NCBI GenBank assembly: GCA_903813345.2
Contig: CAIIXF020000008.1
Span: 17,404,822-17,468,821 of the forward strand
DNA: 64,000 nucleotides
Direction of reading: 5' to 3'
Source: Owenia fusiformis
Taxonomy: Eukaryota > Annelida > Polychaeta > Sabellida > Oweniidae
Below the pieces are notes generated by a model that had not been told where the DNA came from, searched no databases, and saw only the letters and a list, made by a program, of their open reading frames with translations. Below, in pieces: positions 1 to 64,000 of the stretch. How positions within the stretch are numbered: position 1 is the stretch's first letter; every line of letters starts with the position of its first letter. Both the position numbers and the translations under genes were made by a program.

Positions 1-187
1 TTTGTTCCAGAAATTTGGGAAGTTATTTGGACCGAAACCACTGAAATAGAAATTTCAAAATATGTTTCAAAATTGTTTTATTTCAAAACAGAATTTTTCT
101 TTTTGAATACTTTAGAATTTTTTGTCTTTCCTTACCATACTTGAACTTTTTATTCTTTTCATTTGTTAGTTTTAAAGAGTATTATTG

Positions 188-193
188 TTTATT
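188..193 (-). terminator. possible polyadenylation signal of galaxin-like gene
   Basis: Minus-strand AATAAA about 90 bp past the in-frame stop at 283-285. It supports the model in which the gene ends inside the window, but AT-rich sequence makes chance matches common. Confidence 0.3.
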
Positions 194-231
194 TGTGGCT
201 TTGATTGTTTTTATATCATTCTGCATTTGTA

Positions 232-272
232 ACAAATGGCAGATGGTGACATTTTGCATGTTAATGCCTAGT
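232..272 (+). repeat. fragment of GGTGACATTTTGCATGTTAATGCC repeat family (family F1)
   Basis: It shares ATTTGTAACAAATGGCAG and ATGTTAATGCC-type sequence with copies near 16366, 25668, 32979, 41336 and 54173. Fuller copies run about 110-140 bp, with TGTCACCAC near one end and GTGGTGACA at the other, so the family is a MITE. This fragment lies just past the galaxin-like stop codon. Confidence 0.6.
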
Positions 273-282
273 TTAAAATTGT

Positions 283-3200
283 TCAGAACTTTTTAGAATA
301 CTCACCATATTTCTTCAGACAGATTCCTTCAGTCCAAGCCCTTTGCCATTTTGTACCATTCACAGCTATTTCCTTGCACCATTTACATTGTGGCAACCTT
401 GGTGATTTTCGTTTTGGCTTTATGACTGCATTATGCGCCATGATCATACCTTCGATCTTCTTAATCATGTAAAGTTCTCCCTGAGTGCCACATGTATATG
501 TGCTATCATCATAAGGTCGCCCCTGGCAGTATTTCTGAGTTTCCTCCACCTTCTGACACTGTTTGTCTAATTTGTTTCTGTTTTTTAGTCCTTCATAGCA
601 GCATCTATATAATGATACATCAAAATAGATTATTATTCTTTGTGTATGCCTCATTTTCATATTGCAATATTGTTAATGTGATGATGATGGTCATTCAAGA
701 TTCATCATCATTTACTGCACTGACGAAAAAGCTCAAGGTTTAATGATAATTTTATTCATTCTTGCTCTATTGACTAGTTAATTTACGCAATATTCTTGCT
801 CTATTGACTGGTTAATTTACCCAATATTGTTGCTCTATTGACTGGTTAATTTACCCAATATTGTTGCTCTATTGACTGGTTAATTTACCCAATATTCTTG
901 CTCTATTGACTGGTTAATTTACCCAATATTCTTGCTCTATTGACTGGTTAATTCATCCAATATTCTTGATTAATTGACTGGTTAATTTACCCAATATTCT
1001 TGCTCTATTGACTGGTTAATTTACGTTCAGAATAAAACCAATGTGAAGTCTCTCCTTATACCAATACGAATGAGAGAATATACAAGGTGGACCAGAAAAT
1101 GAATTCACTTACACGTGTTCTTTTTGGGTGCCCACACGTCCTTTGCAGCACATTTCAAAGTCATAGTTGAATGATTTTACGCCACAGCATTTAGTTTTGG
1201 TGCTTGAGCGTTTATTATGTTGTTGTCCATTGCAGCAGAGTTTGTTTGGTTTTAGCGGAGTACCACCACAATATTGCTGATATTTTGAATTCTTTGGCAT
1301 TGGCTGGCCCTCTGTGCAAATCTGAAAACATACATGAATCTAATATTATACTTTTAAGAACCACCCAGTCATAGCTCATAATCTAATCCTCACCAATAAA
1401 GGGGAGGGGTTATCAATCTTAAGGGTTAATGATTTTAGTTTCACTTGACGTATGTATTACAGGGTGTCTCATACTGTTTCTTGATATTGGGATGATTGAA
1501 ATGAAATAGAAACCTATTTGTGCAAAACATATCACAGATAGTCCTTGTTCATTTCACTTCTTAGAATAGTCTCATTAAATACCATAATATGTTTCTATTC
1601 ACAGAAGAAGATACAATACCAGATGTTTATATAATACTCCCCCTACTACTTTTTAAAATTTCCACACATGCTGATTAACAATACATACAAAAGAAAAATT
1701 ATTTATGATTCATCTTTAGATATTCTTAAATCCTATGATGCTGAGTCATTTGTTTACTATTTTTTCTATCTATATCTCAAGTACCATTGTCGATTAAATT
1801 GTTGTTTTTAAAGTAAAGAATGACATAACATTCATTAATTATTGGATGCACAGTAAAAGCCCAGGAAGTAATAACCACTCCTATTTAATATGTTAGTTGT
1901 TTACTTGACAATGTGAATAAGAGGTAAACATGAGACATGTAACCTCAAGTACTACATCATTCACATTCTTTCATACATTTGGCTACACATCTTTGTAGTG
2001 TTGCGAACTCACAAAAATATAAAATTAAATAAATGTGATATGTCACATAAAATGTACAGTCCTACGTAGTTTTACGTCATTCTCTTAATTGATACCAATC
2101 TTTGCAATGTGAAGAACTTACAATGGTATGAATCATCACATAATAATTTAAATGTCATAGATGTTCTACTTCATTTCTGGGACATACATGGATACTGGGG
2201 AATCCCCTTACTTTGTAAAAGATTCTTTATCGAAAATTATGAACTAGATTTGGGAAATTGGTATTCCTGAATATTGCAATCTCTCTATGACTTTATATTT
2301 TAGTGTATTTTACTTTTTGTTCTTATTTAATTTAACTTAAAGATAAAAAACTTTCAAAAAATTAAAACTACATGTACATGGATGAAGAGGTTGCCCTGAG
2401 GGTCGAAGATTAGTACAATAGGCAGGTAAACCTCTCTTTTAAGGGAGCAATATCAAATACGTGTATGATGCCGAATGCAAGACCTTGAGAAGCATTTAAA
2501 AAAAATTTCCATCCTTATTTAAGGAACCAATCATATGCATTATAACATCAAAAGCATGTTCTGTGATTTTTCTATTTGTTAATCACAAACACCGATGACC
2601 TTACCCACTTATATCTAACAAATACAGTAATATGAATCAGCAGAATGTACATAAAGGACTTAATGCTTTATTTTTCTTCCTCGTTTAAATATGCACGAGA
2701 CTTTATTTTAATGTATATTTTACTTCCTTTTACCAATTTCCTCGTTTAAATATGTAAATTGTGTAAGACTGTTTTGATTTTTTATATACTTCCTTATACA
2801 TGTACATGATTAAGCCTTAACCAATGAAATGGCTTCGATTTTATGTTTGAATGGAATAATAATTTTATTGGATGTATCCTCTCATAAGGAAGAATAATAT
2901 TCTCATAGTAGGGCATATTTATTTCAAAATATCAGTCGACCAATCAGTGGAACTTGTGATTCATGATTTTTATAATAGAAAAACATGTACACAAATAAAC
3001 CTGGCATATAAATGGCATATAAAGATATATGTATAAATAATTGTGCAATTAATATCAGGTCTCAATTGATATCTGTGATCTCATATTGCACTCCCTTTCC
3101 TTTATGATTTGAACTTGAAAATAATCTTATATAATTCATTATTTCATTCTGTTATTACACACTGTTACAAAATAGGATTTAAAAATAGATGATATGTTAC

Positions 3201-6200
3201 ATAAGATGTGCAGTCTTAATCTCATTCATAATTGATACCAATCTTAGCAATTTTAAAAAGTTACAGTGGAATGAATCATTAATGTATGTCACTGACATTG
3301 TCTTGACTTAGTTTACCTCATTAAGAAAGAATGTACAATTACTCATGTAAAAGCAAATCCATGCATACAGTGATAACCCATCAACTTATTGTAGTACAGT
3401 AAAACAGTCTTAGTGAATGCCTCTGTCTATAGTGAACACCTCTCTCTCTAGTGAACACATCTATATCGTGAACACCTCTCTAGTGTAAACCTCCACTCTA
3501 GTGAACACCTTTCTCTAGTGAACAACTCTCTAATGAACACCCCTCCCTAGTGAACACCTCTCTCTAGTGAACACCTCTCTGGTAAACACCTATCACTAGT
3601 GCATACCCCTCTCTAGTGAACACCTCTGTAGTGAATATTTTAATTCTAGTGAACATCCCTCCCTAGTGAACACCTCTCTCAAGTGAACACCCCTTCTTAG
3701 CACAAACTCTACTGAGTCCTGCATAAAATTGCCACTCTGTACATGCTGTAGTGAACAGTGAACACCTTCATATGGTAAACACATTTTTTGTGGCTCCATT
3801 GGTGTTCACTGTACACAGGTTTTACTGTACTATTATCTCATTTCTGCAGTTACATCACTTCCTATATGACAGAATGTACAGTGACACAAAAGGCTATAAT
3901 CTTCACCTCTCACTCATGTTAACTTAGAATGGATGTGCTTATCATGATTTGAGTGCCCTATATGTGCAAGTGACCAATAGTAAAACAGCAATAAAATCAA
4001 TTCATCTACTTCCTTCACCAACAAGAGATGTTTGTTGTTTGGAGAATTGTTCTCATGAATTCATTTTGACGTACGTCATTCTAGGCACGTGAGGATACAT
4101 GTATATAGATTAAGTTTCAAAAGCAAATTATTTATCCTGTTTTTAATTTAATTATACTTATTAAAAAAATGTTTTTACTTTTTATAAAAATTGTGAAATC
4201 TGTCGACCTGAATTGACCCATATGCCTTGTACAAGAATGGGGCTAAAAGCTCCGAAAGTGAATTCCAAAATATTTATTTAGTTTTGAAAGTGAAATTGAT
4301 AAAATTGATAAACAGAAAATCAATATTTTATATGTTATAGGAAACCACTTTGACTTATATAGTAACTTCACACAATGCAATCAAGATGATGATGATATAT
4401 GTGAAACTTCTGCCTAAAATTTTCCATGGGGGCATAAGAAAAAAATATTTCAGTATGAATCACATCAGAAACCATTTTATGGAGCCTAGGAAAATCTCCA
4501 AATTATTATTATGTTAATTAATTCATCCTTCATTTCGCAATATGCAGGAGTGCATTTAACTCGTGATATCATGTGGAGAATGGAATGCCTGAAATGGGAA
4601 CTTGATTTATGAATAATGGAAATATTTCAGCATTAGATAATTTTGGATAACAATGAGTCAATTTTTGCTTTGAGATCAAATATTTGTTTTTAAGTTTGAA
4701 ATCTTTTTTTCTGGTACATTATATACTGTTTGAACCAAAATCGTTCAATAATTTTACATAGCAAATGAGTCATCTGTATGATTCTGGTTGTAAGATCAAA
4801 TATTTGTTTTTAAGTTTGAAATTTTTTCTAGTACATAATATACTGTTTGAACCAAAATCGTTCAATAATTTTAGCAAATGAGTCATACATACAACTCTGG
4901 CTGTAAGATTAAATATTTGTTTTTAAGTTTGAAATTTTTTCTGGTAGCCTGCATCATTTAATTTGAACCAAAAAGTTCACTTTTACAATTTTTTTCTCAG
5001 ATGATAATCTCATTTTTTCCAAAAATGATAAACTCATTCATGTTCAATTGTTCCTTATTTGAGGCGAGGTGTTTGGAACAGGAAGAAATCACAAACAATT
5101 AAAACATAAGCAATGATAGTTCAACAAATTAAACCTAGTCATCTCTTGAGCCCCAAGAAAATTTAGATTAATAGATTATCCAAATTTGGGTTTAACTTTT
5201 TGATCTAACACAATAACTGAATGTGCTCACCATAGTTTTTGAATTGTAAGATGTATATTTTGGAGCGTTGTCATATTTATCAGTGTGATAGGCCTTGCAA
5301 CAGGCATCGTGGTCTGGTCCGTCACGACGTGTCTTGTGAGATTTTCTACAGCATATATATTCATCACGTTGTTCAGTTTTGATTGGTTCTCCTCCGCAAC
5401 ATTCGGCACTTTTTGGAACAACAGTCCCTGAAACAGTACATGTATTCAATATATTCTCTTTTACATACTACATATATGTACAATCTCTCAACATTTTTGG
5501 TTATGAAAAATGAAGCATTTTCATTCCTTCCTTTTCATGGTTTACAGGGTTCTCATGTACAAGTACATGTTTTTTCTAATTGCGCTTTTTAATTTGTTTA
5601 AGAATATATGTTAAAAGTGGTGAACCAAGTGCCTGTCTAAAACTTTACAGAAAAATACAGTTCATAAAATTAAACTGGAAACAAAATCCAACAATAAAAT
5701 GGTGCTTTGTAATGCCAATCTTGTTCGTTCATTATTCTAGCTATACCCCTGAATATAATATAAATTGTAAATGAGTCCGTACCTCCACAGCATTGTTCAG
5801 TAGCTTTATTGTATGATACTTCAGTTTTAGAGTGAAGAGTAGCACCACTTTTCTTACAACATTCTTCATTCGGCCCGAGAACTTTTCCACCACAACCAAA
5901 TTCAAGCTTTACAGCTGTCGCACAGTTTTTATACTTTTCTCGTTCAAACACCTGACTTCTACAACAAATCTGGCTTGTCGGATCATATGAGGCTGAAACA
6001 AAAATTCTATCAGAGATTAATAATAAAGATACATTAAACATCAATAACCTTGCTGTTAAATTCCTCAGTATTATATTGTATTAAACATCGGAGCCTTTGA
6101 CCTATAATTCTTTTTCTCATGATAAATGATCGGGGTTTAAAATGGTTTTGGTCAAATGTTTCCCTTTGTGCTTTCTTATTCTGAACAAGGGTTTAATTAC

Positions 6201-9200
6201 TTTGTGAATGGGTAGACTTGTTAGAGAACTTCAAATGTATATTACTGATCCCCCCTCCCCTTTATCATAAACGAAGGAATTGGGGAGGGAAGGGGGAAGG
6301 ATCATTCACTTATCCTCCTGAAAAGCCCAGAGTGAAAGATATATGTATAGGTTAGAGAATTTTTCACTCAAAATTGTTTACTTAACACAAAATACATCAA
6401 CATGTGTGTAATTGGTCTGCTTTACCCAAATAGAAACAAAACGTTGTTTCTAAATGTAAGTAAAATGGGCAAAATGGCAAAAATTTAAAACTGCTATTGT
6501 AGACATATTTGTTCTCTTGATATATGGGATTTCTAGGTGGTGAGGTGATACATGTACAGTGATCTCTCCAGCATTAAAGCAAGTGGGACAGCACCCACCT
6601 GAGATTTTCATACTAGGCTTGTAGCCACCTGAGAAACCATTTGCACCCACTTGAAAATGAGAAAAATAATGAAAATAGGCATATTTTGACCAATTTTGGT
6701 CTGAATTGTGAAAATGAAAAATTTGCACCCACTTGAGAAAAATCCTGTGGAGATCATTGTGTAGATGAGACAATACTTACTGTTTCCGCAACATTCTCTA
6801 GACTTGTGTATATCAAATGGTTCAACATTGGGCTCAATACAGCACTTCTCATCATCTGTGTTGTAGTTCTTTTTCCCACAACAAGCTCGATTTGCAACAC
6901 CAGATGGGTAGCCCTTTATTAAGGTACCTAGCAGAAATATAGCGCATAGATGTAAGAATGCAGAATAGAAGAGTACAAAGTATCATTATGGATGTCCAGA
7001 AAACAATAGCCAGAAATTTGAATCGCTTTAGAAAAAAATACATAAAAAATGATCTAGATAAGGTATAAATACCTCTGACACGTAAAGGACACATCTGAGC
7101 AATTTAGGAACTCCTCAGTAACAGGGTTCAACTTCAAAACTCACAGTTGCTTGACTGCCAATAGCAATCATTTTTTGGTTTGTGGGCCATGAATTTGGAA
7201 AAATAGTTGCTTGACTGCCAATAGCAATCATTTTTTGGTTTGTGGGCCATGACTTTGGAAAAACAGTTGCTTAACTGCCAATAGCAATCATTTTTTGTTT
7301 TGTGGGCCATGAATTTGGAAAAACAAGTTGCTTGACTGCCAATAGCAATCATTTTTAGTTTGTGGGCCATGAATTTGGAAAAACAAGTTGCTTGACTGCC
7401 AATAGCAATCATTTTTAGTTTGTGGGCCATGAATTTGGAAAAACAGTTGCTTGACTGCCAATAGCAATCATTTTTAGTTTGTGGGCCATGAATTTGGAAA
7501 AACAAGTTGCTTGACTGCCAATAGCAATCATTTTTAGTTTGTGGGCCATGAATTTGGAAAAACAAGTTGCTTGACTGCCAATAGCAATCATTTTTAGTTT
7601 GTGGGCCATGAATTTGGAAAAACAAGTTGCCTATTAGGCAGTGGACTGAAACATGTGAAAGCTCATATGCTAAATTGAGCAATCACGTTTTCTACCATAA
7701 TTGTGAATCCTGCTCAGTAGCTGCTCCTCTGATCACAGGGCTTCAAAATCCAGAATACATTCTTCTTTTTACCCCCTGCGATAAGCATTTAGTATTTCCC
7801 CGATTAAGAACTCGCAATCTGATTGGCTGTCCCAATACTGCGACAGAAATTATGTATAAGTCATTGTGCATAATTAGATCACATGATTCAGTTTAATCAG
7901 GCGCTTCCAAATTGGTTATAGCAGGGGGAAGAAGGAGGTACGGATTCTGTATACCTGCTTAGGAGGATGTCTCAGTAGTGATAATCAAGTATTACCTGCA
8001 CAACAGCTGTCATCTCTTGCATCAAATGGTATTTCCCCACATATGCTCACTAAACCAGTTGAGAAATCACAGGTGGCACTGCTGTTGTTTTTATCAAAAG
8101 GGTTACCAAGGCAACATTGGAGGTCCTCCTTGGGTTTTGCGATTCTTAATGTGTATTTCATGTTGGAGTCCATGCAGCATACATCTGTACGATATTTATA
8201 CACATTTCCAGTTCCTGGGCAGCATGTGTTCCTTCTCTTCCCAGAGTCCGGATCTGAAAATGTGATATTAATATTGAATTTCTGTTCAAAGACAAAAGAT
8301 AAATATACCCGTATTTTTATCACTTGATTTGATTGAAAACATCATGGGCTTTCAACTAATTGAAAGCCCATGAAAACATCTATCAAACAAGCAAAGAAGG
8401 AACAGCCACTTGGGTGAATCTATTGAAAAATGTGTATTCTCAAATATTACTAATTTCTTAATTTCAAAGCTAAGGTGACATATCCTCATAGGATTACTTG
8501 AATGTTGTTCATTTTAGAAATTTTATTGTAATGGATGAAATGTTAATTTGAATATTTTTGATTCCAGGGAAAGTGCACAAAAAGTGTAACAATTGATGAC
8601 TTATACAATAATGGCTGATGACTTATACAATAATGGCTGATGACTTTTACAATGGTGCTGATGACTTATACAATAATGGCTGATGAATCCAATTGTTGAT
8701 ACTGAGTATAAGTTAATGCATTTATGCAGATATATCATAGGATAATACATGAAGATTCATGACTCATATAATAGCTAACGAATGAGTGATGCAGCCAGAG
8801 ATATCATTGGATAATACATGAAGATTCATGACTCATATGAATAGCTAACGATTGAGTGATGCAGCCAGAGATATCATAGGATAATACATGAAGATGCATG
8901 ACTCATATGATAATAGCTAACGATTGAGTGATGCAGCCAGAGATATCATAGGATAATACATGAAGATGCATGACTCATATGATAATAGCTAACGAACCAG
9001 TGATGCTGCCAGAGATATCAAAAACTAAAAAACTAAACTAAAAAAACAAATCAAAGCATTCACCAATTTAAGTATTGAGTTCTGTTCAATCAAATTGATT
9101 CAAAATTTATACATTTACAACAGTGAATGCCTCACCCAAAGCATGGGCTTTCAACAGACTCTTGAAACCCCATGCCCAAAGCAATAGACAAAGAGATTAC

Positions 9201-12200
9201 ATACCTATAATCGGATGTGCGATGTTATCACAGCATATCTTCTCGGTTGTATTAATGATACGATCCCCACAACATTCGTGTTTTGTTACATCATCCAGTC
9301 TTTCAATTTTCCCACCGCAGCACAAACTTTGTGAGGGTATGTACCACTCACGGGCACTATGGCAACATTTCTTAGCCCCATAAAGGGGAGCGGATTTTCC
9401 ATAGCAGTGCTTGACCTGATTCTGCATCGATGTCACAGTCGTCAAATAGCAAAGTAGTAAACCTAAAATTGAAAACACGTACATTGTATGTTATTATCTG
9501 TCTCAGATACTCTGAAGTTGAGTTGTGAGTGATGCATGTTGAAATTGTTTTTTTCTTTTATACATTCTGAAAATGAGATAATATCTTATAATTTTATGAG
9601 ACCGTTTCATTCCTGTGATGTCATATAGCTTTATTTGATCCATTGATCCTTAAAATGACTTCATATCCTTATGAATCATAAGTTTCATATGGTCAAATTT
9701 TGAGATCAACAAAATATGAATTACACAAAGTAAAAAGTGAAATTTGTTTTACATCATGAATGTTGGATTAGGTGATATTAATGATTGTATAATTGTATTA
9801 AATTAATACGTCTTTTGTTGTCTTACTGAAACAATCTTCCAGTTTGTTTGTTTGTTTACTTAAGTAATATGACCGCAATAATGTACATACTGACATAATG
9901 TGTAATGCATTGCACTTGTTTTTACTGTATGATATCATTATTACCTAAGTGCAAGTATTTGGTTATACACAGCCACAGGGGGTCATTATCAGAAATGTTT
10001 GTCAGAAAGTTAAGTTCATTGTTCTTAATGATGTCATTATATCCATGGTTACAACATTTGATTTTCTTAACGAAAGCTTCTGTTAATGACCCCCAGATTC
10101 ACAAGCAGGTGGCTATTGTGGGTCAGATAACATTACACAGAAGCTTGAATGGAATTAGATTCGGGGAGTCAGTTTTTATGTTACCATTTTGAAATACATG
10201 TAGTACAACATTTTTTAGATATCTGTTTGGCTGAGGCCTTTGTACTTGACTTTGATAATTATAACATCTAAGATATTTTTAGTAGATAGAACAAAATAAA
10301 AATATCCATTTTACTTTTTATGATTTTATAACATGGGTTCTGTGGACAATTTATCAGACCTAGAAATCACATTTTCAAACATGAACGAAATGTAATAAAA
10401 TTAATTTTCAAAGTTGATGAACAATTTTTAAAAAAGATGCACTATTGGAGATTTCAAATGTAATATCAGTTTTTCATAACTTTGAAGTTTGGAAGGGATA
10501 TAGTGAAGCCCTTCTTCCATCCGTCAGTCCGTCCGTCCGTCAGTCCGGAAGATAACTTGAATACTAGTCGAAGAATTTTTTTTCAAATGGCCACCGCTTT
10601 AAGAATGGTGGATATTTTTGGCAAAAATCTTAATGTTTTTCATTTTAAACCAAAGTAATAAATATTATTATTCGAAATGTTGGTAGTATATTCACAAAAT
10701 ATATCTATTTCACATATGCTCTGTGTTTTTCACCCTGACCCCCAGGGGTCATGAATGAGTTGGGAAAACAGAAATTTGCGTTAATTTTGAGATGTTTTTG
10801 AAGTACAGCTTTATTATGCTCAAATGAAAGGCAATTTAGAGTAGATTGCAAATGTTTTATGTTTTTTCTGATTCGGGCCTCGTAAAATTCAAAATGGCCA
10901 CCTAATGTGGGATTTCGCAATAATTCTCTGATTTCTTAGAAGTATGGCTATATTATACTCAAATTGAAGGAATTTTAGAGTAGATCACAATTATGGTATC
11001 ATTTTTCTGATTTGTGCCTCAGAAAATTCAAAATGGCTGCCTAGAGCGGGAATTCGCCATTACTTGAGATATCTTTAAGCATGACACTACAATGATCTCA
11101 AGTGTTTATTGAAGGGAAGAGTAGATGGTAAATATTACATTGTGACTGTACAGATTCATGATTTATATATTGTTCGTTGGGATTTGCTACTCTGTGGAGT
11201 TGCCGATTTCTATTTTTTGTTACATGTATTTAAGTCTATTATATAGACACCATTTTGAGTTTTATACCCAATTGTCTCGTAACCATATATTCTATCTCTG
11301 AGTATGGATAAATATGATAATTCCATGCTTACAACTTGTTCTAGATAAGTTTAACATTATCATTATAAGGCAAGGTTCAGTATTGTAAACTATTAAATAT
11401 TTGACATTATCTTTAGTACATATATATGCACGTATCTATAGACTTAGTATTGAACCCAGGCCCGTAGCCAGAATTTTCCAAGGGGGGGTTCGTTTTTCTA
11501 AAAAATTCTAGGGGGGGGTTCACTTTGGCAAATATGGCCAAAAATCACTCAAAAAATCGTCAGAATGGTGAAAAACTGCATGATTTTGAAAGAAATTTTA
11601 GCCAGGGGGGGTTCGCCCGAACCCCCCGAACCCCCCCTGGCTACGGGCCTGGAACCAATCAGCAATCAGAATTGAATGTACTTTCTTCAAATTCAGGAAG
11701 TAAATAAGAGGATAAATAAGGGGTGCAGATTTATTGATTTTTGAGAGTTTTTTCCCTTGCAGAAAATTACTTCAAAATATTTTTTTAAAACTGTAGGATA
11801 CGCTGTTATTGAAATTGCTTTTTACCCATTTTTTCAGTTTGACCTCTTGTATAATTGATTTTTTTATTTTAAATGTGATGGGTTAAAATGTAATAAACTG
11901 TACAAAAGAGGAACAACATTTTACTTATATCAGTACATTGATTTGTGGTTAACCTCATAAACATGATAAACTTAGACATGTTTTTCAAAGTTCAATGTCA
12001 ATGGTACAGCAAAATAAATTTAGTTTGACCTATTTTGTAATCCCTTATCTGATTTTCAAAGGCACATTGTATTGAATTAAACATGAAGATATATTAAGAA
12101 TTATCAGATTATTGTTATACATGAATTTTTGTTATGTGATTTTGAATTAAAATAAATAATGAAAAACACCTTTAGAGTTACTTTATTATGTTGAAATAAT

Positions 12201-12342
12201 GTCCCATCATCTGTTTTATTTATTTAATATACAGTACTAAAATGAGGGTAAAATATTGTGATAAATGAATAACCTATAGTCCTATATGTATATGTAGTTA
12301 CTTACCAAAGCTGATAGAACTGGAACTAATAACAGAGCCCAT
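283..12342 (-). CDS. galaxin-like secreted protein with repeated Cys-Cys motifs
   Basis: Inferred coding exons, 5' to 3': 12342-12306, 9462-9205, 8253-7996, 6927-6781, 5992-5783, 5427-5231, 1321-1113 and 604-306 or 604-283. All junctions are AG/GT and the phases agree (phase 1 introns first, then one phase 0 and one phase 2). If the last exon reads through to the stop at 283-285, the protein is 545 aa; the strong donor GTGAGT at 305-300 may instead lead to an exon outside the window. The joined N-terminus is Met-Gly, serines, then a hydrophobic run (FGLLLCYL), so a signal peptide is likely. Some 20 Cys-Cys pairs, often as CCG or CCGG, recur every 15-40 residues, which is the galaxin hallmark. 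Galaxins are coral skeletal matrix proteins and galaxin-like proteins occur in molluscs. Matrix or host-microbe roles are inference. No transmembrane segment follows the signal peptide. Confidence 0.8.
757..1025. repeat. 34-bp tandem repeat, about 8 copies
   Basis: The unit is TTCTTGCTCTATTGACTGG plus TTAATTTACCCAATA; copies differ by a few substitutions. It lies in the last intron of the galaxin-like gene. Confidence 0.9.
3397..3827. mobile_element. TA-flanked MITE with CAGTAAAAC ends and internal CTAGTGAACACC repeats
   Basis: It begins CAGTAAAAC and ends GTTTTACTG, with TA on both sides, as for Tc1/mariner-class elements. The interior is an irregular array of about 18-bp units containing TAGTGAACACCTCTC. 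A related piece lies at 47318-47500. Confidence 0.65.
4668..4985. repeat. roughly 115-bp unit repeated three times
   Basis: Each unit contains AAATATTTGTTTTTAAGTTT and, in the first two, ACTGTTTGAACCAAAATCG. The third copy is shorter and more diverged. It lies in intron 6 of the galaxin-like gene. Confidence 0.75.
6557..6759 (-). mobile_element. MITE with CAGTGATCTC termini
   Basis: It starts CAGTGATCTC and ends GAGATCATTG, a short inverted repeat. It is an inverted, diverged copy of the element at 43302-43470; shared internal phrases include TTAAAGCAAGTGG and AAAATAGGCAT. It ends 22 bp from the donor of the galaxin-like exon 6927-6781. No clean 5-bp duplication is visible here. Confidence 0.65.
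7140..7631. repeat. 60-bp tandem repeat, 8 copies
   Basis: The unit contains GTTGCTTGACTGCCAATAGC and GGGCCATGAATTTGGAAAAA. Copies differ mainly at single bases and by 1-bp length changes. It lies in a galaxin-like intron. The unit length is divisible by three, which leaves spurious open frames on the minus strand. Confidence 0.93.
7721..7969 (-). mobile_element. MULE-like MITE with 9-bp target duplication (copy 1)
   Basis: It ends in TTAGGAGGATG and is flanked by GCTCAGTAG (7712-7720) and TCTCAGTAG (7970-7978), an 8/9 match. It is inverted relative to copies at 58824 and 59837. Shared interior: GATTAAGAACTCGCAATCTG and GATCACATGATTCAGTTTAA. It lies 18 bp past the donor of exon 8253-7996. 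Confidence 0.8.
8344..8373. repeat. palindrome ATGGGCTTTCAA..TTGAAAGCCCAT
   Basis: The arms CATGGGCTTTCAA and TTGAAAGCCCATG are separated by four bases. The same arms recur at 63952-63975 with no spacer, and one arm occurs at about 9143-9156. Confidence 0.75.
8587..8690. repeat. short tandem repeat TGATGACTTATACAATAATGGC
   Basis: Four to five copies of a 22-24 bp unit, slightly decayed, in intron 2 of the galaxin-like gene. Confidence 0.8.
8726..9019. repeat. 70-73 bp tandem repeat, 4 copies
   Basis: The unit carries AGATATCATAGGATAATACA, a GACTCATAT core and GAGTGATGCAGCC. The small length differences come from extra TAAT steps. It lies in intron 2 of the galaxin-like gene, next to a shorter unrelated array. 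Confidence 0.88.
9977..10096 (+). mobile_element. MITE with GGGGGTCATTA..TTAATGACCCCC ends
   Basis: Inverted ends GGGGGTCATTATCAGAAA and CTTCTGTTAATGACCCCC. The interior phrase ATTATATCCATGGTTACAA is found inverted in the copy at 31387-31527, and a relic lies near 18190. Confidence 0.7.
10480..11240. repeat. decayed interspersed repeat with CCGTCCGTCC cluster
   Basis: It opens with a CGTC/GTCC-rich stretch (10518-10549) and contains two diverged about 125-bp units with AAATTCAAAATGGC. The segment near 11175 matches, inverted, sequence near 54070 (TTTGCTACTC..GTGGAGT). A related GGAC-rich end occurs at 40674-40725. Its class is unknown. Confidence 0.5.
11457..11651. mobile_element. hAT5-like MITE, CAGGCCCGTAGCCAG termini, 5-bp duplication
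   Basis: Perfect 15-bp inverted termini, CAGGCCCGTAGCCAG and its complement. GAACC flanks both sides (11452-11456 and 11652-11656). The interior is G-run and C-run rich near the ends, with AATGGTGAAAAACTGCATGA in the middle. Other copies lie at about 21216, 32385, 34710 and 56707. Confidence 0.88.
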
Positions 12343-12969
12343 TCTCCTAATAAGTGACACTGATATAATAAGTGGGTCTAAGATGTCCAAATTATAGCCT
12401 TCCGTTCAACAGGTTTTCTAGATACAATGTCCACTGATTCTTATTCTTGTAAATATTAAATAAACATTCAAATTCAAAATGACTAGGCTTTCCTTAAAAT
12501 TGCCCTGAGATTTTTTTCTGTCCTGCTTGTTCGGTTTTCACTTGTTAACTGAGAAATTATTCCCAAACTGTTAAGTCCCTAAAACTGTTTGTCAAGAAAA
12601 ACAAAAATTCCAGACTGAACGGTGGCCATTCAAATCACAGTTTTATAATGATGTCATTGGTCATCAATGTATTATTTCCATTTTGCTGCTCTGGATCTAT
12701 AGAATCTAGAATGTTAGACTTGTTTATTTGTCATCTTCCCCCACAACTGAAACTGTTCATTTGCTTTTTTATTCGTGTATTTGTTTGATTTATTACAAAC
12801 ATCTGTAAGGGGAATCCCTCACAACTGAAACTGAGCATGTATGATTCATGTGAATATGAGTACCGAAACCATAAAGAAGGAAAAATGATGAAACTTGATA
12901 AAGGGGATTCCCCTTTTTAGGTGGTTGATGTCATTGTAATAGATGGCGCTACAATCATATTTTAGCAAT
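12343..12969. promoter_or_regulatory. divergent promoter region between galaxin-like gene and MED6
   Basis: The 627 bp between the two start codons, which point away from each other, must hold the 5' UTRs and probably the core promoters of both genes. The galaxin-like start at 12342 has A at -3 and G at +4. The MED6 start at 12970 sits in a short ATGGCGGAC context typical of housekeeping genes. I see no convincing TATA box or CpG-dense island. This is inference from gene layout only. Confidence 0.45.
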
Positions 12970-15900
12970 ATGGCGGACAGAGGTAATTTTTTTTGTTTTT
13001 TATTTTTCCACATTTTAGTAAACTAAGAAGTATATATGCAATTATTGATTGTGATTACCATTCTATACCATTGTTGAATCCGGCACTTCATTCTCTTCAA
13101 GTTAGAATAGTGGCATATCATGAATTAGCCTTCCATCTCATGATTTTTGAAATTTCATTGAGTTGAAAATTGAAAAATGCTTGGAATTGGAATTCATTTC
13201 AATTTTATTCTTTCAAAGTCTATCTGATCTGTCACCATTCTGTTCTAGCCTTTGAAATAGGTAAGATTTTGACTGTTCAACTTGTTTGTTAGATCTAGTA
13301 GGCCAGTCTAGCCATTTATACAAAAAACACAGTTAGAGGGGGATGACTTACTCTTACTTCGGTCCAAAGCCTTCTCTATATTCCGGCTTTGAGGAGGAAG
13401 ATTGAGCTGCCTTAGTATTATAAATATTGTAAATCATTGTGTCACACGCACAGTAAATATGGCATAATAATATGAAATATACCTTTATGTATAGATTTGA
13501 AGAACATCAGCTCACATCCCCGTCTGAATCTATTGTTATATTTGATTTCTTTAAGCGAGAATAATTTCAAATGTTATTCACATCCAGAACCGGAAGCCAT
13601 TTTTAGCTACAGCGAGAAAATTTCACCATGTGTCAAACTCCGAAATGAAATTTTGAAATATCTAAATCCAGACAAGCAACGCTTCATCCTAAATATGATT
13701 AATATTCTTAAAAATATTTATAAAATTTATTAAAAATGAGTTCTAGGTGCGTGTAGGTGCGTGTAGCACAGTACATACGAAATCAATGAAGTTTCGTCTA
13801 GCTGTAAGCTAGAGACTCGAGTAAACTTACTCCTTGTTACAGTCTAAAAAGGCAAGAACTAACTTTGACATATAAGTGTTACCTGATGAATGGGACCCTC
13901 ACGTGCCTTCCAAATGGTAGTAAACGAACTCCAATGTAACTACATCAGCTTATCTTTTCGTCCGATCAACAATAAGTACAGTTATACAAGAAATGTCATT
14001 TCCGGAAGTTATGATACGTTATATTACCGAACATGTGTGAAAATGGAATGTTTGTTCAATGTTCGCATTTTATTTAGCTCTCCTAAAATGAATGAACAAA
14101 AAAATTGGAGGCTATTGGCTCATTTCGTCAACCTTAAACATTTTTAAATTGAGACGGAAAGCATATCAGAGAACATTGGAAAATAAACCAAGGAATGAGA
14201 GAGAAGACGTTTGTATGAAAACAAGATTGGAAAATGTGATTTTTAGCCAAATTGAATTTTTAAAAACACTAATGTTTTGTTTCAGACATTGATGCATTGC
14301 CAGAATCACTTTTGGCGATATACATGTACATCGATTAATTGTGAAAACACAACAGAAAATCTCAAACTCTCTCCATGTTTGAATTAATTTTTGTAAATTT
14401 TGTATTACTGTTACAGATAACCTGTTATCTGTCTCATGGCACGACAGCGCCTGGATCCCAATGTTGAATGCACAGAACGTGATGGATTACTTCAGCGAGC
14501 GATCAAACAGTTTTTATGACAGGACGTGCAATAATGAAATCATCAAAATGCAGCGGCTTAACCCAGAGCAACTCAAGTAAGGAAACATAGAATGGTCAAA
14601 ATTGGAAAATATAAATTATATGTCTTTAATTTAGATATTGTGCAAAATAAAAGAAATTATTCTTCTGAGCTGACTAAGGTGACTGAGGATTGTGGCTCAA
14701 TTTTTTTTAAGGATACATTCCTATGTAGGGCTATATTATGAATATATTTGATTTGATGGTAAAAACAGATAGAAGCTGTTAAACTGGGAAGGATCATTTG
14801 TCAATTACGTTTATCTGTTCAAGCTTAGGTGAATTTTCTTTGGTTATTCCCATGACATTTTATCGAAAACTACGACCGTTCTAGTTAAATTTTGTCAATT
14901 TCCTTATTAAACATATTCTGTCTCTACAATTTGAATGTCTAAAACCATAAATTGTACTATTTTCAAATATTCCATTTCACATCTCAATAAGGGCTCTGTC
15001 AAGAGAAGAATGGCCTGACCACAAGGCCAAGGCTCAAGGGCACATAAGTTCTGGTAAATACCAAAATCAAAAACAACATCATGCCCATAGCCAAAAAGGG
15101 GTTTCACTTTTCAGACAACTTTGGCCCAAAATCACTGGAAAAGTGCTCAGAAATGTTTTGGATTCCCCCCTGGCCGGGGCCTGTTACATAACATACGTGA
15201 TGTTTTATATGCTTCCATTTTTCTCTTTCATTTTGATTCATTTAGCTTTTGATCTATGACTAAAACGTTACTAATAAAAATTATGACCCATGGAATATAT
15301 ACGCCCCTCGGGTGTCTTTTTCATGTTATTGATGAAATATTGTATGAATTATAAATTGCTTTATTTCAGTAACATGACGGGTGTTGAATACATTCTACTC
15401 CATGTACAAGAACCAATCCTATATATTGTAAGAAAGCAGCATAGACATTCCCCAAATCAAGGTAGGTCTATTCATAATTTTAATGGTTTGAGGGAACTCT
15501 ACCTTATAAGTAGTACAATTTTATATAAAAGCTACCTCCTTAATCAAAACAAGAAAGTGTTTTTGATAGGATACCTTAAACAAGCTAATTTCAAACGTTA
15601 TGGATCGAATGTTAAAAAACAATTTTTCCTCAAGTATAAGAAATCTTCATTTTGTAAAGAATGTATTGAAGCAAGATGTTATTTTCATAACCCTGCCCCA
15701 TTCATTAGCATCCTAAACAATTCTTGCTGAAACGACCCTTTTGTGTTTTTCAGTGACAGCGCTTACTGATTACTACATCATAGCTGGGGTTGTATACCAG
15801 GCTCCAGACCTTGGCTCAGTCGTCAGTTCACGATTGGTAAGTTTTATTCATGATCTCAAACTTGAGTTTCAGTTTTGCTATTTCTCAGTCAACAACTCAT

Positions 15901-18900
15901 ACATAGGATTCGACTTCCTTAGTTTCATTAACCATTTTCAGTAGGTGGCATTTTTAAATGTTTATGTTTTGTTAATCCAGACCCCTTTGATGTCATATTT
16001 CATGTAACTGGTTAACTAAATGTACTGGACAATATTGTTACTCACACATTTCACAATAATTTTTGACACTTTTTGAAATGTTTTTGTTTTATAAAATGTT
16101 TAATGTAATTTATAGTCTCCAACTTTTTTGTGGATGATGCTGGGTGGTTGATGTTCGGCAGCTGGCATCTGTAATGAATGCAGGGGTTTCACTAGAATTT
16201 TAGAATTTCTCACAACAGGCTTAATAAATGAAGACAACAGGCAAAATTAATGGAAATAATAAATTTAACATGAAAAAGTTGAAAATTTCCAAAAAAAGAA
16301 CTGGCGATTTTGTGAAAACAACCGGTGAAAATCGCCTGCTGCTAATGAAACCCCTGGAATGTCAGGTGGTGACATTTTGCATGTTAATGCCTTGTTTTAT
16401 GATTTGTTTCTCATTCCAGCTGAATGCAACATTTAACCTCCAGTCTTCCTTTGAAGAAGGTAAGCCTATTGTATTGTATTGCATTGTATCTTATTGTATT
16501 GTAAATGTGTCAACTGGTATTTTACAAGAGTTTATAGCATATACACAAATGATCTGTATATATATACCTGTATAGTGTATATATACAAGGTGGGCCAAAA
16601 AAAACCAATACCCAACTTTAAATCAGAATGAAAACAGCTATGTTCAATATGATACATTGATTTATATATCGTTTTAAAGGTAATCCATTTTCGAACAATT
16701 TGGTATATAACACTATGTCATGAAATCAATATTAAAGTTTTATTATGCTTATTTGGGAGGCCGGGTCGGTATTTAAGGTATCCAGATTTTAGGGAGAAAA
16801 TAGTAAATCTGCGGAATAATGTTAATTTTTTATTTATAGAATATCATTTTGTTAGGTGAATACATGCTTGTCTATTTGCATATTTAGTGACTAAACTTAT
16901 TGTTTATGAATTTTAGTGTTGTTTATTATCAATAATTACTCCAAGGGTAAAGACATTAAACGTATATGTGATTAGGATTTTATTTTCCAACAAGACATTG
17001 CCTCGAACCATAGATCAAAGGAGACATTGGCATTTCTTTGAAAACAAGGTGTCAATTTGATTGATCTCGATGCTTGGCCACCCCCCCCCCCCACCCCCCC
17101 ACCCCCCGATGCTAATGTGTTTGATTACCATACATGGAGCCATCCCGAGGAAATGGTACAATCAAAAGCATCCAATAAACAGCATTGATGAGCTGAAACA
17201 GAATCCTAAAGTGCTGAAATGAATTGCAACAGAAATCTCTCAATAAGGCTATTGATAGATTGCGCTACCACTTGAAGTTTTGTTGATGCTGAGGGGAGGG
17301 GTGGGGTATATTGAGCAATTGTTAAAATTGTTTAAATAAATGAAGTGTAAAATTTTATTAAACAACACTGAAATTCATAAACAATAAATTTAGTCACACA
17401 ATGATGCAAATATCAATATCCAAGCATGAATTCACCTAACAAAAGAATGATATTCTATAAATAAAAAAATAACACAATACCGCAGATTTACTATTTTCTC
17501 CCTTTAATCTGGAGACCTTAAATAGCAACCCAGCCTCCAAAATAAGTATAATAAAACTTTACTATTGACTTCATGTCGACATAGTGTTATATACCATATT
17601 GTTTGAAAATGTATAAACTTTAACATGATATGTAAGTCAATATATCATATTGAATGTAACTATTTTTATCCTGATTTCAAGTTGGGTATTGGTTTTTTTT
17701 GGCCCACCCTGTACATACACATATGTGCACATAAATTGTATAAATTGGAGAAAACAAATAAAAATACAGCATTTCCACTCACATCTACTTGTAAGAAAGC
17801 TGTGTGGTAGTAAGTTATACAAGGGTTGATCATAAAGTTCTCATAATATCTCTCTAATTTCTTAATTTTCAATATATCATATTTCTTTTATAAGAAATGG
17901 TTGCCATGGTGGCCATGCCAAAAATCAGAAGACCTGGGGCGAATTGAAAAAACTTAAAAGAATGACCCCCATTTATGTTACACCAGTATTATTACTATAT
18001 TACAATGTTTTGTGCTGGATTGATAAAGCGTCGAATGCTGATCATTTCATGAAAATTTCATTTGAAAATAAAGAAATTAGAGAGTATTATGAGATTTTTA
18101 TAATCAACACTCATATATGCAATACCAGGGTATCATTAACAGAATCGTCTGTAGAGTTAATAATAAGTCATAAGTTCAATGCTGCTTTACAATGACATCA
18201 TTGTATCCATGGTTTCAATAATATTGACATTGTAATAATTAATTTTAGTAAGTTCGTGTTAATTAATTCTAGAGGTTTTGTGCATGATTCAGGAATAATT
18301 AATTTCAATAAGTTTCTGTTAATTAATTCTAGAGCTTTTGTGCATGATTCAGGGATAATTAATTTCATCTACATGTAGTTTCTGTTAATGACTTTCAAAG
18401 CTTTTGTGCATGATTCTTAGATCGGTTAACATCTTTGATTTCATAATTAGAGAACTTACACATGATTTGTTTACTTCCAGCCCAGTCTTACTCCAGATAC
18501 CACCCATCTAAGGGCTACTGGTTTGAGTTCAAAGACAAAGATCAAGCAGGTCTTGCATTGATTTTATTCTATATCTTAAATCGAAATCGTTGATAAGTGG
18601 GAAAAGATAAAAGTCACATATTTGGGAGGCATTATCCAAAGTTATTTTTTCTTTGATATAATGGTTATAAGGTTGTTCCGTTGTTAAAAAGAAGTATTCT
18701 ATCATAATTTAAAGAATAGTACAGCTTAATGATACAAAACAACTCATTTGTGTTTTTACCTTTGAAGAATAATGCAGTTTAATGATACAAAACAACCCAT
18801 TTGTGTTTTACCTTTGAAGAATAGTGCAGCTTAATGATACAAAACAACTCATTTGTGTTTTTACCTTTGAAGAAAAGTGCAGCTTAATGATATAAAACAA

Positions 18901-20030
18901 CTCATTTGTGTTTTTACCTTTGAAAAATAGTGCCACTTAATGATACAAAACAACTCATTTGTGTTTTTACCTTTGAAGAAAAGTGCAGCTTAATGATATA
19001 AAACAACTCATTTGTGTTTTTACCTTTGAAAAATAGTGCCACTTAATGATACAAAACAACTCATTTGTGTTTTTACCTTTGAAGAATAGTGCAGCTTAAT
19101 GATACAAAACAACTCATTTGTGTTTTCACCTTTGAAGAATAGTGCCACTTAATGATACAAAACAACTCATTTGTGTTTTTACCTTTGAAGAATAGTGCAG
19201 CTTAATGATACAAAACAACTCATTTGTGTTTTTACCTTTGAAGAATAGTGCAGCTTAATGATATAAAACAACTCATTTGTGTTTTTACCTTTGAAGAATA
19301 GTGCAGCTTAATGATATAAAACAACTCATTTGTGTTTAAGAATCCAGTAAGAAAGATGGGAAGAAGAAAAAAGAAGAGCCGAGCTCTATATTCCAAAGGC
19401 AGCGGGTAGATGTTCTCCTTACAGACCTCGCAAACAAATTCCCTCCTAAACAGCCACCCCCTCCTGCCCCAGTGGAGAAGCAAGGTACATGTACTAAAAT
19501 AATCTGGTTAAAGGGTCTACTTTTTAGTACATGCATTAATCTGTTAATCAATGAAATAAGGTCATCTATATTGTGTTTGTCCTTGAGGCAATTTGTATGA
19601 AATAATACGCCTCCAAAATCACTCTCTTAATTCATGTAGAGGATGTTCTTGTTTGCTTTTAAGATTTGGTTTCTGGGATATAATGGTCTACTCAAACCTT
19701 CTAAGTGACTTAAATATAGAGAAAAACATGCAGTAACAGTAACAGTATGCAAGCTCTGATTAGGTTGACACAGATAAATCATTATATAAATCATTGACAT
19801 AAAGAGTATGAGTAGGCCTACATAATCCCTCTTGCAAAGGGTAGCTTTGCCAGAGTAATATGAAACACTTTTAATCTGGAATATCTTTTGTTGTTACAGA
19901 AGATGTTAAAGCTGAGAAACCTGCCACAATACCAAATATTAAACGAGAAAAACCAGATGATACTCAAGGACAGAATAAAGTAAATGGAAATAGACAACCA
20001 CCTGAAAAGAAACCAAAGTTAATGAGGTGA
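12970..20030 (+). CDS. MED6: Mediator complex subunit 6
   Basis: Eight coding exons: 12970-12982, 14417-14576, 15370-15461, 15754-15836, 16420-16459, 18481-18549, 19341-19484 and 19900-20030. They join in frame to 243 aa, close to the human length of about 246. MED6 is a head-module subunit of Mediator, which relays activator signals to RNA polymerase II in the nucleus. Family landmarks in order: [15 protein letters not shown] near the N-terminus, [53 protein letters not shown], and [16 protein letters not shown] followed by a low-complexity Lys/Pro tail ending KKPKLMR. Exon 6 has a poor donor (GTCTTG), and the exon 7 acceptor (..TTTAAG) is reached directly by a 53-bp minisatellite. The first exon encodes only four residues and one base. 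Intron 4 carries two transposon relics. Confidence 0.97.
12983..14416. other. MED6 intron 1
   Basis: A 1.4-kb intron. Short open frames at 13497-13733 and 13890-14292 have no recognisable motif and lack coding-like composition. I see no repeat with clear borders. Confidence 0.5.
14577..15369. other. MED6 intron 2
   Basis: About 790 bp. A piece near 15090-15185 (TTTTCAGACAACTTTGGCCC and CCCCCCTGGCCGGGGCCTG) looks like a decayed end of the CAGGCCCGTAGCC MITE family. Nothing else stands out. Confidence 0.4.
16181..16356. mobile_element. hAT5-like MITE, CAGGGGTTTCA termini, GAATG duplication
   Basis: Ends CAGGGGTTTCACTAG and CTAATGAAACCCCTG; GAATG flanks both sides (16176-16180 and 16357-16361). 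A partial relative is seen near 33338 (CAGGGGTTTCATTAGCAGCA). It sits in MED6 intron 4. Confidence 0.82.
16362..16396 (+). repeat. F1 repeat end abutting MED6 exon 5 acceptor
   Basis: GGTGGTGACATTTTGCATGT followed by TAATGCCTTGTT, identical over this stretch to minus-strand copies elsewhere. The TTA of TTAAT lies 33 nt before the 3' splice site, in branch-point range. Confidence 0.75.
16586..17711. mobile_element. defective mariner-type transposon with very long inverted repeats
   Basis: Flanked by TA. The termini CAAGGTGGGCC and GGCCCACCCTG are followed by matching sequence; the arms stay complementary for about 340 bp (16586-16924 and 17360-17711). The centre (about 16978-17330) holds broken mariner-like transposase: [18 protein letters not shown], a stop, then IDLDAWPP, then a poly-C run and further stops. 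It is non-autonomous now. It lies in MED6 intron 5. Confidence 0.88.
18236..18417. repeat. 60-bp tandem repeat, 3 copies
   Basis: Units share TAATTAATTTCA and TTTTGTGCATGATTC. It sits about 60 bp upstream of the MED6 exon 6 acceptor. Confidence 0.85.
18722..19337. repeat. 53-bp minisatellite filling MED6 intron 6
   Basis: About 11-12 units of CAGCTTAATGATACAAAACA, ACTCATTTGTGTTTTTACC, TTTGAAGAATAGTG. The last unit loses about 9 bp and its TTTAAG becomes the exon 7 splice acceptor. A two-unit higher-order alternation (AGTGCAGC versus AGTGCCAC) is visible. Confidence 0.93.
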
Positions 20031-20629
20031 TAGTGATACAGCGAATTGAAATTCGTGAAATTGCAATAATGAAGCATCCCGAGCCATGCTCCTCTATTCT
20101 GAACTGAGGAACTTGCATGTACACAGTGTGTAGATGATGCCACCATATTCACAAATCACCCTATATACATGTACATGTATGTTTAATATGTGGACCTGAA
20201 TACTGAACAGTGCAGGCTCGGGAAAACATGTCTATTTACAGGTGATATTTTATACGAATGACTTTAATATCATCATTGGATATTGCCAAATAATGTTCAA
20301 ATGCTTGAGTACATGTAGTATAGTGCAGAATGTGGAATCAGAATGTAAAATCAGTATATCTGAACAACTCTGTGATCCAAACGCTAGCTCTCAATACGAA
20401 CACTTTCTCGGTTCTAATTTTGTAATCTCCCATTGACTTCCCTGTTAAAAAAACTTAAAATGTGAATACCTGATTTTTGAACACTTTTGGCTAGTTCTCT
20501 TGGTGTTCAGATCAAATAATTCACCTGACTCCCCCTATGATATGTGGATCATTTATATTCGGCTCATCCATTTATAGAGTTAGTACACGAGACTGTTACC
20601 ATTGATAAGCAATAGGACATATGTATATG

Positions 20630-20640
20630 AATAAAATAAA
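20630..20640 (+). terminator. probable MED6 polyadenylation signals
   Basis: Two overlapping AATAAA hexamers (20630-20635 and 20635-20640) lie 600 bp after the MED6 stop codon. They are the first perfect signals I see downstream. In AT-rich DNA the motif is common by chance. Confidence 0.4.
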
Positions 20641-20819
20641 AAAGTCAGAATTCCTTGTTTGTTTTAAACACTTTACATCAAGAGAAAATAGCCTTGATTG
20701 ATGTAGGTGTTATGACAGTATTTCAAAGGATTTTTTTTCAAAAGAATAAAAGATTTACAATATTGAGCATCATGGTAAAAGGTTGGATTCTTTAAAAAAT
20801 TATGTTACAATAAATTAGG

Positions 20820-21191
20820 ATGAAAAAACGAAGGTTGACAGCACGGACAACCATACTGTTCCCCACCAATGGATCCTGGAATCCGGTTATCACATCTTCA
20901 GATATTGACACTCTGATATCAAATGTGGGAAGAACATTTACAGCCACATATCCATCGAACGGACCCTGGGCTCCTCCTATGGCTATGAATGCGTCAAATG
21001 TAACCCAAGAACAACATTATTTTCACTGTAACACTTGTGAGATAAAAATTAAACACAAAGTTTCATATATATTACATAAAAGTCTTCATGATACAAATAT
21101 CCCTTTTAAATGCTCAAGCTGTAATAAAATATTTTATGATGGACCAACTTTCCTTCAACATACCTGTTTGTTTTATTGTGATTATGAGTGA
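20820..21191 (+). CDS. small C2H2 zinc-finger-like ORF, uncertain gene
   Basis: A 123-aa open frame starts at 20820, with an in-frame stop three codons upstream. Residues around 67-90 form a canonical C2H2 finger: Cys-x2-Cys-x12-His-x3-His. A second finger follows (KCSSC, then 12 residues to His) but lacks a proper final His and ends in Cys residues, so it is incomplete. The N-terminal half is polar, with two NG.W.P motifs (NGSWNP and NGPWAP). The frame starts 180 bp after the MED6 poly(A) signals, on the same strand, and could be a single-exon gene, a terminal exon or an alternative MED6 3' exon. I do not recognise an orthologue. Its composition looks coding, and it overlaps no repeat that I identified. 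A MITE relic begins 25 bp after the stop. Confidence 0.42.
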   Translation: MKKRRLTARTTILFPTNGSWNPVITSSDIDTLISNVGRTFTATYPSNGPWAPPMAMNASNVTQEQHYFHCNTCEIKIKHKVSYILHKSLHDTNIPFKCSSCNKIFYDGPTFLQHTCLFYCDYE

Positions 21192-22047
21192 TTTAAAGTG
21201 ACTGATTTAAAGTGACTGCAAACCACCCCCCAACTGGCCAAAAAATCTTTCAAAATCATGCAGTTTTTCACCATTCTGAGCACTTTTTAAGTGATTTTGG
21301 CCATTTTTGGACCAAAATTGTCACAAGTGAACCCCCCTGGAATTTTTCAAAAAGTGAACCCTGGCTACGGGCCTGTTAATGCCTATCATTCCTTAAAAAG
21401 ATTAACTTAATCAATCCACAACTGTTGACTTTTGGACAACATCCCTAAACGGAACAGAATTAGAATAATTCATAGTTCAAAATTCAGGGCAAAACATGTA
21501 CATCTTGGCAGATTAAAGTTTTAAATAAACAAATATGAGTATTTATATTCATTATTTTATTTACATTTAATGAATTCTATCCCTCTGACATTAGGATGTA
21601 CGTATATACACTATATGGCAATCAAAAATTGCAAGAATAAATATAATTTATATGATAAATAGATCATATACAATATGCAAAACCTGTCCATCGGTACATG
21701 CACAATCCTATTTGGAAACTGACTTACAAAAATTATTTACCATGGTTCATTAAGAGTTCAAAATACTGTTCCACTCAATCCATGTGGACTCAATTCCAAG
21801 CAAGGATGATTCAAACATGACCGTGCTCTATTTGAATTTCTAAACCAATCAGAATGCAGCATAGCCAATAATGAACGTTCATTATTTCTCCATACAGGCA
21901 CGACCGTGCTCTATTCAATCATCCGGGTATCTATATATTGCGACGTCACACCTATGAATGGCAAAAATAACAGCAAGTTTGGTTATTTCATTGACCTAAA
22001 TCCCCAATTCTCTGAACAAGTTTTTTTTGTGTTTGAATCGAAAAAAA

Positions 22048-22193
22048 TAATGATAGGCCATTCAAGATGGTGAAATTCTACACTCTATGGACAGAATGTC
22101 AGGACTGCAAGGGCACCATCGGTTCATGCTTTGTACGACATTCTGTCCAACTCGTGCTGAATTTCACCATATTGAAAGGCAATCATTATTTAT
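22048..22193. mobile_element. small inverted-repeat element
   Basis: Arms of about 56 bp: AATGATAGGCCATTCAAG, TGGTGAAATT, GGACAGAATGTC on the left, mirrored by GACATTCTGTCC, AATTTCACCA, GGCAATCATT on the right. It lies between MED6 and SCFD1. Confidence 0.75.
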
Positions 22194-22512
22194 TCCTTTA
22201 GTAATTCATATCCTGGGGCACTTTTGGAAAATCTGATTATATTATTATGTAACCAAAATGTGTGAATAATTAACAGCTTTAAATTGATTAGAAAATCACA
22301 GTTGGTCTTCCCAATCCCTTAAGAAGAGTCTGTCATTGAATTCTTCAACTGATTAATTTAGTCCAATGCAAGATTTCACTAATTACTTTTCCATTTACAT
22401 GCCTTCCTTTTTAATTCTGGTCACTCATTGAAATCCAAAACACAAGAATGATTGTTGATATTGTTCACAAACTGCTGTTTTGGTGTTCTTTGGTTTGTAT
22501 AGTGGCCTGGAG

Positions 22513-22518
22513 TTTATT
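22513..22518 (-). terminator. probable SCFD1 polyadenylation signal
   Basis: TTTATT on the plus strand reads AATAAA on the minus strand, 73 bp past the SCFD1 stop codon at 22591-22593. Position and strand fit a short 3' UTR. Confidence 0.5.
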
Positions 22519-22590
22519 CTGGGAATGAAAGTCCTCCTGTGTTCTCATGGGATACCTTGACCTCTTGTGATAACCTTTATGGTATTCGTT

Positions 22591-25500
22591 CTACTGTTGC
22601 ATGTCTCTACCAAGGTTTGTCAACTGGAATCAAAATATTTTATTTAAAAAACAAAATCCCCAATACAAATACAGCTGCTAGAATAAATATGAGTGCAGCA
22701 AATTAATTGAATTACAAATGAGAGCTGTGAAAGTTTTAGCAAATTCTTGACAATTGGCAAATTAAGATAAAAAATAATTATTCAAAATTTTAATGTTAAG
22801 CTGGAACGTATTGCAAACTTCTCAAAACAACAAGTGATTTGGGTAAATGATGCTAATAGAATGGTATTTCTTTCACCTCAACAGTATCAAGATGTGACAG
22901 ATACATCAAATTAAAGCCTTCATTCAGAAGGTCATATCTATAAGTCTAAATATGAGAACTTGATGCCAACCACGGCCCACCAACAGCCACCTTGCAACCG
23001 CTGTCACAAAAACAGAGATTAATAACAATAATCACCACTAACAATAAACACCACTTTTGGTGGTGACATAATAATAAAAGGTTCAGTGACCACACATGTA
23101 AGTCTGATTTGTTTTTCAAGTATTTGATTCTTATGTCGCTCTTGTGTAATCGAAACATGTGAGTTGTACTTCACATGTTTGAACACACTGGGGCCCGTCT
23201 CAAAAGTGTTCCCAGAATTCCTTGTGAAAAGGCCTCACCTGTTTCAAGAACTGCGCAGCATTAAAGACCTCGCTACAACCATATATGATCCTCTTCTCCC
23301 CTGATCCACCTTTACTCTAGATGATAATAGCAAAATTATAATAATTACAGTATACTGTACTTAGTCATGAAATTGATGACCAATTATTTGGAAATCTGAA
23401 GTTGAAATACAGGGGATCTTACAAGTCACGTATAGTATCATAAAACATTGATCGACTGATTGTAGCAGTTAACATTGTTAGACTTGACAAAATTAATTTA
23501 ACTCAATATTTATAATGCACTTTCTTTATAAATTCTTGGAATGTGGGATGCGCATGATCAAAATATTTACAGATGTGTAAGAACAAAATTGGGAGAGGGG
23601 AAATCAAAAGAATGAAAAATCAATATCAACAATTTGCAAGGTTTTACACTATCCTCAAGTTATCTAAGCATTGAGATTTTTTTATTCTAAATAGCTCAAT
23701 TAAATTGTTTTCTTTATATAATCCAGGGGTATATACATGTACAGGGTGTTTCATGTATGCAGTCCCCTCTAAACTCATACATGTAGTATTGCCAACCTAT
23801 CATGTTATATATCAGTTTGTTCCTTATGGAAAGTTACATAAGATTGCAAAATTTCAGAATCCAGAGGCATTCCTGAAAGAAACAATACAATGTATGAGTT
23901 CAGAGGGGGAGCATACATATGAAATACAGGTACCTTGTACACCTGTCTTACCTTGCTGTAGTCCATGAGGTTCTGATATTCTATATAGTTTCCCCCTCCC
24001 ACCATGAACACAATGGCATCTTGGAATGGTGATCTGTTACGTGGTATAGAACTGAAAGAATGTGAATTCAAACAGAGTAATGAATTGAATTCTGACATGT
24101 TCGTTTAGTACAACCTCCTAAGCAGGTGTCCAGAATCCATACATTCTTCTTCTCCCCAAGGGAAAAAAGAAGAAATTTTGGATTTTGGAGTCCTGCACTC
24201 GAAGGATGGGTTTAGTACAGAACTAAAATTGAAAATACGAATGGTGTTACAGGTTATGTGAGATTTATAGTGGTTAACTTATCAAAGTTCAATTCAGCAT
24301 CCAAACAGAATCTAGTGATGCAGAGGCCCCATGTGATATTTTGGTCTCTTTTCAAAAAGAATGTATGTATCCTAATTAGCATTCATTAAATATACGCGCA
24401 TTGATTTATTTGATCATATTAATCATACCATATGAATCAAAGTAACTGATAATTTTGTCAGGTACATTCAAAAATAAAGGAAATGTTTAGAAAGAAAATA
24501 TTTAGTGAAAATATAATTTTATCTTGTAAGGGTGACATTCACCCTTTTAATATGATTATAGTTTCAAATGTGACTAAAACATCAAACAAACAATTAGAGA
24601 CATTGTACCAGATATGAAATCAATTTAAAAAAAATAAATAAAAGAGACGGACTAGTCAAAGAGGTGGTGGCTTTGGTTCCAATTTCTACAAACTCTTTCT
24701 AAAATACAATTCTGGTTGAAGAGATGATGTGTCGGGAATGTTGAGGGGAGCAGCGGTTTTATGCAAGACTACACCACATGAAAATGAGCGCAAGTTGATA
24801 CACATATGAAATTGAAAATTCATAGACATTTTATGTACCTATCTGAGCCGCGGAGAAGTTTTGGGTCAAAGTATCTGTAGTCGTCAGTTTCCTGGGAAGA
24901 TCTCATCTCAAGTAGGTTGTCTGCTATACGCGTCACTGGCAAATTCTAAAAGACAAGAATTTTGAAAACATGTTTTGATGTGACAGTTAAGGATGTAATG
25001 CCCTAAACAGGGAGACTGACATCAAGTGTTAATTAGACAGTCTAGATTGTATGGGACAAATTTACAAATGTATAATTATTAGAAAATATTACAATAACAA
25101 CAATTTTCTCAATAACTCACATGTCTCTTGACGACAAGATTTTTCACACCCTCCATGGCAAATTCAGAAGCTTGAGACATCAACTTTGAGAACATGCTGC
25201 AAACATTCAAAATAATAGGGAGATTAAGTTACATGCTTTTTTTAATAAGTATGTAATATTTACACCCCAGGGGATAACTGTTTCGCTCTCAATTCACTTT
25301 TCCAAGAACCTAATTACAATTATTTTCCGTATACCTTTATACTCAATCAGCCAAGTAAACAGTACAAATGGAAGAACTAATCCACAGAGGACAATAAATC
25401 TACATGTTCACGTACAATTAAAAAAAATGTGTATCTTTATATTGTACCTAATATTGCAATACAACGTATATAGAACATTCATGAATCAATGTCATATTGC

Positions 25501-28500
25501 CCACTCACTTATTGGTTTTGGCTGTGGGTTCTTTGCAATGTACCCGGCAATGAAACACTAAAATCTATCCCATAATAATACAAAAAAGGTCACACAAAAG
25601 ATTGAAACGGATTTCCATTGACAGGAAAAGAACAGAATTTGATGTAACATACACGAAGATTACAATAACAAGGCATTAACATGCAAAATGTCAACACATG
25701 ATATTTGTTACAGACCAGACTTGCCAACCTCCCGTTTTTTTACGGGAATCTCCCGTAAATTTTTTGTTTTTCCGTAAAAAATACCAAACTCCCATACCGT
25801 TTTCTCCCGTAAAAACTCCTGTAAACTCCCATACCGTATTTCTACTAAAATCTCCCGTAATTTTTTAAAAAAATATGGCCGTAAAATCTCCCGTATTCTT
25901 GCTGAAATCTCCCGTATTCTGGTATAACTCCCATAAAATCTCCCGTATTCTTGGTATAACTCCCGTAAAATCTCCCGTATTCTTGGTATAACTCCCGTAA
26001 AATCTCCGTTTTTTGCTGTCGAAATCTACCGTATTTAAAAGGAATTTGACAAATTTGTGACCTTGATCATGCAGGCACACTTCTTTCTTTTACTCCAAGA
26101 AGGATTGGCTCCCATGGTTCACTATCGATACTTTCATAAATAACTTAAAAGTACTTCATTCCCATGATGCAAATTGCTTTTCTGTGATCAGTTCGGTATA
26201 AGTTTGCACACCAAATGTCCACAAACGGGGGCCAGTTCATATTCTGTCATACTTCTGTCGGGAGAATACATTTTGTTTTTATATGGCGCTAAACAAAATA
26301 TTCCCGCAATATAAGGCGCATTATGGGTAGGGATTGCTGTGAAATAATGAACGTAAGTGACATCTATCTTAGATTATAAGTTCTAATTAATTTATTAACT
26401 GCGCATGCGTCATAATAATTTCAACCAATTAAATCGCTGGATTTAATGCTCATACGCGAAAAACCGAACCTAAAAATTGAACCTCACGCAGATTGCCCTT
26501 AGCATATAGTGAACGCCACATATACATTTTACTTAGCTTTGATCAATTCGTTTCCAAAGTAATAAAATGTTGTATCTATAATCTAAACAGATCATATTAA
26601 TAATATAGACAGTTTGAAATATAAATCATCCCAGAGTTTGACAATTTGAACTACATCAGTTAAAATAATTATATGAAATAAACAATTTTTGTGGTGGTTC
26701 GAAGTTGCATTATAATTTGAAGAGTTCTATCCTGTTTTTTCATAAATCTACCGTAAAAACTCCTTTCAAAATCTACCGTAAAAACTCCGGTTTTTTTCAG
26801 AAATCTACCGTAAAAACTCCCATTTTTTTCAGAAATCTACCGTAAAAACTCCCGTTCTTTCAAAATCTACTGTAAACTCCCGTTTTTTCAAAATCTAAAG
26901 TAAAAACTCCTATTTTTTCAGAAATCTACCGTAAAAACTCCCGTTTTTCAAAATCTACCGTAAAAACTCCAGTTTTTTCAGAAATCTACTGTAAAAACTC
27001 CCGTTTTTTCAGAAATCTACCGTAAAAACTCCAGTTTTTTCAGAAATCTACCGTAAAAACTCCAGTTTTTTCAGAAATCTACCGTAAAAACTCCAGTTTT
27101 TTCAGAAATCTACCGCAAAAACTCCAGTTTTTTCAAAACCTACCAAAAAAACTCCCGCAAAAACTCCCGTTTTTTCTGAAATCTTCCGTAAAAAAGTCAC
27201 GTTTTTTTAAATTTACCGCGAAAAATACCTTTTTTAAAAAATCTCCCGTAAAAACTCCTGTTTTTTCAAAATCTCCCGTGAAAACTCCCGTTTTTTTTTC
27301 AAAATTTACCGCAAAAACTCCAGTTTTTTTAATTCTCCCGTAAAAACTCCCGCTTTTTTTCAAAAAAATCCGGCAAAAACTACCGGATTTTGAAAAAAAC
27401 TCCCGTAAAAGTACCGCAATTTTTTTAAATCTCCCGAAAAAATTTCATTTTAGGTTGGCAAGTCTTTTTCCAGAAATCTACCGTAAAAACTCCCGTTTTT
27501 TAAAAATCTACCGCAAAAACTCCAGTTTTTTCAAAACCTACCAAAAAAACTCCCGATTTTTCAAAACTTCCGCAAAAACTCCCGTTTTTTCTGAAATCTT
27601 CCGTAAAAAAGTCATGTTTTTTTAAATTTACCGCGAAAAATACCTTTTTTAAAAAATCTCCCGTAAAAACTCCTGTTTTTTCAAAATCTCCCGTGAAAAC
27701 TCCCGTTTTTTTTTCAAAATTTACCGCAAAAACTCCAGTTTTTTTAATTCTCCCGTAAAAACTCCCGCTTTTTTTCAAAAAAATCCGGCAAAAACTACCG
27801 GATTTTGAAAAAAACTCCCGTAAAAGTACCGCAATTTTTTTAAATCTCCCGAAAAAATTTCATTTTAGGTTGGCAAGTCTGCAGACACCGAAAGCTGGAC
27901 ACCAACTGCCGACCAATGTCCACAAAAAAAGTTGGACACTATAACAATATGTCACCACTTCTGGCAGATACTCATCTCAACAACACAATGAAATGTTGAG
28001 CAATATTTTTGTTTTCCAGTGTAAATAATAAATTTAAAGTTCAAAGTCATAAATTAAAGAATAAGTACAGAAATTCAATGATTTTTAAAGGTGCGATCCA
28101 GGGGTGCAATTTACATGTTTGACATAAATATGGCAATAAAACCTGCAATCATATATTTGCCATAAATTATGGAATTGAGGCCTTAGTTATTATTCTAATA
28201 AGATAAAGATATATCATATTAGAATTAAGGAATTTGAGGTCTTTGGCAATGGCCAGAATAAAATTTGAGGTCATATATTTGACATAAATCATAAAATCGA
28301 GGTCTTTGTTATGATATCAATATGATTAACAGACAAGAAACACAACTATTTGCATTTATGAATTTTAGCGGTCATACATACTCCAAATAGACCAGTAAAT
28401 CAATTGTTCTTGCAATTGTGACGTCAGGTAGCATATTAGAATTCAAAATAAATTACCAGAGTAACCATGGTTAAAAATACTTGTTTAACTTTAAATGTAA

Positions 28501-31500
28501 GGCATATAGTTTGGGAAACTTAAATAAAATCAAATAATGGTAAATTGAGGTTTTATAAGATAATAAAAGCAAAATGGAACAAGGAACCCTACTTGGATTT
28601 AATCAAAAATGAAATAGACAGAAATAACTTGACAAAGCTAAGAATTAGGTCGTTACACAAAACCAATTACCCCTATTGAAGAAAGAAAATGTTTAATGTG
28701 TAACAAGAAAACCGGTTCAGAATGCCATTTCCTATTAGAATGCAATAAGTTAAAAGATGTTCGGTCAAGTTAGATGGATAAAATAAAAAAACACTGTCAA
28801 AATTTAGAAAACATGAATAACGTGGAACATAAATTAATGTTTCTATTTAATTCAGAGGGAATAATATTAAATATACTAGCAAAATATATATCTAATATTT
28901 TTATCAAGAGAAAAAAACACGAAATGCATCCAATAAAATCTTGCAATGATCAAGCACCCTAGTTAATATAATATATAGATAGTTAGTTAAGCTTTTTAAT
29001 TTTTTTTCTGTTTAAGCTGTACACTTTGCCCAAATGTATAATAAAGCTCATAATAATAATATATGAACATTTATAGATGGGCATGTAATATTAATTATTA
29101 TATAATATTGATTATAATAAATCAAACTCCAAGATCCAGTGAATCAGAGGACAGTGAAAGTATTACTATTACTCTATCCATGATAATTAAAAAGAAAATT
29201 AATTTATTAAGCTCCAAACAAATAGTTACTTCTCTTGCAGTGAAAACCTGAAGGGCCAAAGGGAACACATCTTCCGTCACTAAAAGCGCAATAAGTATAC
29301 AACAAAAATATAATTTGATAATAACAAATATTCAATAAAATTTGTTATCAGCACTTCCATATATGGTCATTACTTACCCGACAGTTTTTGTTCCACCTCC
29401 ACCATACTGGCTTGGCGCTGCCGTAATTTTTGTATAAGTTCTAAAATTGTGAATTAAATTAGATTAATATTAATTTTCAAAGAAAAAATACTTAATGGGC
29501 ATGTACCACTGCCATAATTTTTTTCAATGTGTAAACCTATTTAAGTTGATACATTTATAAGTTGGCAATCAGGTGATATAGACAGTAATATAAAAATGCA
29601 ATGTGTTATTTTGTTTATAGACAACTACATTGCATTGGAGGGGATCCCAATGAACAAAAAAATGATCACCACTAAGTTAAACTGATAAGTTGTACACTAC
29701 ATGTACGCTCGTATATATGTTTATAGTCTTATCCTTAGCTTAGTATTGCACCAGGCCCCTATATACTGTTTAATTGGTAATTTTGTCTAGTCATTTAATT
29801 TGCCCATTGTGTAATTTTTGCCAGGTTCGGAAAATTAAATGTTGGAAATATTATCTTCATAATGTTATACAATGGGGAGTTTCTTGTCAATAGGAAAACT
29901 AAAATTAGGAAAATGATAAAATTTGACAATTCGGCAAAAACACTCAGATTAAATACCACTTATACAGCATCACCTCTCTCAAATAATATATACAGCTCAT
30001 AAACAAGTTAGTACTGAAATAAACGGGGGACCAAACTTGATGCAAATTTGTAATTAGCAATCAATTTCTTACTTCCATCTCCTAACATATTGTAGAGGTT
30101 CTAGGTCACAGTTAGAGCCCTGCAGTGCAACACTGTATTGGTCAATCTCAGCCTGAAATATACATTTTAACATACAGTTAGAGCCCTGCAGTGCAACACT
30201 GTATTGGTCAATCTCAGCCTGAAATATACAATATAACATACAGTTAGAGCCCTGCAGTGCAACACTGTATTGATCAATCTCAGCTTTAAACATACAATAT
30301 AACATACAGTTAGAGCCCTGCAGTGCAACACTGTATTGGTCAATCTCAGCCTAAAATATACAATATAACATACAGTTAGAGGCCTGCAGTGCAACACTGT
30401 ATTGGTCAATCTCAGCCTAAAATATACAATATAACATACAGTTAGAACCCTGCAGTGCAACACTGTATTGATCAATCTCAGCCTTAAACATACAATATAA
30501 CATACAGTTAGAGCCCTGCAGTGCAACACTGTATTGGTCAATCTCAGCCTAAAATATACAATATAACATACAGTTAGAGGCCTGCAGTGCAACACTGTAT
30601 TGGTCAATCTCAGCCTGAAATATACAATATAACATACAGTTAGAACCCTGCAGTGCAACACTGTATTGATCAATCTCAGCCTTAAACATACAATATAACA
30701 TACAGTTAGAGCCCTGCAGTGCAACACTGTATTGGTCAATCTCAGCCTAAAATATACAATATAACATACAGTTAGAGGCCTGCAGTGCAACACTGTACTG
30801 GTCAATCTCAGCCTAAAATATACAATATAACATACAGTTAGAGCCCTGCAGTGCAACACTGTATTGGTTAATCTCAACCTAAAATAAAGAGTAATCATGG
30901 ATATAGTTATCCTTATCACATGATATTGTGTATGTGGGGGTTCTTTAACTTGTGTTACGAGAGATTTTGATAATGGCCTGTATATCCTGAGGAAAATTAA
31001 GATATCTTGCCTATGGTAGGAAGATACAATTTCTATATCCCACTATTACATACTTTGTGATTAGAATTTTTATTTAACTGCGAAAAAAAATTTTGTAATG
31101 AAAACTCAGGACAATCGATCGACATTAATTAGTATAGCAGATCTGCTCAACATATATATTACCATAAAAGGGCATATACATGTACTGCATGTACTTACTT
31201 CTGACATTTGAGGCCCACAAATGAGAGCTATGATAAACAACCTCATCTTGTCTTCTGGGGTTCCAGCTACAAAAAATTATTTAGTTAAGATTATTATTTC
31301 ATTTATATTATTTTTACTTAGAATTAATGTGATGAAGAATGAAAATGTAAAAATGTCACAAATTGTGGAGGTCAAAGTTATCAAACTGGGGGTCATTAAC
31401 AGAAACTTTGTAAAGTTACAAATTCCTAAATCAATTGTTGTAACCATGGATATAATGACGTCACAGTTTGAGAACAATGGACATTACGAATTCCTAACTT

Positions 31501-34500
31501 TAGGAAGTTTCTGTTAATGGCCCCCAGGATCACAATGCTATTTCTCAATGCTCAGGAAAACTTAAAAAGCTTCTACCCATAAGGTAATCAATTATCTTCT
31601 GAAATTGCACTAATTTTGAGATATTGGAGTTCAAAAATGGGAAAAGGTCAAATATAATAAAGTTCAAGGTCAATTTTCAATGTGCATAAGTTTAAATATT
31701 ATTTTTTTAAAGTTACCAAGAATTCATTCATATATATCTGATTTCAGATTTTATAATATCTAAGGTCAAAATAATATTTTGGGGATTCTCAAGAGAGACT
31801 AATAAATCAATTTAGCATAAGGGAATTGCATTTCTAGTACATTTCATTTGACTGTTTATACTATACCTTCAGGATCTGTTATAATGTCCATTAGAGACTT
31901 ATCCTGAAACAAAGGAATGTGTTCATTTTTCTTCCTTAAAAACCACCAATTTTTTCTTCATTCCAATCGAATTCATTTAAATAAAATATGACTGCCAAAA
32001 CCACAGAATATGAGACAAAAATAAGACATGTAAGAGTCATCAAGGTTATCATTTGTTTAAATATTGAGTGATTCTTATAATTTGAGCATCATTATTTCTT
32101 AATAAGAGAAAACATGAAGAATATTACATTACACACAGACTGAATCTTTGAAGCATTTATACATAAAACCAAAAAGTAATAAATGTATATAACTAAATGT
32201 ATCCTTACCAGCTGAGATCGGCTCATAAGTTTTTCTTCTGTTTCAAAATAGATATCTAATTTTCGTGCCTGGAAACAGAGTTTCATGACTTCATTATCAT
32301 TATTGTATAATAGCTATTAATAATATTCAATGTTAAGTATCCAGAAGCCTAGTTCATATCTCTTTCAAGAACATAAGCTTAGCACGCTCTTAGCCAGGTT
32401 GGGGAGGTTCCACCAAAAAATTCTTTCAAAATCACAAAGTTTTTCACCATTCTGAGAAATTTTGCCCATTTTTTAGGCCAAATTGGCAAATGTGAGCCCC
32501 CTCGAATATTTTTCCCTTGGCCATGGGCCTACTTAGTGATATCTGATATCATCAAATTTTTTATTTCTAAGCAATATGGTTCAGGATGGAGGATGATATC
32601 CCACTAAACATTTCATTTATTTACGTTATGATAATTGCACTTACTTTTATATGGTCTAGCAGTGCAGTGGCAATATTTGTGTGCTGGTCTATTAACCTTT
32701 TCTTTTCTAACAGCTCTGGTAGTGAACTGCAACAAAACATACAGCATGAAAGTTTAGCGCAAAGTAAACTTGATTACGAATTAAAGATTGTACAGTGTAC
32801 TTTAACTTTACTATTCAATAAATAGTTCACACGCCTTTTAGAAAGAACCCCCTCCCATGTTTAAAGATGTGAGGAACTTACCTAACTGCAGATGTAAGTT
32901 TTGCAGTGTTGTCAGAGAGCATACTAATTGCACCGTCGTCTTCTCCCTCAAGACCCTACAACATTGAAATAATGAAATAACAAGGCATTAACATGCAAAA
33001 TGTCACCATCTGCCATTTGTTACAGATGCCGAACGCCAAACACCATCCATAAAAAAAGTTGGAGACCGTAACAACATGACTGTGGTGACATAAAAATTAT
33101 TATTCACAATAATTTCAGTTATGGCCTAATGAGAGTTTAAGGTTTAGGTCAGTGAGCCAGAATTTCCTGTTTCCCAGTAATCTATGATAGAAGTCCTCGT
33201 AATTTACTCTGAACAAAATGCGGATGATCTTGGGAGAATGCTTCGTCAGGAAAGATGAGATCTCGAGAGCACATTCCACTTTAAGGAATAGAAAGTAAGA
33301 GTAAGGGTCTTTATATCCACTAAAATAGACACAAGTCAGGGGTTTCATTAGCAGCAGGCAACAGGCGATTTTATACAGTATAATAAAGAATAAAAAAACT
33401 GTATTTTCATTAGCAGTTTCATTACTCTCAGTGAAAACATAAAATATAACAAATGCTCCCTCAAGGCTCTACAGCATAGGTATATAGATAATCAATGCTC
33501 CCAATGTACTCTACAACACAGGGCAGTTCGGCTTTGTATAAAAAACCTCCTACCTCATACCCACTTACCCACGTACATGGGACATGATACAGTATTTGAA
33601 GGGTTCAATTTTAAAGATCTTAGTTTATTAAATCTTAGTTAATGATGAATTATAGATGCATTTGTAACAACCCTTGATAGCAAGTTGCTACTACAGCCCA
33701 GCTAGGTTCGATTTCCACTCGGGGCATCGAATTTTGCACACTTTCTTTCAATTCCTTAGCTGGCTTGTTGGACCTATGTTCGGTCATTAGTTAGTTATTC
33801 CCCTGGGGCGCCTTCGAGTCATTACACACTAGAAAATGCACCCATATGCCTTTATTTATGGATCTGTCATATGTCTAGTCATAAAATAAAGCCGGTGTAA
33901 AAGGGTAGGTGGTCCTATCAAATTTTGGTCCTACTCTCTATTGATTTATATTGTGACCTAATTACAATTATTTTCATTATTATTTATACACAGACAGGGC
34001 CAGTAAGGGTCGTAAGGAAAGGGGACCATAATCCCCAGGGGACCATAATTTCTTTTTCACCGGAATTGAAGAAATGTTAATAAAATTTGAGCTATTTTGA
34101 GATTTAATAATCTTTAAAATTGAACTCTTCAATGACTGTATCATGTCCCACATAGGTGGGTAGGTGGGTATGAGGGAGGAGGTTTTTTATACAAAGCCGG
34201 GCAGTTCAACTTTTATTCCCCCGCCTTCATGTGGTCAATGATATAGTTTTTTAAATTGCATATCATTAGAGAAATACAAATCTTACCATTGCAGTTTTTA
34301 GTCTTTTGACATCATCTTCCTGTGATCTATAAGATTCTAACTCCTCTTGCACAGCCTCTGCCACTTGGGGGAATGGGCTGTAAGGCAAATTAACAGTTTA
34401 CAAATCTATATACTGTATGCAATCTTCACAACATTAGGGAAAAACCAATAACAACATGTTATTCAAATCTGTACATATCATATCCGGAATATAATAATTA

Positions 34501-37500
34501 AGGACAAGGCAATAACACACAAAATGCTACCACCTGAGATTTTTTACAGACGCAAACCTCCAAACACTGTCCACAAAAACGTTGGGTACAATAACAATAT
34601 GTTACCACAAGCTACTGACTATGTGTCTGAGTAAAGTTCATTCTTTGCTTCTGGGCTTGTCCTTTTATCATAAATAAATGTACCGGGACACATATTTAAG
34701 TACTTTGAACAAGCCCGTAGCCAGGATTTGCCAAGGGGGGTTCAGTTTTCAAAAATTTCCAGGACGGGTTCACATTTGACAATTTTGACCCAAATATGGT
34801 GAAAATCACTTAAGTGCTCAAAATGGTGAAAAACTGCATAATTTTGAAAGAACCGCCCCCCTGGCTACAGGCCTGTTGAAAAAATTACTCCTTAATCCTA
34901 AATACCTCCATGATTGATAATAATTGAGACAGCAACACCTCGAACTTATATTTGTCTGAATTATTCAAATGAAAATTCCTCACCTTCCTTTGTGAGTATG
35001 CCAGAACTTGTCATGAGGGTCAAGGTCATACGATTTCTTTTTCTTACGTGGTGGACGAGCTTGCCCGGGAACAGGCGCTGATTCTGCATCTTCTATTTCA
35101 ACACGATTTAATTTTAAATCCTAAAAGATAAATATTCATCCCTTATACATTATTATCAATAAGTTCACATTTTTAGTTTTAATTGTGCAAAAACAGTCTA
35201 AGAGACAGTCAGTAAAAAAAAGAAAAATGCTATAAATTAAACAATTTAAAAAGACCCCACCATCTTATAACCGGAAGTTCACCAAATGAAAAACAAGTCA
35301 AATTCCCAGAGATTTTGGCGATTATTTGATTTGGTGATTTTTTGGATTTGCCAAATTTACCAAATTAAAACGCTCGCCAAATTGAAGACAAATATATGAA
35401 CAATATTTCAATCTTAATCATATGATACTCAATATACTATATACTCAATATGATATTACTCAAAATCTTATATAACTCAAAATCATAAGCTATTACTCAA
35501 AATCATATGATATCACTCTAATTATATACTACTCGAAATTGTATGATACTACTCAAAATCATGTACATGTAGTACATGTATATCAATTTGACCCTATGAA
35601 TATTTCAAACTTTTTTTCTCCATGCAAATGGATGTGATATATATATATCAACAATATGTGTGGGATGAACCAATTACATTGAAATATTATACTGATATTA
35701 ATAACTAACTTTGGCATACCGCATGTAGTATTCATGTGATGAATATAATCAATATTAAGTATTAATTTATTAATACCAAGTGTGATCTGGTTGGGGATTT
35801 AAGGTAGCTCAGCATGTTCAGAAATTTCAATGGGTCCCTGATTGGAGGCTGATATTGGTTTCAGGTACACATAACTATCTATTTTGATTACACAATGTAA
35901 CATCAATGATAATGTATCCTTTTGAATGTACTTTTTGAACAATTTCACATCAGATTTACAACTAAACAATATGCTATATGATTTAATTAAATATATCTAA
36001 AAAATTTAAAATCTATTCAAAGGATTGGTATTGATATATTGAACTTTTTGAACACACGTTTCTCTTAAACCAGTCATCAAAAAATTCTGAAAATTTTACA
36101 CATTGAAAATTTAATGGTCATCTTTTGAATGGTAACAATATTATTTGAAAAAAATGTGTATACTTCTCTAAATTGTTTAAGAAAAAACAACAGACACTTC
36201 TTTTGTTCTTGGTATCATATGTTCAGAATGAAACGAAACATTTATCCGAACCTCATTGGAACAAAATGACATAAACACAACGTGTTTAGGTCTCTCAATA
36301 TTGTAATTGTACAAAGGAAAGTTTGGTTGATTTAAAAAAAGTATCTTGTTTATCTTAATCTTTATCTATTTCGAGGGTTTTTGTTTTAATTTTTTGAATA
36401 CTTTTTGTAAAATCAACCAAAATTTCCTTTGTATAACTATAATATTAAGAGGTTTAAGAAAATGTTGTATATGCTATTTTGTTCCAACAAGCTTCAGAAA
36501 GATATTTCATTCCCAAGAATTAGTAAAAAGGAACAAAGAACAATTGCACTAAAAAACAAAAAATGTTAACAAATACAGTTATATATATAAATATACAATA
36601 TATAAATAATTTTTGCATTAAATTGTTGTCAATCAGTCAAAATTACATAAAGGACCGTGTTTTTTACAAATGTTTTCAATAATTGGTTTAAGAGAAAAAC
36701 TTTGTTAAATTCAGTTCACCATATCGATACCAATCCTTTCTGAACATGAGGATATACAGTATTAAGTGTTTCAAAAATTCTTGAAAGTCCATGAATATAG
36801 TTTCATTTCTTTGTATACTTCTGTCAATGCATGAGATAAAATGAATTTCCCATTTTTAGCTGAGAGGGTGTACTATATACCCAGGATGTACTATACAAAG
36901 TAGGTGACGAAGATATTAAACATAGGATGTACGAAGACATTTGGAAAATTGAAGATATTAAATATAGGATGCAAAAAGACATTTGGAAAATTGAAAATAT
37001 TAAATATAGGATGTAAGAAGACATTTGGAAAATTGAAGATATTAAATATAGGATGTAAGAAGACATTTGGAAAATTGAAGATATTAAATATGGGATGTAA
37101 AAAAACATTTGGAAAATTGAAGATATTAAATATAGGATGTAAGAAGACATTTGGAAAATTGAAGATATTAAATATAGGATGTAAAAAGACATTTGGAAAA
37201 TTGAAGATATTAAATATATGATGTAAGAAGACATTTGGAAAATTGAAGATATTAAATATAGGATGTAAGAAGACATTTGGAAAATTGAAGATATTAAATA
37301 TAGGATGTAAGAAGACATTTGTAAAATTGAAGATATTAAATATAGGATGTAAAAAGACATTTGGAAAATTGAAGATATTAAATATAGGATGTAAAAAGAG
37401 ATTTGGAAAATTGAAGATATTAAATATAAGATGAAAGAAGTCATTTGGAAAATTGAAGATATTAAATATAGGATGCTTTAATAAGTTTGTATGTGTCACT

Positions 37501-40500
37501 TACCAGTACATCATGAGACAATGCCTGGTAGGTCCATGTATGGTGCATGCATGTTGCTAAATCTACATTCCGGTCAAGAATCACTAAAAGAGGTCTCTGA
37601 AAGCTGAAAATAAAGAGAACCTGCTAAAAATATACTTTTATGAATAATTTATGATATGAATGAAATCATGCAATCCTTTTTAATACTTTTCTGACAAGCA
37701 GTATATCTTTTATTGACTCTTAACATATCAATCTATCCAACATATGTGTCACTATACAGTATAAAGAATAATTACATGAAGATATTTACATATTCATACA
37801 AATATACAGTGTTTATATACATCTAAACTAGGCTGAGACATACTTGCAAATAATCTTAAGACAATATAAAACAGCTTAAATAAATTATGCTGTAATAAAA
37901 AATTACACGTTGACAGATCAGGCATTACTACTGGTATTTCTCAAAAGCATGTTGCACTTTTATCCCCTAGTGACAAAAGCCAAAAAGTTCTGTAACCCAA
38001 GTAACTGGTCAACCAAAAGAACCACAGCTTTATCAACCAGGTCAACCAATAGCCATTTATTTAGACATTTATAACCTAGCAACTGGTCAACCAATAGCCA
38101 TTTATTTAGACATTTATAACCTAGCAACTGGTCAACCAATAGCCATTTATTTAGACATTTATAACCTAGCAACTGGTCAACCAATAGCCATTTATTTAGA
38201 CATTTATAACCTAGCAACTGGTCAACCAATAGACACATACATTTATCACCTAGTTACTGGTCAACCAATAGACAAACACATTTATCACCTAGCAACTAGT
38301 CCACCAATAGCCACACACATATTTATCACCTAGTAACTGGTCAACCAATAGACACACACATATTTGTTACCTAGTAACTTGTCAACCAATAGACATACAA
38401 TTATCATCAAGTAGCTGCTCCACATATAGATACATACTTCTGTTACCTAGTAACTGGTCAACCAATAGATACACACATCTATCCCCCTACTGAGTGGTCA
38501 ACCATAAACATACACTATAGCCTAATCCCTAGTAATTGTCAACTAACAGATACAGACCTCTGTCATCTAATACATCTACCTGGTTAATCAATACACAGAT
38601 ACTTCTACCCCCCCCCCTAGTAACCATTTAACCAATAGAAACAGAACTCTCACTTAATAACTGGCCAATCAAGCCACATACTCCTATCCCCCTAGTAACT
38701 GTTTAACCAATAGAAACAGATCTCTTTCTCCTAGTACATGTAACTGGTCAACCTCAACCAATAGGCACACATTTTATTCACCCTAGCAACTGGTCCACCA
38801 ATAGATGCACTCTTCTGTCACCCTAGCAACTGGTCCACCAAAAGACACACTTATGTCACCCTAGCAACTGGTCCACCAATAGACACACACTTATGTCACC
38901 CTAGCAACTGGTCGACCAAAAGACACACACTTATGTCACCCTAGCAACTGGTCGACCAAAAGACACACACTTATGTCACCCTAGCAACTGGTCGACCAAA
39001 AGACACACACTTATGTCACCCTAGCAACTGGTCGACCAAAAGACACACACTTATGTCACCCTTGTAACTGGTCAACCAAGAGGCATTTAGGCTTATTAGG
39101 CCATAAGTAGATTATTTGTTTTAGGTCTCTGTTTATGACATTGACTCATCCAGATATATGCATAAAGTCCATGTGTGCTATATTGAAAATAAGTCTTTTT
39201 GATGTTGAAAATGTTAATCTTTGACATAAACCAAATGGGCAAAGTCATAAATGACTAGTAAATATATATTTTACAAGAACATGGGCTTCTATATCAGGAC
39301 TGACTTGTAGTTAAGACACTTCAGTTGGTTTGGACCTGGATTCATGACAGAGAATCATGGTTTGTGGTTTTAACATGATTTATATTGATAATTCACTGCT
39401 GAACCGTTTCCTTGTTTCTCACCTTACTATTCCATTGAGAGACCTACGGTTAAAATAATTGAAATTTTACATTAACTAACATTATTAATTATTATATTGC
39501 TTTAATATGATTGATATAATATAAACGGCTTTGTGTTTCTAAATGTGCACTGATATGAAATTGAAAACCCAATCAAAGGTAAACTTAAAACTGCAGACAT
39601 ATACAATGAAACTGATACATTGAACACTTGGCTCAACATATTATTTCAGATTTATTCCAGGTGCAGCTGAAACTGACCAGTCGTAAGAAACTGATGAGGC
39701 TGACCTCTTTTGATAAAATTTGAAATGAGGTAGAGAGTACCGCTAACCCTCTTAGAAATTGACAAATTACAACTAAAAAATGAAAAAAATAGGACCCACG
39801 GTCCTGTGCTCACACAGTTTGGAACCTTCAGAGGAAAGTATATCCTGACTTTCAAACAAAAATATTGATTTGGATTTGTAGTCTCGAACTTTGAGAAACT
39901 TAGACAGCACAGTTGTGTGACCTAGTTTGATGACCTTTGACCTTGAAAATTTTACTTATTTAGAGATCAGTAAGGTATTTTGTGATAAAGCTGACCAAAA
40001 TTTACATCCAAAAATCAATTTGAAAAATCAACTTTTTTGACCTTTCAAAGGTCACTGAAGGTCAAATCCTAAAACTAATGTCAGATTTGAACTCCTGGTA
40101 ACTTGTAGATAATTTTCAAAAAAAAATTTGGTCAAGTTGAAGCAAGTTGAAAAATAACTTATTTTTACTGTTTTTTGATATAAACATATATTAATATATA
40201 TATTAATATATACATATATTGAGCAATATGTAGGGAATGCTTAAATCTAGTTATGATGTAATTCATTGCAAGAAATGATCAAGTATAAGGCAAACTTTGA
40301 GAAACTTATCAATCACAAAACCTGCCATTGACTTTAAATATAAGAAAGTTTCCTGAAAATGACAAGTCCTACTTTTTGTCAAATTTTATAGAGTAAACAC
40401 CAAATACTGTAATTCCAAGTGCTTTGAAATCTTCAGAGGACATAAGTTGCATATACAGCAACTACTACAAGTTATTTGAAAGTTCTACTTCAACAAAGTG

Positions 40501-43500
40501 TCTAGTCTTTACAGAAAATTTGACTTTTTGATGTCAAAATCAGCAATTTCTCGGAAACCGGGCGAACTTGGGAAATGGCGATGATAGGTCAAATAGGCAT
40601 TATGGATATGCATAAAATGACTGTGGATATGACTCAATCCGAATAGCAGTTTTAATTTGTGCAGCCAATGTTGACAGACGGACGGATGGACCAACGGACT
40701 GACGGACGGACGGATGGACGGACACTATACTTCAACAATTAGGTAGGCCTATACATAAGTAAGTATTAAGTAGTAAAAAGAACAAAAATTGTAATACTCT
40801 GCATGTACAGTACACATGTAAAATTATGTACCTCCATGTTATTTTATGATCAGGTGGATGATGCTGTTTTCATGTAACATGATTCAAATGTAGAGAGCCA
40901 ATACCTATATTTTTTTTAACTGACTCCAAGAAAATAGCAATACTGAAGTAAAATGTCGTAAATGTCCACATGCCATTCCATGTGATTCATATGATTAGAT
41001 TTCTTATTCAGGTGGGTAAAGCAGTTTAATTATTTTTTGATGAGAAAATGGTCCATTTACAGATAAATTGTAGTTACCTTTCGTATTTATTTTAAATGTC
41101 TAAATCTGATATTGAATCAAAGGTAATTAAGTCAAAGTTTTTCATCAACAAATTCAAAAAAATATCGAAAGATTTCTTCATTTCTGATTAAATCATGGGG
41201 AAAACTATGGTTTTGAATTAATTGAGTTGAGGGTGAAACAATGTTACAGGTATACACAGTTATTAACGCTTGCTGCCATCTAGTGAGAGAGAAAATAGTG
41301 ATTTCTTCTAGGAATTCAACTGCAGAAAGTGTAAAACAAGGCATTAACATGCAAAATGTCACCACCCGCCATTTGTTACAGATGTCAACCATCAAACGCC
41401 AACCGCTGAAATACTTTCCACATAAAAGTTGGAGACTGTCAATTTGTCACCACTTGTGATGGGGGTGACATAATTAAAGAATTAAGGCTGATTATTTATA
41501 CTTTCTGAAAATATGCCAATTCCACATTCGGGGAATTGATGAAATTTAAGACTCTCCAAATTGAAATACATGTGTTTGAACATTATAGTGGATAATACTT
41601 ATTTTGTGGGCTTATTACCCCTTTCAGTGAGTTATCAAAGATTACATTTTTTGGAAAAAGGTTAAAATTTTGAATAGCAGCCATCTTGTAAATTCCGTTT
41701 TGTGCAAAATTTTATCTCCTAAAGGCATAAACATATCGAACCAAATCTGTCAACTGGTATGTGAGTTACCAGATTACATTTTTTTATGAAAAATAGCGAC
41801 CCTTTTGAATTCAGCAGCCATATTGATAATTCTTCCTTGAGCAGAGTCCTATTATAGTCCTTAGGGCATCAGCACCATTTTGAATTCAGTGGACATCTTG
41901 AAAATTCCTTCTTGAACCAAATCCATTGACTGGTATTTGAGCCATTAAAGATTTCATTTTTACAAGAAATGGTGGCCATTTTGAAAACAGAGGCCAGCTT
42001 GAAAATTCATACTTGAGCAGAGTTCTTTGTCCCAAGGGCATTTTAAATTATCAAATTGGATAAACTTACCACTGTAATTTTTTTTGGCAAGAATCAACAA
42101 CACTACTCAAGTTAGCAAATCAGGTTTTCCCATGATCATAATTAAGCAAATAAGATTAATAGAGATTGTTGTATGATGCTGCACCCCCCCCATGCTTAAC
42201 CCCTAGAAAATATTTCTGACTTGATTGCAAAATTAAACTGCCTTTAGGATGATAATACGAGAAAGACACTTACTTTTTGAATTAACAAGGCACAGACGTG
42301 AACAATATCGTACCTAAAACACAGCAGTGTGACAGTGAAGAATTTAGGACGGAAAATCCAAAATGGCCACCTTAAAATTTACCCAGAATGCCCAAAAACT
42401 AATCAGTTCTTAACTTTGATACATAGAAACATCCCTGAAAATTTCAGATGAATCCATCAAATGGTTTGGCTGGAAACCTGTAGACAAGTCTTGAAAGTGA
42501 AGATTATAGGACGGAAAATCCAAAATGGCCACTTTAAAATTTACCCAGAATGCCCAAAAAGTAATCAGTTGTTAACTTTGATATGTAGAAACATCCCTGT
42601 AAATTTCAAATGAATCCGTCAAATGGTTTGGCTGGAAACATGTAGACAAATCTTGAAAGTGAAGATTTTAGGACGGAAAATCCAAAATGGCCACCTTAAA
42701 TTTTACCCAGAATGCCAAAAAACTAATCAGTTCTTAACTTTGATACGTAGAAACATCTCTGAAAATTTCAGATGAATCCGTCAAATGGTTTGGCTGGAAA
42801 CCTGTAGACAAGTCTTGAAAGTGAAGATTTTAGGACGGAAAAATCCAAAATTGCCACCTTAAAGTTTACCCAGAATGCCCAAAAACTAATCAGTTCTTAA
42901 CTTTGATACGTAGAAATATTCCTGAAAATTTCAGATGAATCCGTCAAATGGTTTGGCTGGAAACTTGTAGACAAGTCTTGAAAGTGAAGATTTTAGGACG
43001 GAAAATCCAAAATGGCCACCTTAAAATTTACCCAGAATGCCCAAAAACTAATCAGTTGTTAACTTTGATACGTAAAAACATTCCTGAAAATTTCAGATGA
43101 ATCTGTCAAATGGTTTGGCTGGAAACCTGTAGACAAGCTGAAAAGTGAGACGCCGCCCGCAGTAGTAGAGTAAGTAGATTAATTATTAATGGTACCATTG
43201 GTATTCAATGGTAGGAGAATCACAGTAATACACCAAGATGTCAGTGAAAGATATGACTTCAAAACAAAGATTGACTTAACACTCAATCCGAGCTACCAGT
43301 TCAGTGTTCTCCCGGGATTTTTCTCAAGTACATGCAAAATTTTCACAATTAAGATGCCTATTTTTCATAATTGTTGTCATTTTCAAGTTGGTGCAAATTG
43401 ATTTTTAAGCCTATTATTAAAATCTCAATTTGGTTAAGTGGCCACTTGCTTTAACGCAAGGAGATTACTGCAGTTGATCAAGGAAGCAGAGGCGGGAAAA

Positions 43501-46500
43501 TCTCATTGCTGTCTAGCTACCTCATATGTGGTATCCATGGAAAAATAAATGTATATATGTCCAATATTGAGACCATAACCTTTGAAAAAGGAACACCTCA
43601 GAATTGGAACACATTTTGGCAGAACCAAGGGTGTTCCACTCACACAGGTTTTACTGCATCAGATAGCAGGCCAAACAAAAAATTGTTTCAATTTTAGAAT
43701 ATTTTTGGCTCATGTCATTCCTTGTCATGTATATTTTCTAAAAATCACAAAAGTGCATACTTTATTCCAGGAAAACTAAAGATTATTACAAAAATGTATT
43801 ATTTTTCTATAAGAATGGTTACCATTCTTATTATTTGGGAGAATTTAAACATTTTTCATTCATTTTTGCACTTTGAATCATTAATAACTTCACCAATTTA
43901 TATATAACATATTGTGAATCTTTTGGGATATATTGTATTTGAGATTGTAAGGAATAGATTGGTAGGTCAATTATACATGTTGCTTGTAATTTTGTCACCC
44001 CACCATAGATCAGGTTCTACAATGACAAAGGATATGATGAATAAATTAATTAACAGATACTGATTAGAATATAGTTTGTTAATATGTATTACATACGTAT
44101 ATGTATGTCTTTCAAGAACTACCCATGATGTCTAATTGGTAGCAATGTACTCCAGGGGATTTATAAATTGAAAAATTTACACTGGACTAAGTTGTAACTG
44201 ATGAACATCATTTTATGTTCCCAAGTGACGTGAACAGCCATTGAATATCGCTTCTCATTTTTTAGTCACATGTAGATCATCGACCAATCAGGGAGTGAGG
44301 AACATTACAAAAATATAATAATTATAAATACATTTATTTGAACAATAACCAATCCTTAAATCAGAGATTTTTTTTAATAATAAATACTCTTCATTTCTTA
44401 AAAATCATAAATAAATTTACATATTAATCACAGCGTAATCGCCCAGAAAGGGCATTTCTACTGCCGCTCAGAGCTGATAACCATATTTGGAGATACAAAT
44501 ATGATTGTGATGAAAAATATGATTATACAAATATGATGATTATGTATGTATATGTTTCAGACACTGTGCACTTTTTAATACATTTACATACCAGGGCATC
44601 TATAAGTTTCTTACAATTACAATTAACAGTGTCAAGATATATAACAGTGTCAAGATATAGGGACAGAAAATATTCTAGCATAGTAAGAGCATTCAATATA
44701 CAGTTAGCAAGTGTATGTATATCTTTTATTGACTCTTTAGATGTCATATCATGACATATTAGTCACTAAGGTAGAGCAGTTCTTCCCATTGTCGAGTTGA
44801 AGAACTGGTATCTTTATCCTGACTAGAACCATACACAATTTTAGCCAGCGCCGGCCTTTTATCGAGTTAGCAGCACTCTAGTAATCGCCAGTATAGGTCA
44901 GCAGTCATAGGTCAAAGACAAATCACAAGAAGTGCTGTGACCTGGGTTTGAACCCAAGACCTCTACTTTTCAGCCTGAAGCCAGACTTCCTGCTTTTCAG
45001 ACCAATGCCTTAACCACTAGGCCAACCCGGTGTAACACAGCCCTTGAGTTTATTGATTTTCTCCCTATATCATGATATGTATAATTACAATTCAAAAATG
45101 GACACCCTGTACCTTTATATACACCATCAGAGTCTTATATCTGAATAGTAATGACATTATTGGAATCAGAACTTCCTGTGGAATGTTTAAATAACCTAAA
45201 CAAACTTGAATCTTGGAACAGTTTCTTCACTTCTCTCTTAAAGCGTGTCCCACCAATCAAACAGAGATAAAAATTCACTGCGTTATTTAAAAAGAATAGT
45301 CTCCAAAGTATTTCGAAGAGGACAATATAATCTGGATGGATTGTTCCTTCGTCGATAATCGGTATCATGATCATCCCGATGTTCATTGGTAACGTCAGAA
45401 TCAGAGATGCAAATGATATCAATAGTAGCATGACGGTAACAGATTTCTGCCAAGACATGAAGATAGCGTTCTGGCTGTTGCTATTGACGATTCCAAGAGA
45501 GGAAATTTGCTGTTTCCTTTTACGAAGTTTATGGACGATTATACTATTGCAAATAAGCAAACTAAGAGAAGGTAAAACTGACTGAATAACTATGTCCAAT
45601 ACTGGAAATAACATTTTTTCAAAGTCGCCAATGTTTTTTGTGTACAATGAACAGGTCGTTTGATTAAAAACATTATCATGAGAGGCATATCCGTATACTA
45701 TAAGCGGGATGGTTCTTATGAATATAAAGACCATTAAACATCCAATTAGGATACAAATTTTTGGGACAGATCGCCAACTTTTTTTAAACGGCATTGTAAT
45801 TGCGAGCATCCTGTCGATTGTCATAAGAATAACAAGATAGATGGAAAAATCTGCAAAATATCCTGTAAAAAATATGGTGGCTTTGCAAATGTCATCTGTT
45901 AGCATATCTTTAATTATAGTATTATATAGCCAGGTTGTGAGAACTGTCACCATCTGTCCATTGTCTACAATCGCCAAAATCCCCATATAAATACACGTGC
46001 TAGTTTTCCTATTGCGCTTTTTGAACATGATGTGTATCGACAGAGTGTTTCCAATTAGTCCCAGTATAATAATAATGGGTGTAAAAATGTAGTCGATTAA
46101 ATCAACAGTTCGTTTTGTGTTGGCATCTAAAATAAATTGTACTCTCTCCAAACTAGAAGTATTGCTAAAACTAGAATTATTCATTTTGTTCTGTTTTTAA
46201 ATTATTTCAGAACTTCAACTCCAAGTTGCTATCTCGTTTGAAATTTGATTGCACTGTTTATTGTCAACGGACAAGTTCAAACTGAGAAAGTAATGCATGT
46301 AGCAGTATCTAATATATATATTGGTAACAGCGTCCTTTAATAAATATCCGTTAACACAGTCTTATTTGCTTACGAGTATTCTGAATATATAATAGATATC
46401 CAATCAAAATGCAGATATTTAGTCACACGTAATTTCATGATTATACAATGGGTGAATGTATCTTTAATGCCTCAACAATGATGAGTATAATACCAAATGA

Positions 46501-49500
46501 TAACACTTAATTATTTACAATTACAAATGTAGTCAATAATTTACAATTATTGTTCCCTTGAAGGGTTACGTGAATCTTCCCAAATAAAATACAAGTCCGG
46601 ATCAGTCTACTTTTAAGAAATTAGGCGAGCTTGGTAAATTCGAGTTTATTGATCGAAGAACAATCTGTAGAAAAGTTTACAATCCTTAAACATTGAGTGA
46701 TTTAGCCAAAGGATGCAAGAGGCAATGTAAATTCTTGTATTGAAGTTCAAAATGTTTTGTTACGATAATATTCAATATTCAAAATCAAAAAAATAATATC
46801 ATCATAATGTTGATAGGTAAATCGTAATATCAATTTTTCACATTAAACATAAAAAGCAGAACCTAAAACTTCACCAAAAAAGGTAAAATTGATTTGTCAA
46901 AATAAAATTTTTCATGTTAAAAATGCATGGCAATTTGTACAACACTATTGTTACATAAACAGATGTCTTTACACATTCAGAGCTCAACCTGTGAACCCGT
47001 GAGTATTTTTCTGGGATCGTGACTTTTATATTAAACAGTAAACAACAGCAAAAACAAGTGTTTGATTGGCTTAACGTTATGTGTTATCCCTTAACGTGAT
47101 TCAATGCATAACTCATTTTCAATATCTAATACTCAATCTTTCATTTGTCGATGACGTACCTCAAAAGGGCCACTCCCAAGCTTGAAATTAATAATCAAAA
47201 ATATTCACTGATCTGTCAAATTTTTATGGCAAGTTTTTACAGTTTCAAATACCATATGCTGAAGATACCTATGCCACTGGGATTCATTTATGTTGGGTCT
47301 AGGTGTCATCCATATGCAGTAAAAAAAAACTGTCTTAGTGAACACTTCTCACTAGTGAACACCTGTGTCTAGTGAACACCTCTTCTCATCACATATTCCA
47401 CTGGCTTCTGTATAAAATCGTCTCTCTGTAGTGAACACCTACCAATAATGAACACATTTTGTGGCTCCATAGGTGTTCACTGTACATAGGCTTTATTGTT
47501 TGCCATCTATATCCTCAGAAATGTTACCGATGCTGAACACCATTTAAATCATATCTGTTCAAGAAATGGAAATTTTAAAACTGTCATATAAGAATTTGAA
47601 TCCAGTTACCCTAGCTAGCCAGCTTTCCATCCAGTAAAACAAATATCCTGTCCAAAGCTCCAACTGATAATAGTGCTAATTAAACATAGCTGATATGTTT
47701 ACTCAATATAATACCAATCACATTTGATATCAACAATTGTGAAAAATCTATCTGCATCTATCCTGTTGTAAATGGTTTTTGTTCCCATCCCAATTCCAAA
47801 TAAGCATTTTTACTGATGATTCCCTAATGAATTACCAAGGGATTACATATACAGACAATTACTCCAGATTTACAAGTAATCATGAAAGTAGCTCATTCTC
47901 CAAAGCAGCATTTCTCCACATCAATGTTCCCTTATGCAAGGAGAGTTTAAAATCCAAAATCAATCTCGAACATGGTTTAATGTCCTATAGTAAAGATGAA
48001 ATACAAAAAAACATTGTTTGCCGATATGTGATCGTACTTCGATGTTTCCTTTACTTTCTGGCTCATTAAGAGAGATAATCTCCTGGGATTATATAAGATT
48101 TATTAACCAATCACATATTAGCATTTCCGTCATAGAAAATAGTAAATGAATGATAAAACCATGTTTCCAAACCTTAGATGGGGCCTTTAAAATCTTTAGA
48201 TGGTTAAGGAACTTAATCTTATTGCTAATTCTTCCAGTTCCGTTTTAATTTAAGTTGCCTGTTTCAGATCATAACAATGACACTGTTCTATTGTTAATTG
48301 CAAGCAGTAGTGTATTAGAGACTGACAAGATTTCTGACACGATTACATCCAATATATCATGTTAATTAAGCAACAAACAATTAGATCTTTCTAGAGATTG
48401 CCACAACAAAGCAACCATTGAAGGCATAGAATACTGTATAATAAAACTACAGTGGAACCTGCTTATCTGAGCGGTTCCCTAATCCAAACACCTTGCAATG
48501 TGAACAGTTTTTTTCTATTTTGTTTTTTTCTATTTCTTAATCTGCCATCTGATAAGCATTGTTAAAAAACCTTAAAATGTGAACACCTGCCAATGTGAAC
48601 ACCTGCCAATCAGAACACTTTTGGTCGGAGATGCTCAATTTTACACTATTTAATAATAAATCCAATTATCATATCGCTATCATATTCCTCACTCCCTGAT
48701 TGGTCCATGTCCTACACTGACTAAAAAAATAAATAATAATATTCACGACTTACTCCAGTGTAATTTCAATTTTATTGATCCCTGGGGGTACATTGTTATT
48801 ATTATTATTATGAGCTTTATTATACTTGTATCCCACATTTGGGCAAAGTGTACAGCTTAAACAGAAGAAAATGAAAAAGCTTAACTAATTATCTATATAG
48901 TATATTAACTAATCAAAGGGTGCTTGATCATTGCAAGATTTTATTGGATGCATTTCGTGTTTTTTTCTCTCTCGATAAAAATATTGGATATATATTTTGC
49001 TAGTATATTTAATATTATTCCCTCTGAATTAAATAGAAACATTAATTTATGTTCCACGTTATTCATGTTTTCTAAATTTTGACAGTGTTTTTTTATTTTA
49101 TCCATGTAACTTGACCGAACATCTTTTAACGTATTGCATTCTAATAGGAAATGGCATTCTGAACCAGTTTTCTTGTTACACATTAAACATTTTCTTTCTT
49201 CAATAGGGGTAATTGGTTTTGTGTAACGACCTGTTTCGATTTCTAATTTATGTGCGCTAATTCTTAGCTTTGTCAAGTTATTTCTGTCTAATTCATTTTT
49301 GATTAAATCCAAGTAGGGTTCCTTGTTCCATTTTGCTTTTATTATCTTATAGAACCTCAATTTACCATTATTTGATTTGATTTTAGTTTCCCAAAATTGT
49401 ATGTATCTATTTTCCAGTAATTTCTTAATTTCTCTTGGTTTTAAGTTTAAATAGTTTGGTGAAGTACCATTGTAAATATATTTAAGTACATCATTGATGT

Positions 49501-52500
49501 GCGTGAGCCATGATTGTTTATTCATATCTGTCAGTTGTTTATTTACCTCAAGGGCTTCACGTAGAAGTGAGTCGGTTCCTTTATTGTTAATATGATTAAG
49601 ATATTTCATTTGTTGATAAAACAAAGAAATAAATAGTGGAAACCTACCTAAATCGCCTCGTGTAGCGTCATTACTGGCCTTTCTGTTAACACCGAGTATC
49701 GATTTCATAAATGATATATGAAGAGATTCAAATGTTATTCCATCATATCCCTTTTCTAATGCCCATTGTGGGTCTTTTTTAATTTTACTCGAGTTTAAGA
49801 TACCCGTACCCCATATATCAGATCCATAGAGGCATATGGGCTTTATGAGTTGATCAAATAGTTTTAAGCATAATGATGGTTTCATATTACCATTAGAAAT
49901 TAGACTTAATAATTTAAATTTTGCCTTTTCAGCTTTGTCTTTGACATGCTGGGCTGCAGGTCTCATTGACCATTGGATTTGTTATGATTAATTAGACATC
50001 AATAGTTTGTTATTCCATTAATATGAGTGAGGAATACAACAGTGGATAATAAAACAAATATTTAGTTCTATTTCAGTGAAAACACTTTCACTAGATGATA
50101 TTCCACTTGCACTTCGGGCTTCGTGGAATATCACGTGTGAAAGATTCCTTAATTACTGACAAAATAATGCCAAAAGTACAGGATTATATTTTTTGTGTCA
50201 CCCTATACATAGCAAAAACGATAAGCCTTGAGTTCTTCATGATATGTCATTTGAGAGAACATGTGAATTAATTTACCCCCTATCGTATAATCCTTAAGGT
50301 TATCAGAAATTTACACCAAACAGGAAATGAAAAAACCATATGGATTCTAGAGTTTTTTGAACTAAGATAACAGAGTTCTGCGTTAACCTTCAATCAGTTC
50401 ACTACTCCCATATATTATTTCCAGGATCACAATGGTCATGGTCAAAATGAAATAACCCAGTCCTCTGAAAATGTGACTGAAAAAAGTTTAAAATTTGCAA
50501 TTCTGAAAGGTCACTGAAAAGAATATTTTGAATTTTTCAGAAAATGTGCCCAATATATTGCTCCAAAGCCAAAAAGAGTTACCCAGAATTCTATAGTTTG
50601 TGAATTTTGATTTCCAAAATGATGAATATCCATCCCACTGGAACCTATCTACTTTCAAAAAAATAATATTGCAATTTTCTTTGACACCTTAAACCAAGAT
50701 TCATGTATTTCACTTTGCTCTAGAAAATTACAATTCAGTAATCATAAATATGACTAACTACAGTATCAGTAACCATAAATATAACTTCCTGCCTTACGTC
50801 AATGAAGATATATTTCGATGTTGTTATTGAAATGGCATCACGTTATTGAAATGACATCACGTCACTGACATTTACAAGCACTTCTATCCAAACTCAAACA
50901 GCTAATCCTGCAGTGTATAGTGATTTAGGCTAAGTTCGCATCAGTTAAAAATAGAAACAGGAAGACATACAAAACCAAAATCCAAACTTGTAAACGAAAG
51001 ATTATGTAATATATGTAAATGTTTGGAAGATGAATTTCACTTGATCATAAATTGTACAAAGCATTCGCAACACAGGCAAATATTTTTCAGCAAAATTTCT
51101 GAAACATGACGTATCTGGTTATATCACTTCGTAGCTAAAGAAAACAGCATGACGTCATATTATTTCACTAACAAGTACGATTACAACAGTATGACGTCAC
51201 ATTATTTCAAAGCGAACTTTCAAAACACACGAAATTAGAATAGACCAAATCAAAATGCTTCAATTAAACATTCCAAGACATGTGATAAAATCGTCATCAC
51301 ACGTTTCAGCTTATGTGATACAGGAAATATTCCACTCGGGTAAGAATGTATCACCACTCAAGCTTTGCTTTCATGATTGATACAATATTACCTATCGTGG
51401 AATATTTCCTGTATCACATGCTGAAATGTGTGATAACTGATAGTACATTACCGTGAACTTGGGGATTTGTCTAAATGTCGATGACATTACAATAATATAC
51501 TTGCAAAATTAATTATAAACTTAAATCAGCGTGTAAATCAATCTAGATTCTAGATTGTATGATACAATATATAATAATGAGTGGAGTCAGGTAAGGTTAA
51601 GGTAACAATAAGAATCAATGTTGGATTTTAATTAATCGAGGGAATACTGTACAAAAATCATCCCTGAAAATTTCAAATCAATCCCTTAAGTGGTTTACCT
51701 GGAAACACGTAGACAGCATTTAGAAGCTATATTGACTATGAACCAACATCTTCAAAAACTAATACTGTAAAACAGGTAATTTTGACACCAGGAAATTTTA
51801 GCGATTTTTCAATTTTAGGGTGTTTTAGCGCAGGAAATTTTAGCGAAATGAAGATTAATATTCAAAAAATCAAATTAGCGAAATGCATTAGAAATTTTAT
51901 CATTTATGGCAGAAGAATGAATAACGGACAAATTTCAAATTTCAAATTTATTAGCTTTATTGTATTTCAATCCCCATCAGGGGTCATATACAAAGCATAC
52001 AACTAACTAACTACAAACTACTTTAAGTACAAAATGAAATATAAATGTATAATGCCACTAATATATGTGAAAAATACATACTAGCATATATGTGTATATA
52101 TACGAGTATGTGGCTAGTAGACAATACTAGACATAGCATAAGTGACAAAGAATATAGAAGTTAGACTACCAAGGGTCATGACATATTATTGATAAACTGG
52201 CTTTGTTTAAGTTATATCGCATGATGAAATAAATTTTGCGACCAGGTTTATCTCGGTACCTTCACAAGTCATACAATAAAGGAAGAAATTAAAATTGTCA
52301 AGTTTTAAGCATTTGGGGGCCGTCTTTTCTAGCATAAATTTTAAAAATTCTCTCTGGTAAACGTATTTGTGGCATTTTGAAACAAAATGTAATTCATCGT
52401 CTACTAAACCGCATGTTTCACATAGCCTTATTTCTCTAGGAATAATTGGTCTGGTGTATCTTCCTTTTTCGATTAATAACTTATGGTTTGAATTTCTAAA

Positions 52501-55500
52501 GCGAGTTAGTGCTTTTCTTGCCTGTGAACATTTAACATCCAACAGGTAGTTTTCAAAACTAAATAACTTTTTATGATAGAGGAATTATCAAAATGTTAGA
52601 TTTCTAACGCACATGGTATTGGTCCAAACTACTGTAATCTCATCTGACTAATCACAAAATCATGGTAGCATTTAAAATCATTGATTTTTAACACCTTTTA
52701 TCTTTATATTTACTACGAATACTATTTCACTGATGGATGGCTATTTATTCTTCAGATATTGAAAGAAACATACGATTTAAAAATATTTACCTTTTTCAAA
52801 TTACAAACCGGAAGTCGAGCACTGAACGAAAAGCTCCTTAAATACTAGTATTCATGTAGTTTCCCAGGAATTTGCAAATTTTAGCGCCCGGTTTATTTTA
52901 ACCCCGGTTTATTTTAGCGAATTGAATTTTTAGCGAAACTATAGCGATCGCTAACAATCGCTAACAATTACCCCTCGCTAACAATACCCGTTTTACAGTA
53001 TTAGCAAATAAAGTGAAGTGATGATTTTAAATTAGAAAGTAAACCCATATGACAGTTTTTCTTGAAGAGCACAGACAAGAATTTGAGTAACTTGGTTCAA
53101 AATGGCAGACAGGAAGTGGAAACCTTGTTTACAACTACAATAACAACTAATAATGAACCCAAATGTACTCCTGAAAAGATAGAGCCGATACCTCCAGCAA
53201 TATTTTGTATGGAATATATTCACTCTCTGCCTTACATTATGTTCTTACACTAGCTAGTGAACATCCAAAAATGGCATTTGTTGCAAAACCACATCTCGAT
53301 ACTACTAGTAGTAGTAGTAGTAGAAGTAATTCCATTCAAGCATTAAGGAGGTAAAGTTTCTTTTTTGAGCAACATAAAACATGTAAAATTACAATTGCAT
53401 AGAGAGTTGTTTTCCTTTTCCTCTTTGTGGCCTTTATTGTCCCTTGTGAGCGTCCCCCCCCTAATATGCACCTTCCCACAAGGTTTACTAATTAGTTAGT
53501 GCCGTCACTGTTCTTGATGTGCATAAGGGGGACTTCTAGATTGAGTATAAAGGTGAAAGGAATCAGTTGTAATTAGCTCTCTGTATCAACCTATTGAGAG
53601 GAGAACAATAAACACAATCTCCCCAATATCTGTAACTTAACCATTCTGTTGTTTAAGCCATGAGCTTTCAATATTGAATGCCCATGTTTAAGCACTTTTC
53701 AAAAGTGAAATTCGGAACCTTCGAAAAGAACTTTAAATGTAATAGTACATGTACTTCAAACTCTCACCTGAATTGACCAGCTTGTATACTGTCAGCTGTG
53801 AATAAACTGTTCCGTGTGTCCCGCAAATTGTCTCTTAACTTTTTGTCTAATTTTTCTGCTACCATTTCTGCTGCATTTCCTCTAGGGCATCGTATTATCG
53901 GCACCGTGCCTTAAAAAAAGTAGTTCCAAAAAAGTAGTTCCAAAAAAAAGTAGTTCCAATAAACGGAGATACTAATAATAGTCAATTTAGGAAATTTTGT
54001 TTCACTATATATTTTTCATAGGTCCTTTAACGCTAACCAAATTTTCATGTCTTTAGTTAATGGGAACAAAAAACTAGAAAATGGAAACTCTGTGGAGTAG
54101 CAAACCCCAATGAACAACATATCATTTCTCAAATGTTAAAGTATTTTTAGTTCACAACACAAGATATTAACAAGCAAGGCATTAACATGCAAAATGTCAC
54201 CACCTGCCATTTGTGACAAATGCCAAACACTAACTGCCGAACATCAACTGTCAAATGCTGAGCATCGTCCACTTGTGGTGGTGACATAAAAGCAGAATTA
54301 CATAACATGTTAAAATTAATCATTTGGTCATACAGAATGGATGAATTACAAAGACTTACCCATTGTGACAAACAGACAAAACAAACTATCCACTATAGAG
54401 TCCATGATCATTTCCATCTCCGTGTCCTTTACGTCACCACGATTTAGAGCATAGTAGGATATTGTATGGCTGTCTTGATGCTTTAGCGCAAACATATCAT
54501 CCTCTAGACTTATAAAATTAAGGTACTGGTCAAAAACCTGGAAGTTAAATATCAAAAATGTAAAAAAAATATATAAAAATACCCAGAGATATGTACCTGG
54601 ACCATTCTTGGTAACAAGCATTCAATCCATTGATGTTACCATGGCAATCATTGTTTAGAGTTACACAGGAATTTAATTGCTTCATTGACAAAAAATTAAA
54701 TGTAACACAGCCACAAAATCCTTTTGAATTCATGGCTTCAAGAATGCAAAGTTTTCTATTGCTATGTCAACATTGTGTTGACAGAATATGGTTGTTCATG
54801 GGGTTTAAAGAGAAAAATATTGAAAATAAGATGCTAGAGCCAGTTGTTCTAAGGAATCACAAAACATTTACAAGCAATTGAGGATTCAAAAGTCTTGAAG
54901 AACTAGGATGGTATCATCAGTTTGAACATTTCTTAGCTAGCCAGAAAACTAGGAAAATCAGAATTTCAAATCCAGCTGAGAATTGGTTTAGTTACAAACT
55001 TAGACAAAGGACTTAATGCTTACTAGAGATGTCACGGAACAAAAAAAATCGGAACGGTTCGGAACATTTTGCTTCGGAACGGAACAATTTTGAAACGGTT
55101 TGGAACAGAGAGACTGCGTGTATAAGATTAAAATAAAATAAGTTGATCATCTAGGTCTATTTGGTAGCGAAAAGCTCTTAAAAACTCTTCAATGAGAAGG
55201 AGTGAAAAGAATGAACCTCATGCTATTTTGTGGAGATTTAAGGGCCAAAAGTTGTGAAAGGGTAAAATGTTCTTCTTCCGGAACCTAACCAAAATTCTCA
55301 ATTTGTGTTCCGTTCCGAGGGCATAATTCCGCGGATCGGACAAAATCGGGTATCTGTGACACCTCTGATGCTTACAATCTGAATTTATAGGTTGATGATA
55401 TAAGTGGGTTTCGTAATGAGACATTTTGGATATGGGGTTTATCCCAAGGCAAAATTCATGTCACCATCCGGCAAATACACATTTTTTCAGATTTTTTCAA

Positions 55501-58500
55501 CATTTTTTTCAAAATTTTTTTTTAGATTTTTTTTCATAGCAGGAAGATATGCCCTGGAGCAGGAGATATGGCGGGAGATATGAAGGTTCTGGATATGGAA
55601 TCCTCAAAAACAGGATACAGGATATATCTTACCAACTTATCTCCCTAAAACTCTACTGGGCATAGGATACTTGTCTTGATACCGTACCTTGGAGACTAGT
55701 TGAACATTCTGGCTTTGTATAGCTGCACTTGCGATATCCTCTAATTTCTGCCTTGAGACGGCAGATATGAAGTTGAGATAGTACGATTCATAGAGCTCTC
55801 CTTGGATATCCTATTACAAAAGAAACACATTCTAATTTACACAAGAAACACATTCCAATTAATTAACAAATCGGTTACATCATATCAAGGGTAACATTAT
55901 GAAAGGACGATTCTCGGTTTGGAGAACGAAGTTCATCAATCTAAATGAGCATTATCCCTGCTTCGGACAAATTTGATTTTTATTTATTGATGTGAATGTC
56001 TTCTTTTGAATAGTCATAATTTAATTTGGGTAATATTTCTAGATTTTTCGCAAAAAAATATTAGCACAGTACACTTTATTGAATCGGTCTAATTGAGCAT
56101 TATCCCTGCTTCAGACCAATTTGTTATTTTTACATCTTGTAGATATAAATGTCCTCTTTTGAATATTCATAATTTAATTTGGGTAATATTTCTATATTTT
56201 TCATGAAAAAAAATATTAGCCCAGGAGACTGTTCTCCAAACCGAGAATCGTCCTTTCTCTTTATGTTCTTGTCGATCTGTCACATAAGAGAATCAAATAG
56301 AATCTTATTGAAATCCATGATTTGTAATATAATGTTTTTTGTTTTCTTTCATATAAATGTGTAATGTGAGAAGATTAAACCCGTCATAGAGAAAAGAGAT
56401 GAAAATCATGCATTGTCAGCTCATTACTTTAGACTGCTACAAAACAGAATAAGGACTCAATTACAATCCTATCTTGTCATTTATTAATCAATCATAGAGG
56501 TAAGATCCATGAATAAAGGGATATTATATGAAAAAATATCAAGAAATATGAGCTTGTTTGTTTTCATTTCAAAAGGTATCAACTCTGAGCGATAATTGTG
56601 TTAGCTACTCTGAGTTACATGAAGCCACCATTAATATTAGATAGATTAAATTGAAAGGTGTACAAATGTTTACTCATATCCTGTCAAAGATCTCCTGCAT
56701 TGCAGGCCCATAGCCAGGATTTGCCAAGGGGGGGGGGCTCACTTTTTGAAAAATTCCAGGCGGGGTTCACTTGTGACAATTTTGGTCCAAAAATTGGCCA
56801 AAATCACTTAAGGAGTGCTCAAAATGGTGAAAAACTGCATGATTTTGAAGGATTTTTTGGCCAGGGTGGGGGGATTCACTCGAACCCATCGAACCCCCCC
56901 CCCTGGCTATGGGCCTGGTGTTCACTATTGGCAATAACAACATTACTTTTGATGCGCATGCAACAATATTGTCTCTAAATTCTAATTATTTAAGTAAATT
57001 GTTTCATGCTAAAACCATAATGGCTTTTCATTCACTTGTGCAGGATTTCATAGAAATAAATGATTATGACAGAGTGACGAATGAGTCGTGTCATGTCGTG
57101 TCTTGTTACAAATCTATCTTGTTACAAGTGTGACTTGTAAATAGAATATCAAGACTGACACGGTTCAACCCGTCTGCTTTGCAAAACATAACACCCTTAA
57201 AAAGAATGGGTATCGATATGGCGAACTTTTTGAACACACGTTCCTCTTAAACCAGTCATCAAAAATTTCTGAAAATCTTACAAATTGTCAATTTAATGGC
57301 CATCTTTTGAATGGTAACAATATAATTTGAAATAGATATACATACTTTCATCTATATTGTTTTAAAAAACACATCAAACACTTGTTTTGTTCTTGGTATC
57401 ATGTTTCCAGAGTGAAATAAAACATCTTTCCGAACCTCATTGGAACAAAACGACAATGACAAAACATGTTTAGGTCTCTCAATATTGTAATTGTACAAAG
57501 GAGATTTTGGTTGATTTTAAAAAAGTATCTTGTTAATGAAATAAAAGGTTTTTCTTGATTTTTATCTATTTTGGGGGGATTTCGTTTTAATTTTTTGAAT
57601 ACTTTTTTAAAATCAACCAAAAATTCCTTTGTATAACTTTAATATTGAGAGGTCTAAAAACATGTTGTATATGCTATTTTGTTCCAACAAGGTTCGAAAA
57701 GACATTTTATTTCATTCTCAAGAATTGGTAGAAAGGAGCAAAAACAATTGCACTAAAAAAAACAAAAATGTTAACAAAAACAGTTATATCAAATATTTCT
57801 AAATAATTTTCACATTAAATTGTTGTCAATCAGTCAACATTACATAAAATACCATGTTTTTTTACAAAATGTTTTCAATGATTGGTTTAAGAGAAAAACA
57901 TTGTTGAATTCAGTTCTCCATATCGATACCTATCCTTTACCAACCATAAACGTCCTCCAATTAGATTACATGTACATGTAATACTCTTTTATACATAATG
58001 ATAGATAAATAATTTTAAAGCATAAACCTTTTACCTTGGCTGTGTATATAACACATGTGAAAATCACAGAAACCCATGTCTAAGATGGGGAAATAATGAT
58101 CTTACATTTAATCAAAAAAGGAAGAAGGTGATCTTTTCAATCTTTATGAAGTTAAGTCTTATGTTGGGATCTGTCAAGAAATGAGATTAATAATAGTTTA
58201 CCTTTTCACCTCTCATTAATTAATAAAAAGGAAGAGAATTACTCATGATTGAAATGTAGCTTTTGAGGCAACTGATTTTTTGTACTAAAAAAGATGTCCA
58301 AGTGTTACATTCCTCATTCAGCTTCATTGTCAAATTCCGTCCATTTGGAACATCTAAGGGAAAAAAAATCTAGAACTATTTTCAACAAAGGCCTGTTAAA
58401 ATCCCTTTATGTTTTACCACTTTCTGGAAAGGTCAGAATAATAAATCCAAAATAAATAACTCAAGGACGTTATCAGATATAGACTCCCCCAATTTAATTC

Positions 58501-61500
58501 AGGCATAGGTTGTGTAATTCAATTGTCTTGTATTTTCCATTACACAATATGCTCTTCAAATAAATAGGAGGCAAAATTCAGCGAAAATGTGAGTTCCAAT
58601 GAAAGAAAACAATTTTGAAAGTGACTCCTGACCAAAAAAAGAGTTTTCTGGCGTTTAGAATTTTGGTGCATCAAGTACATTGCATCACTGAAATTTCACA
58701 TGTTCAAAATTTTCTGATTTATATCATAAATTAGGGACCATTTTGACGTTATATTCCAATCAGACAGTTTATACTCGGTAAATATGCTTTATTTGTACAA
58801 TTGAATTCCTTTTGATGGTATATCATCCTCCTAAGCAGGTGTCCAGAATCCGTACCTCCTTCTTCCCCCCTGCTATAAGCAATTTGGAAGCACCCGATTA
58901 AACTGAATCATGTGATCTAATTATGTGCCGATGACGTGCACATGATTTCTGTCGCACTGTGCACATGATTTCTGTTGCACTGTTTCGAAAGCCAATCAGA
59001 TTGCGAGTTCTTAATCGGGGAAATGCTAACTGCTTATCGCAGGGGGTAAAAAGAAAGAAGATATTCTGGATTTTGAAGCTCTGTGATCAGAGGATGATGG
59101 TATATTGGAACAGTATTTCAGGCCTAAAATGCGAAGTGCAAACCTATCGCCCATCTCAAAATAGATCGTTTTTCTGTAATTCTCAGTCATATTACTCAAG
59201 CTAAAGTTACACATCTCACTTATTACTATCTTTGCATATACCTCAAATATCTAAGGTAATCAAAAATTGATAAATTAATGAAATTCTACAAAAAATTAAC
59301 TCAAAATTTGGGGGGTTCGCATAATAGCCAGAAAAGGTGGGCTCGAATTTTTAGCCAAGATTTTTTTTGGTGGGGGGTTCTGAAGCCCCTCTCCCTAAGG
59401 CCCTGCTTTGAGTCCTTGTATCATATCGATAAGTTTACTGACAGACTAGTTTTTATCATTTTTACTTTTATAGCTTGGATACAAAATTCCCTGATATTTA
59501 GCTTGGATACAAAATTCCCTGATATCTTCTGAACACATTCCAAAATTCTGTAGCATTTAAGTGACTTCCTGGCCCAAGTTGAAAACTAAGTTTTCCAGGT
59601 CTATAGATATCCCCGAAGGAATCATGTTAATATTAGATTCTATCTTTTTTCTACAGAGTAAATAGATGGCATACCCGTGATACTCGCTGTATGTTGTCAT
59701 CCGTAGGCATAATAAAATAAATGGCAGGTACATCAGGGATGGGTTCTCGGTCTGAATGAAGCAGCCTGAAATAAAACATTGTAATAAATTAAATGAACAG
59801 CATAATATTAATTATTTCAGCCTAGTTAAATTCATCCTCCTAAGCAGGTATCCAGAATCCGTACCTCCTTCTTCCCCCTGCTATAACCAATTTGGAAGCG
59901 CCCGATTAAACTGAATCACGTGATCTAATTATGCGCAATGATTTATACATGATTTCTGTCGCAGTGTTGCGACAGCCAATCAGATTGCGAGTTCTTAATC
60001 GGGGAAATGCTAACTGCTTATCGCAGGAGTTAAAAAGAAAGAATATTCTGGATTTTGAAGCCCTGTGATCGGAGGATGAATTAAGTTTCGATGGGTTGTT
60101 TATATCAAAGAAAAAAAATGTAAGAAATTATTAATCTCATTGATGGGATCCATTTGAGTAAATATCCCTACAGATTTTGAAATCATTTTTTCCATCATTA
60201 CAACATGGTAAGAAATTGCTAATCTTGTAGATGGGATTCATTTCTGGAAATATTTCATCGACATGTACTGTATTGTTCTTTCATTATAACATTATGATTT
60301 TCAAGGTTGGATACTATTAGGAACTTCTTAGTTAAAGGGAGTAGAAAGTTGAGAGTATATTTTGAAAAAAAATTTCAGAATATTTTTTTGAATATTTTTT
60401 GCTCTCATCATTGCTTGTCATGCCTTTTTCTACAATTTCTGCATCGTAAATCTTCAATATTAACTTCTATGTTTGATAAGATATCTCAACTTTTTGATCA
60501 GAAAATAAAATTCAGGGAAACATTGGATGAGATTGCTTCCAAAATTTTAACTCTCTATCCCTTCTGATTCCCGTAAGAGAAATAAACCTCAGTATTTTTC
60601 CGCTAAAGCTAAAGGGTCATTACCCTGCGTGCAGAGTCTAGTTAAACTACACTCTGCCTAGTAGAGACCATATTACAGTTTTGTAGCCCCGCCCCCACGA
60701 CGGGTACCGGTGACAGTTTGGGTAATAATATAAATCACTTCTGACCTATGCGCTGACCTTTCTTCCACCATTCAGCGAGCCTGAACAAACATACGCCAAA
60801 TGCGTTCTAATCAAATATGCGCATGTCATTGGTCAATTCCGGGCTCAACGATGACGTCAGAAGGAATGACCATATATAGAACGTCGGTCAAATTTGGCCG
60901 ACGAACACTGATTGGCGCGGTGAGTTCACAGGTTTATTTTAGTTTGAAAGAGTGAAGACGAAGCTCTCTTTTAAGAAGTGAAGTCAAACGAATGCAAAGG
61001 GTAAAGGGTCATAGAAATAAATTTCAAATAAAGATGGCAGTGTGATCAACCTGTCTTACAATCTCCCATGGCAGTGTCTCGGAATAGACACTGCAGCAGG
61101 TAGATGAAAATATAGTCAAAATTTGTTGAAAATAGTCCCTTTTTTCATCAAAATTTATTTAAATTTCAAAAATTTTGCTTTTTTACATTACTCAAAAATT
61201 ATTTCAAAAATTATGAAATATAAAAAGAAATATCCGCGTAAGGATTTTAAGTTTTGTTGATAATAGTTCACCGCACATGTGTTAAATAAGTTAATACGCG
61301 TAATGCAATCAATCAAATTGTCTGAATTTTACAATCACTTGGCACGAACATGGAATAAGAACCAATCATGTCAACTGTTTATGTGAAGTCGTATGTTGAA
61401 GACTAGCACTGCCATGGATATGCTGTTTAGAATGATAGAATTCTACCAGTGCTGCCATCTTTATATCGACCTTGACCTTAAATTTCAGGAATCTACTTAC

Positions 61501-62308
61501 AGATGCAATGTGACCCCCATGTCTCTAAGTTCTCTCACAGACAGTAGTGGAGAGATTATATCCTGGCCAAACCTGTCGTAAACCAATACCTAAAATACAT
61601 ACCATATGTGTAAAAGAAATATAGATTAATAACCATACATGTAAAAGAAATATCGATCATACATAAGCAATGATCACAGGTTTAAGGTGTTACCCCAAAA
61701 ATTCTATCCTTTCAACATACAAATCAAGTCATATTTCTGCACCACATGCATACAACACACTTGGTCTCATATCCAGTCTTTGTTCTTAGGATGTTTGCAT
61801 GGATGTCTGAAATACCAACATGCATCATGATACAGTAGACTTGTCGGAATTGTATTTACTGGGGGAATGTGCACTGTAGATTCTGGCAAAAATTAACCAA
61901 GAGATATTATAAACATTATTATTAAACAGAATTTAATCAGACCATGCAAGGTATGGTAGGTGGAAACTAGAAATCACACCACTGCTCAACGCACCAGTAT
62001 ACATGTACCTAATACCTAATTTGATTTATCAATAGGCCTACTGATAGATCAATCTCAGATTGAAGGATAGCAACATATAATGTTACTATATTTGCACATA
62101 GCCATCTTAAGATTGATTATCAATCTAAATATGGATATGTTCAAATATAGTAAATGTAATGTTGTTTTATTATTTTAAAGAAAGTTATAAAAGCATGTTT
62201 AGTCTAATTATTAGTATGCTAAAGTATGTGTATTTACCTTCCATTGAGGAGCTGTGTTATTTGCCTTGGTAACTGGAGCATTAAAGTTCAACATGCGCTT
62301 CAAGGCAG
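22591..62308 (-). CDS. SCFD1: Sec1 family domain-containing protein 1 (Sly1), 5' end missing
   Basis: Twenty-one coding exons, 5' to 3': 62308-62238, 61589-61501, 59765-59675, 55810-55688, 54537-54360, 53909-53768, 37603-37504, 35120-34984, 34377-34287, 32955-32882, 32726-32645, 32268-32209, 31903-31867, 31266-31199, 30152-30073, 29440-29378, 25196-25121, 24945-24839, 24051-23952, 23316-23239, 22623-22591. Every junction is AG/GT, phases agree, and they join to 625 aa against about 642 in human. The family is the Sec1/Munc18 (SM) group. Sly1 binds syntaxin-5 and other SNAREs and drives ER-Golgi and intra-Golgi fusion at the cytosolic membrane face. Landmarks: [99 protein letters not shown] and a Gly-rich C-terminal stretch before IIYGCSE. 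The first coding exon (roughly the first 15-25 residues) was not found and is probably beyond position 64000. Confidence 0.97.
22965..23075 (-). repeat. F1 family relic
   Basis: It ends CACTTTTGGTGGTGACATAA like the F1 copies at 41336 and 54173; the other end is decayed. It lies in the last SCFD1 intron. Confidence 0.4.
24111..24208 (+). mobile_element. MULE-like MITE, internally deleted copy
   Basis: CAACCTCCTAAGCAGGTGTC at the left and GAAGGATG at the right, flanked by CGTTTAGTA and GGTTTAGTA (8/9 match). It is 98 bp against about 250-270 for other copies. It lies 59 bp upstream of the acceptor of SCFD1 exon 24051-23952. Confidence 0.75.
25668..27960 (-). repeat. F1 MITE interrupted by a nested element
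   Basis: The F1 end (CAAGGCATTAACATGCAAAATG) lies at 25668-25715 and resumes at 27882 (CAGACACCGAAAGC, then AAAAAGTTGGACACT and TGTCACCAC). The gap is filled by the 25716-27881 element, so that insertion is younger. Confidence 0.75.
25716..27881. mobile_element. 2.2-kb TIR element packed with CTCCCGTAAAAACTCCCG repeats
   Basis: Perfect 15-bp termini CAGACTTGCCAACCT and AGGTTGGCAAGTCTG, flanked by CAGAC on both sides (25711-25715, 27882-27886). Most of the body (25731-26040 and 26690-27866) is about 32-bp units of ACTCCCGTTTTTTCAGAAAT plus CTACCGTAAA. A unique core spans about 26041-26690. The right 400 bp is duplicated (about 27060-27466 and 27467-27880), including an internal copy of the right terminus at 27453-27466. 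No transposase is visible. Confidence 0.82.
28518..29063 (+). mobile_element. truncated LINE 3' end, copy A
   Basis: It matches the minus-strand LINE at 48790-49966 from AAATCAAATAATGGTAAATT to the (AAT)n tail. It encodes the Cys-His motif (CLMCNKK..CHFLLEC) but has lost about 28 bp near 28648 and has an in-frame stop near 28770. It is dead and 5'-truncated. Confidence 0.85.
30109..30890 (-). repeat. 66-bp minisatellite made from an SCFD1 splice acceptor and exon start
   Basis: Twelve units start at 30109, 30175, 30241, 30307, 30373, 30439, 30505, 30571, 30637, 30703, 30769 and 30835. Read on the minus strand, each has about 21 nt of intron end (CAG, TAG or AAG acceptor) and the 45 nt that encode [15 protein letters not shown], the first 15 codons of exon 30152-30073. 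Only the 30109 unit continues into the full exon. The others run into TATGTTATATTG and repeat. Confidence 0.95.
31387..31527 (-). mobile_element. MITE with GGGGGTCATTA ends, second copy
   Basis: Ends CTGGGGGTCATTAACAGAAA and TTTCTGTTAATGGCCCCCAG. Its interior contains TTGTAACCATGGATATAATG, inverted relative to the copy at 9977. Confidence 0.75.
32385..32535. mobile_element. decayed CAGGCCCGTAGCC-family MITE
   Basis: It retains TTTTTCACCATTCTGAG and CCTTGGCCATGGGCC, but both termini are mutated. It lies in an SCFD1 intron. Confidence 0.6.
32979..33085 (-). repeat. F1 repeat abutting SCFD1 exon 32955-32882 acceptor
   Basis: CAAGGCATTAACATGCAAAATG, then GTCACCATCTGCCATTTG and AAAAAAAGTTGGAGACC. 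On the minus strand the family end GCATGTTAATGCC lies just upstream of the exon; its TTA is 33 nt from the 3' splice site. Confidence 0.8.
33521..34207. mobile_element. TIR element with roughly 105-bp arms and possible SINE inside
   Basis: The left arm (from 33521) and right arm (to 34207) are complementary: GGCTTTGTATAAAAAACCTC, CTCATACCCAC, GGGACATGATACAGT, GTTCAATTTTAAAGAT. The interior has a B-box-like GGTTCGATTTCC at about 33707, which may mark a tRNA-derived SINE. It lies in an SCFD1 intron. Confidence 0.75.
34540..34615 (-). repeat. diverged F1 copy
   Basis: CAAGGCAATAACACACAAAATG, GCTACCACCTGAGATTTTT and CACAAAAACGTTGG correspond to F1 positions with many changes. Confidence 0.55.
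34710..34875. mobile_element. hAT5-like MITE, CAAGCCCGTAGCCAGG end, TTGAA duplication
   Basis: Same family as 11457-11651. TTGAA flanks both sides (34705-34709 and 34876-34880). Inverted ends carry one or two mismatches. It lies about 110 bp from SCFD1 exon 35120-34984. Confidence 0.85.
35121..36018. other. SCFD1 intron portion with irregular ACTCAAAATCAT repeats
   Basis: The stretch at about 35410-35580 is a decayed simple repeat of TCATATGATACTCAAAATC-like phrases. The remainder shows nothing I can name. Confidence 0.45.
36019..36739. mobile_element. foldback element, fully palindromic, copy 1
   Basis: The left half reads AAAGGATTGGTATTGATAT.. and the right half ..TATCGATACCAATCCTTT. Complementarity runs through TCTCTTAAACCAGTCATC / GATTGGTTTAAGAGA, TACAAAGGAAAGTTTGGTTG / CAACCAAAATTTCCTTTGTA and TGGAACAAAATG / TATTTTGTTCCA almost to the centre near 36380. 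It is over 720 bp with essentially no unique core and no coding capacity. Class unknown. Confidence 0.88.
36908..37475. repeat. 42-bp tandem repeat, about 13 copies
   Basis: Unit GGAAAATTGAAGATATTAAA, TATAGGATGTAAGAAGACATTT. The array ends about 29 bp from the donor of SCFD1 exon 37603-37504. Because 42 is divisible by three, long stop-free frames appear on both strands. Confidence 0.95.
38040..39085. repeat. 45-bp tandem array grading into decayed CTAGYAACTGGTCAACC repeats
   Basis: Four or five near-perfect 45-bp units (CCTAGCAACTGGTCAACCAA, TAGCCATTTATTTAGACA) run to about 38250. Variable 45-60 bp relatives follow, and a cleaner 43-bp block with GACACACACTTATGTCACC runs at 38830-39070. Confidence 0.9.
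39620..40740. repeat. interspersed repeat with GGACGGACGG end
   Basis: Long stretch with phrases such as TGACCTTTGACCTTGAAAA and TCACTGAAGGTCAAATCC, ending in GACGGACGGATGGAC-type sequence (40674-40725), the complement of the cluster near 10518. The class is not clear from sequence alone. Confidence 0.4.
41336..41475 (-). repeat. F1 MITE, fuller copy
   Basis: It runs from CAAGGCATTAACATGCAAAATG to TGATGGGGGTGACATAAT with ATAAAAGTTGGAGACTG inside. Ends TGTCACCAC and GGGGTGACA are partly inverted. Confidence 0.75.
42337..43145. repeat. 162-bp tandem repeat, 5 copies
   Basis: Units start at 42337, 42499, 42661, 42823 and 42986. Each holds TTAGGACGGAAAATCCAAAA, TTTACCCAGAATGCC and TGGTTTGGCTGGAAAC. 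Copies are highly similar, so the expansion looks recent. Confidence 0.93.
43302..43470 (+). mobile_element. hAT5-like MITE, CAGTGTTCTC end, CAGTT duplication
   Basis: It starts CAGTGTTCTCCCGGG and ends GGAGATTACTG. CAGTT flanks both sides (43297-43301 and 43471-43475). An inverted diverged copy lies at 6557-6759. Confidence 0.83.
44830..45037 (-). mobile_element. tRNA-derived SINE
   Basis: On the minus strand, the A box TGGCCTAGTGGTTAAGG and the B box GGGTTCAAACCC are about 70 nt apart, with an internal imperfect duplication (TCTGAAAAGCAGGAAGT / CTGAAAAGTAGAGGT). A non-tRNA body follows to about 44830. The spacing and extra sequence do not fit a functional tRNA. Confidence 0.75.
45135..46184 (-). 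CDS. intronless class A (rhodopsin-like) GPCR nested in SCFD1 intron
   Basis: An uninterrupted 349-aa frame with seven hydrophobic segments. The N-terminus carries overlapping N-glycosylation sequons (NNSS, NTS). Helix 1 has GLIGNTLS (conserved Asn), helix 2 LAIVDN (Asp), helix 3 starts at a Cys and ends TIDRMLAI (DRM in place of DRY), and loop 2 has NQTTC, which gives the usual disulfide. Helix 6 keeps LTLP of CWxP but without Cys-Trp. Helix 7 ends NFYLC in place of NPxxY, followed by a helix-8-like GGTRFKREV. The NF.. variant resembles invertebrate neuropeptide (FMRFamide/TRH-receptor-like) GPCRs, so a peptide ligand is plausible but unproven. It lies in the 16-kb SCFD1 intron 37604-53767, on the same strand, and must have its own promoter. 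Lack of introns suggests a retrogene or a member of an intronless expansion. Confidence 0.9.
   Translation of the reverse strand: MNNSSFSNTSSLERVQFILDANTKRTVDLIDYIFTPIIIILGLIGNTLSIHIMFKKRNRKTSTCIYMGILAIVDNGQMVTVLTTWLYNTIIKDMLTDDICKATIFFTGYFADFSIYLVILMTIDRMLAITMPFKKSWRSVPKICILIGCLMVFIFIRTIPLIVYGYASHDNVFNQTTCSLYTKNIGDFEKMLFPVLDIVIQSVLPSLSLLICNSIIVHKLRKRKQQISSLGIVNSNSQNAIFMSWQKSVTVMLLLISFASLILTLPMNIGMIMIPIIDEGTIHPDYIVLFEILWRLFFLNNAVNFYLCLIGGTRFKREVKKLFQDSSLFRLFKHSTGSSDSNNVITIQI
47318..47500. repeat. relative of the CTAGTGAACACC MITE
   Basis: CTGTCTTAGTGAACAC, CTAGTGAACACCTGTG and TTTGTGGCTCCATAGGTGTT match the 3397-3827 element, including its right part; the ends are decayed. Confidence 0.65.
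48450..48620. repeat. decayed ACAGTGGAACCTG repeat
   Basis: ACTACAGTGGAACCTGCTTA followed by AATGTGAACACCTGCC repeats. It resembles, loosely, the TGAACACC elements at 3397 and 47318. Confidence 0.4.
48790..49966 (-). mobile_element. 5'-truncated LINE, reverse transcriptase C-terminal part
   Basis: A 341-aa open frame (49966-48941) covers the region after the RT core. [20 protein letters not shown] is the typical conserved block, and [18 protein letters not shown] is the Cys-His zinc motif near the C-terminus of jockey/CR1-like LINEs. The 3' UTR ends AATAAAGCTCATAATAATAA on the minus strand, a microsatellite-type LINE tail. No endonuclease or RT catalytic YxDD is present, so the copy is 5'-truncated and not autonomous. 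Confidence 0.88.
50925..51110 (+). mobile_element. LINE fragment with Cys-His motif
   Basis: One frame reads [17 protein letters not shown], then [17 protein letters not shown], paralleling the 48790-49966 LINE but clearly another family. No 5' or 3' end is visible. Confidence 0.7.
51295..51440. mobile_element. small palindromic element
   Basis: The arms TGTGATACAGGAAATATTCC and GGAATATTTCCTGTATCACA are flanked by matching CACACGTTTCAGC / GCTGAAATGTGTG. A related hairpin (GATATTCCAC..GTGGAATATC) occurs at 50085-50148. Confidence 0.78.
51762..53001. mobile_element. TA-flanked element with ATACTGTAAAAC ends, split by a LINE
   Basis: Left ATACTGTAAAACAGGTAA and right TTACCC..GTTTTACAGTAT, with TA on both sides. 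Subterminal TTTTAGCG motifs recur in both arms. A LINE fragment occupies the middle. Confidence 0.65.
51940..52550 (-). mobile_element. LINE 3' fragment, second family
   Basis: A 111-aa minus-strand frame (52542-52207) has [19 protein letters not shown] and [10 protein letters not shown], the LINE C-terminal Cys-His motif. The 3' end has AATAAAGCTAATAAATTTG. It is nested in the TA-flanked element at 51762-53001. Confidence 0.8.
53301..53330. repeat. (AGT)n microsatellite
   Basis: About seven AGT/TAG units with one interruption. Confidence 0.8.
54173..54293 (-). repeat. F1 MITE, full-length-like copy
   Basis: CAAGGCATTAACATGCAAAATG at one end and ACTTGTGGTGGTGACATAAA at the other, about 65 bp past the donor of SCFD1 exon 54537-54360. 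Confidence 0.8.
55024..55367. mobile_element. hAT MITE with 8-bp target duplication
   Basis: ATGCTTAC flanks both sides (55016-55023 and 55368-55375). Termini TAGAGATGTCAC and GTGACACCTCTG are inverted with few mismatches and match the hAT CAGAGGTGTCA type. The interior is rich in CGGAAC motifs. Confidence 0.88.
55898..56257. mobile_element. MITE with perfect 24-bp inverted ends
   Basis: AGGACGATTCTCGG, TTTGGAGAAC on the left mirrored exactly at the right. An inner direct duplication (GAGCATTATCCCTGCTTC at about 55946 and 56094) spans two halves. It lies upstream of SCFD1 exon 55810-55688. Confidence 0.85.
56707..56922. mobile_element. CAGGCCCATAGCCAGG MITE copy
   Basis: Same family as 11457-11651 with CATAGCC in place of CGTAGCC at both ends. 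The interior AATGGTGAAAAACTGCATGA is conserved. Confidence 0.8.
57202..57938. mobile_element. foldback element, fully palindromic, copy 2
   Basis: Matches 36019-36739 along nearly its whole length, with scattered substitutions and small indels. Both halves are again complementary: CTCTTAAACCAGTCATC and GATTGGTTTAAGAG, TACAAAGGAGATTTTGGTTG and CAACCAAAAATTCCTTTGTA. Confidence 0.88.
58824..59096 (+). mobile_element. MULE-like MITE with perfect 9-bp duplication
   Basis: ATGGTATAT flanks both sides (58815-58823 and 59097-59105). It starts CATCCTCCTAAGCAGG and ends AGAGGATG. It contains an extra internal duplication of GCACATGATTTCTGT (58933-58976). Confidence 0.88.
59837..60075 (+). mobile_element. 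MULE-like MITE, third long copy
   Basis: CATCCTCCTAAGCAGGTATC at the left and GATCGGAGGATG at the right. The flanks AGTTAAATT and AATTAAGTT are not a clean duplication. It is closely similar to 58824-59096. Confidence 0.8.
60601..60960. promoter_or_regulatory. CpG-containing promoter-like segment in SCFD1 intron
   Basis: In otherwise AT-rich intron, this segment has CCCCGCCCCC (about 60691), ATTGGTC, a CRE TGACGTCA (60853-60860), TATATA near 60874 and a near-perfect palindrome CGTCGGTCAAATTTGGCCGACG (60882-60903). A promoter or retroelement LTR is possible. No adjacent ORF supports either. Confidence 0.35.
61029..61468. mobile_element. probable MITE with ATAAAGATGGCAG ends
   Basis: ATAAAGATGGCAGTG at the left and CTGCCATCTTTAT at the right; inner CATGGCAGTG and CACTGCCATG are also inverted. 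A smaller relative lies at 62455-62580 (ATAAAGATGGCA and TGCCATCTTTATAT). Confidence 0.55.
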
Positions 62309-63236
62309 CTGAAAGAATAGATTAATTAAATAAAAATAATACAGTATGAACATTTATATGCACTGTATATCATATTGTACGAGGGAGGTGTATGGGAATG
62401 TTGTATTGGTATAACCAGATTTTATAATATTTTATTATCATTAGATTTTATCATAGGCTAAGGGCGATAGAAATAATTTTTAAATAAAGATGGCATGGTA
62501 ATCGGTCTGTGTTTATTTTAAAAGAGAAAGATAATACTGGATTCTGTTGTTGCTGCCATCTTTATATCGGCCCAGAACCTATGGATTTTATGATAATCCA
62601 ACTCATCAGAGCCTGCGAATTAGTTTGGAGGTTACTCAACCAACCTGACTTAATTACCTTCCAGAGGTCACTGTAAACTTCACTGTTTCTTGTAGAATTT
62701 ACCAGAGCTGTCAAGTGTCCCGCGAATGGCGGGATTATCCCGCGAATTTGATCAAAATTAGGCTAATTCGCGTGTCCCGCATTGTCCCGCGAAGTCCCGC
62801 AAAATGTGGCTTTGACCTCCGCGAATTTCCGAAATTGTTGCAATCCCCTATATTTTGATTATCTTATCTTATATAAGAAGCTAAGTTTTTGCACTTTTGA
62901 GGAGTAAAGTTTACCTAATTTTAAGTACCTAGCATGCTGTTGTTTGGTATCAAAATAAAGGGGAAGGGTTCAACTTTCATTTTAATTACAAAAATAGGGA
63001 TGTAGGTCACAAATAGTTCCAACGTTGGCCTTTTTACTACCCGTGTGGCCTTCATCTCAGAACTGAGCAAATGTTAGCAAACGCAAGTTACAATAAATGT
63101 ACGCTGATATCTAGAAAGCGTTTGTATAAGAAACCGGGTACCGGGTAGTAAATCCTCCATGCTGGGTTCAAACTTGGTACCCGGTACCCGGTCAAAAAAA
63201 ACGGGTACCCAAAAAACGAAAAATACGAATATATAA

Positions 63237-63893
63237 CATAATTAGATTATGAGAAAACGTGTAAGATTTGTTTTGAATTTGCAAAAATGTATGTAACATG
63301 ATTCAAAATTGAGCTAGAAGCTTCAAATTAAAAGCATATTTTAAGGCACTTTTCTTCCTCTATCGTTATGGCCATATTTTCATTGGTTATGGGGGGGGGG
63401 GGTGCGATCGCACCATCGCACCCTCTCCTGGCTACGCCTATGACATTGTAAGACATAACAATTTACAATTCAGTGGACATTTTGTCATAAATTGGGATAA
63501 CTTAAATTATGATTAATAATCAAAATCTTACACGTTGCATCATGCAAATTAACACACGTCACCTCTCTGCTAAAGCAACGATAGCTATTTACAGATTTAA
63601 ATCATAATCAAAACAATTCACGTACCAACATACGAACTATTAAAAATAGAGTAAGATTGATTTGTCTTGTTTTTCAAATCGTCTTACAATGTCATTGGCG
63701 TAGCCAGGAGGGGGTGCGATCGCACCCCCCCCCCTTCATTACCAATGGAAATATGACCAAGATGATAGAGGAAGAAAAGAGCCTTAAAATGCTTTTTATT
63801 TGAAGCTTCTAGCTCAATTTTGAAGGAAGTTACATACATTTTTGTAAATTCAAAACAAATCTTACACGTTTTCTAATGATCTACAAGCCCTAT
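63237..63893. mobile_element. long inverted-repeat element with GTGCGATCGCACC cores
   Basis: Left arm 63237-63454 and right arm 63681-63893 are complementary with few differences, through AAAACGTGTAAGATTTGTTT, GAGCTAGAAGCTTCAAAT, the GGTGCGATCGCACC palindrome beside G/C runs, and GACATTGTAAGAC. The spacer is about 226 bp. No coding sequence. Confidence 0.88.
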
Positions 63894-63951
63894 CTAGAAA
63901 ATTAACCTCATTCCCTATAATTTGATGTAGATTAATCGAACCCCTATATCA

Positions 63952-63975
63952 TGGGCTTTCAATTGAAAGCCCATG
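63952..63975. repeat. perfect 24-bp palindrome
   Basis: ATGGGCTTTCAATTGAAAGCCCAT, the spacer-less version of the palindrome at 8344-8373. Confidence 0.8.
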
Positions 63976-64000
63976 CCTACAGTATATGAATAGGTACATT

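Follow-up and report, generated by a model that had tools for sequence, protein, structure and literature searches.

An array of eleven extra 66-bp units adjoins the upstream side of a genuine exon of the SCFD1 gene and is best explained as a neutral "mirage" minisatellite, a reading given a probability of roughly 0.8. The units lie head-to-tail on the minus strand (30878-30153; all positions are those of the window, the whole 64,000-base stretch analyzed, which has a GC content of 33%), and each combines 45 nt of exon start with 21 nt of intron end. The array belongs to a known kind of repeat, the mirage, already known in lancelets. Analysis of the copies suggests that it is without function, most likely silent and ignored by the splicing machinery.

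The sequence matches identify the host gene as SCFD1/Sly1, which codes for an essential housekeeping SM protein. A tblastn search with the human SCFD1/Sly1 sequence as the query gives 20 rows, all on the minus strand and collinear from 62312 to 23236, with the weakest single rows at E 0.67. The gene (minus strand, 62312-23236) thus appears as 20 stretches in order, covering human residues 20 to 636; its first exon was not located. Sec1 (PF00995) exceeds the Pfam cutoff on two SCFD1 exons, on one of these only together with its neighbors. The 71-aa stretch formed by the array-adjoining exon and its neighbors matches no Pfam family and no Sly1 structure, the best structure being an endonuclease (E 0.096), so the gene identity rests on the Sec1 matches and the human tblastn rows, which agree with the gene and exon named in a sequence-only reading of this DNA. 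The exon beside the array (minus strand, 30152-30073; 80 nt, 26 residues plus 2 nt; donor GAA/GTAAGA) is intact, is entered in phase 0 and left in phase 2, and is in frame with the neighboring exons. The preceding exon (minus strand, 31266-31199; 22 residues) ends in phase 0 at GAA/GTAAGT, and the next lies at 29440-29378 on the same strand (20 residues).

When the minus strand is cut wherever the exon start recurs, 12 copies result in phase, of which eleven measure exactly 66 nt and the last is the real exon at 30152. The exon-like starts of the extra units are found at 30878, 30812, 30746, 30680, 30614, and 30548 (units 1 to 6) and at 30482, 30416, 30350, 30284, and 30218 (units 7 to 11). 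TRF places the array at 30108-30886 of the window, with a period of 66, 11.8 copies, 94% matches, and a score of 1397, far beyond chance for a repeat. All 11 extra units show the boundary-spanning anatomy. An AG (TAG, CAG, or AAG) precedes the exon copy in 10 of the 11, with AAA before unit 10, and TCTAACTGTATGT occurs in every extra unit. The sequence-only reading had described eleven 66-bp units directly upstream of the exon, 22 codons long and made of the intron end plus 45 nt of exon start, with the AG kept in most and GTATGT present in each; phased splitting and TRF confirm the arrangement, and the details of unit content hold as well. A DNA search of the source genome finds one place, the window itself, although this search skips some repeats and leaves a single copy unproven.

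Copies 2 to 12, compared as 66-nt units (21 nt of lead-in plus 45 nt), differ from each other by 0 to 6 bases (55 pairs). Copy 1 differs from the other copies by 11 to 15 bases, mainly because its 21-base lead-in agrees with that of copy 2 at just 12 bases in an ungapped comparison. Judged from these sequences, the divergence of copy 1 is the usual drift at an array edge, with the inner copies homogenized by concerted evolution. The 21 nt before unit 1 (minus strand, 30899-30879) have the highest acceptor score of the array (11.68) and are probably the original intron end. With only 12 of 21 bases matching, the lead-in of unit 1 is a putative source of the lead-ins of the other copies. Units three apart differ by a mean of 1.25 bases, compared to 3.3 for neighbors, and only 4 of 10,000 random unit orders do as well. 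Units 2-3-4, 5-6-7, and 8-9-10 form a three-unit, 198-bp higher-order repeat (minus strand, 30812-30219) with shared variants: GCC in units 2, 5, and 8, an ending in TTTAA(G/A) in units 3, 6, and 9, and GAT in units 4, 7, and 10. The near identity of units three apart and these shared variants indicate that the most recent growth took place in 198-bp blocks, and the three-unit period is a mark of ordinary minisatellite turnover. Some units have decayed, which fits copies free of selection: unit 1 now reads VEINQ, an in-frame TAG stands in 5 of the 11 extra units, and the AG of unit 10 is gone.

The neutral mirage would have begun with a tandem duplication that copied the intron end and 45 nt from the beginning of the SCFD1 exon, which is the presumed mutational route. 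Unequal exchange or slippage would then have raised the array to twelve copies, with the latest growth in three-unit blocks. Exon 31266-31199 is most likely still joined to the last acceptor, at 30152, because the remainder of the exon and its donor follow this copy alone. The remaining copies would be removed with the intron, with low-level use of neighboring acceptors being possible.

Lancelet minisatellites that span intron-exon boundaries include those of Adh3 and of the globins BflGb6 and BflGb9 (PMC3087553), and a study of PGBD5 adds troponin C and PGBD5 to these mirages (PMC3902484). These papers report undisturbed regular splicing together with length and somatic instability (PMC3087553, PMC3902484). 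As described there, the lancelet mirages are, like the SCFD1 array, tandem minisatellite duplications across an intron-exon boundary, with splice signals kept in many but not all units (here an AG in 10 of 11) and with homogenized inner units, the cluster edge excluded; BflGb6 likewise copies the 3' end of the intron and the 5' part of the exon. They differ in unit length (66 bp in SCFD1, 10 to 72 bp in Adh3, and about 150 to 160 bp in the globins) and in host, a cephalochordate in contrast to an apparent lophotrochozoan. The common anatomy with reportedly undisturbed splicing supports the neutral mirage, as do the exact phasing and the three-unit period.

Three further systems are related to the SCFD1 array. 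In human IFI6 (6-16, G1P3), two downstream minisatellite units serve as donors, leading to three mRNAs (PMC4526556); here, too, an exon-edge minisatellite has units bearing splice sites, but on the donor side instead of the acceptor side. The potato RdRp gene gained an intron by a tandem duplication which, as in SCFD1, runs from the 3' end of the intron into the beginning of the exon and passes on the acceptor, pyrimidine tract, and branch site; its donor came from the exon copy, compared to a junction-made donor motif in SCFD1, and one duplication sufficed there, compared to eleven extra copies. The SCFD1 array is described from its sequence, whereas splicing and length instability were tested in the lancelet mirages, transcripts using the units are reported for IFI6, and the potato duplication yielded a spliced intron. 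Human segmentally duplicated genes contain internal tandem repeats at exon-intron boundaries, sometimes with changed splicing, and similarly represent minisatellite expansion at exon edges, although in recent primate paralogues and not in a conserved housekeeping gene.

Poison exons, length-variable isoforms, and a neutral silent expansion had all been proposed for the array from its letters. The last is best supported, by the likeness to the lancelet mirages. The most testable alternative to silence is a possible low level of SCFD1 extended by 22 residues. Some transcripts would be spliced at acceptor 11 or 9 and gain 22 or 66 residues in frame before AEIDQY. An acceptor matrix built from the 19 other SCFD1 acceptors, which ranks sites and does not predict use, gives the real acceptor at 30152 a score of 8.06. 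The extra acceptors reach 11.68 in unit 1, 9.00 in units 5 and 11, 7.73 in units 2, 3, 6, 8, and 9, 6.61 in units 4 and 7, and 0.74 in unit 10, where the AG is lost. The 20 real SCFD1 acceptors, each left out in turn, span -0.7 to 13.6, and of the other AGs from 62000 to 23500 (1,870 in all), 1.3% score at least as high as the real acceptor. The ten extra acceptors that keep their AG score like real ones. Acceptor 11 is at least equal to the real site, so some use would be unsurprising, which counts against complete silence.

The reading frame also allows such an extension. Since the unit is 22 codons long, an upstream acceptor keeps the frame, and the frame is open through units 9, 10, and 11 into the exon (minus strand, 30350-30069; 93 aa). 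Extension from positions 9, 10 (AG lost), and 11 remains open to the exon end and adds 66, 44, and 22 residues, respectively, while extension from any of units 1 to 8 runs into an in-frame TAG. Three stop-free units beside the exon are expected by chance at about 12% with 6 of 11 units stop-free. These three units count as a point against the neutral reading, along with RNA folding and the lower variation of the exon part. The 153 nt of minus strand from 30284 to 30132, two-plus units, fold at -49 kcal/mol (z -3.17), with none of 200 shuffles as low; an inverted repeat within the unit might give strong folding without function. Exon-derived positions vary at 4 of 45 sites among copies 2 to 12 (three of the four silent), compared to 5 of 21 intron-derived sites, which is the direction of constraint but involves too few sites to claim it. 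IFI6 offers a precedent for repeat units used as alternative splice sites (PMC4526556). On the other side stand the reportedly undisturbed splicing of the lancelet mirages (PMC3087553, PMC3902484) and the possible harm of a duplicated helix start to an essential protein. Length-variable SCFD1 is a doubtful reading, with odds well below those of the neutral mirage.

A related and slightly less probable proposal treats the array as a self-contained acceptor ladder. CTAAC is found at -29 to -25 of 11 of the 12 acceptors, from unit 2 onward and with the real one included, within the exon fragment of the preceding unit. For the genuine acceptor, this branch-site-like motif sits in unit 11, in the portion derived from the exon (minus strand, 30181-30177), with the putative branch A at -26. 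Each exon fragment from unit 2 on would thus supply the branch site of the next acceptor, and the copy number adjoining the exon would set the count of possible 22-residue in-frame steps of SCFD1. Four branch-site patterns were compared, the choice among them being made afterwards, in a 30-nt stretch (-45 to -15) before each of the 19 other acceptors and at random minus-strand positions. Strict CTAAC occurs at 0 of 19 acceptors versus 1.8% of random positions, CT[AG]A[CT] at 1 of 19 versus 9%, [CT]TNA[CT] at 13 of 19 versus 51%, and [CT]TAA[CT] at 8 of 19 versus 16%, so that only the last two patterns exceed the random frequency. CTAAC as the branch site of the array acceptors is a guess from the motif, and through it the duplicated exon sequence may provide the branch site of the real acceptor. 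If the ladder were true, a real 3' splice site would be built wholly from a repeat, and a set of alleles of different lengths could modulate an essential trafficking protein.

The array might also act through poison exons, with 43-nt micro-exons or upstream acceptors adding stops or frameshifts and nonsense-mediated decay lowering the SCFD1 output, but this is very unlikely. GTATGT is present in 11 of 11 extra units, an in-frame stop is met from 8 of 11 upstream positions (units 1 to 8), one genuine SCFD1 donor is GTATGC, and the potato RdRp duplication across a like boundary reportedly did yield a spliced intron. The GTATGT that follows each fragment spans the point where exon TGT meets intron ATGTTA, which indicates that the motif was made by the duplication itself. 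As a donor (ACT/GTATGT), it appears weak: ACTGTATGT scores 4.07, below 18 of the 19 genuine donors (range of 2.56 to 11.21, each left out), and is matched or beaten by 10.2% of the other GTs in the gene (212 of 2,086, not counting array copies). The length of 43 nt given for the hypothetical micro-exon is arithmetically correct and would shift the reading frame. The acceptor of the next unit follows only 23 nt from the donor, so such a micro-exon must skip at least one unit (89 nt). The micro-exon part of the earlier proposal is weak for these two reasons, and in-frame extension, which the sequence-only reading does not mention, is the more direct route, with acceptor 11 adding its 22 residues without a stop. 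Least credible is a copy number that is wrong in the assembly: tandem repeats are easily misassembled, but the unit variants are ordered in a three-unit pattern, the genome search (which skips some repeats) finds one place, and the window holds many further arrays.

Arrays with a period of at least 15 and a score of at least 100 cover 7,301 of the 64,000 window bases (11.4%), and one of the 20 located SCFD1 acceptors (30152) lies inside such an array, compared to about 2 expected at random placement. With this coverage, random placement suffices to explain that an array meets a splice site. Acceptors 53909 and 55810 are each located 4 nt from a short array scoring 75 to 81, below the score threshold. 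The first of these arrays, a 16-bp unit of about 3.3 copies at 53913-53963, is the pyrimidine tract of acceptor 53909 (TTTAAG). A 42-bp array of 13.5 copies (36909-37475) lies 29 nt past the donor end of the SCFD1 exon at 37603-37504.

Sixty exon loci elsewhere in the genome were examined, 30 drawn from 144 kinase matches and 30 from 85 helicase matches (229 matches in total). An array with a period of at least 15 lies within 250 bp of the match at 13 of these loci. The 13 were judged by eye, with long arrays viewed over 150 bases only and with edges checked up to 250 bp from the match; in one of them, the array starts at an apparent donor, and this 1 in 60 is a rough figure, as some of the loci look intronless. 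The array in question (L026:667-1472; C11 near 19329697, minus strand) has a 23-bp unit in 35 copies, starts at the apparent donor GTAAGT of a kinase exon, presumably LATS-like, and contains 12 GTAAGT motifs. It appears to be a donor-side counterpart of the SCFD1 acceptor array in the same genome and is a nearer parallel to human IFI6 than the SCFD1 array is.

A literature search limited to open-license papers, and aimed only in small part at molluscs or annelids, found no such lophotrochozoan array. The SCFD1 array places the mirage anatomy outside the lancelets, in an apparent lophotrochozoan, with an apparent donor-side counterpart in the same genome. The lophotrochozoan assignment comes from a homeodomain search with 48 matches, among them a row of Hox genes on a single contig; of eight matches that were read, one has the Lox5 tail KLTGP and two have tails resembling the UbdA peptide of Lox2/Lox4, features that mark lophotrochozoans. 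Searches for COX1 (PF00115) and for mollusc haemocyanin (PF14830) gave no match, and the haemocyanin result is uninformative, as that search also missed all of its controls. Together, the two arrays suggest that other minisatellite-rich animal genomes may make mirages too. Mirages offer natural tests of how the spliceosome chooses among some twelve almost identical acceptors, and they supply raw material for the gain of introns.

An open frame of 291 aa across the array (minus strand, 31042-30167) was considered as a hidden coding unit and rejected. Its sole Pfam match, DUF1137, reaches 16.8 bits, below the cutoff of 25, and any frame without stops stays open through repeats of a 66-nt unit. 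Two other long frames lie on the minus strand in one large SCFD1 intron. The first, of 346 aa (49981-48941), has no Pfam match at E 0.1. The second, at 46196-45135, is an uninterrupted 353-aa frame for a rhodopsin-type receptor (7tm_1, E 2.9e-24), on the same strand as SCFD1.
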